Positions 1 to 64,000 of a stretch of 64,000 nucleotides of DNA are shown piece by piece (position 1 is the stretch's first letter; each line of letters opens with the position of its first letter). Under the pieces are notes generated by a model. It worked only from the letters and a program-made list of their open reading frames with translations, searched no databases and was not told the origin of the DNA. This stretch comes from Chloroherpetonaceae bacterium. Its GTDB lineage: Bacteria; Bacteroidota; Chlorobiia; Chlorobiales; Chloroherpetonaceae. The stretch is taken from NCBI GenBank assembly GCA_028277445.1, contig JANQGG010000070.1, positions 1 through 64,000 of the forward strand. Reading direction: 5' to 3'. A program made the translations under genes and the position numbers.

Positions 1-1
1 T

Positions 2-1963
2 CCTTATCAAATAGCAACCCTCAATAATCTCTATTGGCTTACTCAGACTTCTACAGCTTGGGATAAACACTTTGTTCAAACCACAGATATTGATGCCTCG
101 GCCACAAAACAATGGGATGATGGTGATGGCGGAGATCCTGAAGGGTTTTTACCTATTGGAAATTTTTCAACCACCTTCACAGGTAGCTATGATGGCCAGG
201 GCTTCATGATAGACAGCCTTACGATAAACCGCCCCACAACTAGTGGTATTGGCTTCTTTGCAGCTACCAGCGCTGCCAGTATTTCAAACTTATACCTTAA
301 ACATGTTTCTATTACAGGAAACATGTTTGTTGGCGCTCTTGTTGGAAATAACGCCTCAAGCACATTGGAAGATTGTTTTTCATCTGGCAGTGTAACAGGC
401 AATCAGGATGTAGGTGGTCTTGTGGGTTATAACCGCTATGCTTCAACGATCGACAAAGGCTTTTCTTCCTGTACAGTAAGCTCAACCATAAAAAGAGTGG
501 GCGGATTGGTAGGTTATAACAGCACCTCAACCATTACATACAGTGCCTCAAAAGGCTTCGTTAACGGTGTTGAAGATGTCGGTGGTTTGGTTGGTGCAAA
601 TTGGGAATCAACCATCAGGGAATGTTACTCACTCAGTAATGTTAGCGGTTCTGAAGATGTAGGCGGCCTGATCGGGTATAACAATCACTCCATCCGGTAT
701 TGTTGGTCTGCTGGTGAAGTTAGCGGCACAACCAATGTTGGCGGATTGGTTGGAAGAAATATAAATGCAATTGTGAATAATTTTTGGGATATGGAAACAT
801 CCAACCAGCTGACAAGTAGCAACGGTGGGACCGGCAAGACAACCGCAGAAATGAAAACGGATATAGACTATCTCATTGATGGTTGGCCGGAATATATGTT
901 ACAGTTTGACTATCAAATAAATTTTGGTTATCCGTTTATATATGGTCTGCCCTACGAGAGCGATGAAATGTCCATACCAGCTAATTATACCGATGCTATG
1001 GATTTTGATAACAATGGCGTTACAGTGCAGTTTCAAACCGGCAATCCCAACACGACCCCTTTAAACTTAAGCATTCAGCAGACTGATACTGAGCCTGGTA
1101 TTGTGGGATCGCTTCCGGGTTTGGTTGAAAATCTCTCGCCCAGATACTGGACAGCCAACCTGCAACATGGTTCGGTTAATGGTACTTACGATATCACGTT
1201 TGATATATCCGGTATCCCTGGCATCAGTAGTTGCTCAGACTTGTATGTCTTAAAACGCGCTGATGGTAATTCACCATGGATTGATGTAGAAACGCTGGGT
1301 GGTGTTCTGGAATTCAGTAAATGCCCCGACTCACTGATCGTTCGGGGATTAACCAGCTTTTCGGATTTTGTGATTGGGGGCGGTAGTGATAATCCACTGC
1401 CTGTTGAACTGGCCACATTTACCGGGAAAATAATGCCGGGCGGGATAGCACTTAACTGGAAAACCTTCACCGAAACAGATAACCTGGGATTTGTAGTGCT
1501 CAGAAACGGCAATCCGGTTGCATCGTACGCCTCACATGCCAGACTCAAAGGGCAAGGCACGTCGTTTCAAGAAACCATCTATTCATTTCTGGATAAATCC
1601 GTTCATCCTGAAAACACTTACACATACCAGCTTCAAAGTGTTGACTACAGCGGGCAAACCCATAACTACAACCAAACTGTTACTTTAACGCTTCAACAGC
1701 CACAGGCATACGAACTCAGCCAAAACTACCCGAATCCGTTTAATCCTACCACCACCATTCGCTTTGTGATGAAAGAAGCCGGGAAAGCAACGCTCATGGT
1801 ATTTGATATGTTAGGCCGAAAGGTTTTCGAAAAGACACTTCAAGCAGAAAAGGGTGAACATTCCCTAACTTTCAATGGCGACCATCTGACCAGCGGTATG
1901 TATTTTTACCGGCTCACCACCGAAAACTTCAGCAAAACCATGAAGATGATGCTTTTGAAATAA
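2..1963 (+). CDS. GLUG-repeat surface protein with type IX secretion sorting domain (5' partial)
   Basis: The reading frame is open from base 2, so the gene begins upstream and only its last 653 residues are visible. Between about bases 310 and 780 it contains at least five GLUG-type repeats with a recurring VGGLVGYN core and intervening Cys/Ser-rich strands, typical of secreted beta-helix or adhesin-like proteins. The end carries NYPNPFNPTTTIRF followed by a short beta-rich domain with GMYFYRL, the classic C-terminal sorting domain recognised by the type IX secretion system in the FCB group. The protein is therefore probably exported and anchored on or released from the cell surface. The ligand cannot be told from the sequence. 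The repeat and sorting-domain calls are direct; the adhesive role is inference. Confidence 0.85.
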   Translation, partial: PYQIATLNNLYWLTQTSTAWDKHFVQTTDIDASATKQWDDGDGGDPEGFLPIGNFSTTFTGSYDGQGFMIDSLTINRPTTSGIGFFAATSAASISNLYLKHVSITGNMFVGALVGNNASSTLEDCFSSGSVTGNQDVGGLVGYNRYASTIDKGFSSCTVSSTIKRVGGLVGYNSTSTITYSASKGFVNGVEDVGGLVGANWESTIRECYSLSNVSGSEDVGGLIGYNNHSIRYCWSAGEVSGTTNVGGLVGRNINAIVNNFWDMETSNQLTSSNGGTGKTTAEMKTDIDYLIDGWPEYMLQFDYQINFGYPFIYGLPYESDEMSIPANYTDAMDFDNNGVTVQFQTGNPNTTPLNLSIQQTDTEPGIVGSLPGLVENLSPRYWTANLQHGSVNGTYDITFDISGIPGISSCSDLYVLKRADGNSPWIDVETLGGVLEFSKCPDSLIVRGLTSFSDFVIGGGSDNPLPVELATFTGKIMPGGIALNWKTFTETDNLGFVVLRNGNPVASYASHARLKGQGTSFQETIYSFLDKSVHPENTYTYQLQSVDYSGQTHNYNQTVTLTLQQPQAYELSQNYPNPFNPTTTIRFVMKEAGKATLMVFDMLGRKVFEKTLQAEKGEHSLTFNGDHLTSGMYFYRLTTENFSKTMKMMLLK

Positions 1964-2363
1964 TCCATTTTAGTTCACTGAAGATTGAAAAAATCACTTG
2001 ACAACAGAGGCAATCTTGTCTAAATTATCCAAAAGTTTCCCTGGTTGCGTTTATCCCTGTTCTCTGGTCACAACTCGCAATTATTAAAGCAAACAAAAGG
2101 TTATCAAGAATAACCACCATTTTCGGCGTTCTGTCAAGGCTTACGGAGCTTCATGGCAACCTATATTTTAAACTGTATTTCAAGGCGAATGCCTGTCCAA
2201 GTAGTTCTGATTAACCAGGATATTTGATTCCAGGAAGTCCCTTTTACCAATTGATATTCGTTTCGGTAACCGGTTCAAAGAAAGGAGGCACTTTAGAAGT
2301 AAGATCAAATCACCCTTAAAACTTTTGTTTTAGAAACAAATCACAAAACACACGGAGGATAAA
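1964..2363. other. 400-bp gap with a promoter-like element, no clear gene
   Basis: No convincing coding frame is seen. It holds a good promoter-like element at 1998-2026 and a small inverted repeat, GGTTAT and ATAACC, near 2099-2115. It may be a long leader for the secreted-protein gene at 2364, a small RNA, or a decayed gene. Confidence 0.4.
1998..2026 (+). promoter_or_regulatory. Sigma70-like promoter
   Basis: TTGACA at 1998-2003 is followed after exactly 17 bases by TAAATT at 2021-2026. It reads towards the secreted-protein gene at 2364, implying a leader of about 330 nt or a separate short transcript. It is a pattern match only. Confidence 0.5.
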
Positions 2364-2822
2364 ATGAAAAATCATAAGCTTGTTATTTCGATAGTGATTT
2401 TGGCGTTTTTGATGATAGGAAGTCAGGTAGTAGAAGCAGGTTCAATTGTACTTAATTTAAAGCGAACAACTCTCAAGAATGTGGATGATGCCGCAGGACG
2501 CTGGCAGTATTCCGGCGGCGATGTTTATAAAGGCAGAACAAAGGTCGGCCATTACGCGGTAACGCGCCGGGTTATTTTTAAAGCAACCGAAGCGCAAAAT
2601 ACTGCTATGGTAACCATGTCCATCTTTTTCCTCAAAGAGAAACCACCTCAGAACATAACCCTGCAAGGCGCGCACGATTTCAACAGCGGCATTTACAAGG
2701 GCAGTGTAAGTGCAGCCTCTAAAAAATACAATTGGATACGCGATGCGAGTTTTACGGGAAATACAGCTAAAAAAACATTGAGGATAGAATGGCTGGGTTC
2801 AAAACAACTCTCCCTGCCCTAG
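2364..2822 (+). CDS. Small secreted protein of unknown function
   Basis: This 152-residue protein starts at an ATG preceded by CGGAGG with good spacing. Residues 1-25 form a typical Sec signal peptide with a charged start, a hydrophobic core (VISIVILAFLMIG) and a probable cleavage site after VEA, so the mature protein is likely periplasmic or extracellular. The mature part is rich in beta-prone, basic stretches and alternating polar/hydrophobic residues, suggesting a small beta-barrel or beta-sandwich. I do not recognise a family. It is a single gene between the T9SS cargo gene and the convergent nrdJ, with a strong palindromic terminator behind it. Confidence 0.7.
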   Translation: MKNHKLVISIVILAFLMIGSQVVEAGSIVLNLKRTTLKNVDDAAGRWQYSGGDVYKGRTKVGHYAVTRRVIFKATEAQNTAMVTMSIFFLKEKPPQNITLQGAHDFNSGIYKGSVSAASKKYNWIRDASFTGNTAKKTLRIEWLGSKQLSLP

Positions 2823-2865
2823 AGAGGTTATTTGCAGGACGCAATTAAAATATGTTTAAAAAGTA

Positions 2866-2887
2866 GGGGCAATTCATGAATTGCCCC
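2866..2887. terminator. Palindromic bidirectional terminator-like repeat
   Basis: Two 10-base arms, GGGGCAATTC and GAATTGCCCC, flank an AT spacer, giving a perfect palindrome between two convergent genes (2364 plus strand and nrdJ minus strand). The position suggests termination on both strands. The same kind of GTAGGGGCAATT palindrome is widespread as an intergenic repeat in many bacteria. Confidence 0.6.
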
Positions 2888-2919
2888 AATAAGTTTTAAG
2901 GTATGTTATAAAGCTGGTT

Positions 2920-5900
2920 TTAAGAACACCCGCTCGTCATGCCACAATCTTCGCACACCACGCAGCTGCCGTTTTGTTTCACATTCATCGAGCCGCAATT
3001 GGTGCATTGTTCCCCGGTATAGCCTTTCACTTTGGCTTGCTCAATTTTCAACAGTTCAGCGCTCTGATGATTGATCTGCTCCTGAAGTTCAGGTGAAGAA
3101 GCTTGAGGCACATGCTTCAGTTCCGGTAAAGCCGGATTTTTAGCCATTGGATCCTGAGTCACCGGTTGAACCGCCCGATCTTCCCCATTATTGAGATTTG
3201 TTTCAGGGACTTCATCAACGGCCTTTACATGAACAAAATCTTCACGTCCCAAATAATCATAACCAATCGATCGGAAAACATAATCCAGAATCGATGTGGC
3301 ATTTTTAATGACTTCGTGGCCGCGAACCGGGCCTGCCGGTTCAAAACGCGTAAATGTAAAACTATTAACGAGTTCTTCAAGCGGCATCCCGTATTGAAGC
3401 GCTTTGGAGGCTAATACCGCAAAGCAATTCAAAAGCCCTTTAAACGACGCGCCTTCTTTGTACATATCAATGAAGATTTCGCCAATAGCCCCATCTTCAT
3501 ATTCACCTGTACGCAAAAATACTTTGTGCCCATTAACATAGGCCTCGCGAATGTAACCTTTACGTTTTTTTGGCAATCGCCGGCGATTCTTTTCATAATC
3601 CATGCGCCCGGCAATGGCCTGTTGAACTTCTTTAGGCCCTTTGGTTTCATCCAGGGTTTCTTCATCGCCAAGCATGATAATTTCATCCAGATCGTCATAA
3701 TACGTGCTGTTGAGCGGCTGGGAAAGTTTGGATGAATCTCTGTACAAGGCAATGGCTTTGATCATGGTTTTCCACGATTCCATATACACATGATTTACCT
3801 CTTCAACCGTTGCTTCCATAGGCATATTTACGGTTTTGGAAATAGCGCCCGAAATGAAGGGTTGAACTGCTGCCATCATGCGAACATGCGCCATATAAGG
3901 AATAAAACGCTCACCGTTTTTGCCGCATTTATTGGCGCAATCAAAAATTGGCAAATGCTCGGCTTTTAGATGCGGGGCACCTTCAATCATCATGGTGCCG
4001 CACACATAGTCGTTTGTGATATCAATCTCATGTGCGCTGTAGCCCAAGAGCGTGAGCATATCAAAATCCGGGGAGTCCAAATCCTGATCGGTAAAGCCTA
4101 GCGATTTACAGAAATCTTCACCGAGCGCCCATTTGTTAAAGGCAAATTTAATATCAAACACATTATCAAGTTGCTCTTCAATCACGGAAAGTTTTTCTTC
4201 GGTAAAGCCTTTTTCCATGAGCGATTCACGTGTGATTCCCGGCGAGCCGATAAGCGTGCCATGACCTTTGGAGTACTGTTCAATTTCTTCAATCTGGCTT
4301 TGCGAATACCCCAAATTGATAAGCGATTTATGCACGGATTGATTGACAATTTTAAAGTACCCGCCGCCGGAAAGCTTCTTGAATTTTACAATGGCAAAAT
4401 CAGGCTCAATACCCGTAGTATCACAATCCATCACCAAACCAATGGTACCGGTAGGCGCAATAACGCTCACCTGAGCATTGCGGAAGCCGTGCTTTTCTCC
4501 CAGTTCAAACGCTTGATCCCAAACTTCATGAGCCGCTTTCAACAAATCTGGTGAGCACAAGGTTTGATTAATTCCAGTTGGCGGGATGGTTAAATCTTCA
4601 TATTCCGTAACAGGTGAATTATAAGCAGCGCGGCGATGATTGCGGATCACCCGAAGCATTGCCTCACGGTTGTTTTGATATTTAGCAAACGTGCCAAGGT
4701 CTTTGGCCAGTTCGGCTGAAGTGGCATAGGCCTGGCCGGTTATGATTGCCGAAATTGCGCCGGCAATGGTTGCGGCTTTTTTGGAATCGTATGGCACACC
4801 ATTGATCATCAAAATAGTGCCGAGGTTTGCAAACCCAAGTCCCAATGTTCTGAAATCGTAGCTAAGCTGCGCAATGCGTTTCGAAGGGAACTGCGCCATC
4901 AACACGCTGATCTCCAGTACGATGGTCCATAAACGGGCGGCATGTCGAAGCGACTGGGCATCAATCTCTCCGGTTTTGTGATCAAGATACTTGATCAGGT
5001 TCACGCTGGCCAAATTACAGGCGGTATCATCAAGGAACATGTACTCGCTGCATGGATTGCTGGCATTAATGCGCCCGTCGTTCGGGCAGGTGTGCCATTC
5101 GTTGATGGTGGAGTCGAACTGCAAGCCCGGATCGGCGCACTTCCAGGCAGCCATGGAAATCTTATTCCAAAGTTCGCGCGCTTTTACCGTTTTGGAGACT
5201 TTTTTGGTGGTTCGCCAGGTTAAATCCCAGGTACCATCTTCTTCAACCGCTTTCATAAATTCACGCGACACCCGAACCGTATTGTTGGAGTTTTGCCCGT
5301 TTACGGTAGCATAGGCTTCGGATTCGTAATGGGTATCGTAGGCATCAAAATCCAGTGAAGTAAATCCCTGATCCACCAGCGAGAGCGTATGCATAATCAG
5401 GTTCAGAGGTACACCACGGTGCATGGCTTTTTTAATGAGAGCGTTAAGCTTATGGTTTTTCTTACGATCCGAGCCGTCAAGCAACGCTTCATCAACAATG
5501 GCTTTTAGAAATACTGAGCTTACTTTAGAGCCGGCAACCATTGAAGCCACTTTATACTCTTCATTGACTTTCCAATCAATAAACCGTTCAATATCGGGAT
5601 GGTCTATATTTACAATGACCATCTTTGCTGCGCGCCGGGTTGTGCCGCCCGATTTAATGGCGCCTGCCGCCGCATCAAATATCTTTAGAAAACTCATCAA
5701 ACCCGAGGATGTGCCGCCGCCGGAAAGCTTTTCGCCTTCGCCACGCAGATTCGAAAAATTAGAGCCCGTTCCACTGCCGTATTTAAAGACTCTGGCTTCC
5801 CGGACAATTAAGTCAAAAATGCCGCCTTCATTGACGAGATCATCCTGAATGGATTGAATAAAACAGGCATGCGCCTGAGGGCGTGAATACGCATTGGTGG

Positions 5901-6411
5901 ATTTAGCAATTTTCTCTGTTTCGGGATCCACATAGAAATGGCCTTGCGAACGTCCATCGATTTTGTAGGCAAAATCCAATCCTGTGTTAAACCATTGCGG
6001 CGAATTAGGCGCCGCCATTTGATTGAGCAGCATGTAAGCCACTTCGTCATAAAACGCTTCTGCGTCGGCTTTGGAATCAAAATAGCCATGCGTTTCGCCC
6101 CAAAACCGCCAGCACCCAGCCAGGCGATGAACCACCTGCTTGATGGAAGTCTCACTCCCTAAAACCTGGTTGCCTTTTTCATCAAGCTGTGGTTTTCCTT
6201 CGGCGTCAAAAAGCGGCACGCCGGCTTTTCGGAAATACTTTTGCGCCAGAATATCCGTGGCCACCTGCGACCAGCTTTGCGGCACTTCAATATTGTGCAT
6301 TTCGAACACCGTTGTCCCATCCGGATTTCTCAGAACGGATGAGCGATAGGTATACTCAACTAAATCATAAACACTTTTTCCGGCCTTGGTATATAAACGC
6401 TTGATTTTCAT
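2920..6411 (-). CDS. nrdJ: Adenosylcobalamin-dependent (class II) ribonucleoside-diphosphate reductase
   Basis: The 1163-residue product reduces ribonucleotides to deoxyribonucleotides in the cytoplasm, using coenzyme B12 to start the radical reaction, so it needs no oxygen and no separate small subunit. The catalytic barrel is recognisable from GSGTGSNFSNLRG, SGGTTRRAAKMV and the NPCSEYMFLDDTACNLAS block near residue 450, which holds the Asn-Cys-Glu active-site set, and from APTGTIGLVMDCDTTGIEPD. The last 35 residues carry cysteine pairs (CTNCG, CVVCEDCG) and a terminal Cys, matching the zinc/redox tail of long class II enzymes. Length fits the B12-dependent family of about 1000-1200 residues. 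The ATG has only a weak ribosome-binding site. It stands alone between terminators. Confidence 0.95.
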   Translation of the reverse strand: MKIKRLYTKAGKSVYDLVEYTYRSSVLRNPDGTTVFEMHNIEVPQSWSQVATDILAQKYFRKAGVPLFDAEGKPQLDEKGNQVLGSETSIKQVVHRLAGCWRFWGETHGYFDSKADAEAFYDEVAYMLLNQMAAPNSPQWFNTGLDFAYKIDGRSQGHFYVDPETEKIAKSTNAYSRPQAHACFIQSIQDDLVNEGGIFDLIVREARVFKYGSGTGSNFSNLRGEGEKLSGGGTSSGLMSFLKIFDAAAGAIKSGGTTRRAAKMVIVNIDHPDIERFIDWKVNEEYKVASMVAGSKVSSVFLKAIVDEALLDGSDRKKNHKLNALIKKAMHRGVPLNLIMHTLSLVDQGFTSLDFDAYDTHYESEAYATVNGQNSNNTVRVSREFMKAVEEDGTWDLTWRTTKKVSKTVKARELWNKISMAAWKCADPGLQFDSTINEWHTCPNDGRINASNPCSEYMFLDDTACNLASVNLIKYLDHKTGEIDAQSLRHAARLWTIVLEISVLMAQFPSKRIAQLSYDFRTLGLGFANLGTILMINGVPYDSKKAATIAGAISAIITGQAYATSAELAKDLGTFAKYQNNREAMLRVIRNHRRAAYNSPVTEYEDLTIPPTGINQTLCSPDLLKAAHEVWDQAFELGEKHGFRNAQVSVIAPTGTIGLVMDCDTTGIEPDFAIVKFKKLSGGGYFKIVNQSVHKSLINLGYSQSQIEEIEQYSKGHGTLIGSPGITRESLMEKGFTEEKLSVIEEQLDNVFDIKFAFNKWALGEDFCKSLGFTDQDLDSPDFDMLTLLGYSAHEIDITNDYVCGTMMIEGAPHLKAEHLPIFDCANKCGKNGERFIPYMAHVRMMAAVQPFISGAISKTVNMPMEATVEEVNHVYMESWKTMIKAIALYRDSSKLSQPLNSTYYDDLDEIIMLGDEETLDETKGPKEVQQAIAGRMDYEKNRRRLPKKRKGYIREAYVNGHKVFLRTGEYEDGAIGEIFIDMYKEGASFKGLLNCFAVLASKALQYGMPLEELVNSFTFTRFEPAGPVRGHEVIKNATSILDYVFRSIGYDYLGREDFVHVKAVDEVPETNLNNGEDRAVQPVTQDPMAKNPALPELKHVPQASSPELQEQINHQSAELLKIEQAKVKGYTGEQCTNCGSMNVKQNGSCVVCEDCGMTSGCS

Positions 6412-6482
6412 TATGTATGTATATCTTTAACGACCTGCAAAAAGCCAGCAGGACATGGTTTAGGGATGAAAAAGAAAACAAA

Positions 6483-6511
6483 AGCTGCCTGAATTTTAGG
6501 TTCCGGCAGCT
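6483..6511 (-). terminator. Rho-independent terminator after the DUF5655 gene
   Basis: The minus strand reads AGCTGCC, a 15-base loop, then GGCAGCT followed by TTTTGTTTTC. It lies 102 bases past the stop of the gene at 6613 and before nrdJ, so it should end the upstream transcript. Confidence 0.6.
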
Positions 6512-6612
6512 CTTAAAATGTCATGATTAAAGTACAAACAATTTTCAATATCTAAAATCATTGAAAGTTTTTTTGCAAAGTTTACTATCAAACTTGAACC
6601 GGAATTATCAAA

Positions 6613-7554
6613 TTAACCTCCGATGTTCTTATATGCTTCAACAATTAAATGCTTGGTTTGCTCAAAATCACTAAAGTCTTTAATTGTAAGTTCAAATTCG
6701 CCTGTTCCAAAATGGCCAACATTCCTAACATCACGGGCTTGCTTAGGCAATGGCTGTATTTCATCAGGATTTATTTTTAAATAAAGTGTCAACTTTTTCT
6801 TATAAGTCTGAAGACATACAAAATTCTGACTGGTTTTATAAGCAATGTAGTGTTTCTTTGGCAACTCTTCTATAGAATTATCTAAAGATATAATGTGATC
6901 TCTAACTGTGTTAAATAATTCAACTATTGAATTTTCAAGATTTTCATAATGCTCCTCCACGGAGTATATTGCTGTTTTTCTTGTAAGTGCTGCTTTCTTA
7001 CCAGCTTCTACCATAACCGGATTTTTACCGTTAAAATCATCCGGTTGCTTTAATGATGTAGAATGAGTTCGTTTAAATACTTCTTCAATATTTAAAATTC
7101 CGTTTTCATAAATTTTGTACTGCCATAATTCAATATTTGCACCCATAACTTGAACTGCATGTAAATCATATTTTTTATACTCAGGGGCTAGACATATCAC
7201 ACGAATATCAGACCAATCCACTTCAATTTCTCCATCTAATGCTTTGTTTGCAGCGATTTGAAAATCACCTTTATGATCAGTTATCCAATGTAAGTAATAA
7301 AGACTTTGGTTAATCAAATCCGATGAAGCTACTTTCTTGTATTCAATGATTACGGGATTTAAATCTTCAGATATTGCTAATGTGTCTATACGTCCTGAAT
7401 GTATGCTGCCTGTTGAAAATTCAGTTGCGATTAATTGGCAATTAAAAACCGTTTCAAGATTTTGCTCAATTAATCTTTGGAGGTCTTTCTCAATTTTAAA
7501 TTCACTTAATTTGATGCGCTTTACTTTTCCGTTGTTTATCTCAAATATTGCCAT
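6613..7554 (-). CDS. NucS-like PD-(D/E)XK nuclease-fold protein with DUF5655 domain
   Basis: I use the ATG at 7554 (MAIFEINN); the frame extends to a TTG at 7584 without a better ribosome-binding site. The 313-residue protein has an N-terminal domain resembling the endonuclease NucS/DUF91 fold: D57 in GRIDTL and E71-Y-K73 in VIIEYKK give an apparently intact PD-(D/E)XK site. The C-terminal 130 residues (IEELPKKHYIAYKTSQNF to the end) match DUF5655, a small domain common at the ends of predicted nuclease or transport-annotated proteins. The probable role is DNA binding or cleavage, perhaps repair or defence, but no substrate is known. A small antitoxin-like reading frame lies directly upstream on the same strand. 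Confidence 0.75.
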   Translation of the reverse strand: MAIFEINNGKVKRIKLSEFKIEKDLQRLIEQNLETVFNCQLIATEFSTGSIHSGRIDTLAISEDLNPVIIEYKKVASSDLINQSLYYLHWITDHKGDFQIAANKALDGEIEVDWSDIRVICLAPEYKKYDLHAVQVMGANIELWQYKIYENGILNIEEVFKRTHSTSLKQPDDFNGKNPVMVEAGKKAALTRKTAIYSVEEHYENLENSIVELFNTVRDHIISLDNSIEELPKKHYIAYKTSQNFVCLQTYKKKLTLYLKINPDEIQPLPKQARDVRNVGHFGTGEFELTIKDFSDFEQTKHLIVEAYKNIGG

Positions 7555-7608
7555 CTTATAAAAATTCACATAAAAACTTTTCAACAGCTAGTTTAGAAAG
7601 AAAGATTT

Positions 7609-7758
7609 TCATTTTGGATTGTCCAGTTTTTCAAGAAAGTCATCCAATGGAATCCTTTCGCCCGAATCCAGTTGTTTAATTCCTGCATCAATTTCTTGTC
7701 TATCTTTTTCAGATAGTTCAAACCAGAAATCTTTTTTTTCAGGTTTAAGGAAATCCAT
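7609..7758 (-). CDS. Small antitoxin-like protein
   Basis: A 49-residue frame beginning MDFLKPEKKDFWFELS and ending FLEKLDNPK, with a possible GTG start 27 bases further upstream at 7785. The middle (LSEKDRQEIDAGIKQLDSGE) resembles the C-terminal helix-turn segment of small addiction-module antitoxins of Bacteroidota and Chlorobiota, which usually read as a helix, an E-I-x-x-G-I-x-Q-L-D stretch, then a V/IP-x-D-x-F tail. No toxin partner of usual RelE type is next to it; the nearest gene is the DUF5655 protein 54 bases downstream. It may be an orphan or a remnant. Assignment is by pattern only. Confidence 0.45.
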   Translation of the reverse strand: MDFLKPEKKDFWFELSEKDRQEIDAGIKQLDSGERIPLDDFLEKLDNPK

Positions 7759-7871
7759 ACCAATTTTTCCCGGTTTAGCTTTCACTAAACTGCCCTAAAC
7801 ATATAACCCTATTATCTATAAAATTGATTCACATCAATTACTAAAAAAACAATTTACATTTCCCCGCATTA

Positions 7872-9686
7872 CTAATCTTTTTTAGGCAAATTTAACGAAA
7901 GGCTGAGTTCTCGTAAATGTTTTGGTGAAACCACCGAAGGTGCGCCCATCATCAAATCCTGTGCCTTTTGATTCATTGGGAAGGCAATCACTTCACGAAT
8001 ATTGTGCTGATCGCGATAGATCATCACCAAACGATCCAAACCCGGCGCTATACCTCCGTGAGGCGGCGCGCCATGCCGGAAGGCTTCAATCATATGGCCG
8101 AATTCCTCATCCACCTGCTCTTTGCTGTATCCGGCAATTTCAAAGGCTTTGTACATAATTTCAGGCTTGTGATTACGAATTGCGCCGCTGGAAAGCTCAA
8201 TGCCGTTACACACAATATCGTATTGAAACGCTAAAATGCTTAATGGATCTTTTTCTACCAAGGCATCCATGCCGCCCTGTGGCATAGAGAACGGGTTATG
8301 CGAAAATTCAATTTTCTTTTCGGTTTCATTGAATTCATACATCGGGAAATCAACGATCCAGCAAAACGCCAGTTCGTTATTGTCGAGTTCAAATAAGCTT
8401 GAAAAATAAGTTCGCATGCCACCCATGATCTTGCAGGTTTTTTCCCAAACCCCTGCGCCAAAAAAGACCACGTCGCCATCTTCAAGATTCAGGCGATCCA
8501 TTAAGGCTTTAAGCTCGCCTTCGTTTAAAAACTTCAAGATTGGGCCTTTCGGACCGCCGTTCTTAAACTGGATGTAGGCTAGTCCCGGCGAACCGTGTTT
8601 TTTAGCATGATCTTCTGCTTTGTCATAAAACAAACGTGGTTCATTACCACGGCCTTTTAAAACCAACGCTTTAACGCACTTACCGGGTTTGCAGTTGCTG
8701 GCAAATACTTTAAAGCCGGAATCTTTGAAAAAGTCCGAGAGATCCTGGATTTCCAATGGTATGCGCAAATCGGGCTTATCTGTGCCATACTTATCCATCA
8801 CTTCTTTGTATGGAATCCTTGGGAACGGAAACTCGCGAATCCGCTTGGTTGAAAGGTTATCAGTCAGGTACTTGAAAAGACCTTCAAGCTCTTCAAAAAG
8901 TTCATCCTGTGTAATGAAGGACATTTCCATATCGAGCTGATAAAACTCACCGGGACTGCGGTCGGCGCGGGCATCTTCATCCCTGAAGCATGGCGCAATC
9001 TGGAAGTATTTATCAAAGCCAGCTATCATTAACAACTGCTTAAACTGCTGAGGGGCTTGCGGCAAGGCATAAAACTTACCGGGATGAAGCCGGCTTGGCA
9101 CCAAGAAATCGCGGGCGCCTTCCGGCGAGCTTACCGTGAGGATCGGCGTTTGAATTTCGTGAAATCCGCGTTCTATTAAATACTTACGAATTTCAAAGGT
9201 AAGCTGGCTTCGGAATAAAATATTCTCTTTTAAATGCTCGCGGCGCAAATCCAAAAAGCGATATTTCAAGCGTAATTCTTCCGAGGTTTGCGTTTCATCG
9301 GCAATTGGAAACGGGATGGGCTCCGAAGCATTTTCAATGGTTAAATCATGTGCCACAATTTCAATATCACCGGTAGGAATTGAAGAATTGATCGTTTCAT
9401 CGGATCGTTTGATCACATCGCCAACAATGGTGATCACCGACTCGCTGTGCAAATGTTCGGCGCGTTTAAAAACAGCTTCATTTTCGGGTTGAAGCACACA
9501 CTGCGAGTAGCCGGTATAATCCCGAAGGTCTATAAAGATCAACCCGCCATGATCCCGAACTCGATGCACCCACCCGGAAAGCCGAACGGTTTCACCGATA
9601 TGTTCAGCACGAATTGTACCACACAAGTGCGTTCTAAAGGGGTTTTTATGTTTCAATTCCAATAGTGTTTTTGAGTCTGAATTCAT
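7872..9686 (-). CDS. aspS: Aspartyl-tRNA synthetase
   Basis: The 604-residue enzyme charges tRNA-Asp with aspartate in the cytoplasm. The N-terminal OB-fold anticodon-binding domain is residues 18-115 ([15 protein letters not shown]). Class II motifs follow: motif 2 [19 protein letters not shown] and motif 3 [11 protein letters not shown], plus [12 protein letters not shown] large insertion (about 290-430) is the GAD domain of bacterial-type AspRS, so this is the long bacterial form rather than the archaeal form. Length agrees with the family (580-600). It is a single gene on the minus strand with about 245 noncoding bases upstream of the dnaX end. Confidence 0.97.
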
Positions 9687-9931
9687 TTGATTAATAACTA
9701 ATTTTCATCACGAAGAGATAAAATACAAGGATTGTGCGAAACGAAGCGGAAAACATGTTGATTAACGACGCGTTTTCAATTCTCCTTTTTCACGTTCGAA
9801 CCATTACAACGAAACGCTTTACATTCAAGCCTCCATCGTTTGAGTCATCGCTTAATATCGTAAATCATGACATTTATTTAAAAAAATTCCCCGAATAACT
9901 TCGCTTGCTGATAAATATTTTAAGGATTAGC

Positions 9932-10528
9932 TCAATACATCAATTCAGCGCCGAATTCACGAATAAGGTATTTAACCACTTCATTGGTTTCGGCCAGTTC
10001 TTCAAACAATTCTTTTGGGCTCTTTTCTCGATGGGCTTCGGCAACATCTTTATCAAAAACCGGTTTTACGACAACTTGTGTCTGAAAAAACTCGCTCAGC
10101 GCCCATGTGAGTTTCGGGGCGTCTTCCTGAAGCGTTTCATACGTGAATGCATTTTTACACAAAATCTGTAAATGGCGATCTTCCAATCCCAAAATAGTGC
10201 AAAATGCCAGGTGCGATCTCAAAACCGATTGATTGCTTTCTTCCAGGTACTCAATAAACTCCTCCCATCGCGCCTGAATGTCTTCAACAGTAATGGTTTT
10301 TGATTCATCATGATCCGGGTGTTTGGGAACCTCGGGGGTTTCTTGTTTTGATTGAGGATGTTGATAGTGGGTGTTGCGAATAAAATCCGAAAAGGGCTCA
10401 CGCCATTTATCCAATCGAAGTACCGGCAGCGTTTCCTGTGCAACAACCGGCAATAATGTCGATGTTTGTGATGACTGTTTCTTTTGCTCGCGTACCGGAC
10501 TAGACTTCTTCCGTTGCTTTACTGCTAT
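9932..10528 (-). CDS. dnaX: DnaX tau-specific C-terminal domain, read in the -1 frame
   Basis: This frame is open from the A10 run that ends the DnaX gamma frame down to the stop at 9932 and adds 198 residues. It begins IAVKQRKKSSPVREQ, a basic linker, and continues to a folded domain (TVEDIQARWEEFIEYLEE to FGAELMY) that resembles the C-terminal replisome-contact region of tau. An isolated ORF starting at a Met-coded 10453 would lack the linker. Joined to the 399-residue upstream part, the product would be 597 residues, the usual tau size. Production must depend on slippage or frameshifting at 10528-10537, or else the frame change is a sequence error in the homopolymer. Confidence 0.75.
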   Translation of the reverse strand: MAVKQRKKSSPVREQKKQSSQTSTLLPVVAQETLPVLRLDKWREPFSDFIRNTHYQHPQSKQETPEVPKHPDHDESKTITVEDIQARWEEFIEYLEESNQSVLRSHLAFCTILGLEDRHLQILCKNAFTYETLQEDAPKLTWALSEFFQTQVVVKPVFDKDVAEAHREKSPKELFEELAETNEVVKYLIREFGAELMY

Positions 10529-11724
10529 TTTTTTTTTAACGCGTCTTTTAACCCTGCAATCTCTTTTTCCAATGCCTCTACACGTAACGGCAGCTGCCCA
10601 AGCTGAGCTGGTTCGGTAAGCTTAAGCAATGCCAGCTCAAAACGAAGGCGGGGTTCGCGAAAATGCTTGATGTCTTTTTCTGCCGAAGTTATAACATCAA
10701 CAAACCCAAGCAATTGCTCAGCAGAAAACTGTTGCACTTCCGATTCATAGCGGGCTTTACTTTCTTCGGTACCTTCAACCAATTTGGCCGAACGCAAATT
10801 AATCACCGTTAAATAATTTCTGAAATGCTCAATCAAACGAGTCAAGAAATCGGAAGGATCGTAGCCTTTTTCAAACACAAACCGGGAAAGCTCTAACATA
10901 GCCTTGGCATCTTTGTTTGTGATGGCCGTGGTGACGTTAAAAAAGAGCTCATCATCGATATCATTCAACAACTCAGCGACGGTTTCATAAGCAATCGTTT
11001 GCTCAGCGTTGCCGGCGCAGAACGAAATCACCTGATCCAAAAGGCTTTGTGCATCGCGCATCGCGCCATCGGCTTTGCGGGCAATTAAGAGCAAGGATTT
11101 ATCATCGATATGGATCGCCTCCTTTTCACAAATGGCTTTGAGCTGCGCCTGGATATCCTGAATGGCAATGCGTTTGAAATTAAACTTCTGACAACGCGAA
11201 GAAATCGTGGGCGGCACTTTATTCATTTCCGTTGTCGCAAAGATAAACACCACATGCTCCGGCGGCTCTTCAAGCGTTTTCAGAAACGCATTAAACGCGG
11301 CATTGGAAAGCATGTGAAATTCATCAATAATATAGACCTTGTATTGTCCTTTTTGAGGCGCGTAACGAACATTTTCACGTAAAGCGCGAATGTCTTCTAC
11401 GCTGTTGTTGGAAGCGGCGTCGAACTCAGATATGTTCAGGCTGGTTCCGGCATCAAAATCCTGGCAACTTTCACACTGGCCGCAAGGTTCGCTTTCCTCG
11501 GTGCGATACTTTGTATCGCTTTGGATTTTTTCACAATTCAGCGCTTTGGCTAAAATTCGGGCAGCCGTTGTTTTTCCTACGCCCCGCGAGCCGGAAAAAA
11601 TATACCCGTGAGCAATGCGCTGAGAGCGAATGGCATTTTTTAATGTGCGCGTTACATGCTCCTGCGCGGCTATGTCTGAAAATTTCTGAGGCCGGTATTT
11701 TCTGGCTATAACAATGTAGGACAT
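10525..11724 (-). CDS. dnaX: DNA polymerase III clamp-loader subunit gamma/tau, gamma frame
   Basis: The zero frame encodes 399 residues ending KDALKKK at a TAG directly after ten A residues. It is the ATPase motor of the clamp loader that places the sliding clamp on DNA. Walker A is GSRGVGKTTAAR near residue 45, a zinc-binding Cys set (CGQCESCQDF) follows, Walker B is VYIIDEFHML and the sensor/arginine-finger block is TTEMNKVPPTISSRCQKFNF. Domain III ends just at the A-run, so the zero frame alone gives a gamma-like protein. The tau extension lies in the -1 frame immediately after. The minus-strand neighbours MFS and aspS are unrelated. Confidence 0.93.
   Translation of the reverse strand: MSYIVIARKYRPQKFSDIAAQEHVTRTLKNAIRSQRIAHGYIFSGSRGVGKTTAARILAKALNCEKIQSDTKYRTEESEPCGQCESCQDFDAGTSLNISEFDAASNNSVEDIRALRENVRYAPQKGQYKVYIIDEFHMLSNAAFNAFLKTLEEPPEHVVFIFATTEMNKVPPTISSRCQKFNFKRIAIQDIQAQLKAICEKEAIHIDDKSLLLIARKADGAMRDAQSLLDQVISFCAGNAEQTIAYETVAELLNDIDDELFFNVTTAITNKDAKAMLELSRFVFEKGYDPSDFLTRLIEHFRNYLTVINLRSAKLVEGTEESKARYESEVQQFSAEQLLGFVDVITSAEKDIKHFREPRLRFELALLKLTEPAQLGQLPLRVEALEKEIAGLKDALKKK
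10528..10537 (-). promoter_or_regulatory. Candidate programmed slippage site (A10) in dnaX
   Basis: The minus strand reads GCG TTA, ten A, then TAG. In the zero frame this is Leu-Lys-Lys-Lys-stop. Adding one A, or slipping back one base, gives an open frame through the tau domain. Runs of nine or more A cause RNA-polymerase slippage in Thermus dnaX, and A-AAA-AAG drives ribosomal -1 frameshifting in E. coli dnaX. No strong downstream hairpin is seen here, so transcriptional slippage looks the more likely of the two. Confidence 0.65.
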
Positions 11725-11796
11725 CTGGTCTAAACGCTAAATCTTTAGGTAATTTTGGCTGGAATATACAAAACTTTTTCAGCTCTTTTTAACACC

Positions 11797-13089
11797 TCAT
11801 TTCTTAAACTCCTGTTCCGTACCAACCGTGGTAATGAGCCACAAACCAATAATAAAAAAGACAAGAAGCGAGGCAACAGCAACCCGCTGGCTTTCGGAAA
11901 CCGTTGAAATTACGCCAAAAATCCAGGGTCCAACTATGGCTGAAGCTTTACCGAACGAGCCGTCATAAAATCCAAAAAACTCTGCCGTATGCTGCTTTGG
12001 GGTAAGCCTTGCCATCATGCTTCTGGACGCTGATTGCGAAGAGCCCATAGAAATACCGGCAAGCAACCCAACCACATAAAACATCTCCTTATTTTCGGTG
12101 ACAAATGTCAGCAAAATCACCCCGATCCAAATCAATAGCGTAATGACAATGGTTCGTTTCGGCCCGATTTTATCGGTAATGAATCCAAAGATCACCGATC
12201 CTAAAATCGCCGTGGTTTGAACCGTAATGAAAAAAATCACCAATTCCTGGAAGCTGAAATTCAGGGTGTTGGCTGCATAGATGGAAGAGAACGCAATAAT
12301 GGTTAAAATCCCGTCGTTATAGAAGAAAAACGCTAACAAAAACCGCACCAGGTCGGGGTATTTTTTGACGTGCCCCAAGGTATATTTTACACGGCGAAGC
12401 CCTTCTTTAATGAAATTTACCGGTTCGGCATGGTCGTGTTTTTGATCTCTTAACACAACAAATAAGGGAACTGAAAATACCGCAAAAAACCCGGCTGTAA
12501 CCAGAAAGCTAAATTTAATGTTGTGGAGATTTTCAGGTTCAAACCCGCCAATGATGAAGGGAAAGCATACCGCAAGAATCGTGAGAGCGCCCAGATACCC
12601 CATCGCAAATCCATAACCCGATACACGCCCGATGCTTCGCCTTGAGGTTATTTCCGGCAAGTACGCATCGTAAAAAACAAGCCCGCCTTCGAACCCAACA
12701 TTGGCTAAAACAAATAGGGTTGCTGCAAAAAGTATCTGCCCGGGAGCAAGCACGCTGAACAACACCGTGCAAAGAATAGAAACCAGGGTAAATGACAATA
12801 AATACCGTTTCCGCCTGCCGGAATAATCCGAAGCAGCACCTAAAACCGGGGCAATAATGGCTCCGATAAGCATGGAAATGCTCACGCTTGTTCCCCAAAG
12901 CGCATCGCCAATCGGCTCACCTTTGCAAATGATATCTTTGAAATACAAGGGGAAAACAAAGGTAACGATCATCACGCTAAATGAGGTGTTTGCAAAATCG
13001 AAAAGTGTCCAGGCAAAAATTTTCCCTTTCGGAAATGCAGGCGATGCTTGTTTTGAAGAAGGATCCATGAGAGGTTCAGTGTTTGTCAT
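11797..13089 (-). CDS. MFS transporter, UMF1/Atg22-like
   Basis: This 430-residue inner-membrane protein has about twelve hydrophobic segments. The start FAWTLFDFANTSFSVMIVTF and the SDYSGRRKRYLL and GFITDKIGPKRTIV loops between helices 2-3 and 8-9 match the major facilitator superfamily, and DFANTSFS is typical of the UMF1 (Atg22-like vacuolar effluxer related) branch. It probably exports a small metabolite using the proton gradient, but the substrate is unknown. It lies between dnaX and a secreted protein gene on the same strand, with no clear functional link. Confidence 0.85.
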   Translation of the reverse strand: MTNTEPLMDPSSKQASPAFPKGKIFAWTLFDFANTSFSVMIVTFVFPLYFKDIICKGEPIGDALWGTSVSISMLIGAIIAPVLGAASDYSGRRKRYLLSFTLVSILCTVLFSVLAPGQILFAATLFVLANVGFEGGLVFYDAYLPEITSRRSIGRVSGYGFAMGYLGALTILAVCFPFIIGGFEPENLHNIKFSFLVTAGFFAVFSVPLFVVLRDQKHDHAEPVNFIKEGLRRVKYTLGHVKKYPDLVRFLLAFFFYNDGILTIIAFSSIYAANTLNFSFQELVIFFITVQTTAILGSVIFGFITDKIGPKRTIVITLLIWIGVILLTFVTENKEMFYVVGLLAGISMGSSQSASRSMMARLTPKQHTAEFFGFYDGSFGKASAIVGPWIFGVISTVSESQRVAVASLLVFFIIGLWLITTVGTEQEFKK

Positions 13090-13107
13090 ATTTGGTAATA
13101 AATAATT

Positions 13108-13986
13108 TTACTGTGGCGCTTCCATGGCAAGTTCTTCGCCGGTAATTGCATCGAAATAATACGTCACAATGGGTAGCGAATGCGTGTTGGCAATAATAAT
13201 TTCATAAGCCAAATGAATTTCAGACGAAAAGAGTTGTGGCGGCGCAGGCACGTTTTGGAGTGCCGGCAATTGCTTAAAGCGTTTTCTTTCATAAACGCAC
13301 ACCTTCCTGAACTGAATCAGATCATCGCGAAAAATGTTGAAGCGTACATGCTTGTTTTTTATAGAAAACCGAATGGTTCGTCCGTTCAGCTTTTTTTTAA
13401 TTTTGGCTTTGGGATAGGTTGCCGAATCGGGCAGCGATTGAACGGTTGGCGTTAGTGTAGAGACAAGCATGTGAACTTCTTTTGTTGATTTCTCCACCAC
13501 GAATTCTATTTGCCCTCGTGTTGATCCGGCTGAGGGATGCCTGAGGTATTTGGCGCGCTCAAAAACCACCCCCAGCATATCGCCATGATCATCTACGGAT
13601 GATAGAACGACATTTTTTTCATTGATATGAAACAGTTTTTCATTCCTGGCTAAAAATTGCTTGATGCCATCTAAAATCAGCGTAAGCTCATCCCCGGATG
13701 AACTTTTCGGTTGCAGCTTAATCGGGCGAACCGGATTGAGCAATAACGATACAGTTGAAGCCACCGTATCCAACACTTCCACCTGGTACTTGCAATTGGT
13801 TTTTGTTTTGAAAGACTTAAACTGCTGTTTGCACGCCTGAAACGCTTCAGGGGAGTACGTTAAGGTTTTGGGGTAAGGCTCTTTGGCTTCAAGGATGGGC
13901 TGAAACGAAAAAAGCCCAACGACCATGCTAAAAAAACAAAGTCGCGCAGCACATAAAAACCTTGAGTGAAAAGAGTTCACAGTCAC
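13108..13986 (-). CDS. Secreted protein with PepSY/FTP-like C-terminal region
   Basis: Translation probably starts at GTG 13986, which lies directly after the purQ stop codon (TAA GTG), so it may be translationally coupled to purQ. Residues 8-34 look like a signal peptide (AARLCFFSMVVGLFSF, cleavage near EAKEP). The 292-residue product ends with a sequence like AYEIIIANTHSLPIVTYYFDAITGEEL, which resembles the PepSY/FTP propeptide repeats of secreted metalloproteases, where a central YYFDA-TGE motif is typical. No protease domain follows, so it could be a free-standing inhibitor or adaptor. Function is unproven. Confidence 0.6.
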   Translation of the reverse strand: MTVNSFHSRFLCAARLCFFSMVVGLFSFQPILEAKEPYPKTLTYSPEAFQACKQQFKSFKTKTNCKYQVEVLDTVASTVSLLLNPVRPIKLQPKSSSGDELTLILDGIKQFLARNEKLFHINEKNVVLSSVDDHGDMLGVVFERAKYLRHPSAGSTRGQIEFVVEKSTKEVHMLVSTLTPTVQSLPDSATYPKAKIKKKLNGRTIRFSIKNKHVRFNIFRDDLIQFRKVCVYERKRFKQLPALQNVPAPPQLFSSEIHLAYEIIIANTHSLPIVTYYFDAITGEELAMEAPQ

Positions 13987-14697
13987 TTAGACCTTGGCTT
14001 CGATTAGATTTTTAATAATTGATTTAAAAATTTTCTCCCCATCGGTTGAGCCCAACACTGATTCGCACGCGCGCTCCGGGTGCGGCATCAATCCCAAGAC
14101 GTTCTTGGCATCGTTCGAAAGGCCGGCAATATTTTGGATTGAACCATTCGGATTAGCCTCTTCAACAACCTGGCCTTGCGAATTGCAATACTGAAAGATG
14201 ATGTTGTTGTGCTCTAAATGATGCTGTATTGTTTCAGGCGATGCTTCGAAATTTCCTTCACCATGCGCGATCGGAATTCTCAGGATTTCCTCGGCTTGGA
14301 TTTCGGAAGTAAACAGGGTTTGTGTATTGGCGGTTTTTAAATGAACCATTTTACAGATAAACCGATGCGTTCTATTGTGCATCATAGCGCCTTGTAAAAG
14401 TCCGCATTCCAAAAGCACTTGAAAACCGTTACAAATACCCAGCACCGGGTACCCCTGATTGGCAAATTTAATGACCTCGTTCATAATTGGCGAAAATTTC
14501 GCTATAGCGCCAGCTCGGAGGTAATCACCATAAGAAAAACCACCCGGCAAAATCACCACATCGCACTGCTGCAAATCGCTATCTTTATGCCACAATAATA
14601 CCGCTTCGGATTCGGGGAAATTGTTGCAAACATACTCCGTATCGTGATCGCAATTAGAACCGGGGAATACAACAATACCAAATTTAATTTTCGACAT
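13987..14697 (-). CDS. purQ: Phosphoribosylformylglycinamidine synthase, glutaminase subunit
   Basis: PurQ releases ammonia from glutamine for the fourth step of purine synthesis and works with PurS and PurL. I use the ATG at 14697 (MSKIKFGIVVFPGSNCDHD), preceded by GGGGG; the frame extends to a TTG six codons upstream. The class I glutaminase residues are present: nucleophile Cys in GICNGFQVL and the His-Glu pair in MPHPERA. Length 236 is normal. The start overlaps the end of purS by 14 bases, the usual purS-purQ coupling. The small PurS/PurQ form implies a PurL of the short type elsewhere. Confidence 0.95.
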   Translation of the reverse strand: MSKIKFGIVVFPGSNCDHDTEYVCNNFPESEAVLLWHKDSDLQQCDVVILPGGFSYGDYLRAGAIAKFSPIMNEVIKFANQGYPVLGICNGFQVLLECGLLQGAMMHNRTHRFICKMVHLKTANTQTLFTSEIQAEEILRIPIAHGEGNFEASPETIQHHLEHNNIIFQYCNSQGQVVEEANPNGSIQNIAGLSNDAKNVLGLMPHPERACESVLGSTDGEKIFKSIIKNLIEAKV

Positions 14698-14959
14698 TTT
14701 GCCCCCGTTCAACAACTTCTAATTCAATGGCGTAATCTTCCATAACGGGATTCGATAATAATTTTTTGCAGGCCTCTTCCACCCTTTCCTTTGCTTTCGG
14801 CTCGCTCTCTTCATTCAATTCCATTTCAATATATTTGCCGATACGAACTGCTTCTACAGTATCAAATTCTAAATTACCCAAGGCTTGCATTACGGTTTTT
14901 CCTTGAACATCCAAAATCGAAGGCCTTAGCGTAATTTTTATTTTTGCTTTATACAACAT
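14684..14959 (-). CDS. purS: Phosphoribosylformylglycinamidine synthase subunit PurS
   Basis: PurS is the small bridging subunit that lets PurQ and PurL form the FGAM synthase complex. I use the ATG at 14959 giving MLYKAKIKITLRP, 91 residues; the frame runs eight codons further upstream. The sequence KITLRPSILDVQGKTVMQAL and a C-terminal EDYAIEL segment match the family, which is normally 80-90 residues. Its end overlaps purQ, supporting a tight operon pssA-purS-purQ on the minus strand. Confidence 0.93.
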   Translation of the reverse strand: MLYKAKIKITLRPSILDVQGKTVMQALGNLEFDTVEAVRIGKYIEMELNEESEPKAKERVEEACKKLLSNPVMEDYAIELEVVERGQNVEN

Positions 14960-14986
14960 GCTGGTTAAGTCTTTGTTACTCAAAAA

Positions 14987-15823
14987 TTAAGTTTGTTTGA
15001 TGCCGTCTTCTTCACTAAAGAAAAAGTACGTGGATTTGATCAGGCCATAGGATATGTACATTAACATGGCTATAAAAAATGCTTTTGCCTGAAACACGAT
15101 AATAAATAAAAAGGCAATCGCATAAACCGACATTTTTACGGGCGCTTGCTTAAATTCTTCGGCTGATAATTTTGGAAACTTATCGTATTGAACGGTGCTG
15201 ACCATCAAAATCGATAAACATATGGTTAGAACGGCAATGGTTTCATTTAAATACGCCGCAAAAAAGATGGACTCACTCTGAACCCAAATTACAAATGCCG
15301 AAAGTGTGATGGCTTGAGACGGCGTTGGCAGGCCTGAAAAGTAGTCTTTATCAAATCCAACCAATTGCACATTAAAACGCGCCAACCGAAGCGCGCTTGC
15401 AATCATAATTAAGGAACTTATGCCAACGCCATAGACATTCCCAAAATCTTCCAATCCGAATTTATAAACCATAAAAGCCGGCGCAGCGCCAAATGAAACC
15501 AAATCCGAAAGAGAATCCAGCTCAACGCCAAACTCTGAAGATGCATTTGCCAGCCTAGCAATAAAGCCATCCAGCGTATCAAACAAAGCGGCGAATATGA
15601 TAAACCACCCTGCAAAAACAAAGTTTTCCTGACCCGACATAACGATGGAAATATAGCCACAGGTCATGTTCATCACAGTAAAAGAAGACGGAAGGAACGA
15701 TGGGGAAACGCGTGGTATTTGTACTTTTTTAACTGTGAATTTTCTTTTGGGCATTCTTCGCTTTAATCGTCGAGCTTCCAAATTATTTTGATTGATATCA
15801 CTTGGCGGGCTTTTACTTTTCAT
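14987..15823 (-). CDS. pssA: CDP-diacylglycerol--serine O-phosphatidyltransferase
   Basis: This integral membrane enzyme joins CDP-diacylglycerol and serine to form phosphatidylserine, precursor of phosphatidylethanolamine. The CDP-alcohol phosphatidyltransferase signature DG-x2-AR-x8-G-x3-D-x3-D is intact in LDGFIARLANASSEFGVELD. About six to seven membrane segments follow. I chose the ATG at 15823 because AAAAGG sits nine bases upstream of it, whereas the ATG at 15832 abuts that sequence. The basic N-terminal extension of some 35 residues (RRLKRRMPKRKF) is longer than in many homologues. It is followed directly by purS. Confidence 0.92.
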   Translation of the reverse strand: MKSKSPPSDINQNNLEARRLKRRMPKRKFTVKKVQIPRVSPSFLPSSFTVMNMTCGYISIVMSGQENFVFAGWFIIFAALFDTLDGFIARLANASSEFGVELDSLSDLVSFGAAPAFMVYKFGLEDFGNVYGVGISSLIMIASALRLARFNVQLVGFDKDYFSGLPTPSQAITLSAFVIWVQSESIFFAAYLNETIAVLTICLSILMVSTVQYDKFPKLSAEEFKQAPVKMSVYAIAFLFIIVFQAKAFFIAMLMYISYGLIKSTYFFFSEEDGIKQT

Positions 15824-15887
15824 CACTAACATCCTTTTCTACAACTATAAAAACGCTTACAGCTAATATTACCAATCACTTCAGTTA

Positions 15888-17987
15888 CTACATCCAAAAG
15901 CCAAGGCGCACTTCAACGACCGAATCGTTCTTATTTAGTGTATTTAAATCCAGTTTTTCGTCCAAATGTCGAAAATCACGATAATATCCGCCAAGACTGA
16001 AGTAACGATCTGAAACTTTAACCTTTAAGCCTAATCCAATACTTGGAGATAACGAGACACGATGAAGTGATGATTGAGAAAATACGGGTGTTGTGCTTCT
16101 GTTCCAAAACATTAACCCAAAAGAACCTTCAAGAACCGGTGTGAATCCTTGATTGGGAAACAGAACAAATACCAAACCTAAATCCGAAGTGATGGTTGAA
16201 GTGAGCTCATTGCCGCCACTGCTCTTCCCATATGCCTCAGGCTGAGCGATCAAAGCGCCCATTCCCATAACGCCTTTAAGTAAGAAATGATCCGTTATCC
16301 GATAATCCGTGCCCGCATAAAATTGAAACCCGTAATCATGATGCTTTAATGAAGCCGGGAAAAGCGCCCCGGTCATAATAAAGAACTTAAACCGTGAGGG
16401 AGGTTCAAAATCAACCAGAATCACTTTTGAATTTTCCAAGCCATTTTGCGCCCTTACTCTGACAGTAATTTCGTTTTTGCCTTTATCGAGCTGCATTTTT
16501 TGGGCGAACACACCGCTAAGATTTTGTGTCTTTAATTGATAGTTATCAATAAAGATTTTACTTCCCGGATCTGTTCGTCCTTTTAGGGTGAAAATTTTTT
16601 CTTTGACAACGGTATCCTTTGGGACATTTAATTCCAACTTTGCTACGGCGCCTTCTTCAAAAGCCTTGCTGATATTTTTCTCAACCAGCCTGTGTGAAAT
16701 GTATTCGGATGTTACAAATATCCGACGCGGCTCGGATGTGTTGCTCTCCAAACCATTATCAGCGATATGGCGCATACGCCAGTAATAGGTTCCCGAAGCT
16801 AAATTAATACCTAGTTCATTGCCGGGGGTTTGCTTTTGAATAACGAAGGATTTAAAATCATTTTTTTTAGATACTTCAAATAGAGTGACATATGATGTAT
16901 CCACCCAGCTGAATACTGTTGAACCGGATGAAACCGTTTGGTTATCTAATGGAAGTATGGGTTTGGGCTCATTGGGTATACTCTGAACTTTTACGGGAGA
17001 ATGTATTCCAGTGGTCATAAAACCTTGACCTTCGTTTAAATTTAAGACGGTATTGTTGATGTTTACCCGAGCATTTCCTTTAAAAAGTGAAAATAAGACA
17101 TATAAGCTATCATTAATGGTTTCAACATTAATTGCGGCTTTAGAGCCAAACATCACAATTTCACCGTTAGGGATCTTAATTACAAATTGTTTGCGAACAA
17201 CCGACGGCAATAGATCTATTTCAACTTTACCTTTACCGATCTCAAGATTAGGGTAATCAGCTGCTTGTTGGCTGCCATTAAAGGTGATCCTTGAATTGGA
17301 AAACATGCGGATCATGCTTCCGTCTTTTAATCGAAGAGCAGAACGCGAACGAAAAAATACGCTTATTTTATGTTGTTCATAGATTTGCTGTTGATAGCGG
17401 CCTTTAAGAAAATCCACATCCCAAGGGGCTTTGGTTTGAACCGCACCATCAAGCAACGCTAAATACGCTGCACAATTTATCGCACGGCTGTCTTTGGTAA
17501 CGGGTTTTGATGTGTAGGATGTCAGTGAAGTAATTTCAATGCGTCGGTTTTTGATTTTGGATTCGTTTGTATTGTTATTAACCAATGGTCTTAAAGAACC
17601 ATAACCGACTGTTTTTATATAATCCGGATTGATGTTAAAATTTTTAACGAGATAATTTTTAACAACTTTGGTTCGAGCTTCGGATATGATTTGAGCTTTT
17701 TCCTCACTCAACGAATTATCCCAATGTCCTTCTATGATAATTTGTAAATCGGGGCGAGCTTCTAAATAACGACCCAGCTGGTTAAGCTCGGTTTTTGCTT
17801 TTGAATTTAATGTAGATTTTCCACTATAAAATAATTGATCCTGTAATATCCATGAACTTCCTGGGGTTAGATCATTGGTTTGTGCATAGCTTTGAACCTG
17901 TGAACCGCTTAAAAGAACTAAAAGTACTACAATGCCAATAAACACTCGTAATCTCTGGAGGGTATCAGCATGTTTTACAATTTCCAT
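15888..17987 (-). CDS. OmpA-like/FecR/Ig-like outer membrane fusion protein
   Basis: This 699-residue protein has an unusual domain order. Residues 15-36 are a hydrophobic export segment. Residues about 45-160 are an OmpA-type peptidoglycan-binding domain (FYSGKSTLNSKAKTEL, GYGSLRPLVNNNTNESKIKNRRIEI), here at the N-terminal rather than the C-terminal end. Residues about 195-330 are a FecR domain (SALRLKDGSMIRMFSNSRITF, then GKGKVEIDL). An Fn3-like and an Ig-like segment follow (to about 525). The last 160 residues, ending in aromatic-rich strands and RLGFWM, look like an eight-strand outer-membrane barrel. It would link peptidoglycan and outer membrane. Only the individual domains are recognised; the whole has no clear name. 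Confidence 0.8.
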   Translation of the reverse strand: MEIVKHADTLQRLRVFIGIVVLLVLLSGSQVQSYAQTNDLTPGSSWILQDQLFYSGKSTLNSKAKTELNQLGRYLEARPDLQIIIEGHWDNSLSEEKAQIISEARTKVVKNYLVKNFNINPDYIKTVGYGSLRPLVNNNTNESKIKNRRIEITSLTSYTSKPVTKDSRAINCAAYLALLDGAVQTKAPWDVDFLKGRYQQQIYEQHKISVFFRSRSALRLKDGSMIRMFSNSRITFNGSQQAADYPNLEIGKGKVEIDLLPSVVRKQFVIKIPNGEIVMFGSKAAINVETINDSLYVLFSLFKGNARVNINNTVLNLNEGQGFMTTGIHSPVKVQSIPNEPKPILPLDNQTVSSGSTVFSWVDTSYVTLFEVSKKNDFKSFVIQKQTPGNELGINLASGTYYWRMRHIADNGLESNTSEPRRIFVTSEYISHRLVEKNISKAFEEGAVAKLELNVPKDTVVKEKIFTLKGRTDPGSKIFIDNYQLKTQNLSGVFAQKMQLDKGKNEITVRVRAQNGLENSKVILVDFEPPSRFKFFIMTGALFPASLKHHDYGFQFYAGTDYRITDHFLLKGVMGMGALIAQPEAYGKSSGGNELTSTITSDLGLVFVLFPNQGFTPVLEGSFGLMFWNRSTTPVFSQSSLHRVSLSPSIGLGLKVKVSDRYFSLGGYYRDFRHLDEKLDLNTLNKNDSVVEVRLGFWM

Positions 17988-18037
17988 CTTTGAAGTTATG
18001 GTATTTTTCTAGGAAGTCCTCTAAATTAATTTCCGGT

Positions 18038-18066
18038 TAATTACCACAGTAGTTAGGGATTGACAA
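18038..18066 (-). promoter_or_regulatory. Weak promoter candidate for the OmpA/FecR gene
   Basis: On the minus strand TTGTCA, 17 bases, TAATTA, with the downstream gene starting at 17987. The -10 box is poor, so this is only tentative. Confidence 0.35.
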
Positions 18067-18806
18067 GATTATTTACACTTCCCAAGTATAATTATAAAAT
18101 AAGCTAAATATAATAAACCCTTATGTTTAAACCATTTCTTTCTTAATCTTTTGAAAAATCCGCAGTCATTGTAATACCTCCAAAGCGTGTAAGGGTTTTC
18201 ATAAGGTTTTTGTAACTTGCAAATAAACGTTGTTCCGGATCGCTTAAGCGCCTATGTGGTCAATTACGATGACAAGTTTACTTTTAAATGCTACCCTGAG
18301 CCATGTGCTGAACTTGTTTTCAGGGTAAAAAAGAAAAAATTCCGAGTGTATAGATTCCGAAACGAGTTCAGGAATGACCTTATATGGATTTCAAAATTCG
18401 GGATTTCAATGACGCATGAGTATAGGTGTTAACAAGGGGTTGCAACCCCTTGTTTTCAAAACCACCACTGCTAGGATGAGACAAGAACACGCATTCTTTA
18501 AGTGTTATTGCGAATCCTTCGGCTTCGCTCAGGACAGACTCATGGAAGCAATCCAGAAGCATTTTCTGGATCGCCACACATCTTTCAGGTATTAAAATGA
18601 CGAAATTATTGTTCCCTGAGCGTAGCCGAAGGGAACAGAACATTCAAAATCGGCATTTCGGCTACGCTCAATGCACGATTTTATTATTGTCATTTCCTGT
18701 TTGTTTATTGGTGATATATTAAATTCAAGATGGCTTACTTAAAAAAAACGTGTCGTTAATCATTTTTACTTATCATCATAAATTTCTTTAAAAAAACCAC
18801 AGTGTT
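18067..18806. repeat. Gene-free region with dispersed palindromic repeats
   Basis: No credible gene. It contains the perfect 24-base palindrome at 18431-18454, preceded by the AATGACGCATGAGTATA tag seen in two other places, and several copies of the TTCGGCTACGCTCA/GAGCGTAGCCGAA core around 18520-18670. Such elements spread as non-autonomous repeats. Confidence 0.6.
18431..18454. repeat. Perfect 24-bp palindrome (copy 1)
   Basis: Two 12-base arms, AACAAGGGGTTG and CAACCCCTTGTT, without spacer. Related copies lie at 51410-51427 and 54400-54423, all next to a GACGCATGA tag, which marks a dispersed repeat family. Confidence 0.8.
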
Positions 18807-19442
18807 ATGAAAATCGGGATTCTGGGTACCGGGAGAATTGCAAAACAATTAGGGCAACGGTGGGCCGAAACCGGCTATCATCTCTACTTTGGATCTCGCA
18901 CACCCCAAAAAGCCCAGGAACTGGCCATATCAATTAGCCAATCTGCACGTGGAGGCTCATATGAAGAAGCTGCTGCCTATGGCGATATCATCTTATTGGC
19001 ATTTCCCTGGAGCGCAGCAAAAGACATCTTAACACAATGTGGAAATCCGGAAGGTAAAACGGTGATTGATTGCATTAATCCGCTTGGTGACGATTGGAAA
19101 TCGCTTTCTTTCGGATTTACCTCATCAGCCGCCGAAGAAATCGCTAAACTTCTACCATCGGCGCATGTTGTTAAAGCCTTCAATACAATTTCGGATAAAG
19201 TGATTAAAAACGGCCCGCAGTTTAACGCTCAGCCCAGTACGGCATTTTACTGTGGCGATGATGAAGATGCTAAAAAACAGGTGGCTAAATTAATTTCTGA
19301 TATTGGCTTTGAACCCATAGACTGCGGCGAACTTAAAAATGCCCGTTACCTTGAACCCATGGCTTGCTTGTTTATCAATATTGCTTGTCAGGGACTTGGC
19401 TCGGATATTGCGTTTAAATTGCTCCAACGCCAAAACGATTAA
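18807..19442 (+). CDS. NAD(P)-binding oxidoreductase, F420-dependent NADP reductase-like
   Basis: The 211-residue protein begins [19 protein letters not shown], a GxGxxA nucleotide-binding Rossmann loop, and matches the NADPH-dependent F420 reductase/YneD-like family that reduces a cofactor or a pyrroline-type substrate. A second hallmark, GRxxxFG in [15 protein letters not shown], and the ribose-binding [12 protein letters not shown] follow. Because F420 synthesis genes are not in view, the true electron acceptor is unknown. The stop overlaps panB's stop by four bases in convergent arrangement. Confidence 0.75.
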
Positions 19443-20281
19443 TAACTTTCGGTATCGTTTGGAAAGACCCCTTGCCGGACATCATGAATGTAATTTTTCA
19501 CAGCCGTGCAGATAATGCTATCCAAGTTCGCATATTTTCGGACAAATCTCGGGTGGAAATCGGTATTGAATCCCAACATGTCATGAACCACCAAAACCTG
19601 TCCATCACAACCATTTCCGGCGCCAATACCGATTGTGGGAATGGTTACTGATTGAGTGACTTCTTCAGCCAAACCTTTCGGGATTTTTTCAAAAACAATG
19701 GCAAATGCGCCGGCTTCTTCAAGCAACTTTGCATCTTCAATAAGCTCCTGAGCTTCGCGATCGCTTTTTGCCCGAACTTTATAACTCCCGAATTTATAAA
19801 TCGATTGCGGGGTTAAGCCCAAATGCCCCATCACGGGTATGCCCACATCGGTAATGCGTTTTACAGCCTTGATGCTTCCTTTTCCACCTTCAACCTTCAC
19901 GGCATGTGCACCGGTTTCTTTCATAATTCTACCCGCATTGCGCAAAGCGTCTTCGCTCGAAAGCTGATAGCTCATGAACGGCATATCAACAACAATCATG
20001 GCCCGTCCTTTTGCATCCTGAACGCCTTTTACTACAGCCCGTGTATGATAAATCATTTCTTCCACCGTTATCGGAAGCGTGGTTTCATTCCCCGAAAACA
20101 CATTGCTGGCCGAATCGCCCACCAAAATGACATCGATCCCGGCATTATCTAAAATTCTCGCCAGTGTATAATCGTATGAAGTCAGCACCGAAATTTTTTC
20201 ATGGCGTTCTTTCATTTCCAACAACTTACGGGTCGTTACCTGTGGGGCTTGCAATTTTTTCTTATCAAGTTGGGTAGACAT
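19439..20281 (-). CDS. panB: 3-methyl-2-oxobutanoate hydroxymethyltransferase
   Basis: PanB adds a hydroxymethyl group from methylene-tetrahydrofolate to 2-oxoisovalerate, the first committed step to pantothenate and coenzyme A. The 280 residues include [48 protein letters not shown] and [12 protein letters not shown], with the metal-binding Asp and catalytic Glu (in [12 protein letters not shown]). Length is typical. It is followed by an lplA-like gene only six bases upstream on the same strand, so both are likely cotranscribed. Confidence 0.96.
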
Positions 20282-20286
20282 ATCGT

Positions 20287-21117
20287 TTAATGTTTAGTGG
20301 CGTTCGCGCTCGCTAAATGCTCCGTTAAAAGTGATTCAAATTCCAGGGTTTCCAAATTGTGAATGTTTGCCCGAAAAATGGTTTGAAAACCGTCTATAAT
20401 ATGCCGAATCAATTCTTCAGTGCAAAAGGGCCGGGAAATAATTTCCGATAAGGAAATTGTTTTGGATTCAAGTTCTTTTGAAATGCTATCCAGAACCCTA
20501 GAATCGTCTTCCTTGATCAGATCCAAAATCTCTTTATGCTTTTCGGAAAGCAACAACGAGCCGTGCTGCAATAAAATATTTCCAAACCGCCGTTGCGCCG
20601 AGCCAACAAGCTTTCGATTTTGAACTTCAAGCTCCTCTTTTGCCGAAGCGGTAAAACACGCCAGACTTTCGGTTTTTTTATATCGGGTTCTGAAATCCGG
20701 CTGACTTTTTTGAAACCCGGCCAGTACCCCAACCTTTTTTAAACCCCCTGCGATGGCTAAATGAATCGCCTTATAATAGGCCTCAGTTGTGGCATTTATG
20801 GATGAAAAAAACGAATAGGTAATTTCATCAATATGCAACACCGCCCGTCCGCCTGTTGGCCGTTTCACAACATCAATGCCTTTTGCTTTGCATTTTTCAA
20901 GATCAAGATGATCGGGGTTTTGGTTGTAGCCTAACGAAATTGCCGGCGGCGACCAGTTATAAAATCGTAACAATGCAACATGCCGACCCAGTTGGGCTTG
21001 CGCTTCAGGGCCTCTAAGCCAGTTTGTACACATGATATCCCATGCCATATTGTACTCACCGGTATTTGCCCCGGTGTCTATGACATAAATTCTATCATAA
21101 CCAATGCTATTTTGCAC
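20287..21117 (-). CDS. Lipoate-protein ligase/octanoyltransferase (LplA/LipM family)
   Basis: The 276-residue protein carries the biotin/lipoate attachment signature [11 protein letters not shown] and the substrate Lys in [11 protein letters not shown]. It transfers octanoyl or lipoyl groups to the lipoyl domains of 2-oxoacid dehydrogenases. The Cys in [11 protein letters not shown] sits where LipM keeps its catalytic Cys, so octanoyltransferase activity is plausible. Distinguishing LplA from LipM needs comparison with characterised enzymes. It lies just upstream of panB on the same strand, five bases away. Confidence 0.85.
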
Positions 21118-21254
21118 AATAAACCGCCAATGTTTCTGATTAAAGTTCGATGGAAAACAATCAATCTTTTTGGTTCTGAGAAATTCAGTTATTTTAAACC
21201 CTGAATTTTTGAGTCATTCTAGCCAAAAAATGGCGCCACTGAAAACTCGTCGTT

Positions 21255-21662
21255 ATGGAATTTACAGATATTTTAAAAACCTATAAAACCATTGCGGTTG
21301 TTGGCGTTTCAGACAAACCCAATCGCCCGAGCCACACCGTCGCCAAATATATGATTGAGGCCGGCTATAACATTATTCCTGTTAATCCCTTTTTACAAGA
21401 GGTTTTCGGATTGCGCTGCTACCCAAGTTTAAGCGACTTGCCGAATGAACTTAAAGCTTCGGTTGAAATTGTCAATATCTTTCGCAAACCGGGAGACGTT
21501 CCTAAGATTGTTGATCAGGCCATTGAAATCGGCGCAAAATCCATATGGATGCAACTGGGGATCACCAACGAAGAAGCTGCTGAAAAAGCAAAACAAGCCG
21601 GCTTGAGTGTAGTACAGAATCATTGCATAGCGGTTGATCATCAAAACTACTTACTTCAATAA
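21255..21662 (+). CDS. CoA-binding protein (YccU-like)
   Basis: This 135-residue cytoplasmic protein has a Rossmann-type CoA-binding domain, recognised from KTIAVVGVSDKPNRPSHTVAKY and a second stretch VNPFLQEVFGLRCYPSLSDL. It matches the succinyl-CoA synthetase alpha-like CoA-binding domain family (YccU), which is widespread and of unclear role. It is divergent from the lipoyl ligase gene and 20 bases before an outer-membrane barrel gene, with no strong operon evidence. Confidence 0.85.
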   Translation: MEFTDILKTYKTIAVVGVSDKPNRPSHTVAKYMIEAGYNIIPVNPFLQEVFGLRCYPSLSDLPNELKASVEIVNIFRKPGDVPKIVDQAIEIGAKSIWMQLGITNEEAAEKAKQAGLSVVQNHCIAVDHQNYLLQ

Positions 21663-21681
21663 GGCTCAGCTATAAATTTGC

Positions 21682-23205
21682 ATGCATTTTTTTTTGAGGC
21701 GCACAATCCTATCGCTTAGTTTGTTTGTACTATCATGCAATTCAGGCTATGGGTTTATTAAGTTTTCATCAAAAAAAGATACGCTTCACACGTTTTCAGC
21801 TCAAGAAACGATTGATGCCCTCAATACCACCATAGACACGATTGTCTATCAGGGCAATAAGGTGACTCGTGAAGAAGTTCTTCGCCGGGAAATGCTTTTT
21901 AGCCGGCATGATACGCTTACCGTAAAAAAAATCCGACAGAGCCGAAGCGAGATTTTCAATTTGTTGCTGTTCAATAAAGTTAATATTTCAGCAAAACGCT
22001 TTGTGCCAGGCGATACGCTTTCCGGCAAAGCCAAGTTAAAACCGCTTATCTTTAATGCTCAAGAGCAAGCCAACCGATTGAACCGAAGTTATACGGCGGT
22101 ATTGGTTACGGTTTATGAGCGTTGGTATTTTTTCCCGATTCCAACCTTTGATCTTCGCGGCACAAGCGTAACCCAATGGATTCGCAATCCAACCCTTTCG
22201 AATTTAAATTTCGGACTTTCATTGCAAGATCAAAACTTTACGGGCCATGGCGATCTGTTTACAACATCGTTTGGTTTGGGATTCGATCCATTTGTCGGCA
22301 TCTCTTACTCAACGCCTTATGTTTTTGGTTCCGATAAATATGGGCTGGGTTTGGCCGCCGAATATCGGGAGCTAAAAAACACGGCGGAAGGCCATACGGC
22401 TTTCATTGCGCCGGCATACAATCAAATCAGACGCACCATTGGGTTTTCGATCAGCCAACGGTTATCGGCGTTTTCGCTAATTGGCGTTTATGCCGAGTAT
22501 GTCGCGCTAAGTGTTAGCCGCTCCATTCGCGATCGTTACCCGTTCAGCGCCATCTCTGAAGACGGCCTGGATCAGTTTCCAACATTAAGTCTTTACTACC
22601 GTTACCAACGGTTGGACTACATCTTATTCCCTATGGAAGGCTTTTCATTTTCTGCGAAACTTTCAAAAGTAGGCATTCCAAGCGCTGACGATAAACTTGA
22701 TTTCACGCGAGCCGCACTGGATTATCGCATTTACAAACCCATTTTTACAAACCTTTCCATAGCCTGGCGAACATTTACGGTTTTATCTTCAAATCAACCC
22801 ATTCCCAACCATAAGCGGCTTTTTTTGGGATATAGCACAAAAATCAGAGGCTATACCCGAACCATTTTTAACGGCGATCATCTTCAATTAAACACAGTAG
22901 AACTTCGCGCCCCGATCATCAGACTCAATACCCTTCGATTAGCATTTATGCCTATCGAACAATTTTCAATTTTTCAATATGGCCTCTTCATGTCGATGTT
23001 TTTAGACAGTGGAACCATCTGGTACAATCCGGCTTCTAAAAGCCCGCCCGGCACCTCAAATCGTTTTACGTTTTCGGATTACAAATTTGGTTATGGCGGC
23101 GGACTGATTTTCATCGGTGGGTTTCAGTGGGTCAGCCGCCTGGATTTTGCGTTTAATGACCGGGGCGATTTTGAAGTGATTTTTGAAAAGGCCGTATCAT
23201 TTTAA
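21682..23205 (+). CDS. BamA/TamA-like outer membrane protein
   Basis: The 507-residue protein starts with a signal peptide ending near LSCNSGYGF, where the Cys could mark lipid attachment but is not in a firm lipobox. Residues about 45-100 form a single POTRA-like repeat (YQGNKVTREEVLRREMLF, then SRSEIFNLLLFNKV). The rest is a D15/Omp85-type barrel with alternating aromatic strands and a terminal Phe (FEKAVSF), typical for insertion into the outer membrane. One POTRA rather than five suggests a small Omp85 relative rather than the essential BamA. Its substrate is unknown. Confidence 0.8.
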   Translation: MHFFLRRTILSLSLFVLSCNSGYGFIKFSSKKDTLHTFSAQETIDALNTTIDTIVYQGNKVTREEVLRREMLFSRHDTLTVKKIRQSRSEIFNLLLFNKVNISAKRFVPGDTLSGKAKLKPLIFNAQEQANRLNRSYTAVLVTVYERWYFFPIPTFDLRGTSVTQWIRNPTLSNLNFGLSLQDQNFTGHGDLFTTSFGLGFDPFVGISYSTPYVFGSDKYGLGLAAEYRELKNTAEGHTAFIAPAYNQIRRTIGFSISQRLSAFSLIGVYAEYVALSVSRSIRDRYPFSAISEDGLDQFPTLSLYYRYQRLDYILFPMEGFSFSAKLSKVGIPSADDKLDFTRAALDYRIYKPIFTNLSIAWRTFTVLSSNQPIPNHKRLFLGYSTKIRGYTRTIFNGDHLQLNTVELRAPIIRLNTLRLAFMPIEQFSIFQYGLFMSMFLDSGTIWYNPASKSPPGTSNRFTFSDYKFGYGGGLIFIGGFQWVSRLDFAFNDRGDFEVIFEKAVSF

Positions 23206-23229
23206 TGATAAATTTCTTATGATCCACCT

Positions 23230-23931
23230 ATGAAACTCTCTATTATCATCCCAACATTAAACGAAGAATCATACATCATTAATTGTTTAGATAGCATTGT
23301 CTCCCAAAACGATCATGGTTTTGAAATAACTGAAGTGATTGTTGTAGATGGCGGAAGTTCCGACAATACACTTAGAAAGCTGGCGTCGTTCAACCCGTCC
23401 AAAACTATTCAACCAATTCAGGTTCTTGAGTCCGAACCTGGAAGGGCCATTCAAATGAATGTTGGCGCCAAGCTTGCCAAGGGCGAGGTGTTATTGTTTT
23501 TGCATGCCGATTCACAGCTATCGCACTCGGCTTTGTATTGGCTATATCAGAATATGCAGTTAAATCCCGCAGACTACGGGTATTTCCGCTTAAGTTTTCA
23601 GAACTCCAACATTCTTGGCGACTTGTATGCCGAAGCCACACGAATCAATTCCATTTTTTTTCATTATGGTGATTGCGGCATTTTTTCAAAACAAGATTTT
23701 TTCTTTGATTTAGGAGCTTTTCCTGAAATTGATCTCATGGAGGATTTTGAATTTTTACTCCGGGCCAGATCCTGTTCGGATCCACTGCTGATTCATGAAG
23801 CCAGTGTTATCACTTCGGCCAGGCGATTTCATGCCAACGGTTTTCTTTGGCAACAGCTTAAAAATTTTGGGTTGGTCTCCCTCTATATGATAGGGGTTGA
23901 TCCGGCCATTTTAAAAAAATTTTATACTTAA
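23230..23931 (+). CDS. Family 2 glycosyltransferase
   Basis: A 233-residue GT-A fold enzyme. LSIIIPTLNEESYIINCLDSI, VVDGGSSDNT and LLFLHADSQL (HAD as the metal-binding DxD-like site) place it in the TIGR04283 subgroup of family 2 transferases. It has GRAIQMNVGA and ends in a hydrophobic tail with no clear transmembrane helix. It transfers a sugar from a nucleotide donor, but neither donor nor acceptor can be told. It starts 24 bases after the outer-membrane gene and 13 bases before ddl, so a cotranscribed envelope group is possible. Confidence 0.85.
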   Translation: MKLSIIIPTLNEESYIINCLDSIVSQNDHGFEITEVIVVDGGSSDNTLRKLASFNPSKTIQPIQVLESEPGRAIQMNVGAKLAKGEVLLFLHADSQLSHSALYWLYQNMQLNPADYGYFRLSFQNSNILGDLYAEATRINSIFFHYGDCGIFSKQDFFFDLGAFPEIDLMEDFEFLLRARSCSDPLLIHEASVITSARRFHANGFLWQQLKNFGLVSLYMIGVDPAILKKFYT

Positions 23932-23943
23932 ACATTTATAAGG

Positions 23944-25065
23944 ATGACATCAAAAACATTAGGATTGATTTTCGGCGGCCGATCCGGAGAACATGAAATA
24001 TCCATTATTTCCGCACGCTCGATAGCCCAACACATCGATAACACAAAATACAGCCTGAAACCCATTTATATTACCCAATCGGGTGAATGGATCAATCCCG
24101 AGGCCTCGGAAAAAATTTTAGCGATTGATTTTGATCGTGTGGTTAAAAGCGCTTCGGAGCAAAAGCGTAACGAGGCCTTGCAGACCATTTCAAACCTGGC
24201 CGAAGGCAACCGGTTTTCATTTGATTTCCAAAAAGAACACATCGATGTAGTTTTCCCTTGCCTTCACGGACCATACGGGGAAGATGGCACGGTGCAGGGA
24301 TTGCTTGATATGCACAAGTTGCCCTATGTCGGTTGCGATGTGCTCTCTTCAGCAATTACTATGGATAAGGCCATGAGCAAAATCTGCTTTAGCCATGCGG
24401 GATTAAACATCACCGATTTTCTGGTGTTTTACCGCCACAACTTTGATTCGGATATGCCCGGCATCACGGCTTTAATTGAAACCAAACTTGGTTACCCAGT
24501 GTTCGTTAAACCTGCAAACATGGGTTCTTCCGTGGGTATTTCTAAGGTGAAATCGTCGGAAGATTTACAGCCGGCGTTAGAGTTGGCCGCAACATATGAT
24601 CGCAAAATTGTGGTTGAAAAAGGACTTGAAGCGCGAGAGTTTGAAGTGGCGGTGCTTGGCAATCAAGACCCCATTGCCTCGCCGGTTGGAGAAATTGTTC
24701 CTTGCAACGAATTTTATGATTTCAATGCAAAATATGTCAAGGGAACGTCGAAATTGTTTATTCCGGCTGAAATATCCGAATCGCTTTCCGAACGCCTGCG
24801 AGATTTAGCGATTAAAGCTTACAAAGCCGCAGCTTGCGAAGGCATGGCGCGTGTGGATTTCTTAATGGATAAACACAACGATACCATTTATATCAATGAA
24901 ATCAATACCATACCGGGCTTTACCTCAATAAGCATGTTTCCAAAGCTGTTTGCTCATGCTGGTATCGCTTACCCGGATCTCATTGATCGTTTGATTCAGC
25001 TAGCCATTGCACGATACGATGATAAATCAAATGTTCATAACGGAAAAAACTCGTTACAACCCTAA
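23944..25065 (+). CDS. ddl: D-alanine--D-alanine ligase
   Basis: Ddl joins two D-alanines with ATP for the peptidoglycan stem peptide. The 373-residue sequence begins with an N-terminal GGRSGEHEISIISARS, shows HGPYGEDGTVQGLLDM, the ATP-grasp loop KPANMGSSVGISKV, and the metal-binding end FLMDKHNDTIYINEINTIPGFTSIS. It is the longer A/VanA-like form. It ends just before the small phosphatase gene at 25073. Confidence 0.96.
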   Translation: MTSKTLGLIFGGRSGEHEISIISARSIAQHIDNTKYSLKPIYITQSGEWINPEASEKILAIDFDRVVKSASEQKRNEALQTISNLAEGNRFSFDFQKEHIDVVFPCLHGPYGEDGTVQGLLDMHKLPYVGCDVLSSAITMDKAMSKICFSHAGLNITDFLVFYRHNFDSDMPGITALIETKLGYPVFVKPANMGSSVGISKVKSSEDLQPALELAATYDRKIVVEKGLEAREFEVAVLGNQDPIASPVGEIVPCNEFYDFNAKYVKGTSKLFIPAEISESLSERLRDLAIKAYKAAACEGMARVDFLMDKHNDTIYINEINTIPGFTSISMFPKLFAHAGIAYPDLIDRLIQLAIARYDDKSNVHNGKNSLQP

Positions 25066-25072
25066 TCAAAAC

Positions 25073-25519
25073 ATGAACACTATACGTAATTTTGTGCAAC
25101 TCACAACCAATTATGGCACAGCGGGTCAACCAAACGAGATACAATTTAAAATTATTGCTTCAAATCAGTACCAACATGTTATCAATCTTGCAATGCCCGA
25201 TCATCCGAATTCTATTCCCCATGAAGGGTCATTAGTTACTTCATTGGGGATGAATTATGTTCATATTCCGGTCCCCTTTGATGCGCCAAAACCAAAACAT
25301 GTAAAAGATTTTTGCAATATTTTATCTGCCCTTTCTACACAAAAAGTATTTATACATTGCATTATGAATTACAGGGTTTCCGCTTTTATGTATCATTACT
25401 TCAATAAAGTTGAAAACATGAAAACTCAAAAAGCGATGTCTCCTATTTTCGATATATGGGAACTCGATCCAATATGGCAGCAGGTTATGAATTGGAGTGC
25501 ATCAGAAATTGGGTTATAA
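25073..25519 (+). CDS. Small dual-specificity phosphatase-like protein
   Basis: I start at ATG 25073 (MNTIRNFVQL), eight bases after the ddl stop; an upstream frame reaches 25007 inside ddl. The 148-residue product has the Cys-based phosphatase loop HCIMNYRVS (C96, R102-like spacing HC-x4/5-R-x-S) and an Asp in IPVPFDAPKP (D70) that may act as general acid. This resembles the beta-lactamase-hydrolase-like/tyrosine phosphatase family often found near envelope genes. The target is unknown. Placement right after ddl suggests cotranscription. Confidence 0.7.
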   Translation: MNTIRNFVQLTTNYGTAGQPNEIQFKIIASNQYQHVINLAMPDHPNSIPHEGSLVTSLGMNYVHIPVPFDAPKPKHVKDFCNILSALSTQKVFIHCIMNYRVSAFMYHYFNKVENMKTQKAMSPIFDIWELDPIWQQVMNWSASEIGL

Positions 25520-25616
25520 TCCTTCGCTGCACTAGACTGCCTGGGGTGACTGCCACCCCGTTCCTTCGACTTCGCTTGGCGGCTACTGAGCTTAACAGTT
25601 ATATCTGTTATAAAAA

Positions 25617-25829
25617 ATGAAAATTGTTGTAACTGGCCCGAATGGTTTTATAGGAAAAAATTTAGTTGTCGAATTGAGTAGAAGATTTGTTAACTCAAAT
25701 ATTTATTGCCTAGTTAGAAACCATAAAAATCATATTAATAAACTGGTGGGCTATTTCAAGGTCGCATTTTGGATGCGTCTTAGTTGCAAAAACGTTAGAA
25801 GAATTGCTCAAATGTGGGAAATCAGATGA
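25617..25829 (+). pseudogene. Truncated NAD-dependent epimerase/dehydratase
   Basis: MKIVVTGPNGFIGKNLVVEL is the start of an SDR-type epimerase with its NAD-binding GxxGFxG loop. Similarity fades after about 40 codons and the frame stops at 71 codons, against a usual length near 300, so the rest is lost. Just upstream (25540-25600) is the same kind of C/G-rich repeat debris found elsewhere, consistent with a deletion at a repeat. Confidence 0.65.
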
Positions 25830-25929
25830 TTTTTTAAACGTTTAGATTGTTTATTTATATAAATTTACGAGTAATGGCCTTATATTTTACTAAGATTGTT
25901 AATTGTTCGGAACTATTGAATTGGCTCGT

Positions 25930-27963
25930 ATGGATTCAAAACCTGCTACATACTCAACTCAACATGCAAAGTCATTGGTAAAGCGATTGCAGGAAAAGCC
26001 AACCTCTCCTGCAATTATCAATGTTTCCGAACTTTTGAATACCCAGGGCAAACAAGATAAAGCTTTAAAACATCTAAATGCGGTTAAAAACATATACTCC
26101 GGATCGTATCGCTACAACCTGGTTTTGGCCAGAACTTTTAGAGATTTAAAAGATTTTAAAAATGCCAAGCTTCATTATGAATTGGCTTGCAAAATAGCGC
26201 CTCAAAACCAAGTTGCCCTGAAAGAACTTGCCGAACTGGTTTCTCAAGAGTATGTCTCGCTTCTATCATCGCCAGTACCCGTTTCAATAGAAACTGCCGA
26301 GCAACCAACTGAAACCGAGGCAATCGCGACGGATACGGAGATCGTGCCAACTCCAGCAGACGACAAATTATTTGAGGACGATTCGCCAGAAGAGTCTTCC
26401 GTAGAAAAAGATGAGTTGTTCTTGGATAGCCCTGAACCTCAGGCTGCGTCGCATGATGAAAAATCCGAGGAACTTTTCGTTGAAGATTCATCCCAACAGC
26501 CAGAGCCCGAAGCGCCAAGCGAGGCCAAAGAGATGACGGCTGATGAGCTCTTTATGAGCGAATCGTCTTCTTATATGATTGAAGATGAACCCGGTATGCT
26601 TGAAGACCTTGGCAAACCTGAAGAAACACAAGCAACCGAAAGCGCCGATCTGCTTTTCAGTGACGACATCTCCGAACCAATTGCAACTGAGGGATCAAAC
26701 ATCGAAGAACCTGAGCTAAAAACGCCGGAAGCGCCCTCCGATCTTTTTATTGAATCTACTGAAGAGAACTTGTCAACAGAAGCGCCTGAAAAGCCCGGCG
26801 AAGATTTCTTCGCACAAAAAGAACCCGATAGCAACGTCATTTCATCCGAGAAACCTTTTGAGTTGCCGCAAAAAATTGTTGAGCAACACATTCATGAACC
26901 AAAGCCTGCTGTTGAAGACCAAACTCCCGATGTTTCAAAATCGGAATCTTCAGAAAATCAACCATTAACGGCACAAGACGCGCCCAATATCTTTGAGCAG
27001 GAAGAGCCATCAAGTTCATACGATCTCGAAGAACTTAACGACCTCTTTATCCCGGAAGAAGAAAGTTTTGGGTTGGAGAAACAAGGCGATATTTCATCGC
27101 ACGATCTTTTACCTTCTACCATAAATGCTGAACAATTGCAGCGCGAAGCCATTCGCATGCTGGAAGAAGAGCAAGGCCCAATTGGCTTTGATCCGTTTCA
27201 GGATTTTGATTCGCCAACTGAAACTGAAGTCCCTAAGAACGATATCCGGGACGATCTGGCTGATCTGCCGCCTATTGTGGAAAATGACGAATCAAGTGAT
27301 GAGCAAGCCCCAACAACACCTTCACCTGAAAGTATACCCGAGGCGTCTATGCCTGAAACAATTGAGCAATCACCGGAAACTCAACGCGAAGAAACATCAT
27401 CGGATTTATTTTTAGACGACCGGCCTTCCTCATCAACTATTGATGCTCCAAATATACCTGAAGATTTTAATCAAAATTTTCAGGATGAACAGATCGCAGA
27501 GAAAAAGCCTCAAACAATGGCCGAACCAAATGATCAGCAATCAAAAGACGATGACTATAACCTTGATTTTGATGATGATTTTGAATTTAAAATCGATAAA
27601 AAGCGGCTGGCCAGTGCGTTATCGAAATTAGCCGATTCAGGCTCAGAAGAAAAACCAACCGAAAAAACGCCGGCTTCACATCAAGAAAGTATAGAAGATA
27701 TAGCGGCATCGCTTTCCGACGCTAAATTTGAACCGGTTCAGGAAACAGAAGACCCGACGCCTATTCAGGAACAACGTGCGCCATTTTCCGATGATGAGGC
27801 CATCAAAACCCCAACGCTAAGTTTAGCTAAAATTTTCTACGCCCAGGGGGCTTATGCTAAAGCAATAAACGTGTATAAAGCGCTTATTCAGAAAGATCCT
27901 GATAATATTGCTGATTATGAAAAAGCCATTGAGGATATAGAGCAAAAAATGTCCGAATCTTAA
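25930..27963 (+). CDS. TPR protein with long acidic disordered linker and repeated DxLF motifs
   Basis: Start at ATG 25930 (MDSKPATYS); a TTG nine codons upstream is less likely. The 677-residue protein has an N-terminal TPR-like part (about 20-115, PSAIINVSELL, LARTFRDLKDFKNAKLHYELA) and a short C-terminal TPR (LAKIFYAQGAYAKAINVYKAL). Between them some 500 residues are highly acidic and Pro/Ser/Glu rich, with about nine copies of an acidic-x-LF motif such as DELFLDS, EELFVED, ADELFMSE, DLFIES, NDLFIPEE. The middle is probably disordered and may array binding motifs for a partner. Function unknown. The efflux operon starts 107 bases after. Confidence 0.65.
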   Translation: MDSKPATYSTQHAKSLVKRLQEKPTSPAIINVSELLNTQGKQDKALKHLNAVKNIYSGSYRYNLVLARTFRDLKDFKNAKLHYELACKIAPQNQVALKELAELVSQEYVSLLSSPVPVSIETAEQPTETEAIATDTEIVPTPADDKLFEDDSPEESSVEKDELFLDSPEPQAASHDEKSEELFVEDSSQQPEPEAPSEAKEMTADELFMSESSSYMIEDEPGMLEDLGKPEETQATESADLLFSDDISEPIATEGSNIEEPELKTPEAPSDLFIESTEENLSTEAPEKPGEDFFAQKEPDSNVISSEKPFELPQKIVEQHIHEPKPAVEDQTPDVSKSESSENQPLTAQDAPNIFEQEEPSSSYDLEELNDLFIPEEESFGLEKQGDISSHDLLPSTINAEQLQREAIRMLEEEQGPIGFDPFQDFDSPTETEVPKNDIRDDLADLPPIVENDESSDEQAPTTPSPESIPEASMPETIEQSPETQREETSSDLFLDDRPSSSTIDAPNIPEDFNQNFQDEQIAEKKPQTMAEPNDQQSKDDDYNLDFDDDFEFKIDKKRLASALSKLADSGSEEKPTEKTPASHQESIEDIAASLSDAKFEPVQETEDPTPIQEQRAPFSDDEAIKTPTLSLAKIFYAQGAYAKAINVYKALIQKDPDNIADYEKAIEDIEQKMSES

Positions 27964-28070
27964 TATTCCTTCTGTTTAGGTTTAAAATCTGAAACAACCC
28001 ATCAGCTTTCTCGTTTCAAACGAAACCTGAACATTGAAATCTAATTCTCAGCAGTTTTTGCTAACCATAC

Positions 28071-29519
28071 ATGCGTATTTCATTACCTAAACTCGCGCGC
28101 CTTTTTTTGTTAAGTTTTTGTTTTCTCCTGTTAAATACCGGTTTGATATTTTCTCAAACAAAACCCCAGCAAACATTATCCCTGGAAACGTGCATTAAAA
28201 TTGCCTTAAAAAACGCCACAACCGTTCAAACGGCTTCCAACACGCTTTCGTTATCCGGGGCTGAAGTCCTGAAAAGTTATGGCCAATTTTTACCGACGCT
28301 TACAGCCGGCGCAGGCTACACGTTTTACTCCAGAAATAACAACCTTGAGCAAGTTCCATTTAATCAGCCCCTTGCAAGTGGCGACACCATCAGCACCATT
28401 AGCACCACGCTATTTGCCACTGAAAGCCGGCGCGCTAATTACTTTATTTCAAGCACGCTAAACATTTTTAACGGCCTTGCCGATTATGCCTCGCTCAAAC
28501 AAGCCCTAAATAACCGATCGGCATCGGAGTATTCATTGACTTGGGCTAAAGAGCAAATCGCCTTTGATGTGGCGCAATCCTACCTGCAAATATTACTGAA
28601 CCAGGAACTGCTGAAAATTTCCGAGGAAAACCTGATTGCTTCGAAAAAACAATTGGAGCGCATACAGGAACAAGTTGCGCTTGGCGCAAAATCATATTCT
28701 GATTTGTACCAGCAGGAATCGGTTTTCAGCGCCAATGAATATGATGTGATCGCGTCACAAAATAATCTTCGTAACAGCAAAATTGCGCTGTTGCAACGCT
28801 TACGGCTTGATCCCTCCGAAAATTATGCGTTCGATATCCCACCGCTCGATACATCTTTGATTTCACCCGGCAGGCTCCAAACCGATGGGTTATTGGAAAC
28901 AGCACTGGTAAATCGGTCGGATTTAAAAAGCGCGCAATACGCATTAGAAGCCTCGGATTGGGGAACCAACCGGGCGTTTAGCGGATACCTTCCTCGTTTG
29001 GATTTTCAATTCAACTTCAGTTCAAGCGGGTTGTTGATCGATAAACAAACCATCGATGGCGTGGAAGTTCCTGCGCCAACTCTGCCCGATCTTTCAAGGC
29101 AGCTTAAAGATCAAACCAACACGTCGTTATCTTTGAATCTGAACTGGACAATTTTCGATGGCTTCCTGACCAACTTAAATTATCAGCAAGCCAAGGTGGA
29201 GTACCTCAATAAAAAGCTATCGTATGAAGATACTAAGTTTCAGATCATTGCCGAAGTCACCCAATCCACTGGGGACTACAAAGCCGCCCAAAAGCAACTG
29301 GAGTCTTCAAAAAAAGGGTTGCGGTCGGCGCAAAAAGCATATGAAACGGTTCAGGAGCAATACGATGTTGGGGCTTCTACATTTGTTGAGCTTTCAAGCG
29401 CCCGTGCAAGCTTGGTTTCTGCAAAATCGCAGCTTGCACAAGCCATTTATAATTTCACATTTCAAAAAAAACTATTGGATTTCTTTTTAGGTGTTCTTGA
29501 TGTTGATGAATACTTATAA
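28071..29519 (+). CDS. TolC-family outer membrane efflux protein
   Basis: The 482-residue protein has a signal peptide (LARLFLLSFCFLLLNTGLIFS) and the tandem coiled, beta-rich TolC repeats: SLETCIKIALKNATTVQT opening and WAKEQIAFDVAQSYLQILLNQELLKI as the first coiled coil, repeated in ALVNRSDLKSAQYAL onward. It forms the trimeric outer-membrane channel of a tripartite pump. It is the first gene of a five-gene run with an adaptor, an ABC ATPase and two permeases, so it is most likely the exit duct of that system. Confidence 0.92.
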   Translation: MRISLPKLARLFLLSFCFLLLNTGLIFSQTKPQQTLSLETCIKIALKNATTVQTASNTLSLSGAEVLKSYGQFLPTLTAGAGYTFYSRNNNLEQVPFNQPLASGDTISTISTTLFATESRRANYFISSTLNIFNGLADYASLKQALNNRSASEYSLTWAKEQIAFDVAQSYLQILLNQELLKISEENLIASKKQLERIQEQVALGAKSYSDLYQQESVFSANEYDVIASQNNLRNSKIALLQRLRLDPSENYAFDIPPLDTSLISPGRLQTDGLLETALVNRSDLKSAQYALEASDWGTNRAFSGYLPRLDFQFNFSSSGLLIDKQTIDGVEVPAPTLPDLSRQLKDQTNTSLSLNLNWTIFDGFLTNLNYQQAKVEYLNKKLSYEDTKFQIIAEVTQSTGDYKAAQKQLESSKKGLRSAQKAYETVQEQYDVGASTFVELSSARASLVSAKSQLAQAIYNFTFQKKLLDFFLGVLDVDEYL

Positions 29520-29549
29520 GCATAAACTATTATTTAGATCAGTACGACC

Positions 29550-30884
29550 ATGTTGGTTGAAACAACAACCCAAAACGATAAAAACACAGCGTCATCAATG
29601 ACATTAGAAGAAACCGTACCTCAAAAACCATCCGGTAAAAAACGCAGTAAGCGAAAGCTTTACATTTTTGGCGGTCTTGGCATTCTAATTCTTGCCGTCA
29701 CCATTTTTTCAATCATTAACCAAGGAAAAACCAAACCGATTGTTGTCACTACCGAGCCGGTGATCACGAAAACCATTACCCAGATTGTATCGGCAACGGG
29801 AAAAATTCAACCCGAAACCGAAGTGATCATTTCGCCGGATGTCTCCGGTGAAATTATTTCGTTGCCCATTAAAGAAGGAGAGTTGGTTGAAAAGGGCAGC
29901 TTGCTGTTTAAAATCAATCCCGAACTGTTGAACTCACAAGTCGATCAGCAGCAAGCCTCGTTAAGTTCAGCCAAAGCCCAAAGCCTGCAAGCCAAAGCCC
30001 AAATGCTAAAAGCAAAAGACGATTTGCGCCGCACCGAAGAATTATTTAAAAAACAATTGGTTTCCGAGTCGGAATACATTACAACAAAAACTAATGCCGA
30101 AGTTGCCCAAGCTACCTACGACGCATCGCTTTATGAAATATCGCGTGTAAGTAGTTTGCTGGAGCAAAGCCGTGAGCAGTTGGCGCGTTCTACGGTTTAT
30201 GCCCCGATCTCAGGTACAATTACGCTTTTAAATAATAAGCTTGGCGAGCGTGTGGTAGCTACCAGTCAATTTCAAGGAACGGAAGTGCTTCGGATTGCCG
30301 ACTTAAACGACATGCAAATTGAAGTGGAAGTCAATGAAAACGACATTATTTATGTCAAAGAAGGCGATACGGCCAGAATTTCAGTAGATGCCTATCGCGA
30401 CAAGATATTTACCGGGCTTGTAACTGAAATAGCCAATATAGCCATAACATCTATGGAAGGCACTCAGGACGAAGCCACCAATTTCAATGTAACCATTCGC
30501 ATCATAGATCATGAGCAGCTTTTAAAACCGGGCATGAGCGCTACGGCCAACATTGAAACAGCTACCGTTAAGGATGCCATCGCCGTACCCTTGCAAAGCG
30601 TTACGGTTCGAAGCGCCCGACAATTGAAAAACAAAAACTCGGAATCATCTCAAACCAATTCGTCAAAACCGATGTCTGAGAATGATGATCTCAAGAAAAT
30701 CGTTTTTGTATTGGACAATAAAAAAGCTATGACGCGCGAAGTAAAAACCGGCATTGCCGATAACACACATATTCAGATCAAGGATGGATTAAAACCCGGA
30801 GAAATTGTTGTATCGGGAAGTTACCGTGCAATTAGTCGGGATTTAAAAAATGGCAGTTACACAACTTTGCAAAAAGAAAACTAA
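29550..30884 (+). CDS. MacA/HlyD-type membrane-fusion adaptor
   Basis: The 444-residue periplasmic adaptor is anchored by one N-terminal transmembrane helix (residues 36-54, LYIFGGLGILILAVTIFSI). A barrel-sandwich/lipoyl half (VIISPDVSGEIISLPIKEGE), a long coiled coil (SSAKAQSLQAKAQMLKAKDDLRR), and a second half (YAPISGTITLLNNKLGERV) follow, then a beta-barrel with PGMSATANIE. It connects the inner-membrane transporter with the TolC channel. The next three genes encode the ABC part, so this is a MacAB-TolC-like exporter. Substrate unknown. Confidence 0.92.
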   Translation: MLVETTTQNDKNTASSMTLEETVPQKPSGKKRSKRKLYIFGGLGILILAVTIFSIINQGKTKPIVVTTEPVITKTITQIVSATGKIQPETEVIISPDVSGEIISLPIKEGELVEKGSLLFKINPELLNSQVDQQQASLSSAKAQSLQAKAQMLKAKDDLRRTEELFKKQLVSESEYITTKTNAEVAQATYDASLYEISRVSSLLEQSREQLARSTVYAPISGTITLLNNKLGERVVATSQFQGTEVLRIADLNDMQIEVEVNENDIIYVKEGDTARISVDAYRDKIFTGLVTEIANIAITSMEGTQDEATNFNVTIRIIDHEQLLKPGMSATANIETATVKDAIAVPLQSVTVRSARQLKNKNSESSQTNSSKPMSENDDLKKIVFVLDNKKAMTREVKTGIADNTHIQIKDGLKPGEIVVSGSYRAISRDLKNGSYTTLQKEN

Positions 30885-30913
30885 CATAAATTCAAAACAA
30901 GCCGGCCATAGAT

Positions 30914-31630
30914 ATGAGCAGATCTAAGGTTATAGAAATGATGGGTATCACAAAAGATTTTGAGATGGGCGAGGAAGTTGTTCATGCGCTAAGAGGTATA
31001 GATTTAACCATTTCAAAAAATGACTATGTCGCCATTATGGGCGCTTCGGGAAGCGGTAAATCAACCTTGATGAATCTGATCGGCTGCTTGGATACGCCAA
31101 CCCAAGGCACCTATATATTGAACAATTACGATGTTTCACTGCTGGATGAGGATGAATTGGCCAGAATCAGAAACAAGGAAATTGGGTTTGTGTTTCAAAC
31201 GTTTAACCTTTTGCCACGCTCAACCAGTCTGCAAAATGTTGAGCTGCCTTTAATTTACGCAGGATTATCTCCGCAGGAACGCCGCGAAAAAGCCTTTCAG
31301 GCACTTGTTAGCGTTGGATTAAAAGATCGGATATACCACAAACCAAACGAGCTTTCAGGAGGGCAGCGCCAGCGTGTGGCCATTGCCCGCGCGCTCGTCA
31401 ATAACCCCTCCATTATTCTTGCCGATGAGCCTACGGGAAACCTTGATAGTAAAACCAGCGAGGATATTATGACGCTGTTTGATGAGCTTCAACGACTTGG
31501 CAACACCATTATTTTAGTTACTCATGAAGCGGATATTTCCAAACATGCCGATCGGATTGTTCGTCTTCACGATGGGCTTGTGGAAAGCGATTACATGCGC
31601 TCTGATAACATACATCCGGTAACCTCTTAA
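30914..31630 (+). CDS. MacB-like ABC transporter ATP-binding protein
   Basis: This 238-residue cytoplasmic ATPase drives the exporter. Walker [17 protein letters not shown]-loop FQTFNLLPR, signature [15 protein letters not shown] and Walker [12 protein letters not shown] are all intact. It is a LolD/MacB-type lipid or peptide export ATPase. It lies 30 bases after the adaptor gene and five before the first permease gene. Unlike E. coli MacB, ATPase and permease are separate polypeptides here. Confidence 0.94.
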
Positions 31631-31634
31631 TTGC

Positions 31635-32885
31635 ATGCGACAATGGATTTACGAAATAGAGGAAAGTTTCCGAATCGCATTTGATCAAATACTCTCTCAT
31701 AAGCTACGTTCCATACTCACCGCGCTTGGCGTAATCATTGGTATTTTAGCCGTAACGCTTATGGGCACAGCTATCAATGGCATTGATAAAGGATTTGATC
31801 GCAGCCTTTCCTTAATCGGTTACGATGTGCTGTATGTTCAGAAATGGCCGTGGCGGCGGGTTGAAGAGTGGTGGGTGTATCGCAATCGCCCAAAGCTGGA
31901 AACTGACTATGCCGATGCCCTGAATCGAAAAATCAAGAACAATGCAGCTTCGGAATTGCTGACGGTTGTTCCACAAATGTCAAAAACCCGTCAGGTCTCT
32001 TTTGAGGGTGAAAGCATTGAAAATGTCTTTATCATTGGCACAACCGATACGTATCAACTGACGTCTTCAGCCGATCTCTCAGTTGGGCGTTTCTTTACTA
32101 ACTTTGAATCACGCTCCGGAGCAAAAATTTGCATCCTTGGATCAGATGTTGTGGAAGCCTTGTTTCCCAACATCAATCCAATCAACCAATATATAAAAAT
32201 TGGCAAGCACCGATTTAAAATTATAGGGGTCTATGAAAAACAAGGTAAATTTTTAGGGCTCTTTAGTTTGGATACGCAGGTTGTAATTCCGCTTTTGGCA
32301 TTTCAAAAAGCGTTTGGCGAGAGCCGACAGATCACCTTAAGGGTAAAGGTTAAAGATGAATCACGCGTAAGCTATGCAAAAGATGAATTGATTGGATTGA
32401 TGCGCCAGATACGAGGCCTGGATTTTGCCCAAGAAAACGATTTTACCATCAACGAGCAACGTGCATTTAAAAGCACGTTAGATCCTATCAAGGCCGGCAT
32501 TTCAATTGCCGGGTTATTCATTACGGGTTTATCGTTATTTGTTGGCGCTATCGGTATTATGAATATTACATTTGTCAGCGTTAAAGAACGCACCAAAGAA
32601 ATCGGTACTCGAAAAGCGCTTGGCGCAAAACGCCGTTCAATATTGCTTCAATTTTTAATTGAATCCACCTCAATTTGTTTAATTGGAGGCATTATTGGCC
32701 TTTTTATCTCGTTTGGCGCTACGGTGCTTATTAATGTGTTTTTTGAAACCTTTCCGGTTTCTTTTTCTTTGGAACTTGTCGTTGTAGGTATGGTTGTTTC
32801 AACATTGACGGGCATTTTTTCAGGATTTGCCCCGGCCTACACCGCTTCAAAACTAAATCCATCAACGGCGTTACGCTACGAATAA
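31635..32885 (+). CDS. MacB-like ABC transporter permease 1
   Basis: A 416-residue permease with an N-terminal helix (LTALGVIIGILAVTLMGTAI), a large periplasmic MacB_PCD domain, and three C-terminal helices ending in the FtsX-type tail (GFAPAYTASKLNPSTALRYE). TERTKEIGTRKALGAKRRSIL is the coupling-helix signature to the ATPase. It lies four bases before a second permease gene, so the pump may be a heterodimer of two permeases with one ATPase. Confidence 0.92.
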   Translation: MRQWIYEIEESFRIAFDQILSHKLRSILTALGVIIGILAVTLMGTAINGIDKGFDRSLSLIGYDVLYVQKWPWRRVEEWWVYRNRPKLETDYADALNRKIKNNAASELLTVVPQMSKTRQVSFEGESIENVFIIGTTDTYQLTSSADLSVGRFFTNFESRSGAKICILGSDVVEALFPNINPINQYIKIGKHRFKIIGVYEKQGKFLGLFSLDTQVVIPLLAFQKAFGESRQITLRVKVKDESRVSYAKDELIGLMRQIRGLDFAQENDFTINEQRAFKSTLDPIKAGISIAGLFITGLSLFVGAIGIMNITFVSVKERTKEIGTRKALGAKRRSILLQFLIESTSICLIGGIIGLFISFGATVLINVFFETFPVSFSLELVVVGMVVSTLTGIFSGFAPAYTASKLNPSTALRYE

Positions 32886-32888
32886 TCC

Positions 32889-34112
32889 ATGCGTTTAAAA
32901 GATTTGCTTGTCATGGCGTTGGAGTCGCTGAAAGCCAATAAACTCCGATCCAGCCTTACCATGTTTGGCATTACTGTCGGCGTTTTTTCGGTGCTGGGTG
33001 TAATGACAGCCATACAAGCGGTTGAATCATCCATTGAAGAAGGCTTGGCAGAGCTTGGGGCAAACACGTTTGAGATCACAAAAAATCCGGCGGTGCTGTT
33101 TAAAGGCAAACGCAATCGCTCCTCACGACCCGATTTCACTTACAAACAAGCCCTCCGATTTAAACGCTTAATGGCCGATAGCCCTGCAAATGTAGGTTTG
33201 GAAATCGTTGACCGCGGTGAAAAAGTGGCCTTTGGAAACACGGAAACCAATCCCGTCATCGAAATTATCGGGGGCGATCAGCATTACATTACGGCAAACA
33301 GCTATGAAATTGAGTATGGGCGAAATTTAAATCCTGAAGATGTCACCTACGCCAGAAATGTAGTCATTATTGGACCGGGCGTCCAGGAAAAGCTTTTTCC
33401 GGCAGTCAATCCGTTGGGACGAATCATCACGGCCAATGGAAAGCCGTTTCGGGTGATTGGCGTGTTCAAAGAAAAAGGCTCAATTTTTGGTGAAAGTCAG
33501 GACGATCTTGTGCTTATCCCTATCAGCCGGTTTATCTACTCGTACGGTAAACTGCGCAATCTTAGTTTTACAGTGCAATCGCTCACAAAAGCCAGTTATG
33601 AGAGCGTCATGGACCAAGCCATTGGCACGATGCGCGTTGTTCGAGGCTTAAAGCCCGGCCAGGAAAATAATTTTTCGCTCAGAACCAATGAGGCTTTAAT
33701 TGAGTCGTTTAACGAAATTTCCAACACCATACAAATCGGCGCTTTTATTATCAGCGTCATTGCCCTTCTAACTGCCGGCATTGGCATCATGAACATCATG
33801 CTCGTGAGCGTTACCGAGCGCACCAAAGAAATTGGCGTACGAAAATCCCTCGGCGCAAAAAACAGCAGCGTGCTTTCGCAATTTTTGATTGAAGCTGTGA
33901 TCCTTTCTGAATTTGGCGGCGTTATTGGCATTGTTCTTGGCGTGATTGGCGGCAATGCGTTTGCGACGCAGGTTAAGTCATCGTTGATCTTTCCATGGGA
34001 TTGGGCCATCATCGGGTTGGTGGTGTGCTCGGCTATCGGAATTGGCTTTGGGTTATATCCGGCTTATAAAGCCTCCAAACTCAACCCGGTTGAGGCCCTG
34101 CGGTTTGAGTGA
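32889..34112 (+). CDS. MacB-like ABC transporter permease 2
   Basis: A 407-residue paralogue of the preceding permease with the same layout: N-terminal helix (TMFGITVGVFSVLGVMTAI), periplasmic core, coupling segment TERTKEIGVRKSLGAKNSS, and three C-terminal helices ending YKASKLNPVEALRFE. Its last 360 bases are partly duplicated at 35156-35359, downstream of a toxin-antitoxin insertion (see findings). The gene is intact. Two permeases beside one ATPase suggest a heterodimeric exporter. Confidence 0.92.
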   Translation: MRLKDLLVMALESLKANKLRSSLTMFGITVGVFSVLGVMTAIQAVESSIEEGLAELGANTFEITKNPAVLFKGKRNRSSRPDFTYKQALRFKRLMADSPANVGLEIVDRGEKVAFGNTETNPVIEIIGGDQHYITANSYEIEYGRNLNPEDVTYARNVVIIGPGVQEKLFPAVNPLGRIITANGKPFRVIGVFKEKGSIFGESQDDLVLIPISRFIYSYGKLRNLSFTVQSLTKASYESVMDQAIGTMRVVRGLKPGQENNFSLRTNEALIESFNEISNTIQIGAFIISVIALLTAGIGIMNIMLVSVTERTKEIGVRKSLGAKNSSVLSQFLIEAVILSEFGGVIGIVLGVIGGNAFATQVKSSLIFPWDWAIIGLVVCSAIGIGFGLYPAYKASKLNPVEALRFE

Positions 34113-34447
34113 CTTTATTTTACTTCAAAAAGGGATTGCAACCCATTGCTACACTGTCTGAATCTTGATTTACAGGATGAAAGAATGCCCAAGATTAAAA
34201 TCCTCTAATTCAGAAAAGGCGAAAATATAAATGTTCGAATTTAGGATTGCATTGAAATAGAAACTTTAGAAAGGATTTTTTTTCTCATGCATTAATGCAA
34301 AATTAACCAGCGGCGAATATATAGGCTCAGCCTACCGGAAAGTCCCAGAAAATGTAAACCGTAATTATGGCCAATTCACCCCGCATTTAGTCGTCTATGT
34401 TTAGTGCCAGGTTGGCATTAAGGTTTAGCGGAATTTGAAAATTAGTG
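34113..34447. other. Gap before the higBA promoter
   Basis: No gene recognised. It begins with the tail of the duplicated segment (about 34113-34141) and then unrelated A/T-rich sequence, ending in the higBA promoter. Confidence 0.4.
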
Positions 34448-34476
34448 TTGACATTTGTCACGCGGTAGTTTACATT
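34448..34476 (+). promoter_or_regulatory. higBA promoter with palindromic -35 (candidate operator)
   Basis: TTGACA at 34448, 17 bases, TACATT at 34471, placing the start of RNA about at the ATG of higB (34484), so the mRNA may be almost leaderless. The -35 lies within TGACA-TT-TGTCA, a short inverted repeat that would suit binding by the HTH antitoxin HigA. Confidence 0.5.
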
Positions 34477-34483
34477 TGAGTTC

Positions 34484-34765
34484 ATGATAAAAACGTTTGC
34501 CGATAAAGAAACGCAACGGTTGTTTATTACAGGTAAATCTAAACGATTGCCGCCTGATTTAATAAAAAGAGCCATAAGACGCTTGGAATTCATCAATTAT
34601 GCGATATCACTTAATGATCTCAAAGTTCCTCCAAGCAACCGGCTACATGCATTAGAAGGTGATCGAAAAGGCCAGCATTCCATATCGATCAACAAACAAT
34701 GGCGAATATGTTTTCGCTTTATAGAAAGCGATGCATATGATGTCGAAATAACCGATTACCATTGA
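34484..34765 (+). CDS. higB: HigB-type (RelE superfamily) toxin
   Basis: A 93-residue mRNA interferase-like toxin with the HigB killer-protein pattern: LPPDLIKRAIRRLEFIN, LKVPPSNRLHALEGDRKG, then QHSISINKQWRICFRF and ITDYH. It cleaves ribosome-bound mRNA when free of its antitoxin. Toxin before antitoxin is the normal order for the higBA family. The module sits between the end of a permease gene and a truncated copy of that gene end, so it probably came in with the insertion. Confidence 0.9.
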   Translation: MIKTFADKETQRLFITGKSKRLPPDLIKRAIRRLEFINYAISLNDLKVPPSNRLHALEGDRKGQHSISINKQWRICFRFIESDAYDVEITDYH

Positions 34766-34777
34766 AGAATTACCAAT

Positions 34778-35092
34778 ATGAGTATACCCAACACAGGAAA
34801 AAGGCAAATTTCTCCGATACATCCAGGCGAAATTCTCAAAGAAGATTTTATGCCGGATTACAGCCTGAATGCAACATCATTGGCAGCAGCCATAAGCGTA
34901 TCACGACAGACCATACATGAAATTTTAAGAGAGCGACGGGCAATATCTCCTTCAATGGCATTGCGATTGTCTCGTCTTTTTGGGAATTCACCTGAATTTT
35001 GGTTAAACGCCCAGCATGCATTTGATTTGTGGGATTCTGAACAGCGTTTCCAAAAGGAACTTTCTAAAATTCAGCCTTTAAATGCAGCCTGA
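34778..35092 (+). CDS. higA: HigA-type HTH antitoxin
   Basis: A 104-residue antitoxin beginning 12 bases after higB. IHPGEILKEDFMPDYSLN is the standard HigA start, and SLAAAISVSRQTIHEIL is its helix-turn-helix, used for autorepression. It ends with the helical FWLNAQHAFDLWDSEQRF typical of this family. It should bind the inverted repeat at the -35 of its promoter. Confidence 0.92.
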   Translation: MSIPNTGKRQISPIHPGEILKEDFMPDYSLNATSLAAAISVSRQTIHEILRERRAISPSMALRLSRLFGNSPEFWLNAQHAFDLWDSEQRFQKELSKIQPLNAA

Positions 35093-35155
35093 AATTTGCT
35101 TTGCCTCCAGAATCTTTTCAATTTGTGCTTTGTTAGCCTTTTTAAGTTCAGCGAT

Positions 35156-35359
35156 ATTGCCCTTCTAACTGCCGGCATTGTCCTTGGCGTGATTGGCGGC
35201 AATGCGTTTGCGACGCAGCTCAATTCATCGTTGATTTTTCCATGGGATTGGGCCATCATCGGGTTGGTGGTGTGCTCGGCTATCGGAATTGGCTTTGGGT
35301 TATATCCGGCTTATAAAGCCTCGAAACTCAACCCGGTTGAAGCCCTGCGGTTTGAGTGA
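35156..35359 (+). pseudogene. Duplicated, internally deleted 3' end of the MacB-like permease gene
   Basis: This segment repeats the end of the gene at 32889-34112: 35156-35180 equals 33759-33783 and 35181 onward equals 33935-34112 with few changes, including the terminal ALRFE and stop. A 151-bp piece is missing between two GGCATTG copies (33777 and 33928), so the copy is out of frame and cannot be functional. It marks the right end of the higBA insertion. Confidence 0.8.
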
Positions 35360-35366
35360 TTTCATT

Positions 35367-35597
35367 TTACTTCATAAAAGATTTCTTCAACAAGGGATTG
35401 CATGCAGCATAAGACAAGGAGGCTTTAATGTCTTCTTCCTCTATATATGGATATAAGTCTAGTATTTCATGGAAAGAAACACCTGATGCAACAAGACCAG
35501 TAATAGTCGCGACTGTAATTCTCATCCCTCTGATGCAGGGTTTACCTCCCATGACATTTGGATCAATTGTAATTCGCTCTAATTCTGGAAATTTCAT
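35367..35597 (-). CDS. DUF433 antitoxin-like protein
   Basis: A 76-residue protein with the DUF433 pattern: ITIDPNVMGGKPCIRGMRITV, then an HTH-like TGLVASGVSFHEILDLYPYI with EEEDIKASLSYA. Family members are usually antitoxins for a PIN-like toxin in the next frame. No toxin gene follows; the permease fragment lies there instead. It may be an orphan. Confidence 0.75.
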   Translation of the reverse strand: MKFPELERITIDPNVMGGKPCIRGMRITVATITGLVASGVSFHEILDLYPYIEEEDIKASLSYAACNPLLKKSFMK

Positions 35598-35787
35598 GAC
35601 TTGCTTTTTTTGTTGAAATTTAACATTATGATATCGCTAACAAATATCTTACTGAAAAGATTGAGATATACTCCAATTTGCGCCAGATACATAGCAATTA
35701 AATGTGTTTTTGAGCTTAAACCAAATTTGTTTTGATTCATGTTCTAGTATCATGAAAAAGGACATAATTAACTTTAGGAACAGCTAC

Positions 35788-37278
35788 TTAGATTTTTTTT
35801 AATACAGCCTGCAATTCCGATCTAAAAAAGAGCAAACTCACCGCGCAATACCCCAAAAAGATCAACACATCCGAACTAAGCGAGCTTTGTATTCGTTCGG
35901 CAAATAACAAAACCCCGATCCCCAGAACTACCATGCTGAATATCTTTCCCCAGTCGTATGAATTTTTATAATATTTTTGTGAAAAATAAGCCATTGCCAA
36001 AGCCATAACCATCAACCCACCGGTTGCGGCAATTGCCGCGCCCATCATACCATATTGGTTCGAAAGCCAAATGCTTAAACCGATGGTAAATGCCGCGCCA
36101 AAAGCCGAAACAATCGGTAGAACCTGGGTTCGTTTTTCAATCAATAGCCCGGCCGATAAATTCACCGACATCATTTCAAATAATGACCCGAAAAACACGA
36201 CGGGCAACACCGATAAGCCGATCCAGTATTGCGGCGGCAACAAATACACCGAGCCGAAATAATGCACCTGAATAAGATCGGGCACAATAAGGCTGATGCC
36301 GACAATCAAAACCGTTACGCCAATGCTGGTTATCGTAAAAACCTTACTGAACAACCGTTTGGCATCGGGCTCCTGGGCATGCTGCAAAAAAAACGGCTGC
36401 CAGGCAAATCGAAAAATCTGTACCAGCAATTGAATGAGGATGCCAAATGCTACCACCCTGCCGTAAATCCCCACAATCTCAGTGCTTGTGATTGCTTTGC
36501 CATAGATGCTTTGAAAGGTTTTATCCGGCACATGCATCAGCACATTCCGATCCACCAACCTGACAAACAGTCCCATCAAGCCACTCGGCACATATGGCAA
36601 GCCTAACCAAAGCATCTCTTTCCAGAATGTCCATGAGCCGTTTGAAAGTCGTCCAATAATTTCAGGGATTAACAAAACCAGCACAATACCCGAACCTAAA
36701 ATATTTCCCCAGAACGCCCCGTGAAGACCGTAATCATAAACGGTAATGAATAGAATGGTTGAAACCACCGTGAACCCAACACCCAAAAGCTTCACCAGAG
36801 CAAATTTTGTCGCTTTCCGCTCAAGGCGTAAATTGGCCAGTGGAATCACAATCAGGGTATCTATCAGTAAAATCAAGGCGGCGTATCGAATGTAAACGCC
36901 GGCGTTGGATTCCAGTCCTAAAAGCAATGCCAGCTCGCCGGCATACGTAATAATAAGGCTTGAAAAAAGGACAGAACTTAGGCTTAAGCTTAAGAATGCC
37001 GTCATGAAATAACGCTTTTGTTTTTCAGAGTCTTCAGGATTTTCGGAAGCAAATTTCATGTAGGCCGTTTCCTGCCCATATGTAAAAAGGATGTTTAAAA
37101 ACGCAAGGTTTGCATAGATTAAGGCGTGCACGCCATTTTCGGCGGTTAAAAGAAAATTAGCATATAACGGCACTAAAATGTAATTGAGCGCGCGGGCAAG
37201 AATGGAGCTTACCCCATAAATCACCGTATCTTTGGCCAGAAGCTTTAATTTTTCTAACATTGGTTTTTGTGATCGCAT
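35788..37278 (-). CDS. Polysaccharide flippase (MATE/Wzx-like)
   Basis: A 496-residue integral membrane protein with about twelve to fourteen helices and the opening LLAKDTVIYGVSSILARALNYILVPLYA of the oligosaccharide flippase family. It probably moves lipid-linked glycans across the inner membrane. ATG at 37278 or seven codons later (MLEKLKL) are both possible starts. It stands alone between a DUF433 gene and tRNA-Gly on the opposite strand, with no polysaccharide cluster nearby. Confidence 0.85.
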   Translation of the reverse strand: MRSQKPMLEKLKLLAKDTVIYGVSSILARALNYILVPLYANFLLTAENGVHALIYANLAFLNILFTYGQETAYMKFASENPEDSEKQKRYFMTAFLSLSLSSVLFSSLIITYAGELALLLGLESNAGVYIRYAALILLIDTLIVIPLANLRLERKATKFALVKLLGVGFTVVSTILFITVYDYGLHGAFWGNILGSGIVLVLLIPEIIGRLSNGSWTFWKEMLWLGLPYVPSGLMGLFVRLVDRNVLMHVPDKTFQSIYGKAITSTEIVGIYGRVVAFGILIQLLVQIFRFAWQPFFLQHAQEPDAKRLFSKVFTITSIGVTVLIVGISLIVPDLIQVHYFGSVYLLPPQYWIGLSVLPVVFFGSLFEMMSVNLSAGLLIEKRTQVLPIVSAFGAAFTIGLSIWLSNQYGMMGAAIAATGGLMVMALAMAYFSQKYYKNSYDWGKIFSMVVLGIGVLLFAERIQSSLSSDVLIFLGYCAVSLLFFRSELQAVLKKI

Positions 37279-37433
37279 TGAGACAAAGTCTGACCAAACA
37301 TAGTAAAAAAGGGAGTTTGACTGAAATGTTTGAACAGAATTTTATTTCAGCATAACAGCTTTTATGATTTGGTGTGATGAATGATGGCACTGTTTTATTT
37401 GAATACAAGCAATTGATTACTTAGAAATTTTTC

Positions 37434-37462
37434 TTGGAAAAATCAATCCGGCATCGTATAAT
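37434..37462 (+). promoter_or_regulatory. tRNA-Gly promoter
   Basis: TTGGAA, 17 bases, TATAAT, 12 bases before the tRNA 5' end. A near-consensus housekeeping promoter. Confidence 0.7.
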
Positions 37463-37474
37463 ACCTGTCCTTTT

Positions 37475-37547
37475 GCGGGAATAGCTCAGTTGGTAGAGCG
37501 ACACCTTGCCAAGGTGTAGGTCGCGAGTTCGAACCTCGTTTCCCGCT
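37475..37547 (+). tRNA. tRNA-Gly (GCC)
   Basis: Seven-base acceptor GCGGGAA/TTCCCGC, D-arm with GGTAGAGC, anticodon loop TTGCCAA (anticodon GCC), five-base T-stem GCGAG/CTCGT with TTCGAAC. The CCA end is not encoded. Confidence 0.95.
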
Positions 37548-37569
37548 CTTCAGATTTTGTGTTGAACAT

Positions 37570-37594
37570 AAAAGCCTCTTGATGAGGCTTTTTT
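37570..37594 (+). terminator. Rho-independent terminator after tRNA-Gly
   Basis: AAAAGCCTC, loop TTGAT, GAGGCTTTT, then a short T run before the next tRNA. Confidence 0.75.
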
Positions 37595-37607
37595 AGTTTG
37601 ATCTCTC

Positions 37608-37697
37608 GGAGAGGTGCCGGAGCGGTTGAACGGGGCGGTCTCGAAAACCGTTGTGCGCGTTAGCGTACCGTGGGTTCGAATCCCACTCTCTCCGCCA
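37608..37697 (+). tRNA. tRNA-Ser (CGA), CCA encoded
   Basis: Class II tRNA: acceptor GGAGAGG/TCTCTCC (one G-U pair), anticodon loop CTCGAAA (anticodon CGA), long variable arm, T-stem GTGGG/CCCAC, and an encoded CCA at 37695-37697. Its 3' end is repeated at 42421-42432 and degenerately at 43062-43140, suggesting use as an integration site. Confidence 0.94.
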
Positions 37698-37830
37698 AAG
37701 TTTTCATATTTTATCTTTTTACCTCCTATAAGTCAATAAATACTTTACCAAACAAACCGTTCTCTTTTTTATAAGACTTCAATTCATTATCATCATTAGT
37801 TAAATATTTAACTTTAACCCCTGTAGATGA

Positions 37831-40800
37831 ATGAGCTACACGGATGATTTAATTCTTGACTTTTTGCAAAGCATTCGAAACGCGAATTCGGAAACAGCAA
37901 AAAAAGAGCGATTTATCACCTTCCTAACCCAACTCTTTAAAGACGATCCCTCATCATTGAATGTCATTGAACAAATGACCGAAGGCGCTGAAAAAACTGT
38001 TTTCAATATCCCTCTAAAACACCGAATCAAAACTGGGCAAGCTGATACGCTGTATAATCGGGTGATAATTGAATGGGAAAAAGATTTAAAACGCACTGGC
38101 AAGCATGCTGAAGAACAGCTTAAAGAGTATTTAGCTGGAAACATTAAATCAGGAAATGAAGACAATTTTACTCTTATCGCTACTGATGGAGAAGAGTGGA
38201 GAGTTTACAACCGCATCCCCACACAACTTCTTAAAGCCACTGAACCCATTGTTGCAAATGAAATAGGATTAAGGCGCATCGATACTTTTATACTGACAAA
38301 AGATAACCTTAATGAATTCTTCTTTTTTCTAGACCGATATTTATTTAAAAACGAGCTTGAAAAGCCAACCTTAGCTAATATTGTCATTGATTTTGGCGCT
38401 GATTCAGGGATTTTTTACCGCTCCATTAATTTAATGAAAACATATTTACCAGGTATTTCAGGTAAGGCAGATATTGAAACGGCCTACAATGAATGGAAAC
38501 GGTTTTTATCGATTGCATATGGTTCTTTTAGTGATTCAACTGAAATATTTTTTATACATACTTACTTAAGCGTCTTTTCTAAAATTTTAGCCTACACTGT
38601 TGTTTCACCAAACAAAAACATTACTACAGATCACATACAATTTATTTTAAATGGTAGCGCTTTTCATAAATACAACATAGAAGGTTTTGTTGAAGATGAC
38701 TTTTATCATTGGATCGCTACTCAAGAACATTTTGAAGCATTAAAATTAATCTTTCGGGATATTGTCGATAAACTCGCCAATTATGATTTTTCCGAAGTCA
38801 ATGAAGACATTTTAAAAGGGGTTTATCAAGAACTCATTGATATTGAAACCAGACATGCACTTGGTGAATATTACACACCGGATTGGCTATGCGAGCTGAT
38901 TATTAACGACCTTCCATTAAAAAAAGACAGCTTGATTCTTGATCCGGCTTGCGGCAGTGGTTCGTTTTTAAGAGCGGCTGTAAAAAAATTACAACACCTT
39001 TACCCTAATTTATCTGCTGATCGCATTTCATCTCAGGTACAAGGTATCGATGTTCACCCTTTATCGGTTCAGATTGCAAAAACAACACTTCTGGTAGCTC
39101 TGGGTAAAAATATTTTAAAAGCCAGAAAGCCTGTTATTCTTAATATTTATTTAGCCAATTCACTACTATTGCCTGAAGGAACAACAGGTTTATTTGGTCA
39201 GGATTATCAAATTTTGATTGATAATCACAAATATAAGATCACGAAAGATGTTTTTGAGCAAAATACTACTTATGATGAAGCTGTTCGGTTTGCTGATGAT
39301 ATAGCAACACGTACTGAAGGTCAAGAGACTTTTAAAGAAGAAGTCTTCACCAAAAGTTTTATAGGTACTCTTGGTCAGCAAGCCAAATACTATGTGAGTT
39401 CATTCTACACCATTTATAAAGCACTTAAAAGCGCGAAGGAAAATGATAGAGATAGTATTTGGGCATTTATTTTGCTTAATCTTTATAAACCGTTTTTCTT
39501 AAACAAACGCTTCGATTTTGTTATTGGTAATCCACCTTGGCTGACTTATTCCTCCATTTCAAATGCCAACTATCAAGAAGATCTTTATACACTGGCTCAA
39601 CGCAATGGTTTAGAAACTTCAACTGCCAATATGCCCCATTTGGAAATTGCGGCAATATTTATGGCTCACAGCACAAGTTATTTTTTGAAAACCGGAGGAA
39701 TCCTTGCGTTTGTGTTGCCCCGCAGTTTTATGTCTGCCGATCAGCACGATAATTCGCGATCCGGTAAGGCAAAAGGTTTTCAGCTTACTAAAATATGGGA
39801 TTTGCAGCATGTTTCCCCACTTTTTAATGTGCCTTCTGTTGTGCTTTTTGCAAGAGCTTTACCAGTGGAATTAAATGCTGATGATAGATCAACGGATCGC
39901 AAAATTCCTGAAACAGGTATTCAAGGCTCAATTGTTAAAGGTCGGTTTGAAACACAAAACCTTAATCTGGAACAAGCCTTACCCGCCATAGAATTACAAC
40001 CCGCAACATGGTATTATCAGAAGCTCTCCAAATCAAAAAAATCCAGCAGCGCCATTACAACCGAAACTTTTGATTTGGTTGGCTCCCAGAGTTTCTATGC
40101 CAAACATTTCCGGCAAGGTGCAACCATTGTACCACGCTCGTTTTACTTTGTTGAGTTAGCGCAACAAATTGATGGGAATATTTCTGACTACGATCTGCTC
40201 TATGTAAAAACCAGTCAAGCCATTTTAAGAGATGCAAAACCTCCTTGGAAAAACCTTACAAAAGAAGGGCGGGTGCATACCAAATTTTTATACCGAACGG
40301 CAATTTCTAAAAATATTCTTCCATTTGGATTGATTAATCCACTGCTTGTTTTATTACCGATTGAAATTGAAACGGTTCAAGTTGGCGATACTGAAAAAAA
40401 GTCAATCACTTTAAAAACTGAAAAAGACTTGTTGGAAACCGGGTTTTTAGAAACCTCCAATTGGTTTAAAGAATCCGAAGAACTTTGGGAAGAAAACAAA
40501 ACAGAAAAAGCTTCTGACAATAATATGAGTTTGTATGGAAGACTAAATTTTCAAAGAGGTTTAACTTCACAAAATTTGAATACTCGCTATTTAGTTCTTT
40601 ACACAGCTTCAGCAAAAGATGCTTGTGCTACAATATTTGACCGAGAACAGTTTGAGTATGATTTCATTATTGAGCATAAGTCTTATTGGTTTTCCACGAA
40701 CTTGTTAAACGAAGCACTATATTTAGTAAGCATATTAAATTGTAGTTTTTCTAATAAATCAATAAAATCTTATCAATCTAAAGGATTATTTGGACCTCGT

Positions 40801-41058
40801 GATATTCACAAAAAAATTTTGGAGCTCACTTTCCCTCAATTCAATCCGGGAAATGAATTGCATCAACAATTAGCCAAGCTTGGCGAGGTATGCTCACATC
40901 AGGTAAACGAGATCATCGAACAAAATTATAACGATGCCGATTTAACGGCAAACGCTCTAGGCCAAGCCCGTCGGCATATCCGTGAGCATTTAAAAAAAGA
41001 ATTATCGGAAATTGATAAAATTGTGGAAGCAATCTTACGAATTGAAGTTGATCTATAA
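37831..41058 (+). CDS. Type IIG-like restriction enzyme with fused adenine methyltransferase
   Basis: The 1075-residue protein combines a probable nuclease end and an N6-adenine methylase, recognising and cutting or methylating foreign DNA. Residues about 60-90 (IKTGQADTLYNRVIIEWEK) look like a PD-(D/E)XK site with D72 and E81-W-E83. A helical linker follows. Methylase motif I is ILDPACGSGSFLRAAVKKL near residue 371 and motif IV is VIGNPPWLTY near 567, the NPPY/W type of N6-adenine methylases. The last 400 residues would be the target-recognition part. It starts 134 bases after tRNA-Ser, at the left end of a likely island. Confidence 0.88.
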   Translation: MSYTDDLILDFLQSIRNANSETAKKERFITFLTQLFKDDPSSLNVIEQMTEGAEKTVFNIPLKHRIKTGQADTLYNRVIIEWEKDLKRTGKHAEEQLKEYLAGNIKSGNEDNFTLIATDGEEWRVYNRIPTQLLKATEPIVANEIGLRRIDTFILTKDNLNEFFFFLDRYLFKNELEKPTLANIVIDFGADSGIFYRSINLMKTYLPGISGKADIETAYNEWKRFLSIAYGSFSDSTEIFFIHTYLSVFSKILAYTVVSPNKNITTDHIQFILNGSAFHKYNIEGFVEDDFYHWIATQEHFEALKLIFRDIVDKLANYDFSEVNEDILKGVYQELIDIETRHALGEYYTPDWLCELIINDLPLKKDSLILDPACGSGSFLRAAVKKLQHLYPNLSADRISSQVQGIDVHPLSVQIAKTTLLVALGKNILKARKPVILNIYLANSLLLPEGTTGLFGQDYQILIDNHKYKITKDVFEQNTTYDEAVRFADDIATRTEGQETFKEEVFTKSFIGTLGQQAKYYVSSFYTIYKALKSAKENDRDSIWAFILLNLYKPFFLNKRFDFVIGNPPWLTYSSISNANYQEDLYTLAQRNGLETSTANMPHLEIAAIFMAHSTSYFLKTGGILAFVLPRSFMSADQHDNSRSGKAKGFQLTKIWDLQHVSPLFNVPSVVLFARALPVELNADDRSTDRKIPETGIQGSIVKGRFETQNLNLEQALPAIELQPATWYYQKLSKSKKSSSAITTETFDLVGSQSFYAKHFRQGATIVPRSFYFVELAQQIDGNISDYDLLYVKTSQAILRDAKPPWKNLTKEGRVHTKFLYRTAISKNILPFGLINPLLVLLPIEIETVQVGDTEKKSITLKTEKDLLETGFLETSNWFKESEELWEENKTEKASDNNMSLYGRLNFQRGLTSQNLNTRYLVLYTASAKDACATIFDREQFEYDFIIEHKSYWFSTNLLNEALYLVSILNCSFSNKSIKSYQSKGLFGPRDIHKKILELTFPQFNPGNELHQQLAKLGEVCSHQVNEIIEQNYNDADLTANALGQARRHIREHLKKELSEIDKIVEAILRIEVDL

Positions 41059-41294
41059 ATTTCATTAAAAATTTTAGCCTATCAAATCTTAACAACATTT
41101 CGAATTTGCCAATGAAAACTTTCCATCGCATTGAAGATAGCTGAAAGAAAGCGGACAAAGTTTAAAGAAATAACAACTTGATCATGTAAATATTTGATGA
41201 AAAGGGATTGGCGCTACTCTAAATACTTAAGTTATCATGTTTGGGGTATAATTAACAATTACTGAGTTTTTAGTAACCCCATTTCGTTTATTTC

Positions 41295-41325
41295 GTTTGT
41301 TGGTTTATATTAGCATGAAACAAAC
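41295..41325 (+). promoter_or_regulatory. Candidate autoregulated promoter/operator of the HTH-PIN pair
   Basis: GTTTGTT and AACAAAC, a perfect 7-base inverted repeat separated by 17 bases, flank a TATATT -10 at 41306-41311, with a TTCGTT -35 at 41283. The following HTH gene could bind it. Confidence 0.45.
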
Positions 41326-41336
41326 AAAGGTGAGAT

Positions 41337-41789
41337 ATGGAAGTCTTAGATTTTAAAAAAGTCTCTAAAAAAGAGCAATCCGCAGCAATGGAATCGTATG
41401 ATGCATTAGCTGCTACAATAGAGCGTCTTCATTCAGAAATCCTTACGATAGAAATAGAGGAAACTGAGGAAAAAATTAAAATTCCTTTGAGCGCATTAAA
41501 GCTTTTGGCTTCAATCTTAAAAGATATTGCACAAGGCACGCCGGTTTCAATTGTTCCTATTACCACAGAATTAACCACCCAGGCTGCTGCTGAATTTTTG
41601 GGATGTTCAAGGCCGCATGTTGTTAAATTACTTGAGCAAGGAAAGATTAACTTCACCAAAGTCGGTAAGCACCGGCGCATTAAATATGAAGATTTGGTAA
41701 GGTATAAAAAGGAGATGAAGCAAAATCAAAATAAGCTCATTACTGAAATGATGGCTTTTGATGAAAAGCACGGGTTATATGAATCATGA
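41337..41789 (+). CDS. Excisionase-type HTH antitoxin
   Basis: The 150-residue protein has a C-terminal MerR/excisionase-like winged HTH (LTTQAAAEFLGCSRPHVVKLLEQGKINFTKVGKHRRI split over two short stretches) typical for antitoxins paired with PIN proteins. Residues 1-60 are helical. Its stop overlaps the PIN gene by four bases (ATGA at 41786), which indicates translational coupling and a toxin-antitoxin pair. A good GGTGAG ribosome-binding site precedes the ATG. Confidence 0.85.
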   Translation: MEVLDFKKVSKKEQSAAMESYDALAATIERLHSEILTIEIEETEEKIKIPLSALKLLASILKDIAQGTPVSIVPITTELTTQAAAEFLGCSRPHVVKLLEQGKINFTKVGKHRRIKYEDLVRYKKEMKQNQNKLITEMMAFDEKHGLYES

Positions 41790-42349
41790 TCCACAGCGTT
41801 CGTTTTACATGTGTTCTGGATACCAATGTCATTTACCCGGTGTGGGGCCGTGATTTACTTTTGTGGTTTGCTTACTATGATTTATACACCCCGAAATGGA
41901 GCAATCATATTTTTGATGAATTAAGACAAGTGATGCTTGAAAAAGGTATCCCAAGTGGAGAGGCTGAAGTAAATTTACAAAAAATGAATAACGCTTTTCC
42001 TGATGCATTAGTCCAAAACTATGAACCGCTTATGGCGACTTTAGTCTTAAATGACCCAAAGGATAAACATGTTTTGGCTGCCGCCATTAAAACCAATGCA
42101 AATTTAATTGTAACGAACAATCTAAAAGATTTTCCAAATGATTACCTTGCTCAATTTGGTTTAAGTGCAAAATCTGCCGATGACTTTTTAACAGATATAA
42201 TTGATTTGAATAACGAAACATGCGTTAAAGCATTTAGGGAATTGGTGATGAACAAAAAGAATCCGCCTTTAGATCAATATGAGGTTTTGGATAAATTCAG
42301 GCAAAACGGTCTAAAAAACACGGCGGATTATTTACATGCTTTGATTTAA
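41786..42349 (+). CDS. PIN-domain toxin
   Basis: This 187-residue protein starts in the antitoxin stop codon. The PIN ribonuclease pattern is visible as VLDTNVIYPV near residue 10, LNDPKDKHVLAAAIK (middle acidic residues) and LIVTNNLKDF, which together provide the metal-binding site. It would cleave RNA when freed from the upstream HTH antitoxin. It is the last gene before the tRNA-Ser 3' end repeat at 42421. Confidence 0.85.
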   Translation: MIHSVRFTCVLDTNVIYPVWGRDLLLWFAYYDLYTPKWSNHIFDELRQVMLEKGIPSGEAEVNLQKMNNAFPDALVQNYEPLMATLVLNDPKDKHVLAAAIKTNANLIVTNNLKDFPNDYLAQFGLSAKSADDFLTDIIDLNNETCVKAFRELVMNKKNPPLDQYEVLDKFRQNGLKNTADYLHALI

Positions 42350-42390
42350 GGAAATGGTTTTTGGTATATCTTTATTTTCAAATAACTTAA

Positions 42391-42409
42391 AGCCTTTATT
42401 ATAAAGGCT
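42391..42409. terminator. Small hairpin near the island end
   Basis: AGCCTTTA-TTA-TAAAGGCT, 12 bases before the tRNA-like repeat. No strong T run follows, so it is a hairpin of uncertain role. Confidence 0.35.
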
Positions 42410-42420
42410 ATACGATGGAT

Positions 42421-42432
42421 ACTCTCTCCGCC
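42421..42432 (+). other. 12-bp repeat of the tRNA-Ser 3' end (candidate att site)
   Basis: ACTCTCTCCGCC is identical to 37685-37696 at the end of tRNA-Ser. It lies after the restriction and toxin-antitoxin genes, so it may be the right attachment site of an element integrated at tRNA-Ser. Confidence 0.55.
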
Positions 42433-42519
42433 GGTTTATTTGTTGTTTTCCTTTTTTGGAATATCCCATTAAAAATCGATCACTCTAATATAAATTTTCA
42501 CTTAATGCTATAACACGTA

Positions 42520-42662
42520 TCTCGACCAATTTCATGGTAAGTAATTAAGCTAATTTCAATCTATTCGTAGTACTGCAAATATTTTTCAAAATTTTTGGCG
42601 ACAGTTTTTTCACCCTTGAAAAAATAAGAAAGGATATCGGTATCAACTAAAACCCTATTCAT
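42520..42662 (-). pseudogene. Truncated vapC-like PIN gene
   Basis: The frame begins MNRVLVDTDILSYFFKGEK, a clear VapC start with the first PIN Asp residues, and overlaps the end of the antitoxin gene. It stops at a TAG after 33 codons (42563-42561), where Gln (CAG) would be natural in QIEISLITYHEI. Similarity continues after the stop to about 42520 and is then lost. A nonsense change plus 3' loss has destroyed the toxin. Confidence 0.75.
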
Positions 42663-42891
42663 TAATTCTTGATTTATTTTTCTGTCGATTAGACACCAAG
42701 TTTGTTGTTAAATCATCAAAAGTTGATTTATCTATATCTCGCCATGCACCTGCAAATGACAATGTCTTTGATGTTTTAATTTCCTTTTGTTCCAACTTAG
42801 ATAAATAGTCATCCACTTCCTTTAGCTTTTCATTTGGAATCTTACTGATACGACTTAATATTTTATTTCTTATCTGATTATCTTTAATCAT
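42655..42891 (-). CDS. VapB-like antitoxin
   Basis: ATG at 42891 gives 78 residues (MIKDNQIRNKILSRISKIPN); the upstream TTG frame adds four. The helical start and LSFAGAWRDIDKSTFDDL tail match small VapB-type antitoxins of Bacteroidota. Its stop overlaps the start of the broken vapC. The antitoxin has stayed intact, which is expected if it was retained after toxin loss. Confidence 0.75.
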   Translation of the reverse strand: MIKDNQIRNKILSRISKIPNEKLKEVDDYLSKLEQKEIKTSKTLSFAGAWRDIDKSTFDDLTTNLVSNRQKNKSRINE

Positions 42892-43061
42892 AATGGCTTG
42901 CAAGTTTTAGATAGTTTTCAACAGATGTGTTTTTATAAATTCGGATATACGAATTTTAAGTTCACCGCTGGCACAATTTATACAAAATAACATATTACCT
43001 GTTTTTTAAGGATTTATGGTTATAAACAAAAACTTGTATTTTATTACTCAATTTTTAAAAA

Positions 43062-43140
43062 GCTGGTGGGTTGAACGTGGCGGTTACGGAAACCGTTGTG
43101 CGTGTTAGCTTGCTTAGTTTCAAATCCTACTCACTCCGCA
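43062..43140 (+). pseudogene. Degenerate tRNA-Ser copy
   Basis: About 70 bases align with the genuine tRNA-Ser from its D-arm to its 3' end (GGTTGAACG, AAACCGTTGTGCG, GTTAGC, CACTCCGCA) with many changes and no 5' acceptor half. The anticodon loop is no longer CGA. It looks like an old integration-site remnant. Confidence 0.65.
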
Positions 43141-43640
43141 GGATTCTTGCTTTCTACAATCTCATTTACATTTCATAAACATGAAACCCTCCGCTTCGAT
43201 TTAAACATGTTTTTTATGATTAAAAAAACGAGGAGATTTTACGATCAGTTAAGTCAGTTCTTTGCAACATAGACCGGCCTCTTGATGTTTTTCAATCAGT
43301 TTTCTCTAATGCCTTAAAATTGCGCTGGAATGAAAATGATCATTGGGGTTTTATCGGCGAACGGGGAATTGGGCATATCATCACTAAAGCTTTAACGAGC
43401 AGTTCAGCCTGTTCGATTTAGACGTTGTTTTCTTGCATCAACACTTTTCCTAATCAGTCCATTAAAGCGTTGATGAATTACAACAAAACAAAAAAAGATT
43501 TTGCGGCTAAACAAAGAAATGTAAAAATCACCTAGATTTTAATACGCATTACAGTATATCTCGTGGAAACTTCAAAAACCCCACTAAATCCAAACTTAAC
43601 CAAACAAACCATTTGAGTTCAGTTTGAATTTACCGTTATG
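43141..43640. other. Mostly empty 500-bp region with one possible gene fragment
   Basis: No intact gene. One fragment at 43269-43421 reads plausibly as protein but has no start codon. Confidence 0.4.
43269..43421 (+). pseudogene. Possible gene remnant
   Basis: Fifty codons ending in TAG read like a conserved protein stretch (LDVFQSVFSNALKLRWNEND, then GERGIGHIITKAL). No start, no family known. Could be chance. Confidence 0.25.
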
Positions 43641-43651
43641 CTAAAAAGCAC

Positions 43652-43686
43652 GAAAGCGCAACCTTGGATTGTTTCGTTGCGCTTTC
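43652..43686 (-). terminator. csp terminator
   Basis: Perfect 11-base arms GAAAGCGCAAC and GTTGCGCTTTC with a 13-base loop; on the minus strand it is followed by GTGCTTTTTAG. It lies just after the csp stop. Confidence 0.7.
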
Positions 43687-43703
43687 TCTGAAAATCTTTA
43701 TGA

Positions 43704-43931
43704 TTAAACTTCGTAGCCTATATTTACTTCCTTGACATTTTGTGCTTGCAGTCCTTTTCCGGTATTTACCAATTCAAATTCTACTTCAACACCCTGATCA
43801 AGCATCTTATACTTCTTTTCGGATTGAATCGCTGAGTAATGTACAAAAATGTCTTCACCACCTTCGGGATTTACAATAAAACCATACCCCTTTTTTCCGT
43901 CAAACCATTTAACGTTGCTTCTGTTTGCCAT
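43704..43931 (-). CDS. Cold-shock domain protein
   Basis: A 75-residue single OB-fold RNA chaperone with both RNA-binding motifs: RNP1-like KKGYGFI and RNP2-like DIFVHYSAI. AAAGGAG precedes the ATG. It is expressed from a well-formed minus-strand promoter through a leader of about 125 nt with two hairpins, as in csp genes that are controlled by RNA structure. Confidence 0.93.
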   Translation of the reverse strand: MANRSNVKWFDGKKGYGFIVNPEGGEDIFVHYSAIQSEKKYKMLDQGVEVEFELVNTGKGLQAQNVKEVNIGYEV

Positions 43932-43960
43932 AATTAACTCCTTTACTTATTAAAAAAATA

Positions 43961-43986
43961 TAATTACAAAGCCTGCTTTGTAATTA
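43961..43986 (-). promoter_or_regulatory. Perfect hairpin in csp leader
   Basis: Twelve-base arms TAATTACAAAGC and GCTTTGTAATTA with a two-base spacer, about 30 bases upstream of the csp start and in its transcribed leader. It may act as an RNA thermosensor or an operator. Confidence 0.55.
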
Positions 43987-44063
43987 TTAACTTACCAGTC
44001 AAAAGCCTTCTATAGCTTTTGGGGAACACATTCATATCCTGTGATTAATTAATGTTTAAAATT

Positions 44064-44092
44064 AATATAGAAGGCATTAGCACTTGACGCAA
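44064..44092 (-). promoter_or_regulatory. csp promoter
   Basis: On the minus strand TTGCGT, 17 bases, TATATT. The start of RNA would be near 44057, giving a leader of about 125 nt before the csp ATG at 43931. Confidence 0.6.
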
Positions 44093-44247
44093 TAAAAATT
44101 AAACGGGAACATAGTCGATGTAGTCGTTTTCTAACGCCATAAATTGTGTTTACTTCTTTCAGAAGCGGCTTATTTGTTTTAATTTTTTTAGTGGAACGAT
44201 TGGTTTTTTTTAGTTTTTCATCTCAAGTGATTGTTAAAACAACTCAT

Positions 44248-44973
44248 ATGCAACATATCATCCTGATTACAGGCGCTGGAAAAGGCATTGGCAGAAGCAT
44301 TGCGTTGGAATTTTCGCGCCGATCTTCAGATCATTCGGATTTCAATCCTCAGCTGGTTTTATGTTCAAGAACGCCAAACGATTTGGAGAACCTTTCCGCC
44401 GAATGTCAAAAATTGGGGACGTCATCCACAACATTTAATGTTGATATTTCCAATCTTAACGATTCGAATAAAATGGTTGAAGAAACCCTGAACACGTTCG
44501 GAAAAATTGATTGCCTGATCAATAATGCCGGGGTTGGGACATTTAAACCGCTTGAGAATATGACCGAACAAGATTTCGATTACACCATTTCTATCAATCT
44601 TAAAGGAACTTTTTTTCTGACCCAAAACGTGTTTGCGCATATGAAAGGGCGAAAATCCGGGCATATTTTTTTTATCACGTCGGTTGCTGCCGAGAAACCC
44701 TTTGAACACAGCGCAATCTATTGCATGTCTAAATACGGGCAAAAAGGTTTGGTTGAAGTTATGCGGCTTTATGGCAGAAAGCATCATGTGAAAATCACCA
44801 ATGTTATGCCCGGCGCTGTCTATACACCAATGTGGGGAGAGGTTGATTCTGAGATGCGCGAAAAAATGATGCAGCCCGAAGATATTTCCGGGCCAATTGT
44901 CGATGCGTATTTAGCGCCAACACGAACAAGTGTTGAAGAATTGGTATTCCGTCCGGTTGGTGGGGATTTTTAA
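44248..44973 (+). CDS. Short-chain dehydrogenase/reductase
   Basis: I use ATG 44248 (MQHIILITGAGKGIGRSIAL), since the frame upstream to 44146 is hydrophobic and lacks support. The 241-residue SDR has the TGAGKGIGRS nucleotide loop, NNAGVG, a Ser in ITSVAAEKPF and the catalytic YCMSK. FabG/sepiapterin-like, so probably NADP-dependent carbonyl reduction. Substrate unknown. It stands 170 bases before galE on the same strand. Confidence 0.88.
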   Translation: MQHIILITGAGKGIGRSIALEFSRRSSDHSDFNPQLVLCSRTPNDLENLSAECQKLGTSSTTFNVDISNLNDSNKMVEETLNTFGKIDCLINNAGVGTFKPLENMTEQDFDYTISINLKGTFFLTQNVFAHMKGRKSGHIFFITSVAAEKPFEHSAIYCMSKYGQKGLVEVMRLYGRKHHVKITNVMPGAVYTPMWGEVDSEMREKMMQPEDISGPIVDAYLAPTRTSVEELVFRPVGGDF

Positions 44974-45143
44974 TAAATGCCGCCAATAATGCGGTTTTGA
45001 CCATTCAGAAAATCAAATGTATATTTCAAGAATTAAACCACTCAAATACCAGGGTTTACTAATCAAACTTACATTTGTTTTTTTACCCTAAGATGAGATG
45101 AGTAAATCTATGAAGAACTTTAAAAACCTACCGGGTTGATTTC

Positions 45144-46142
45144 ATGGCAATATTAGTTACCGGAGGCGCCGGATATATTGGATCACATGCGGTTCGTGCT
45201 CTCAAAAAATCGGGTTTTGAAACCCTTGTTTTAGATAATCTGATTTATGGCCATGCCGATTTTGTTCAGCCCGATGAATTGCTCAAAGGCGATCTTGAAG
45301 ATCGTCAGTTTCTTGATCAAGTTTTTCAAAATCATCCTATCGAAGCGGTTTTGCATTTTGCCGCTTATGCCTATGTTGGCGAAAGTGTCGCAAATCCTTC
45401 AAAATATTACCATAATAATGTCGGTTGCACGCTGAACTTACTGGATACCATGGTTAAGTACCATGTTCGCCATTTTATTTTTTCTTCAACTTGTGCCACA
45501 TATGGCGAGCCATTGAGCATCCCGATCGACGAAAACCATCCGCTACGGCCAATCAATCCATATGGTCGCACAAAGTTCATAGTTGAGCAAATTTTAGATG
45601 ATTACGATAAGGCCTATTACATAAAATCCGTTCGATTGCGATATTTTAATGCAGCCGGTGCTGATCCCGAAGGAGGGATCGGTGAAGATCACACACCGGA
45701 AACGCACCTGATTCCATTAATTTTTAGTGTGGCCATTAATCAATTGCCGCATATTTCAATTTTTGGAACGGACTATCCAACTCACGACGGAACATGCATT
45801 CGCGACTACATTCATGTTACCGATTTGGCTGATGCACATGTTTTAGGTTTGCAATACCTTCAACAAGGCGGTAAAACCGATGTATTTAACCTGGGTAACG
45901 GCAATGGGTTTTCGGTTAAAGAAGTCATTGATGTTGCACGAGAAGTTACCGATAAAGAGATTTTAGCCATAGAAGCCGAGCGTCGGGCAGGCGACCCTGC
46001 GGAATTGGTTGGCAGTTCAAAAAAAATTAAAGAAATACTCGGGTGGTCTCCGAAATATACAGAGTTAAAAACCATCATTGAAACCGCCTGGCAATGGCAT
46101 AAATCGCGTTTCAATCATGAAACATGCAATCAGAAGTACTAA
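45144..46142 (+). CDS. galE: UDP-glucose 4-epimerase
   Basis: GalE interconverts UDP-glucose and UDP-galactose for envelope sugars. The 332 residues start with the NAD loop GGAGYIGSH, have SSTCATYGEP and the catalytic Tyr/Lys in NPYGRTKFIVEQIL, then RYFNAAGADPEGGIGEDH and HDGTCIRDYIHVTDLADAH. The JAMM gene starts 12 bases later, so it may share the transcript. No sugar cluster is nearby. Confidence 0.96.
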   Translation: MAILVTGGAGYIGSHAVRALKKSGFETLVLDNLIYGHADFVQPDELLKGDLEDRQFLDQVFQNHPIEAVLHFAAYAYVGESVANPSKYYHNNVGCTLNLLDTMVKYHVRHFIFSSTCATYGEPLSIPIDENHPLRPINPYGRTKFIVEQILDDYDKAYYIKSVRLRYFNAAGADPEGGIGEDHTPETHLIPLIFSVAINQLPHISIFGTDYPTHDGTCIRDYIHVTDLADAHVLGLQYLQQGGKTDVFNLGNGNGFSVKEVIDVAREVTDKEILAIEAERRAGDPAELVGSSKKIKEILGWSPKYTELKTIIETAWQWHKSRFNHETCNQKY

Positions 46143-46154
46143 AAAAATTTTTAC

Positions 46155-46589
46155 ATGCAAATTTCACAACGAAAATTAGACATTATAAAAGAACATGCTA
46201 TGCAAGTCTACCCGGAAGAATGCTGCGGGTTGCTTGCCGGAAGATATGAGCAAAGCTTCGACGGGCATTATGAAAATGTAGTCTATGAAGTTGCTCCATG
46301 CCGAAATGTCTTGAGTTGGGACAGGCATATGGGTTTTGAAATCTCCAAAACGGAATATTGCGAAGTAGAATCGGAGGCCAGAAGCATGGGCTATAACATT
46401 ATTGGGGCTTATCATTCACATACCAACGCCGATGCCCTGCCTTCCAACCACGACTATGAGCATGCCATACCAAATCATACCATGGTGATCTTATCAGTCC
46501 GTGAAACGCTTGTCTTGCAAGTACGGGCATTTTTTCGTCCGTTTTCAGAGCCTTTTCAGGAAGAGCGGATTTATGTAAAATCGTTATAA
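46155..46589 (+). CDS. JAMM/MPN metallopeptidase (Mec-like) 1
   Basis: The 144-residue protein has an intact zinc-peptidase motif: Glu in YPEECCGLLAG and H-x-H-x7-S-x2-D in YHSHTNADALPSNHD. Family members remove peptides or cysteine from ubiquitin-like or sulfur-carrier proteins; Mycobacterium Mec frees cysteine from CysO-cysteine. Here it lies upstream of cysM-like and MoaD-MoeB genes, which fits that role. It starts 12 bases after galE. Confidence 0.88.
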   Translation: MQISQRKLDIIKEHAMQVYPEECCGLLAGRYEQSFDGHYENVVYEVAPCRNVLSWDRHMGFEISKTEYCEVESEARSMGYNIIGAYHSHTNADALPSNHDYEHAIPNHTMVILSVRETLVLQVRAFFRPFSEPFQEERIYVKSL

Positions 46590-46683
46590 ACTATTTTTTT
46601 GAAATTTATTCTTGTCTTCATTGGTTTTGTTAGTGTTCTTAAATCATGCTTGACATTTTTATAATCACAGGGATGTATTAATT

Positions 46684-47625
46684 ATGCTTGTCAATCACCA
46701 AGCGAAAGTAGAAAAACATATCTTCTCGTTAATCGGCAATACACCGCTGATTCGAATTAAAAAATTAGCAGAGCAATGGTCTATTCCGGAATCGATTGAA
46801 ATTTACGGAAAGGCTGAATGGATGAATCCGGGTGGCAGCGTTAAAGACCGTGCCGCTTTAAACATTATTGAAACCGCCGAAGCCGAAGGAAAATTGACCC
46901 GCGACCGCATTCTTTTAGATGCAACAAGTGGAAATACCGGCATTGCTTATGCGATGATCTCTGCTGTAAAAGGTTACAATGTTACCTTGTGTTTGCCTGA
47001 AAACGCTTCCAAAGAACGCAAGGCTATTTTAAAAGCTTATGGCGCTAAGCTCATAGAAACCCCTGCTTCCGAATCCAGCGATGGCGCAATTCGAAAAGCC
47101 ATTGAACTGTACAATGAAAATCCCGACAAATATTTTTATGCTGACCAATACAACAACAATGCAAATTGGCAGGCGCATTATCACTCAACCGGGATTGAAA
47201 TTTTCGAACAAACCGAAGGAACCATCACGCACTTTTTAGCCGCTATAGGCACAAGCGGTACATTTGTTGGGACAACCCGTCGATTAAAAACATTTAACCC
47301 TGAAATCACCTGCATTGCCGCTCAACCCGATATTGCCGTACATGGTATTGAAGGCATCAAACATTTGGAATCGGCAATGGTTCCGGGTATTTACGACCCA
47401 AAATTACCGGACCGAATTATTGAGGTATCCACTGAAATCGCTTACGACTATGTTCAACGCCTGGCCAAAGAAGAAGGATTGTTAGTTGGCATATCGGCCG
47501 CAGCTAATCTTTGTGCCGCGTTAATGATCGGCAAAGAACTGGCCGATCAGGGAAAACCCGGCATTATTGTTACTATTTTATGCGATAACGGTATGAAGTA
47601 CCTTTCGGAACCCTTATGGAAATAA
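46684..47625 (+). CDS. cysM: Cysteine synthase (CysM-like, PLP-dependent)
   Basis: The 313-residue enzyme has the PLP Lys in PGGSVKDRAAL (K54), SGNTGIAYAM, and GTSGTFVGTTRRL. It makes cysteine from an activated serine and a sulfur donor. The context with JAMM proteins and a ubiquitin-like sulfur carrier suggests use of protein thiocarboxylate, as in mycobacterial CysM with CysO, rather than free sulfide. The donor preference is inference. TATAAT lies 19 bases before the ATG. Confidence 0.9.
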   Translation: MLVNHQAKVEKHIFSLIGNTPLIRIKKLAEQWSIPESIEIYGKAEWMNPGGSVKDRAALNIIETAEAEGKLTRDRILLDATSGNTGIAYAMISAVKGYNVTLCLPENASKERKAILKAYGAKLIETPASESSDGAIRKAIELYNENPDKYFYADQYNNNANWQAHYHSTGIEIFEQTEGTITHFLAAIGTSGTFVGTTRRLKTFNPEITCIAAQPDIAVHGIEGIKHLESAMVPGIYDPKLPDRIIEVSTEIAYDYVQRLAKEEGLLVGISAAANLCAALMIGKELADQGKPGIIVTILCDNGMKYLSEPLWK

Positions 47626-47673
47626 CTCTTAACGGGCTTTGTTTAAATGAATAAAATTATTTAGACTGGCTCT

Positions 47674-48039
47674 ATGAATCTGAATATTAAAATAACTCTG
47701 CCCAAGGATTTTGATTTTGGATCAGGCGAACCTGAAACAGATACCCGGTTCATTAAAACCACTGAGCTAATGAAGCCGCCTTCAGGTATCATCGAAAAAT
47801 CGCTCCTGGTTGAACTGCCTGATGATTTAAAATTGAGAACCGTATCCGGGAAAAAACTTTTGTTATTACCTGAATGGGCTCAAGGGGTTGATGATATTTT
47901 AAGAGGGCAACCGATATGGGGCGCTGTTTTTTTAGTGCCAAATCAAACTGAAGAGGTAACTGGTTATTTTAAGGAGTCCGATTTAACTCTGCTTGGTCGC
48001 GCTATGGTTGTGGTACTCAAGCAATATCAAGAAATATGA
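47674..48039 (+). CDS. Conserved-looking protein coupled to JAMM 2, unknown function
   Basis: A 121-residue, mainly beta and acidic soluble protein (LLVELPDDLKLRTVSGKKLL, WAQGVDDILRGQPIWGAVFL). No family recognised and no terminal Gly-Gly, so it is not a normal sulfur carrier. Its stop overlaps the start of the second JAMM gene (ATGA at 48036), which indicates translational coupling and a joint role. Confidence 0.65.
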   Translation: MNLNIKITLPKDFDFGSGEPETDTRFIKTTELMKPPSGIIEKSLLVELPDDLKLRTVSGKKLLLLPEWAQGVDDILRGQPIWGAVFLVPNQTEEVTGYFKESDLTLLGRAMVVVLKQYQEI

Positions 48040-48458
48040 TTTTTAGACAAGACCTTTACCATCTTCTGATCGGTCAAAGTAAGACATCCTACCCTGAAGA
48101 AACTGGCGGGTTATTGCTCGGTAATGTGGTTAATGATCAGCTTGACGTCAAAAAAGTCATCCCGCTTAGCAATATCAGAAAAGATTCCCGGCACAACAGA
48201 ATAGAGATCAATCCGTTGGATTATGCCAAAGCCGAAAAACTAGCCATATCACTTGAATTAGGTGTTTGGGGATTTTATCATTCCCATCCCGATGCCGATG
48301 CCGTGCCTTCGGATTACGATCGCGACCATTTTCCATTTACCGAATGGTGGTACCCTATCGTTAGTATTAGAAAAGGTGAATTTGCAGATCTTCGTTGCTG
48401 GCAATTAGATCCTTCAAGGGAAAGTTTTTCGGAAATTACCATCAAAGTGCTGTCTTAG
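48036..48458 (+). CDS. JAMM/MPN metallopeptidase 2
   Basis: A 140-residue peptidase with the same full motif as the first: Glu in YPEETGGLLLG and YHSHPDADAVPSDYD (H-x-H-x7-S-x2-D). It differs clearly from JAMM 1 in the rest, so the two may act on different substrates. It is coupled to the 121-residue protein. One candidate substrate is the internal Gly-Gly-Ser of the MoaD-MoeB fusion encoded downstream. Confidence 0.87.
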   Translation: MIFRQDLYHLLIGQSKTSYPEETGGLLLGNVVNDQLDVKKVIPLSNIRKDSRHNRIEINPLDYAKAEKLAISLELGVWGFYHSHPDADAVPSDYDRDHFPFTEWWYPIVSIRKGEFADLRCWQLDPSRESFSEITIKVLS

Positions 48459-48604
48459 ATTGCATATCGCTTGCAATTAAACGCCGAATCATCTACGTTG
48501 CATTTTCAGAAGTATTTGATTTTTGCTTGATTTTTACGATACTTCATCACCGAATTCCCAATCAACCATACACAGCCTTGAAAAGCACGATCAAACTTAC
48601 ATTA

Positions 48605-49495
48605 ATGCAAGGAACGTTTAGCATCACGCTTGCAGCAATTTTATGGAGTTCGGGTGGCGTATTGATTAAAGCTATTTCCCTGGATGCTTACCAAATTTCG
48701 TTTTGGCGATCCTTATTTGCCATTTTTACCATTTTTGCCATTGTTAAGCCTCGGCATCTTACTTTCGATACCTCAACAATCATTGCATCGTTTGCCTACG
48801 CGTTCACACTTATTTTTTTTGTGATTGCAACAAAGCTTACCACTGCAGCAAACGCCATTTTGCTCCAATACACCGCACCAATTTATGTGCTGCTTTTTAG
48901 CCGGTTTTTGCTCAACGAAACAGTTTCGAAAACGCAACTGGTTCTGGTAATTGTGGCCCTTGCCGGCATGGTGATCTTCTTTTTGGACAGTATTTCACCT
49001 CAAGGCGTTAAAGGAAATGTCTTTGCCATTATGTCGGGTTTTTTCTTTGGATTGTTTTTGCTGCTTTCCAGGAAAAACCGTCGGGAACATCCCATTGATG
49101 CGGTTCTTTTAGGCAATGGGTTGATCGTATTAATTTGCTCAACCATTATGATGTATGGGGCTTTTCATGATCCACGCGGTGCGGCAGATGAATATATCCT
49201 TTATGGTTATGCGATTAGCACTGCCGATAGCGTGATGGTGGCATTTCTGGGCATTCTTCAAATTGGTATTCCCTACATACTTTTCACACGAGGCATAAAG
49301 TTTGTCCGGGCTTTGGACGCTTCGCTCATTGCCATGCTTGAACCGGTGTTAAATCCGGTGTGGGTATTTTTATTTGTCGGTGAATCACCTTCTTTGTATA
49401 CTGTTACCGGCGGGTTGATTATTTTAGCTGCTGTTGCTCTCCAAAGTGTTTTTACAACACGAAGTTTGAACATTCAATTCTTTAGAGGTGTTTAA
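48605..49495 (+). CDS. EamA/DMT-family transporter
   Basis: Start at ATG 48605 (MQGTFSITLAAILWSSGG); the upstream frame overlaps JAMM 2 and is not supported. The 296-residue protein has ten hydrophobic helices in two EamA repeats (first ILWSSGGVLIKAISLDAYQI, second FGMVIF-like blocks), as in drug/metabolite exporters. Location inside the sulfur cluster suggests export of cysteine or another thiol, but this is inference only. Confidence 0.8.
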   Translation: MQGTFSITLAAILWSSGGVLIKAISLDAYQISFWRSLFAIFTIFAIVKPRHLTFDTSTIIASFAYAFTLIFFVIATKLTTAANAILLQYTAPIYVLLFSRFLLNETVSKTQLVLVIVALAGMVIFFLDSISPQGVKGNVFAIMSGFFFGLFLLLSRKNRREHPIDAVLLGNGLIVLICSTIMMYGAFHDPRGAADEYILYGYAISTADSVMVAFLGILQIGIPYILFTRGIKFVRALDASLIAMLEPVLNPVWVFLFVGESPSLYTVTGGLIILAAVALQSVFTTRSLNIQFFRGV

Positions 49496-49547
49496 ACGTT
49501 AAAATTTTTCTGTAGGTTATAACATCGTCTTTCTCAATTAAAAAAGC

Positions 49548-51017
49548 ATGAACGTTATGGGAACTAAAATTTTAATTCCTACAGCATTAAGGCAGTATGC
49601 AGGTGGTCAGGAAATTGTTGAGGTTAATGCAACGGACGTTTCCGATGCCTTGCAGCAATTGACTTCAACCTATCCTGATTTAAAAAAGAATCTCTTATCG
49701 GATGAAGGATCGTTGCGATCGTTTATCAACATCTACAAAGGTGAAGACAATATCCGCGATTTAAGCAATCTTCAGACCCAAATCAGCGATGGCGATGAGC
49801 TTTTGATCGTGCCATCAATTGCCGGCGGCTCAATGGCTTCCGATATTATGGACGAGATCACCCTGAGCAATGATGAAATCCATCGCTATAGCCGCCATTT
49901 GCTGATCCCTGAGTTTGGCATAGAAGGGCAAAAAAAACTCAAACAATCAAGCGTTTTGATGATCGGCGCCGGTGGCTTAGGCTCGCCTTTGGCCATGTAT
50001 TTGGCTGCAGCCGGCGTTGGTAAAATCGGAATTGTAGAATACGATACCATTGATACCAGCAATCTCCAGCGTCAATTGTTGTATCGCACCGAGGATGTTG
50101 GAAAAGCAAAAGCAGACGTTGCGAAATCTTCAATTCATGGGATTAACCCGTTTGTGGATGTTGAGCTCTACAACACGCCGCTGACTTCGGAAAATGCGTT
50201 GGATATATTCAGAGGTTATGATGTGGTGGTTGATGGCACGGATAATTTCCCTACCCGTTACCTGGTTAATGATGCCTGCGTGATGTTAGGTATTCCAAAT
50301 GTTTATGGCAGCATTTTTCGGTTTGAAGGCCAAGTCAGCGTGTTTAACCTCGATCAAGACTGCGCCTGCTACCGATGCCTCTATCCCGAACCGCCACCGC
50401 CCGGGCTGGTTCCTTCATGCGCTGAAGGTGGCGTATTGGGCGTTTTGCCCGGAATTATCGGGTCGTTACAAGCCATAGAAACCATTAAACTTTTAACCGG
50501 TATCGGCGAGTCACTGAAAAATCGATTGGTGATTTTTGATGCGTTGAAAATGAAGTTTAAAGAATTGAAACTGAAAAAGAATCGTGATTGCGTGGTTTGC
50601 TCCGACCATCCGACCATTACCGAGTTAATTGATTATGAGCAATTCTGCGGTATGCCTTCCCACGACCGCATGGAACCTGCCGAGAGCGACGCTCAATCAC
50701 CGGATGAAATTACGGTGTTTGAACTCAAGAAACGACTGGATAATGGTGAGCATCCTTTTATCCTGGATGTCAGACTTAATGAAGAATATGAGATATGTAA
50801 GCTTGATGGGGCTACGCTTATCCCGATTCATGATTTACCATTGCGCTATCAGGAGCTTGATCCCAACCGGGAAATTATTGCATTATGCAAAGTTGGGGCG
50901 CGTTCTGCTAAAGCGGCCGATTTCCTCAAAGAAAAAGGCTTTAAGGATGTAAAAAATCTCGTTGGCGGTATTAATGCCTGGAGCGAATTCATTGACCCTG
51001 AAGTTCCGTATTATTAA
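49548..51017 (+). CDS. CysO/MoaD-MoeB-rhodanese fusion protein
   Basis: The 489-residue protein fuses a ubiquitin-like sulfur carrier (residues 1-94, ending IVPSIAGG), an E1-like adenylyltransferase (about 110-350: GAGGLGSPLAMYLAAAGVG, the zinc Cys pairs CACYRCLYPE and DCVVCSD, and the SCAEGGVLG site) and a rhodanese (about 385-485, active Cys near 447 in LCKVGARSAKAA). Carrier and E1 are joined by Gly93-Gly94-Ser95-Met96; the Ser codon TCA is one base from TGA. Adenylation needs a free Gly-Gly end, so processing, or a separate carrier, seems required. It lies with cysM and two JAMM genes. Confidence 0.92.
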   Translation: MNVMGTKILIPTALRQYAGGQEIVEVNATDVSDALQQLTSTYPDLKKNLLSDEGSLRSFINIYKGEDNIRDLSNLQTQISDGDELLIVPSIAGGSMASDIMDEITLSNDEIHRYSRHLLIPEFGIEGQKKLKQSSVLMIGAGGLGSPLAMYLAAAGVGKIGIVEYDTIDTSNLQRQLLYRTEDVGKAKADVAKSSIHGINPFVDVELYNTPLTSENALDIFRGYDVVVDGTDNFPTRYLVNDACVMLGIPNVYGSIFRFEGQVSVFNLDQDCACYRCLYPEPPPPGLVPSCAEGGVLGVLPGIIGSLQAIETIKLLTGIGESLKNRLVIFDALKMKFKELKLKKNRDCVVCSDHPTITELIDYEQFCGMPSHDRMEPAESDAQSPDEITVFELKKRLDNGEHPFILDVRLNEEYEICKLDGATLIPIHDLPLRYQELDPNREIIALCKVGARSAKAADFLKEKGFKDVKNLVGGINAWSEFIDPEVPYY

Positions 51018-51074
51018 TAGTTTGCGGTAAATGTTCATTTTGAAATCACTTGGAATAGCTCATCCGAATTTAAT

Positions 51075-51106
51075 AAACCATCTTTTGTGTAAGGGATGGT
51101 TTTTTT
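51075..51106 (+). terminator. Terminator after the sulfur cluster
   Basis: AAACCATC, 12-base loop, GATGGTTT then a T run (51101-51106), 57 bases after the MoeB-fusion stop. Confidence 0.75.
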
Positions 51107-51409
51107 GTTTTGGTAGGTTTCAGGATTAATGATTTGCTAAGGTTTTGCGGCTGCTAGAAACTAAATGGACATTTTCTTTGCTATTCCATTAAACCTGGAA
51201 TTTCATCGCCCGATTTTGAAGCGAAAATAGAATACAGGATTATTTGTTGTAACTGTAAACTTTTTTTAGGACGGGGCAATAATAGGTAATGACAATAAAA
51301 ATCGTGTGTTGAGCGTAGCCGAAACACCGATTTTAAATGTTCTGTTCGGCTGTGTTTGGTAATGCTTTGGCTACCGCTCATGCTAATGACGCATGATTAT
51401 AGCTATAAT

Positions 51410-51427
51410 AAGGGGTTGCAACCCCTT
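51410..51427. repeat. 18-bp palindrome (copy 2)
   Basis: AAGGGGTTG/CAACCCCTT, core of the 18431 palindrome, again next to GACGCATGA. Confidence 0.75.
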
Positions 51428-51681
51428 GTTTTTGAAGCCACTACGCTAGCATGAGATAAGAACATGTCATTATTTTATTTGTCTATTACTAAATATGAAA
51501 ACTGCTAATATCAAGGTTTTTTTGTCGCTCCTGCGAAAGCAGGAGTCTATAGATGCCTGCCTGCGCAGGCATGACCTGGTTGGTTGATGAACTTTAAATT
51601 AATGAATTCGTCATTACTTATTTGTGTTTTTGACTTTCAAAATGCCAGCCTTCCAATGACGAGTTAACAAATGGGTTAATG

Positions 51682-51892
51682 TTAGGATATAGTGTGTATA
51701 TTTTTCCACCTCCGGCTTCTTCGAAGCCACCTCCGCCAGCGGAGGATAATTTATTGAAGTCACAAATTCTAGTACCAAATTGTGTTTTATTGTCCCTCTC
51801 TGTGAGAGGGTGGCCGACAAGCCGGGAGAGGAAAAATTCGTCATTATAAATTTGTGTTTTGTTCTTCAAAATGCCGGACTTCCAATGACGCA
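51682..51892 (+). repeat. 210-bp direct repeat, copy A
   Basis: Begins TTAGGATATAGTG and ends with CCAATGACG. About 90% identical to 54171-54388. The two copies flank the Kef antiporter gene. Confidence 0.75.
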
Positions 51893-52288
51893 TTTACGTT
51901 ATTGGTCACCCTGAATTAATTTCAGGGTCTCAGAAAATGCCAATTTGGTTGAGATGCTGAAAACAAGTTCAGCATAACTAGAAAATGAGTGTCATTTTCT
52001 GTTTGTTTATTGTCAAATATTTGAGCTCGCAATGACCTGTTGGAAACTAATGATATTAGACAAAACCTCGTCATTGGAATGGATCATTCCTTGATCGTAG
52101 CAGATCAAATTTGACATCAAAAACCAAGTCATCTGTTTAAAGATCAGTATTTATTTAAAGTAAAGAATTTAGATGTGCGGACATGATAGGGTTAAAAGAT
52201 TTTGTTAATTCATCAATAATTCTGATATAACATAAAGAAGGTAGCATAAGTACAATCCAAACCAATTTTAAGTAAACTATCCTCTGGC

Positions 52289-54085
52289 ATGCATCATTTT
52301 GAATTTTTAGGTGAATTAATCCTGATAGGAAGCCTAGCGATTGGGATTATTTTGATCTTCCAAAAGTTTAAAATCCCGCCGGTGATTGGTCTCATCGTTA
52401 CGGGGATTATCCTTGGTCCTTCCGGCTTTCATATTGTTCGGGATAGTGAACTGATCACCATTCTTGCCGAACTTGGCGTGGTACTGCTGTTATTTACGAT
52501 CGGACTGGAATTCTCCCTGGCTGAGCTAAACCGCCTCAAAAAAATCGTGGTATTTGGCGGTACGGCGCAAATGATAGTAACCATGATCGTCATCAGCCTA
52601 TTTACGTATTTTGTTGCCAATATCTTCATGAGTTCTTCAATGTTTACGATTCGGGAATCGATATTTTTAGGATTTGCATTTTCGGTGAGCAGTACAGCGA
52701 TATGTTTGAAAATACTAACCGACCGCGAAGAGCTAGAATTGCAATATGGTAAAGTCACTTTAGGCATTTTGATTTTTCAGGATATTGCCATTGTGCCGCT
52801 GATGATTGCCGTTAATTTTTTAAGCCCGGTTAAAGACACGGCATTGGATAACGTGCTTCTTGAACTTGGGTTTATCATTTTGTTCGGCTTGCTGATCTTT
52901 AGCAGTTTCAGGCTTTTAATGCCTAAAGTTGTGGAAATCATTGCCTCGTTGCATGCCAAAGAAGTTCTTGTTCTTGGCGCTTTGGTCTTGTGTTTCGGTT
53001 CGGCCTATCTTGCTTCGCTTGCCGGGCTTTCATTAGCTTTGGGTGCGTTTGTTGCCGGTATGATTATTGCAAGTACGGACGACAGCCACAAAATCGCCCG
53101 TACCATTGAACCCTTTCGTGAAGCTTTAACCAGTATCTTTTTTATTTCGGTTGGTCTGCTGCTTAATGTTGAAGCTATTGATCTCCCGTTGTTTATCACC
53201 ATTGCCATTGGCGTACTTTTGGTTAAAGGCCTTATTGTAACCGTAGTAACATTTATTCTGGGGTATTCTTTCCGGGTAAGCATTATGACTGGTATGGCGT
53301 TGGCGCAGATCGGTGAATTTTCATTCATCCTTTCGGAAACTGCCTACAACAATAAAGTTATTGATGAACCGCTCTTTCAAGCCATGCTGGTCATTATTGT
53401 TGTAACCATGATCGTAACGCCGGCTATGATCGCTTACGCACCGCATGTTGCAGAAAAAGTAGCGCCTGCGCTCGGGTTTATACCTTTACCTTCAAAAAAT
53501 CCTTTTCAATTCACGCCGCCGGAAACCGATCCCATGATCATTCATCCGGGTGAAATTCATGCCGCCATTATTGGTTTTGGGGTGATCGGCCAAAACATCT
53601 GCTCGGTGCTGAAAGCCACTAATATTTCTTACAATGTTCTGGAAATTGATCGCGAGATAGTCCGCCGGATGCGTTTAAACGGTGAGCCGATCTATTATGG
53701 GGATAGCACCGACATTCGGGCGTTGAAACGAGCCAGCATTGATCATGCACGAGCCGTTGTGCTTGCTATTAACGACCGAGCCGCAATTCATGAAAGCATT
53801 GAAGCGATTCGCAAAGTCAATAAAAACGCATTTATTATCGTGCGAACGCGTTCGTTGGAAGATAGCGAAAGCCATTACAAAGCTGGCGCCAATGTTGTTG
53901 TTACCGAAAAGTTTGAAACCTCCATCCAAATTTTTTCTATCCTGCTTCAACACTTTACCATTGAACCGGAATTGATCTTGGAGCAACAGGAAAGTATCCG
54001 CCGCGATTGCCAAAAGATTTTTCTTGATTCATCGCAACCTAATGGCAATAAACCTGCTGAAAAGAAAACCAAAACCGAGGTGTGA
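52289..54085 (+). CDS. Kef-type cation/proton antiporter with TrkA-N domain
   Basis: The 598-residue CPA2 transporter has about twelve membrane helices in residues 1-390 (GLEFSLAELNRLKKIV, LGAFVAGMIIAST, GLLLNVEAIDLPLF) and a cytosolic C-terminal RCK domain with the NAD-binding GFGVIGQN loop near residue 430 and a YYGDSTDIRALKRA stretch. It exchanges K+ or Na+ for protons under cofactor control. It is alone between two copies of a 210-base repeat. Confidence 0.93.
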   Translation: MHHFEFLGELILIGSLAIGIILIFQKFKIPPVIGLIVTGIILGPSGFHIVRDSELITILAELGVVLLLFTIGLEFSLAELNRLKKIVVFGGTAQMIVTMIVISLFTYFVANIFMSSSMFTIRESIFLGFAFSVSSTAICLKILTDREELELQYGKVTLGILIFQDIAIVPLMIAVNFLSPVKDTALDNVLLELGFIILFGLLIFSSFRLLMPKVVEIIASLHAKEVLVLGALVLCFGSAYLASLAGLSLALGAFVAGMIIASTDDSHKIARTIEPFREALTSIFFISVGLLLNVEAIDLPLFITIAIGVLLVKGLIVTVVTFILGYSFRVSIMTGMALAQIGEFSFILSETAYNNKVIDEPLFQAMLVIIVVTMIVTPAMIAYAPHVAEKVAPALGFIPLPSKNPFQFTPPETDPMIIHPGEIHAAIIGFGVIGQNICSVLKATNISYNVLEIDREIVRRMRLNGEPIYYGDSTDIRALKRASIDHARAVVLAINDRAAIHESIEAIRKVNKNAFIIVRTRSLEDSESHYKAGANVVVTEKFETSIQIFSILLQHFTIEPELILEQQESIRRDCQKIFLDSSQPNGNKPAEKKTKTEV

Positions 54086-54170
54086 GTGAATTGCAAGTTA
54101 TTAGCGCTCAAACAAAATTGTTTTTCTGTCTGTGCATGATAAGCCATGCAAAATCGTAAAGGAGCTTGCC

Positions 54171-54388
54171 TTAGGATATAGTGGGTATATTTTTCCACCT
54201 CCGGCTTCTTCGAAGCCACCTCAGCCAGCGGAGGATAATTTATTGAAGTCACAAATTCTAACACGAATTGCGTTTTATTGTCCCTCTTTCTGAGAGGGTG
54301 GCCGATAGGCCGGGAGAGGAAAAGTCGTCATTCTCCGTTTGTGTTTTTGGCTTCCTTTGCCTACAGTCAGCACTTCCAATGACGCATG
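54171..54388 (+). repeat. 210-bp direct repeat, copy B
   Basis: Same orientation as copy A with scattered changes and short indels. The pair bounds a 2.3-kb segment carrying the antiporter gene, so recombination between them could remove or duplicate that gene. Confidence 0.75.
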
Positions 54389-54399
54389 AGTATAACCTT

Positions 54400-54423
54400 A
54401 ACAAGGGGTTGCAACCCCTTGTT
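54400..54423. repeat. Perfect 24-bp palindrome (copy 3)
   Basis: AACAAGGGGTTG/CAACCCCTTGTT, identical to copy 1, after a GACGCATGAGTATA tag. Confidence 0.8.
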
Positions 54424-54748
54424 TTCCAAGCAGCTTCCGCCAGCGGAGGGCAAACCCATCATTACCAGTTTGTTTACTTTTTAAATATTTAAACTCAGCA
54501 TGCTTCTCAATAGCGCTCAGGGGACAATCATTTTTGCCATTAGTAAACCTGGAGAACTGATTTAAACATCACCTCCTGCTAAATACTCAAATGCAACTCT
54601 TGCTCCTCTAATACGGCGTATTCCTGAACGCTAGTCGGAGATTCAGTCTAACATATTGGCGATAAGCTTTCAGGTTACGCCTCATTAAATTTTCAGATGA
54701 TTGCGTATAATGTGTTACGCTTTATTTAAAAAATGACCTATCAAAACC

Positions 54749-55561
54749 ATGCGTTTAAAACTTACATTGCGCCAGCTTAAACCGCTAGAAACCTTGCCTA
54801 TCAACACCGGTTATGTGATCGGATCAGCCATTTACCAAACGCTTTCGGCGTCTTCAACCACGTTTGCAACACAACTTCACAATGAAGGGTACGCCAATGA
54901 ACATCAACGTCAAAAGTTCAAACTCTTCACGTTTTCAAATCTGGAGATTCCTAAGCGGGAAATTGAGAGAAACCGAATCATTTCAAAATCCCCTGAAATT
55001 TCGTTTCTCATCAGCTCACCCAAGGAAGACTTTTTAGAACACCTGATTGCCGGCTTATTTCAGGATGGCATGCTCAGGCTTGCCGGATGCCAATTTGAAA
55101 AATCCCTTATAGAAGCTCTGCCCGATCCTGAGTTTCACTCAACCATGAATTTTATGATGCTCTCTCCGCTTACATTATCGGTACAGGAAGAGGGTGATCG
55201 GGGCAAGTCCGGTAAATATTATCTTCGCCACAACGATCCCAGGCTAGCTACTCTACTTAAGGAAAACATACTGGCGAAATACCAAATGCTACACCAAAAA
55301 CCATTTTCTTCCCCTGAGTTTGATTTTCAAATCACCTTTAATAAGTCCTTTATAGATAAGCAAAGAAAGCGAGGAAAAAGGATTGAAAAACTCATCACCA
55401 TTGCTGAAGGTACGGAGCGAGAAACCAAAGTAAAAGCAATACTTTGCCCGTTTACGATTAGCGCGCCTCCCGAACTGATAAAAATTGGCTATGAATGCGG
55501 CTTTGGCGAAAACAACGCCATGGGCTTTGGGATGGTTAAAGAAATGATAGATGATAAGTGA
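54749..55561 (+). CDS. cas6: CRISPR-associated endoribonuclease Cas6
   Basis: Cas6 cuts the long CRISPR transcript in each repeat to yield guide RNAs. The 270-residue protein has the double ferredoxin fold pattern, a candidate catalytic His in QLHNEGYAN (H44) and the Gly-rich RNA-binding loop FGENNAMGFGMVKEM at its end. It is separated from the other cas genes by an inserted toxin-antitoxin pair and a WYL regulator. Its last codons run into a TGATGAAT repeat array. Confidence 0.9.
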   Translation: MRLKLTLRQLKPLETLPINTGYVIGSAIYQTLSASSTTFATQLHNEGYANEHQRQKFKLFTFSNLEIPKREIERNRIISKSPEISFLISSPKEDFLEHLIAGLFQDGMLRLAGCQFEKSLIEALPDPEFHSTMNFMMLSPLTLSVQEEGDRGKSGKYYLRHNDPRLATLLKENILAKYQMLHQKPFSSPEFDFQITFNKSFIDKQRKRGKRIEKLITIAEGTERETKVKAILCPFTISAPPELIKIGYECGFGENNAMGFGMVKEMIDDK

Positions 55562-55600
55562 TAAGTGATGAGTGATGAATGATGAATGATGAATTATGCT
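55553..55600. repeat. TGATGAATGATG repeat debris, left copy
   Basis: Short iterations of GATGAATGATGAA just after cas6. The opposite strand pattern recurs at 56498-56535, so the toxin-antitoxin genes in between are bounded by an imperfect inverted repeat. Confidence 0.55.
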
Positions 55601-55782
55601 CAAGTACGTTTTCGGTAAATTTCTTTTTTTTCTCCCCCAGAGTCCGACTTAGCTGTATCCTTAATGAATGATTTATCAAAAATGATATATTGCGTTATAT
55701 TGTTATAAATGTTTGCTGCCAACATAATGGGTGGTTAAGATGAATAAATTCATTTAATACGTTTATATAATTAATCATAATA

Positions 55783-56025
55783 ATGAATGCGTTTAAATAC
55801 TCAACTGTAATAAAACCTGAAGGTATTATTAAGATTCCGGAATTGGCGAAATTAGAAAATCAGGAAATCGAAATTATAGTTATGCTTAAAACTAAAGCCG
55901 CTCCAAAACAGTCAGAAGATTTTGCCAAATCTTTTTCATCCAAATGGCGCGGTTTATTAAAGGAGGTGGAAATTCACGACTACAAATCAAACAGAATTGA
56001 ATCAATTATTCAAAAAAACTCATGA
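55783..56025 (+). CDS. VapB-like antitoxin (in the cas locus)
   Basis: An 80-residue antitoxin beginning MNAFKYSTVIKPEGIIKIPELAKLENQEIEII split here as two short parts, an AbrB/PEGI-type N-terminal strand pair, then SKWRGLLKEVEIHDYKS. Its stop overlaps the PIN toxin start by four bases. Confidence 0.75.
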   Translation: MNAFKYSTVIKPEGIIKIPELAKLENQEIEIIVMLKTKAAPKQSEDFAKSFSSKWRGLLKEVEIHDYKSNRIESIIQKNS

Positions 56026-56441
56026 TTATTGTATTATTAGATACCAACATCATACTTGATTTTCTTCTTGAGCGTAAACCCTTCATTGAGCAATCTGAAA
56101 AAATTCTTCAATTATCATTCGATAATAAAATAAAAGCTTATATATCTGCAACAACAATTACTGATATATATTATATCATTCAAAAAGAAATAGATAAAGA
56201 AACAGCAAAAAACTTTATATCAGAAGTATTAAAATTTATTGACATTGCGTCAGTTGATAAATTAGTTATTGAAGAAGCGTTAAATTCATCTTTAGACGAT
56301 TTTGAGGATGCTGTGCAAGAAAATACAGCGCTCCATCATAATTTCAATTATATAATCACAAGAAATATACATGATTATAAAACCTCAAAAATAAAAGCTC
56401 TAACCCCTTCCAAATTTTACAATGAAGTAGATATTGCTTAA
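56022..56441 (+). CDS. PIN-domain (VapC-like) toxin in the cas locus
   Basis: A 139-residue toxin with VLLDTNIILDFLLERKPF at the start, TTITDIYYI in the middle and the acidic DDFEDAVQ with ITRNIHDY. Ordinary VapC-type ribonuclease. With its antitoxin it lies between cas6 and the WYL regulator, bounded by TGATGAAT-type repeats, which suggests an insertion rather than a cas component. Confidence 0.85.
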   Translation: MIIVLLDTNIILDFLLERKPFIEQSEKILQLSFDNKIKAYISATTITDIYYIIQKEIDKETAKNFISEVLKFIDIASVDKLVIEEALNSSLDDFEDAVQENTALHHNFNYIITRNIHDYKTSKIKALTPSKFYNEVDIA

Positions 56442-56497
56442 TCAAGTATTATTTCAACTCATTACAAAATTTCACCCCAATTCAAAATTCTTTGTCC

Positions 56498-56535
56498 ATA
56501 ATTTATCATCTATCGTACATCATTTATCATAAATT
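56498..56535. repeat. Inverted copy of the TGATGAAT debris
   Basis: Reads ATAATTTATCATC and ATCATTTATCATAAATTT, the reverse complement type of the array at 55553-55600. Confidence 0.5.
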
Positions 56536-56598
56536 TAGCGTATTGGACATTCTGTGTCTGACCAACCTCCGTATTATTAACCCGGTAAATCAATTTTT

Positions 56599-57573
56599 AT
56601 GAAAAACACGCGCAGCATCTACCATCGCATGAAGATCATTGACGATGCCTTAAGGCAAAATGCCTTTCCGAATTGTCGCTCGCTTGCCGAGTTGCTGGAA
56701 GTCAGCCAAAAAAGTATCCAACGCGATTTGGAGTATATGCGCGATATGCTTGGCGCCCCGATTCGTTACAATCCTCAAAAAAGAGGGTACGATTATTCGG
56801 AGAGCGGCTACTACTTACCGGCTGTTTTTTTAAAGACACAGGAAAAACGCGCGCTTCGGGTGTTAAAACAAGCCCTGAAGCCTTACAAATCCACGCCCTA
56901 TTTTTCTGAAATTAAACAGGCTGTAGATAAAGTGTTTGAATCCCTGCCCATTACACTGTTTGAAGATACAACCCAAGACCTTGTCTCTTTTGAGCCGCCT
57001 CCAAGCGCTGAGGTTGATAAAATGATTTTCCAAACGATTGATCGGGCGGTTCAGAACAAAAATAAGATAACGATGACTTACTACTCTGCTTCATCCGATC
57101 AAACCAACTGGCGAACCGTCCATCCCTACCACCTTCACCATGTGCAAGGCGTTTGGTATGTGATTGCGTTTTGTGAAACCCGGAATGCGGTTCGCTCTTT
57201 TGCCTTAAGCCGGATTTCACATGTAACGCTATCAGAACATACATTTCAACCCGATGATGAATTTAATTTGCATGACTATTTAAACGATGCGTTTGAGATG
57301 GTGCGCCAAGAAACGCCAATGCAGGTAGAGTTAAAATTTTCCGCATACCAGGCGCGATGGATTCGCGAAAGAGTCTGGCACGCATCCCAGGAACTCTTGC
57401 CTCAGTCTGACGGCTCTTTAGTTGTAAGGTTTAAAAGTTCGGGTTTGGATTCTTTAAAGCGATGGATACTGCGCTACGGGGCTGAAGTGGAAGTTCTGCA
57501 GCCCGAAGAACTCCGCCGGGCTATCCGAGATGAAATCCAAAAAATGGGCACGCTATACGAAGAGCAGGTTTAA
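56599..57573 (+). CDS. WYL-domain transcription regulator
   Basis: The 324-residue regulator has an N-terminal winged HTH (LAELLEVSQKSIQRDLEYM), then a WYL domain (MTYYSASSDQTNWRTVHPYHL, GVWYVIAFCETRNAVRSFAL) and a C-terminal WCX part. WYL proteins often sense nucleic-acid ligands and regulate CRISPR and other defence genes. Its position inside the cas locus supports control of this operon. Confidence 0.9.
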   Translation: MKNTRSIYHRMKIIDDALRQNAFPNCRSLAELLEVSQKSIQRDLEYMRDMLGAPIRYNPQKRGYDYSESGYYLPAVFLKTQEKRALRVLKQALKPYKSTPYFSEIKQAVDKVFESLPITLFEDTTQDLVSFEPPPSAEVDKMIFQTIDRAVQNKNKITMTYYSASSDQTNWRTVHPYHLHHVQGVWYVIAFCETRNAVRSFALSRISHVTLSEHTFQPDDEFNLHDYLNDAFEMVRQETPMQVELKFSAYQARWIRERVWHASQELLPQSDGSLVVRFKSSGLDSLKRWILRYGAEVEVLQPEELRRAIRDEIQKMGTLYEEQV

Positions 57574-57574
57574 A

Positions 57575-57790
57575 ACCGAAGGGCTGGTTTTAAACCCAAC
57601 CAAACAACCATGCGCAAAGCGCCAAAGGGCAGACCTATGTGTCTGCGAATGGCTGGTTTAAAACCTGCCCACGTCCAAACGAAACCTGCCCAAACCAAGA
57701 AGGTACGCGCGAGAAGGTGGGTTTGAAACCCACCCAGCCCAAACACAAATGAAAAACAGACCTATGCAACAGCCAATACATGCATGACTG
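57575..57790. repeat. Gene-free stretch with three imperfect palindromic units
   Basis: Units built on GGTTTTAAACC and GGTGGGTTT-G-AAACCCACC occur near 57588, 57650 and 57716, with the hairpin GCAGAC/GTCTGC between them. Not regularly spaced, so not a CRISPR array. Confidence 0.5.
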
Positions 57791-57840
57791 ATCTGTGGAA
57801 TAAATCAGGAAAAATCAATAACTAAAACCGCTTACAAAAA

Positions 57841-58506
57841 ATGAAACACACAATAAAAATCATGTTCATTGGGTTGATGCTCTCGGCATGTGCCGCGCCA
57901 ATCTACAACCTCACTAAAACGCAATATGTCCATCAGGCCTTTAGCGCTGAGCAACTACAAAACGGCGGGCTTTGCCTTTTGCCAATTACAGCCGGAGAAG
58001 GCCAGGAAGGATATCGCAGGCCGCTTGGCAACTTTATGAATCAATACCTGACACAATCTGTTGATAGCGCTAAAAATTTAACATGGCAGGAAACAATGCA
58101 GAAATTGAATGACAACAATAAGGTATCTATTTATGAATCCATCATCATGAGCTATCAAAAAACATCTATTTTGAATAAGGAAAAACTAAAACAATTAAAA
58201 ACCACCCTGGAGGTCGACTTTGCTTTGTATTGCTCCCTTCAGGATTTTTCTGAAAAAACAGAAACTTCTTACAATTTTTTTTCTGGTTATAGCACCAATA
58301 AAACTGCAAATGTACAAGCGCATTGTTTGGTTATTAATCTGAATACCGGGGATGTTATGCAGGAAATCATCGGGCGGGCTAAATCCGTGGGGAATGAAAT
58401 GTCTTATAACAGAGAGTACGATCAATACGCCGATATTCTAGCCAGGGCCGTTCTTTCGCAACTTCCGGGATCAAAAGTTCAACCTCCCGATGAAAAAACC
58501 TTGTAA
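57841..58506 (+). CDS. Lipoprotein of unknown function in the cas locus
   Basis: A 221-residue protein with a lipobox after a short signal peptide (FIGLMLSACAAP), so it is probably attached to a membrane by Cys17. The rest (PITAGEGQEGYRRPLGNF, ADILARAVLSQLPGS) has no known family. It lies between the WYL gene and cas8 on the same strand. Whether it belongs to the defence system is open. Confidence 0.65.
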   Translation: MKHTIKIMFIGLMLSACAAPIYNLTKTQYVHQAFSAEQLQNGGLCLLPITAGEGQEGYRRPLGNFMNQYLTQSVDSAKNLTWQETMQKLNDNNKVSIYESIIMSYQKTSILNKEKLKQLKTTLEVDFALYCSLQDFSEKTETSYNFFSGYSTNKTANVQAHCLVINLNTGDVMQEIIGRAKSVGNEMSYNREYDQYADILARAVLSQLPGSKVQPPDEKTL

Positions 58507-58602
58507 GGGTCATTCTCTGAATCAGCCTTTGATGATAGGTGAGATACCTCGGCCTGTCCCGATACAAACGCTTGCATTTCATCCAAAAAAACGATAAAAT
58601 TT

Positions 58603-58788
58603 ATGAAACGACCCTATAAGAAAAAGCTAAAAATTGTGACTAGCCCCGCTCGTTTAAATACAGACTTTTCCATTACCCTGGAAAGCCAAATAAAAAAAGA
58701 AAAAGATATATCGCCTGTGCTCGATTCCGTTCCCGTCAGGCTGATTGTGGTTCAGGGGTGGGAAGAAATCCCAGCTAAAAATAAATGA
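58603..58788 (+). CDS. 61-residue basic protein upstream of cas8
   Basis: A 61-residue basic frame (MKRPYKKKLKIVTSPARLNT, tail VRLIVVQGWEEIPAKNK) eight bases before cas8. No family. Possible small subunit or leader gene for the effector; alternatively a chance frame. Confidence 0.45.
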   Translation: MKRPYKKKLKIVTSPARLNTDFSITLESQIKKEKDISPVLDSVPVRLIVVQGWEEIPAKNK

Positions 58789-58796
58789 TTTAAAGC

Positions 58797-61055
58797 ATGA
58801 TAAAATTTCAATACACAGGAAATCCATTTGTGGATACTGGACTTGCTGTAATGGTTGCAATTTCTGATAAAGAAACACTTAGCGAAATTAATGAAAATGA
58901 CTTTGAATCAATATTTCATGAAGCTAAATGGCTGGGCATTACAAATCGTAAATTGAAAGCTACTAATTCAGTTATTTTAAATAATCCATTATTACAAAGC
59001 GGTTATACAAAAGAGAAAACCATATCAACTGCAATAAAGGAAAAACACAAACTTCTTAAAAAAAGAGATGACTTGAATGAAAAGTTAAATAATATCAAAT
59101 CTGATAAGTTGGATATTATAAAAAATGAGATTTCCCTTATTACTCAAGAATTTGATGGTGCTTCTAATCAAAAAGAAAAAGATAAGTTAAAAAGAAAACT
59201 TGGCAAAAAAGAAGAAGCTTTTGATAAAGAAGTTCTAAGAATAGAAAAACAGAAAAATAAAATTAAGAATCAAATAATTGAAGCTGATAGTGTTCTTTCT
59301 GTTTATGAAAATAGAATTACTAACAATTCAGATAGAGGGTTGATTCAATACAGCGCAATTTTAGAGGCACTGGCAAATGATTTTCTTTCTAATGATAAAC
59401 AGGATGTTCCTTTATGTGAAGTCACAGGTGTATATCCTGCTACGCAAATATTCAACTCATTAAGTGATATTATTACTAAAAAATTTTTGCTTACTTCTTC
59501 AGAAATTAAAAAGACGTATGATTATCAAATTGGCCGCGATTGGTTTCCCTTGGCTGGAAGTTTAGGGAATGATGCGCAAGCATTACCGGCAGGTAGTCGA
59601 AGTCCTCATATCAGTGCATTAGCTATTTTAGCCGCACAGCTTTTGCCAATGGGCGTTATTTCTGTTAAGCGTTTCGTCAAAGGTGAGGCCAAGTCGTTTT
59701 TAGTTTGCTTACAGTTTAATATTCCTGAGGTTAATGAGTTGATTGTAAAAAGAATTTATGAAGATGTTCATAGCAAAGTTCAGTTGGCAAGCGAAAGGAA
59801 TAAAGTTAAAACTATCGGTACCGGTAAAGGATCAAAATCATTAAGTCTTTTTTTAATAGAACAACTTAAAGAACTTTCTATTCACAAAGAGTATCATAAC
59901 ATTGAACATCTTCATCTAAATGTTTGGCTATTCTCAAACTTCGGTACCGGCGCCGATTGTGATTATTTTGAAGTCCCTAATGCTTCATTAAAGTTTCTGA
60001 TTCAGGCTTCAAAAACATTTCATGAGGAATTGCATGAAATGTTATTACAAGAATCAAATAAAACCATATCCTTGCTGGAAGCTATTGAACACCATGAAGA
60101 TTACATGCCGCTTTATCCATATAAAAACAGTAAAAAAGTCGCAAAAACACTTCTTGCCAAGGCAAGTAAAATACTTGAGAATTATGATGAGGATGAACAT
60201 GATGAATTAACAGAAGCTACACTTGAGAATACAAAAATTGCCAAACGCAAAACATTGGTTGAACAATTACAAGCAAAACTAAAGAACTTTAAAAAAGATA
60301 AAACCCTAAAAAGTGAGATTCAAATTCTTATCTCTGAAATCGAAAAAAGCCAAAGTCGACCTGCATCAAAAGAGTTGTTCAAGCTTTACCAAACTCAAAT
60401 AGTCGGGAGAAATGTTAATGCGCTTATTGTTGCAGAGCGAATAGCTTTGTACTTAAAAACAACAATGATAACAGATAAAGAACAAACACTTATAGAGAAA
60501 TGGATAAATAACGATAGGGATAAGAGATTTCGTAAAGAAATACAATTCCGTGTCAAAGAAAAAATTATAGAAATGGCTTTTGCAGGAAAAATGACACTTT
60601 ATGATTATATCAACCTTTTTCCTAAAGAAAATATAATGCCTCTAAAAACATCGTTTTTTGGCTGGAATTATATTTGGTTTTATTTAAATCATGATAATTT
60701 AGATGATTCACTTCCTAATCCTTCAGGAGATCACACAATGTTTACACATCCGAAAGTCAATAAATTTGCCGAAGATTATTTTGATTTTTGTCTTAATGAA
60801 AAGAATTATAGCAAAAGAAATTTTGAAAAGAAAGTATTGGAGTTATTTCAAAAAAATCAAATTACTCCAAGAATAATGCAAGAATGGTTTTGTGAGTTGG
60901 CTTCAAAATATGAAGGTTATACTTCTGAAGAATGGGATGATTTATGTAAAGACGAAAACGGATATGATGCAATCTATGAAATTCGCTTTCAGTTAAGGTT
61001 ACACTTTATAAATCTTTTTCGCGAGTTCAATTGGAAATCAACAATAAAAAATTAA
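58797..61055 (+). CDS. cas8: Type I-B effector large subunit Cas8 (Cst1-like)
   Basis: The 752-residue protein begins YTGNPFVDTGLAVMVAI, the signature of Cst1/Cas8 of type I-B (Tneap-like) systems, and would recognise the protospacer edge as part of Cascade. It is long for the family because of two coiled-coil, Lys/Glu-rich insertions at about 73-168 and 472-520. The usual pairs of zinc Cys are not seen; only PLCEVTGVYPA is near that place. It starts the run cas8-cas7-cas5-cas3. Confidence 0.85.
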   Translation: MIKFQYTGNPFVDTGLAVMVAISDKETLSEINENDFESIFHEAKWLGITNRKLKATNSVILNNPLLQSGYTKEKTISTAIKEKHKLLKKRDDLNEKLNNIKSDKLDIIKNEISLITQEFDGASNQKEKDKLKRKLGKKEEAFDKEVLRIEKQKNKIKNQIIEADSVLSVYENRITNNSDRGLIQYSAILEALANDFLSNDKQDVPLCEVTGVYPATQIFNSLSDIITKKFLLTSSEIKKTYDYQIGRDWFPLAGSLGNDAQALPAGSRSPHISALAILAAQLLPMGVISVKRFVKGEAKSFLVCLQFNIPEVNELIVKRIYEDVHSKVQLASERNKVKTIGTGKGSKSLSLFLIEQLKELSIHKEYHNIEHLHLNVWLFSNFGTGADCDYFEVPNASLKFLIQASKTFHEELHEMLLQESNKTISLLEAIEHHEDYMPLYPYKNSKKVAKTLLAKASKILENYDEDEHDELTEATLENTKIAKRKTLVEQLQAKLKNFKKDKTLKSEIQILISEIEKSQSRPASKELFKLYQTQIVGRNVNALIVAERIALYLKTTMITDKEQTLIEKWINNDRDKRFRKEIQFRVKEKIIEMAFAGKMTLYDYINLFPKENIMPLKTSFFGWNYIWFYLNHDNLDDSLPNPSGDHTMFTHPKVNKFAEDYFDFCLNEKNYSKRNFEKKVLELFQKNQITPRIMQEWFCELASKYEGYTSEEWDDLCKDENGYDAIYEIRFQLRLHFINLFREFNWKSTIKN

Positions 61056-61066
61056 GGGGGAAAATA

Positions 61067-62323
61067 ATGTCAAAACAAATGACTCATATAATCGGGACTT
61101 TTCTTATCTCCGGGAATGGAGCTTTCCTTAACAGCCCCGGAATAGAAAATGACGTTACTGTTCCTAAAACATTTTATACTCTTGATGAAAGAGGTAAACA
61201 AGTTCGTGTGCCTTATGTATCTTCACAAGCATGGAAGCGATGGTTACGTGAAACATTCAAAGAAGAAAATCCGGAAGAGCCTCAAGCAAATATTAAAGTG
61301 CTACAGGTTGATGAAAAAAAACATACGCCAAAGAAAATAGGAACTGATATGAATCCTATTACATGTATTGAAGATGACATTTTTGGTTATATGAGGACTG
61401 AAAAAAAGGATAAAGATGAAGGTGATAATACTGGTGAAAACGATGAAGATAATGATACCTCAGTTAATACAGGTGAAAAGGAAAAGAAGAAAAAAAATAC
61501 AGTTAAACCGTTGGTACGGACATCACCTTTTCAAGCCTCAATTCTTGCTTCTATTCGAAAAATTGCAAGCAGAACACAAGATGAAGGATGGGTTAAGCCT
61601 ACAGGCGCAACTCAAGAAATTATCGACAAGAACATTGAGTATACCACTGATTCATTACCCTATAAAACTGAATTTTATGATACAAACCTTCAAGGAATTT
61701 TCGGTTTGGCTTATCATCGGTTAGGGGTATTTAGGAACGAAGGTGATAGAATAGAATTAGATGTTAAATTGGCAGAGCAGTGTTTAGAAAAAGGAGATAT
61801 TAAAAGAATTAACGGTGAAAGTAAAATTTATGAATTGGTCAATAATGATAGAAAAGAAAGAACCTCAAAAATATTAAAAGCGCTTGTAAATATGAGAGGT
61901 GGCGCGAAACAAACGGCTTTTGCAACTCCGGTTCATCCACAAGTTATCATATTGGCCGGTTTAAGCTGCGGAAATCTCATCTTTAATAACCTATTTAAAG
62001 ACACAGTTGACGGCCCCATATTAAATATTGAAGCTCTAAAAGAGATTTTGAATGATTATAAAGACAGATTAGCAACAAAAGTATACATCGGTGTAAGAAC
62101 AGGATATTTAAACCCTGAAAATGAAAAACGTTTAAAGTTTATTTCAAATCATAGTATTCAGCAAAATTTAGCAGAAAAGAAAGATGAAACAGAGAAAATA
62201 GAAACTTGGGGTGAAGGTATAACCGTCATTATAACAACTCCAATTCAAGCTGTTTCTCAATTTATAAATGAATTACCTGAAAAGGGATTAGAAATTAAAG
62301 TAGAAAAGAATGAAGCCGATTAA
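61067..62323 (+). CDS. cas7: Cas7 backbone subunit (Cst2/DevR-like)
   Basis: Start ATG 61067 (MSKQMTHIIGTFLISGNGAF) after AAGGGGG. The 418-residue protein forms the Cascade backbone along the guide RNA. It has the RRM-like start and PYVSSQAWKRWLRETF, MRGGAKQTAFATPVHPQVI in the second half. Residues 111-148 are a strongly charged, Asn/Lys/Glu-rich loop that is probably disordered and unlike most homologues. cas5 overlaps its end by 14 bases. Confidence 0.88.
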   Translation: MSKQMTHIIGTFLISGNGAFLNSPGIENDVTVPKTFYTLDERGKQVRVPYVSSQAWKRWLRETFKEENPEEPQANIKVLQVDEKKHTPKKIGTDMNPITCIEDDIFGYMRTEKKDKDEGDNTGENDEDNDTSVNTGEKEKKKKNTVKPLVRTSPFQASILASIRKIASRTQDEGWVKPTGATQEIIDKNIEYTTDSLPYKTEFYDTNLQGIFGLAYHRLGVFRNEGDRIELDVKLAEQCLEKGDIKRINGESKIYELVNNDRKERTSKILKALVNMRGGAKQTAFATPVHPQVIILAGLSCGNLIFNNLFKDTVDGPILNIEALKEILNDYKDRLATKVYIGVRTGYLNPENEKRLKFISNHSIQQNLAEKKDETEKIETWGEGITVIITTPIQAVSQFINELPEKGLEIKVEKNEAD

Positions 62324-63002
62324 ATTACTAAATGTGCTAATTAGCGGATGGACAGCGACATTCCGTATTCCTTTTCTTTATTCCGGTACGGGAATTACAT
62401 CCCCTGTGCCGCCGTATAGCACGATATTGGGTATGATTGGCAACATATCGGCACGTGAGATCTATCCGAAAGACGTAGGGAAAATCGGATATATCTTTCG
62501 AAGCGAAAGTATTGCATCGGATTTGGAAAGGACAGTGAGATACTCTGTTGATAAAGGCGTTTTCTCACTTAATGATGAAAAGAAAAGGTATGGTATTGTC
62601 AATCGTCAATTTCACGTCAATCCGATTTTAGAATTATACTTGCAAAATCTGGATTTAAAAGAAGTTTTTGAAAATCCGAAAAATCCTCCGGCATTAGGAC
62701 GTTCGCAGGATTTATGTTGGATTGAGTCGGTAAAAGTTGTAGAGGCTAACGCTGTTGAATCAGCTCCAATAAGCGGAACCTTGCTACCTTTTCCTCACCC
62801 GGGAGCAAGTGGATTAATTCTTGTCTTACCGGAATACTTTAGTAATAATAAAACCGGCTTTACTCGCACAACTGAAAAAATGGGACGATTCCAAGCCGTA
62901 AAATATGATGCTAACGCATCGAATCTTAAGGCTGTTCGTCCCAATAGTTTTTACTCAATTAATGAATCTGATAAATATATCTATCTCCATTCTTTTACAT
63001 GA
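62310..63002 (+). CDS. cas5: Cas5 subunit
   Basis: The 230-residue protein starts MKPIKLLNVLISGWTATFRI and contains PPYSTILGMIGNISAREIYP, the Cas5 RAMP fold signature of the Cas5t group. It binds the 5' handle of the guide RNA. It overlaps cas7 at its start and cas3 by the ATGA at 62999. Confidence 0.88.
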   Translation: MKPIKLLNVLISGWTATFRIPFLYSGTGITSPVPPYSTILGMIGNISAREIYPKDVGKIGYIFRSESIASDLERTVRYSVDKGVFSLNDEKKRYGIVNRQFHVNPILELYLQNLDLKEVFENPKNPPALGRSQDLCWIESVKVVEANAVESAPISGTLLPFPHPGASGLILVLPEYFSNNKTGFTRTTEKMGRFQAVKYDANASNLKAVRPNSFYSINESDKYIYLHSFT

Positions 63003-64000
63003 GCATTGAACTTTGGGCTAAAAGTCCAAAAAAAGGTCGGAAAACGGGTGAATTATTAATTACGCATTCTATTAATGTTGCACGAGTTTCAAATGAAATT
63101 TTAAATAAGTCCCCTTTACCGGAAGAATACAAAAGGCAAATTCACAAAATGCTTTTTACAAGTTGTGCATTACATGATGCCGGAAAAGCTGCAAAAGGGT
63201 TTCAGGAATCTCTTAGGACGAATATGTCTTGGGGAAAACGGCATGAAATTCTTTCTGCTGCAATCGTCGCTCAAATTTGCCCGGACATAGCTGTTGAAGG
63301 ATTATTCGCTATTATTACTCATCATAAATCTATCTTGCCGGATAATACTACTGAAGAAAATATAAAAAAGTGTTTGAATAGCGAGCAATTACCTTTTGAC
63401 GGTAATAGCATTTGGTTTGAGATGTTATCAGAGTTAAACAACAATTATTACCCTCTAAAAGAATATTTGAATCATTTAAAGATAATTCTTTCGTTAGAAT
63501 ATGATTTGAATCTATTGAACGAAGATTTGAAAGAACTTGGAATTGGTATTGACAAGTTCTTATTAAATAGAACATATCAAAAAACATGGGCAAAGCGAAA
63601 AAATATTAATTTACGTAATGCCAGTATCATACGAGGCCTTTTAATTACAAGTGATCATTTGGCTTCTTCAGGTGAGACTAAGTTGCCGGATATTCCAGTC
63701 TTACAAGATTATAATGAGGTCATCTTAAGAAAAGAGCTTAAAGGGAAAGCGGCTCTTCCTTTTCAAAAAGTCTGCGGTTCAGTAATTGGTTCGGCAATTC
63801 TTAAAGCGCCGACAGGTTCGGGAAAAACGCTCGGAATGCTGCTCTGGGCATCTAACAATCAATTGGAAAACGGGCGTTTTTTCTATACGCTTCCTTACAC
63901 AGCCAGTATTAATGCCATGCACCAACGCCTTTCCAAAATCTTTTGCAGCAATTCGGTCGGCGTGTTGCATAGCAAAAACACGGCATATTTATTTAGACTT
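62999..64000 (+). CDS. cas3: Cas3 helicase-nuclease (3' partial)
   Basis: Only the first 334 residues are visible, ending at the window edge with the frame open. They start MSIELWAKSPKKGRKTGELL, show the HD nuclease metal site (H23; HD at 59-60 in LHDAGKAAKGF; ITHHKSIL), and the helicase Walker A LKAPTGSGKTLGML with K276. The nuclease domain is fused to the helicase, the common order. Cas3 degrades DNA marked by Cascade. Confidence 0.92.
   Translation, partial: MSIELWAKSPKKGRKTGELLITHSINVARVSNEILNKSPLPEEYKRQIHKMLFTSCALHDAGKAAKGFQESLRTNMSWGKRHEILSAAIVAQICPDIAVEGLFAIITHHKSILPDNTTEENIKKCLNSEQLPFDGNSIWFEMLSELNNNYYPLKEYLNHLKIILSLEYDLNLLNEDLKELGIGIDKFLLNRTYQKTWAKRKNINLRNASIIRGLLITSDHLASSGETKLPDIPVLQDYNEVILRKELKGKAALPFQKVCGSVIGSAILKAPTGSGKTLGMLLWASNNQLENGRFFYTLPYTASINAMHQRLSKIFCSNSVGVLHSKNTAYLFRL

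Follow-up and report, generated by a model that had tools for sequence, protein, structure and literature searches.

A conserved A tract of changing phase in dnaX as a probable slippage site for the gamma and tau subunits

The dnaX gene is located on the minus strand of the window, by which we mean the whole 64-kb stretch of DNA that was analysed, with its ATG at position 11724. Its zero frame (10525..11724), delineated from the open reading frame and from profile matches, encodes a gamma-like subunit of 399 amino acids comprising the AAA+ ATPase, the lid and domain III. On sequence grounds, the identity of this product as DnaX is beyond doubt: the N-terminal part matches TIGR02397 (dnaX_nterm) in a profile search with an E-value of 1.1e-133, PRK14955 and the Pfam families PF13177, PF22608 and PF12169 all match the gamma part above their cut-offs, and E. 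coli gamma/tau (PDB 1jr3) matches it with an E-value of 2.6e-75. The product ends in LKKK, directly before a TAG stop codon (10525..10527, minus strand) that abuts a run of ten A residues (10528..10537, minus strand; a T10 when viewed on the plus strand), such that the zero-frame codons read TTA AAA AAA AAA TAG. Past the run, the -1 frame continues as ATA GCA GTA AAG CAA CGG (IAVKQR...) and stays open for 198 amino acids up to a stop at 9932-9934, tail and stop together occupying 9932..10528 on the minus strand. The third frame is closed after 8 codons. One extra A joins the gamma part to the -1 tail, for a product of 399 + 198 = 597 amino acids. A sequence-only reading of this DNA had reported the ten A residues followed by TAG, which are present as described, together with the lengths of 198 and 597 residues, which recomputation reproduces. 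Its placement of the stop at the end of domain III is roughly right, the Pfam match to domain III ending at residue 375 and the stop following about 24 residues later. The next gene, aspS (7872..9686, minus strand; named from its ORF translation), lies 245 bases downstream of dnaX and serves as context only.

The -1 frame tail matches positions 435-620 of the tau model NF011515/PRK14954 with an E-value of 1.5e-29, and is the only tail of this type in the genome. Tails from genes in which they are read in the -1 frame align with those from genes in which they are in frame and have invariant residues in common, including the C-terminal end ...FG.E, which for this tail type is conserved as ...FGAEL.Y. 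The window's own gene (L001) and its closest relative (L004, see below) are saturated at synonymous sites (pN 0.44 versus pS 0.87), so the test for selection rests on closer pairs of relatives. In such unsaturated pairs, dN/dS is 0.10-0.30 for the -1 tails and 0.015-0.07 for the gamma part; judged by these ratios, the -1 tails of the relatives are under purifying selection. AlphaFold predicts one confident domain in the tail, at residues ~80-192 (mean pLDDT 81.5 overall). The best PDB match of this model is domain I of DnaA (4tps_D, E-value 0.006), DciA is matched as well, and the tau subunit of the E. coli polymerase complex (5fku_E, E-value 0.094) is matched weakly. The predicted structure is suggestive, short of decisive, of a fold like that of tau domain V, while a PDB search with a profile of the tails found no sequence.

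The genome from which the window derives is a draft of 70 contigs (3.42 Mb, 99% complete). Since csmA, which encodes the chlorosome protein CsmA, is found in this genome and in 14 of 14 sampled relatives from its chlorosome-bearing order, with none in 14 control genomes, gene content identifies these organisms as green sulfur bacteria. The sole genome found from the same family is a single contig of 3.29 Mb, whose dnaX (L004) has A9 at the site. This agrees with the A9 listed for Chloroherpeton thalassium (PMC3711429), presumably the same species. Only two runs of at least nine A residues occur in the window, where shuffles give 22 matches, and A10 or T10 occurs 18 times in the whole 3.42 Mb. 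Several of the other A10 runs also lie inside open frames; A10 as such is not unique to dnaX. One (L077, G000:C57:15686-15695) covers codons 2-5 of a glycogen synthase-like gene (MPKKKLKVLFVAGEVVPFAKTGG), where an mRNA longer by one A would run into TAA just behind the tract (ATG CCA AAA AAA AAA ACT TAA); this is possibly a slip site that lowers expression, or else chance. Two others occur within open frames resembling MutY (L062, G000:C8:9307-9316; EFPGGKKKQGES) and MurB (L071, G000:C36:45213-45222), and slippage at either would shorten part of the product.

What goes beyond chance, as the comparison of relatives indicates, is the retention of an A tract at this exact place in dnaX. A run of A9-A11 occurs at the homologous position, near codon 380-398, in 87 of the 87 dnaX genes of the order with readable sequence there; this count covers the sampled genomes, with some genes left out at contig ends or for lack of a motif match (e.g. 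L108, G060 and G087), and the Chlorobium species with A8 and A7 (PMC3711429) are not among them. Lys is encoded by AAG in 62% of cases in the largest family, and outside the tract the gamma part has A runs of at most 2-7 residues, so the tract is kept and is no by-product of lysine. Several members of that family (L033, L034, L038, L048 and L054) carry a second run, A8, some 40 codons past the start of the tau tail (codon ~422-440). Of the 87 genes, 73 have a -1 tail and 14 an in-frame tail; none has it in +1. Among 56 genes scored from the rest of the phylum, 38 have A9-A11 at the site, with the tail in frame in 24, in -1 in 13 and in +1 in one, and 18 have no such run; that sample was deliberately enriched for short open frames, so these proportions are not population frequencies. 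Among all 125 run-bearing genes of the phylum, then, the tail is in -1 in 86, in the zero frame in 38, and in +1 in one. Fourteen phylum members (L130-L134, L136, L138, L139, L142, L143, L148, L150, L155 and L160) lack even a run of six A residues at the site and have tau in one frame. Such members would have lost the slip site or never had it, and the presence of a run changes about eight times over the tree.

The position of the stop, right at the junction, together with a TTG at codon 25 of the tail, could be taken to mean that a free tau-C protein is made by translating the tail alone, through re-initiation or from a start inside the gene. Nevertheless, the TTG is not accompanied by a Shine-Dalgarno (SD) sequence, the first ATG or GTG of the -1 tails falls anywhere from codon 7 to codon 183, and the tail is fused in frame in the 14 order genes noted above. 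Separate translation was rejected because no start is conserved, and its probability is close to nil.

Mapped on a DnaX tree, the phase of the tail changes ~11 times within the order, at least nine of them by well-supported branches. These counts are approximate, since the tree was built quickly from the first 345 residues, with the run left out, and many of its forks are weakly supported. In several cases a single A separates the phases of relatives: L028 (A9) from L022 and L029 (A10), L030 (A9) from L035 and L042 (A10), and L094 (A11) from L106 (A10). Individual draft genomes could carry errors in such runs, but L028 is from a one-contig genome and the flip pattern recurs. A similar concern applies to the window itself, since it comes from a draft of many contigs and homopolymers are error-prone: the true genome might have A11 with the whole gene in one frame, or a recent indel might have disabled the gene. 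This would have to be reconciled with the 73 of 87 order genes that are equally out of frame, including that of the one-contig closest relative, and with purifying selection on the -1 tails in unsaturated pairs, so that we consider it most improbable. The sequence-only reading held that A11 in the genome would refute a two-product gene. That is too strong, because close relatives with tau in frame, such as L094 (A11) and L035 (A10), keep the run with both other frames shut; an A11 would leave the slip system in place.

Taken together, the identity of the tail as the tau C-terminus, the purifying selection on -1 tails of relatives, and the presence of the slip site throughout the sampled order bear out the proposal that gamma and tau come from one gene. 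The A10 tract very probably lets a single dnaX yield two proteins of different length, and probably does so through transcriptional slippage. RNA polymerase would copy the A10 with a variable number of A residues. Faithful transcripts would end translation at the TAG, to give gamma (399 amino acids), and transcripts with one extra A, or an equivalent phase, would enter the -1 frame and give tau of ~597 amino acids, whose C-terminal domain would link polymerase and clamp loader. Transcripts read in the third frame, with its 8 codons, would yield another gamma-like product. The sequences themselves establish the anatomy of the gene, the conservation of the tract, the closure of the other frames and the purifying selection on -1 tails of relatives; the making of both proteins, the transcriptional nature of the step and this role of tau are what we infer.

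The main competing explanation is that transcripts are faithful and that tau is produced by programmed -1 ribosomal frameshifting on A_AAA_AAA or A_AAA_AAG. The first of these heptamers is in frame just before the TAG in the window's gene. The second, the shift site of E. coli dnaX, is absent there and is in frame in 76 of the 87 order genes. Tails are nearly all in -1 or 0, the phases that -1 shifting can serve, which would explain the rarity of +1, and possible stimulators have been mentioned for Chlorobium phaeobacteroides (PMC5009743). A few single genes fold strongly downstream, L004 among them, with a predicted 60-nt structure downstream of its A9 (-24.2 kcal/mol, z -2.9) that is absent from the window's gene. 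In the latter, the 81 nt downstream fold at -10.2 kcal/mol (z = -0.2), in line with the earlier remark that no strong hairpin follows the run. Across the 125 run-bearing genes, neither downstream structure (z -0.17 versus -0.12 in controls) nor SD-like sequence (12.8% versus 9.8% in controls) is enriched. Moreover, conservation extends to nine or more A residues, about the homopolymer length of programmed slippage sites, rather than to a heptamer of 7 nt.

The frames on either side of the tail frame provide further evidence. Both non-tail frames stop within 9 codons in 118 of the 125 run-bearing genes, as against 15% at random codon boundaries, which were drawn from the same genes with local composition unmatched. 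The early closure extends to the +1 frame (combined p 4e-5 over 40 genera, an indicative value that treats genera as independent), although closure of the third frame at 8 codons is unremarkable in the window's gene alone (p 0.4). Ribosomal frameshifting of the -1 type never enters the +1 frame. It cannot serve L112 (G164), a gene from another family of the phylum with its run at codon ~352, whose tau tail is in +1, the sole such case among the 125; in its sister L162 the run is A11 and tau is in frame. Several points speak for slippage, the mechanism also preferred in the sequence-only reading, without proving it: the conserved run is long, neither side frame stays open, phases are exchanged among relatives, stimulators are not enriched, and L112 has its tail in +1. 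Ribosomal frameshifting by itself we regard as unlikely. Joint action of slippage and ribosomal frameshifting on the tract, in shares that vary by species, appears less likely still, even though the tract fits both and one mechanism is known to take the place of the other in dnaX (PMC3711429).

Genes of this type are not without precedent. Antonov et al. 2013 (PMC3711429) described two-ORF dnaX genes in which tau requires recoding, 17 genes from 12 genera of which nine have A10. They gave A9 for C. thalassium, A8 for C. chlorochromatii and A7 for C. phaeobacteroides, and proposed transcriptional realignment. The window's gene resembles these in lineage, in its poly-A at the junction, and in having gamma in the zero frame and tau in -1. 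The earlier claim that the zero frame gives the short product is therefore confirmed here but is not new (PMC3711429). What differs from that set is the further species, the TAG abutting the A10, and the scope, which here takes in 87 order genes plus other families with in-frame states mixed in. According to Atkins et al. 2016, one base is enough to exchange the roles of the dnaX products (PMC5009743). In Thermus thermophilus, dnaX undergoes transcriptional slippage on A9 (PMC1088944); the likeness extends to a tract of A9-A10, side frames that are soon shut, and gamma and tau from one gene, although the zero-frame product there is tau and here gamma. Citrobacter rodentium tssM, an unrelated gene, has an A11 at which added A's cause ~20-25% frameshifting (PMC4256274), and there, as here, the zero frame gives the short form and added A's the full-length form.

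In E. coli, dnaX makes gamma by a -1 ribosomal frameshift at A_AAA_AAG, assisted by an SD sequence and a hairpin. Both there and here, one gene has two products and the shift falls at Lys codons after domain III. Unlike E. coli dnaX, the window's gene has no SD sequence, no hairpin and no in-frame A_AAA_AAG, and the shift is needed for tau.

While the gene design was already described in 2013, what the present comparison adds is its order-wide conservation with a wandering phase; no description of such a census was found in the literature searched, which lacked most subscription papers. The need for gamma beside tau has long been debated. That every species examined keeps a slip site, even as the faithful product alternates between gamma and tau, argues strongly on comparative grounds for selection on both, and sister species one A apart offer a natural experiment on slippage setting the gamma:tau ratio. 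As a practical matter, ~84% (73/87) of the order's examined dnaX genes will look frameshifted to automatic annotation. A more tentative idea, which we put forward as conceivable though rather less than even in likelihood, is that dnaX in this phylum is phase-neutral: the tract would slip so readily that a change of one base in the run swaps the faithful product with neither product lost, and the phase of tau would drift to and fro. If so, the census of 86, 38 and 1 genes in the -1, 0 and +1 phases would record insertion-biased slippage of the RNA polymerase of the phylum.
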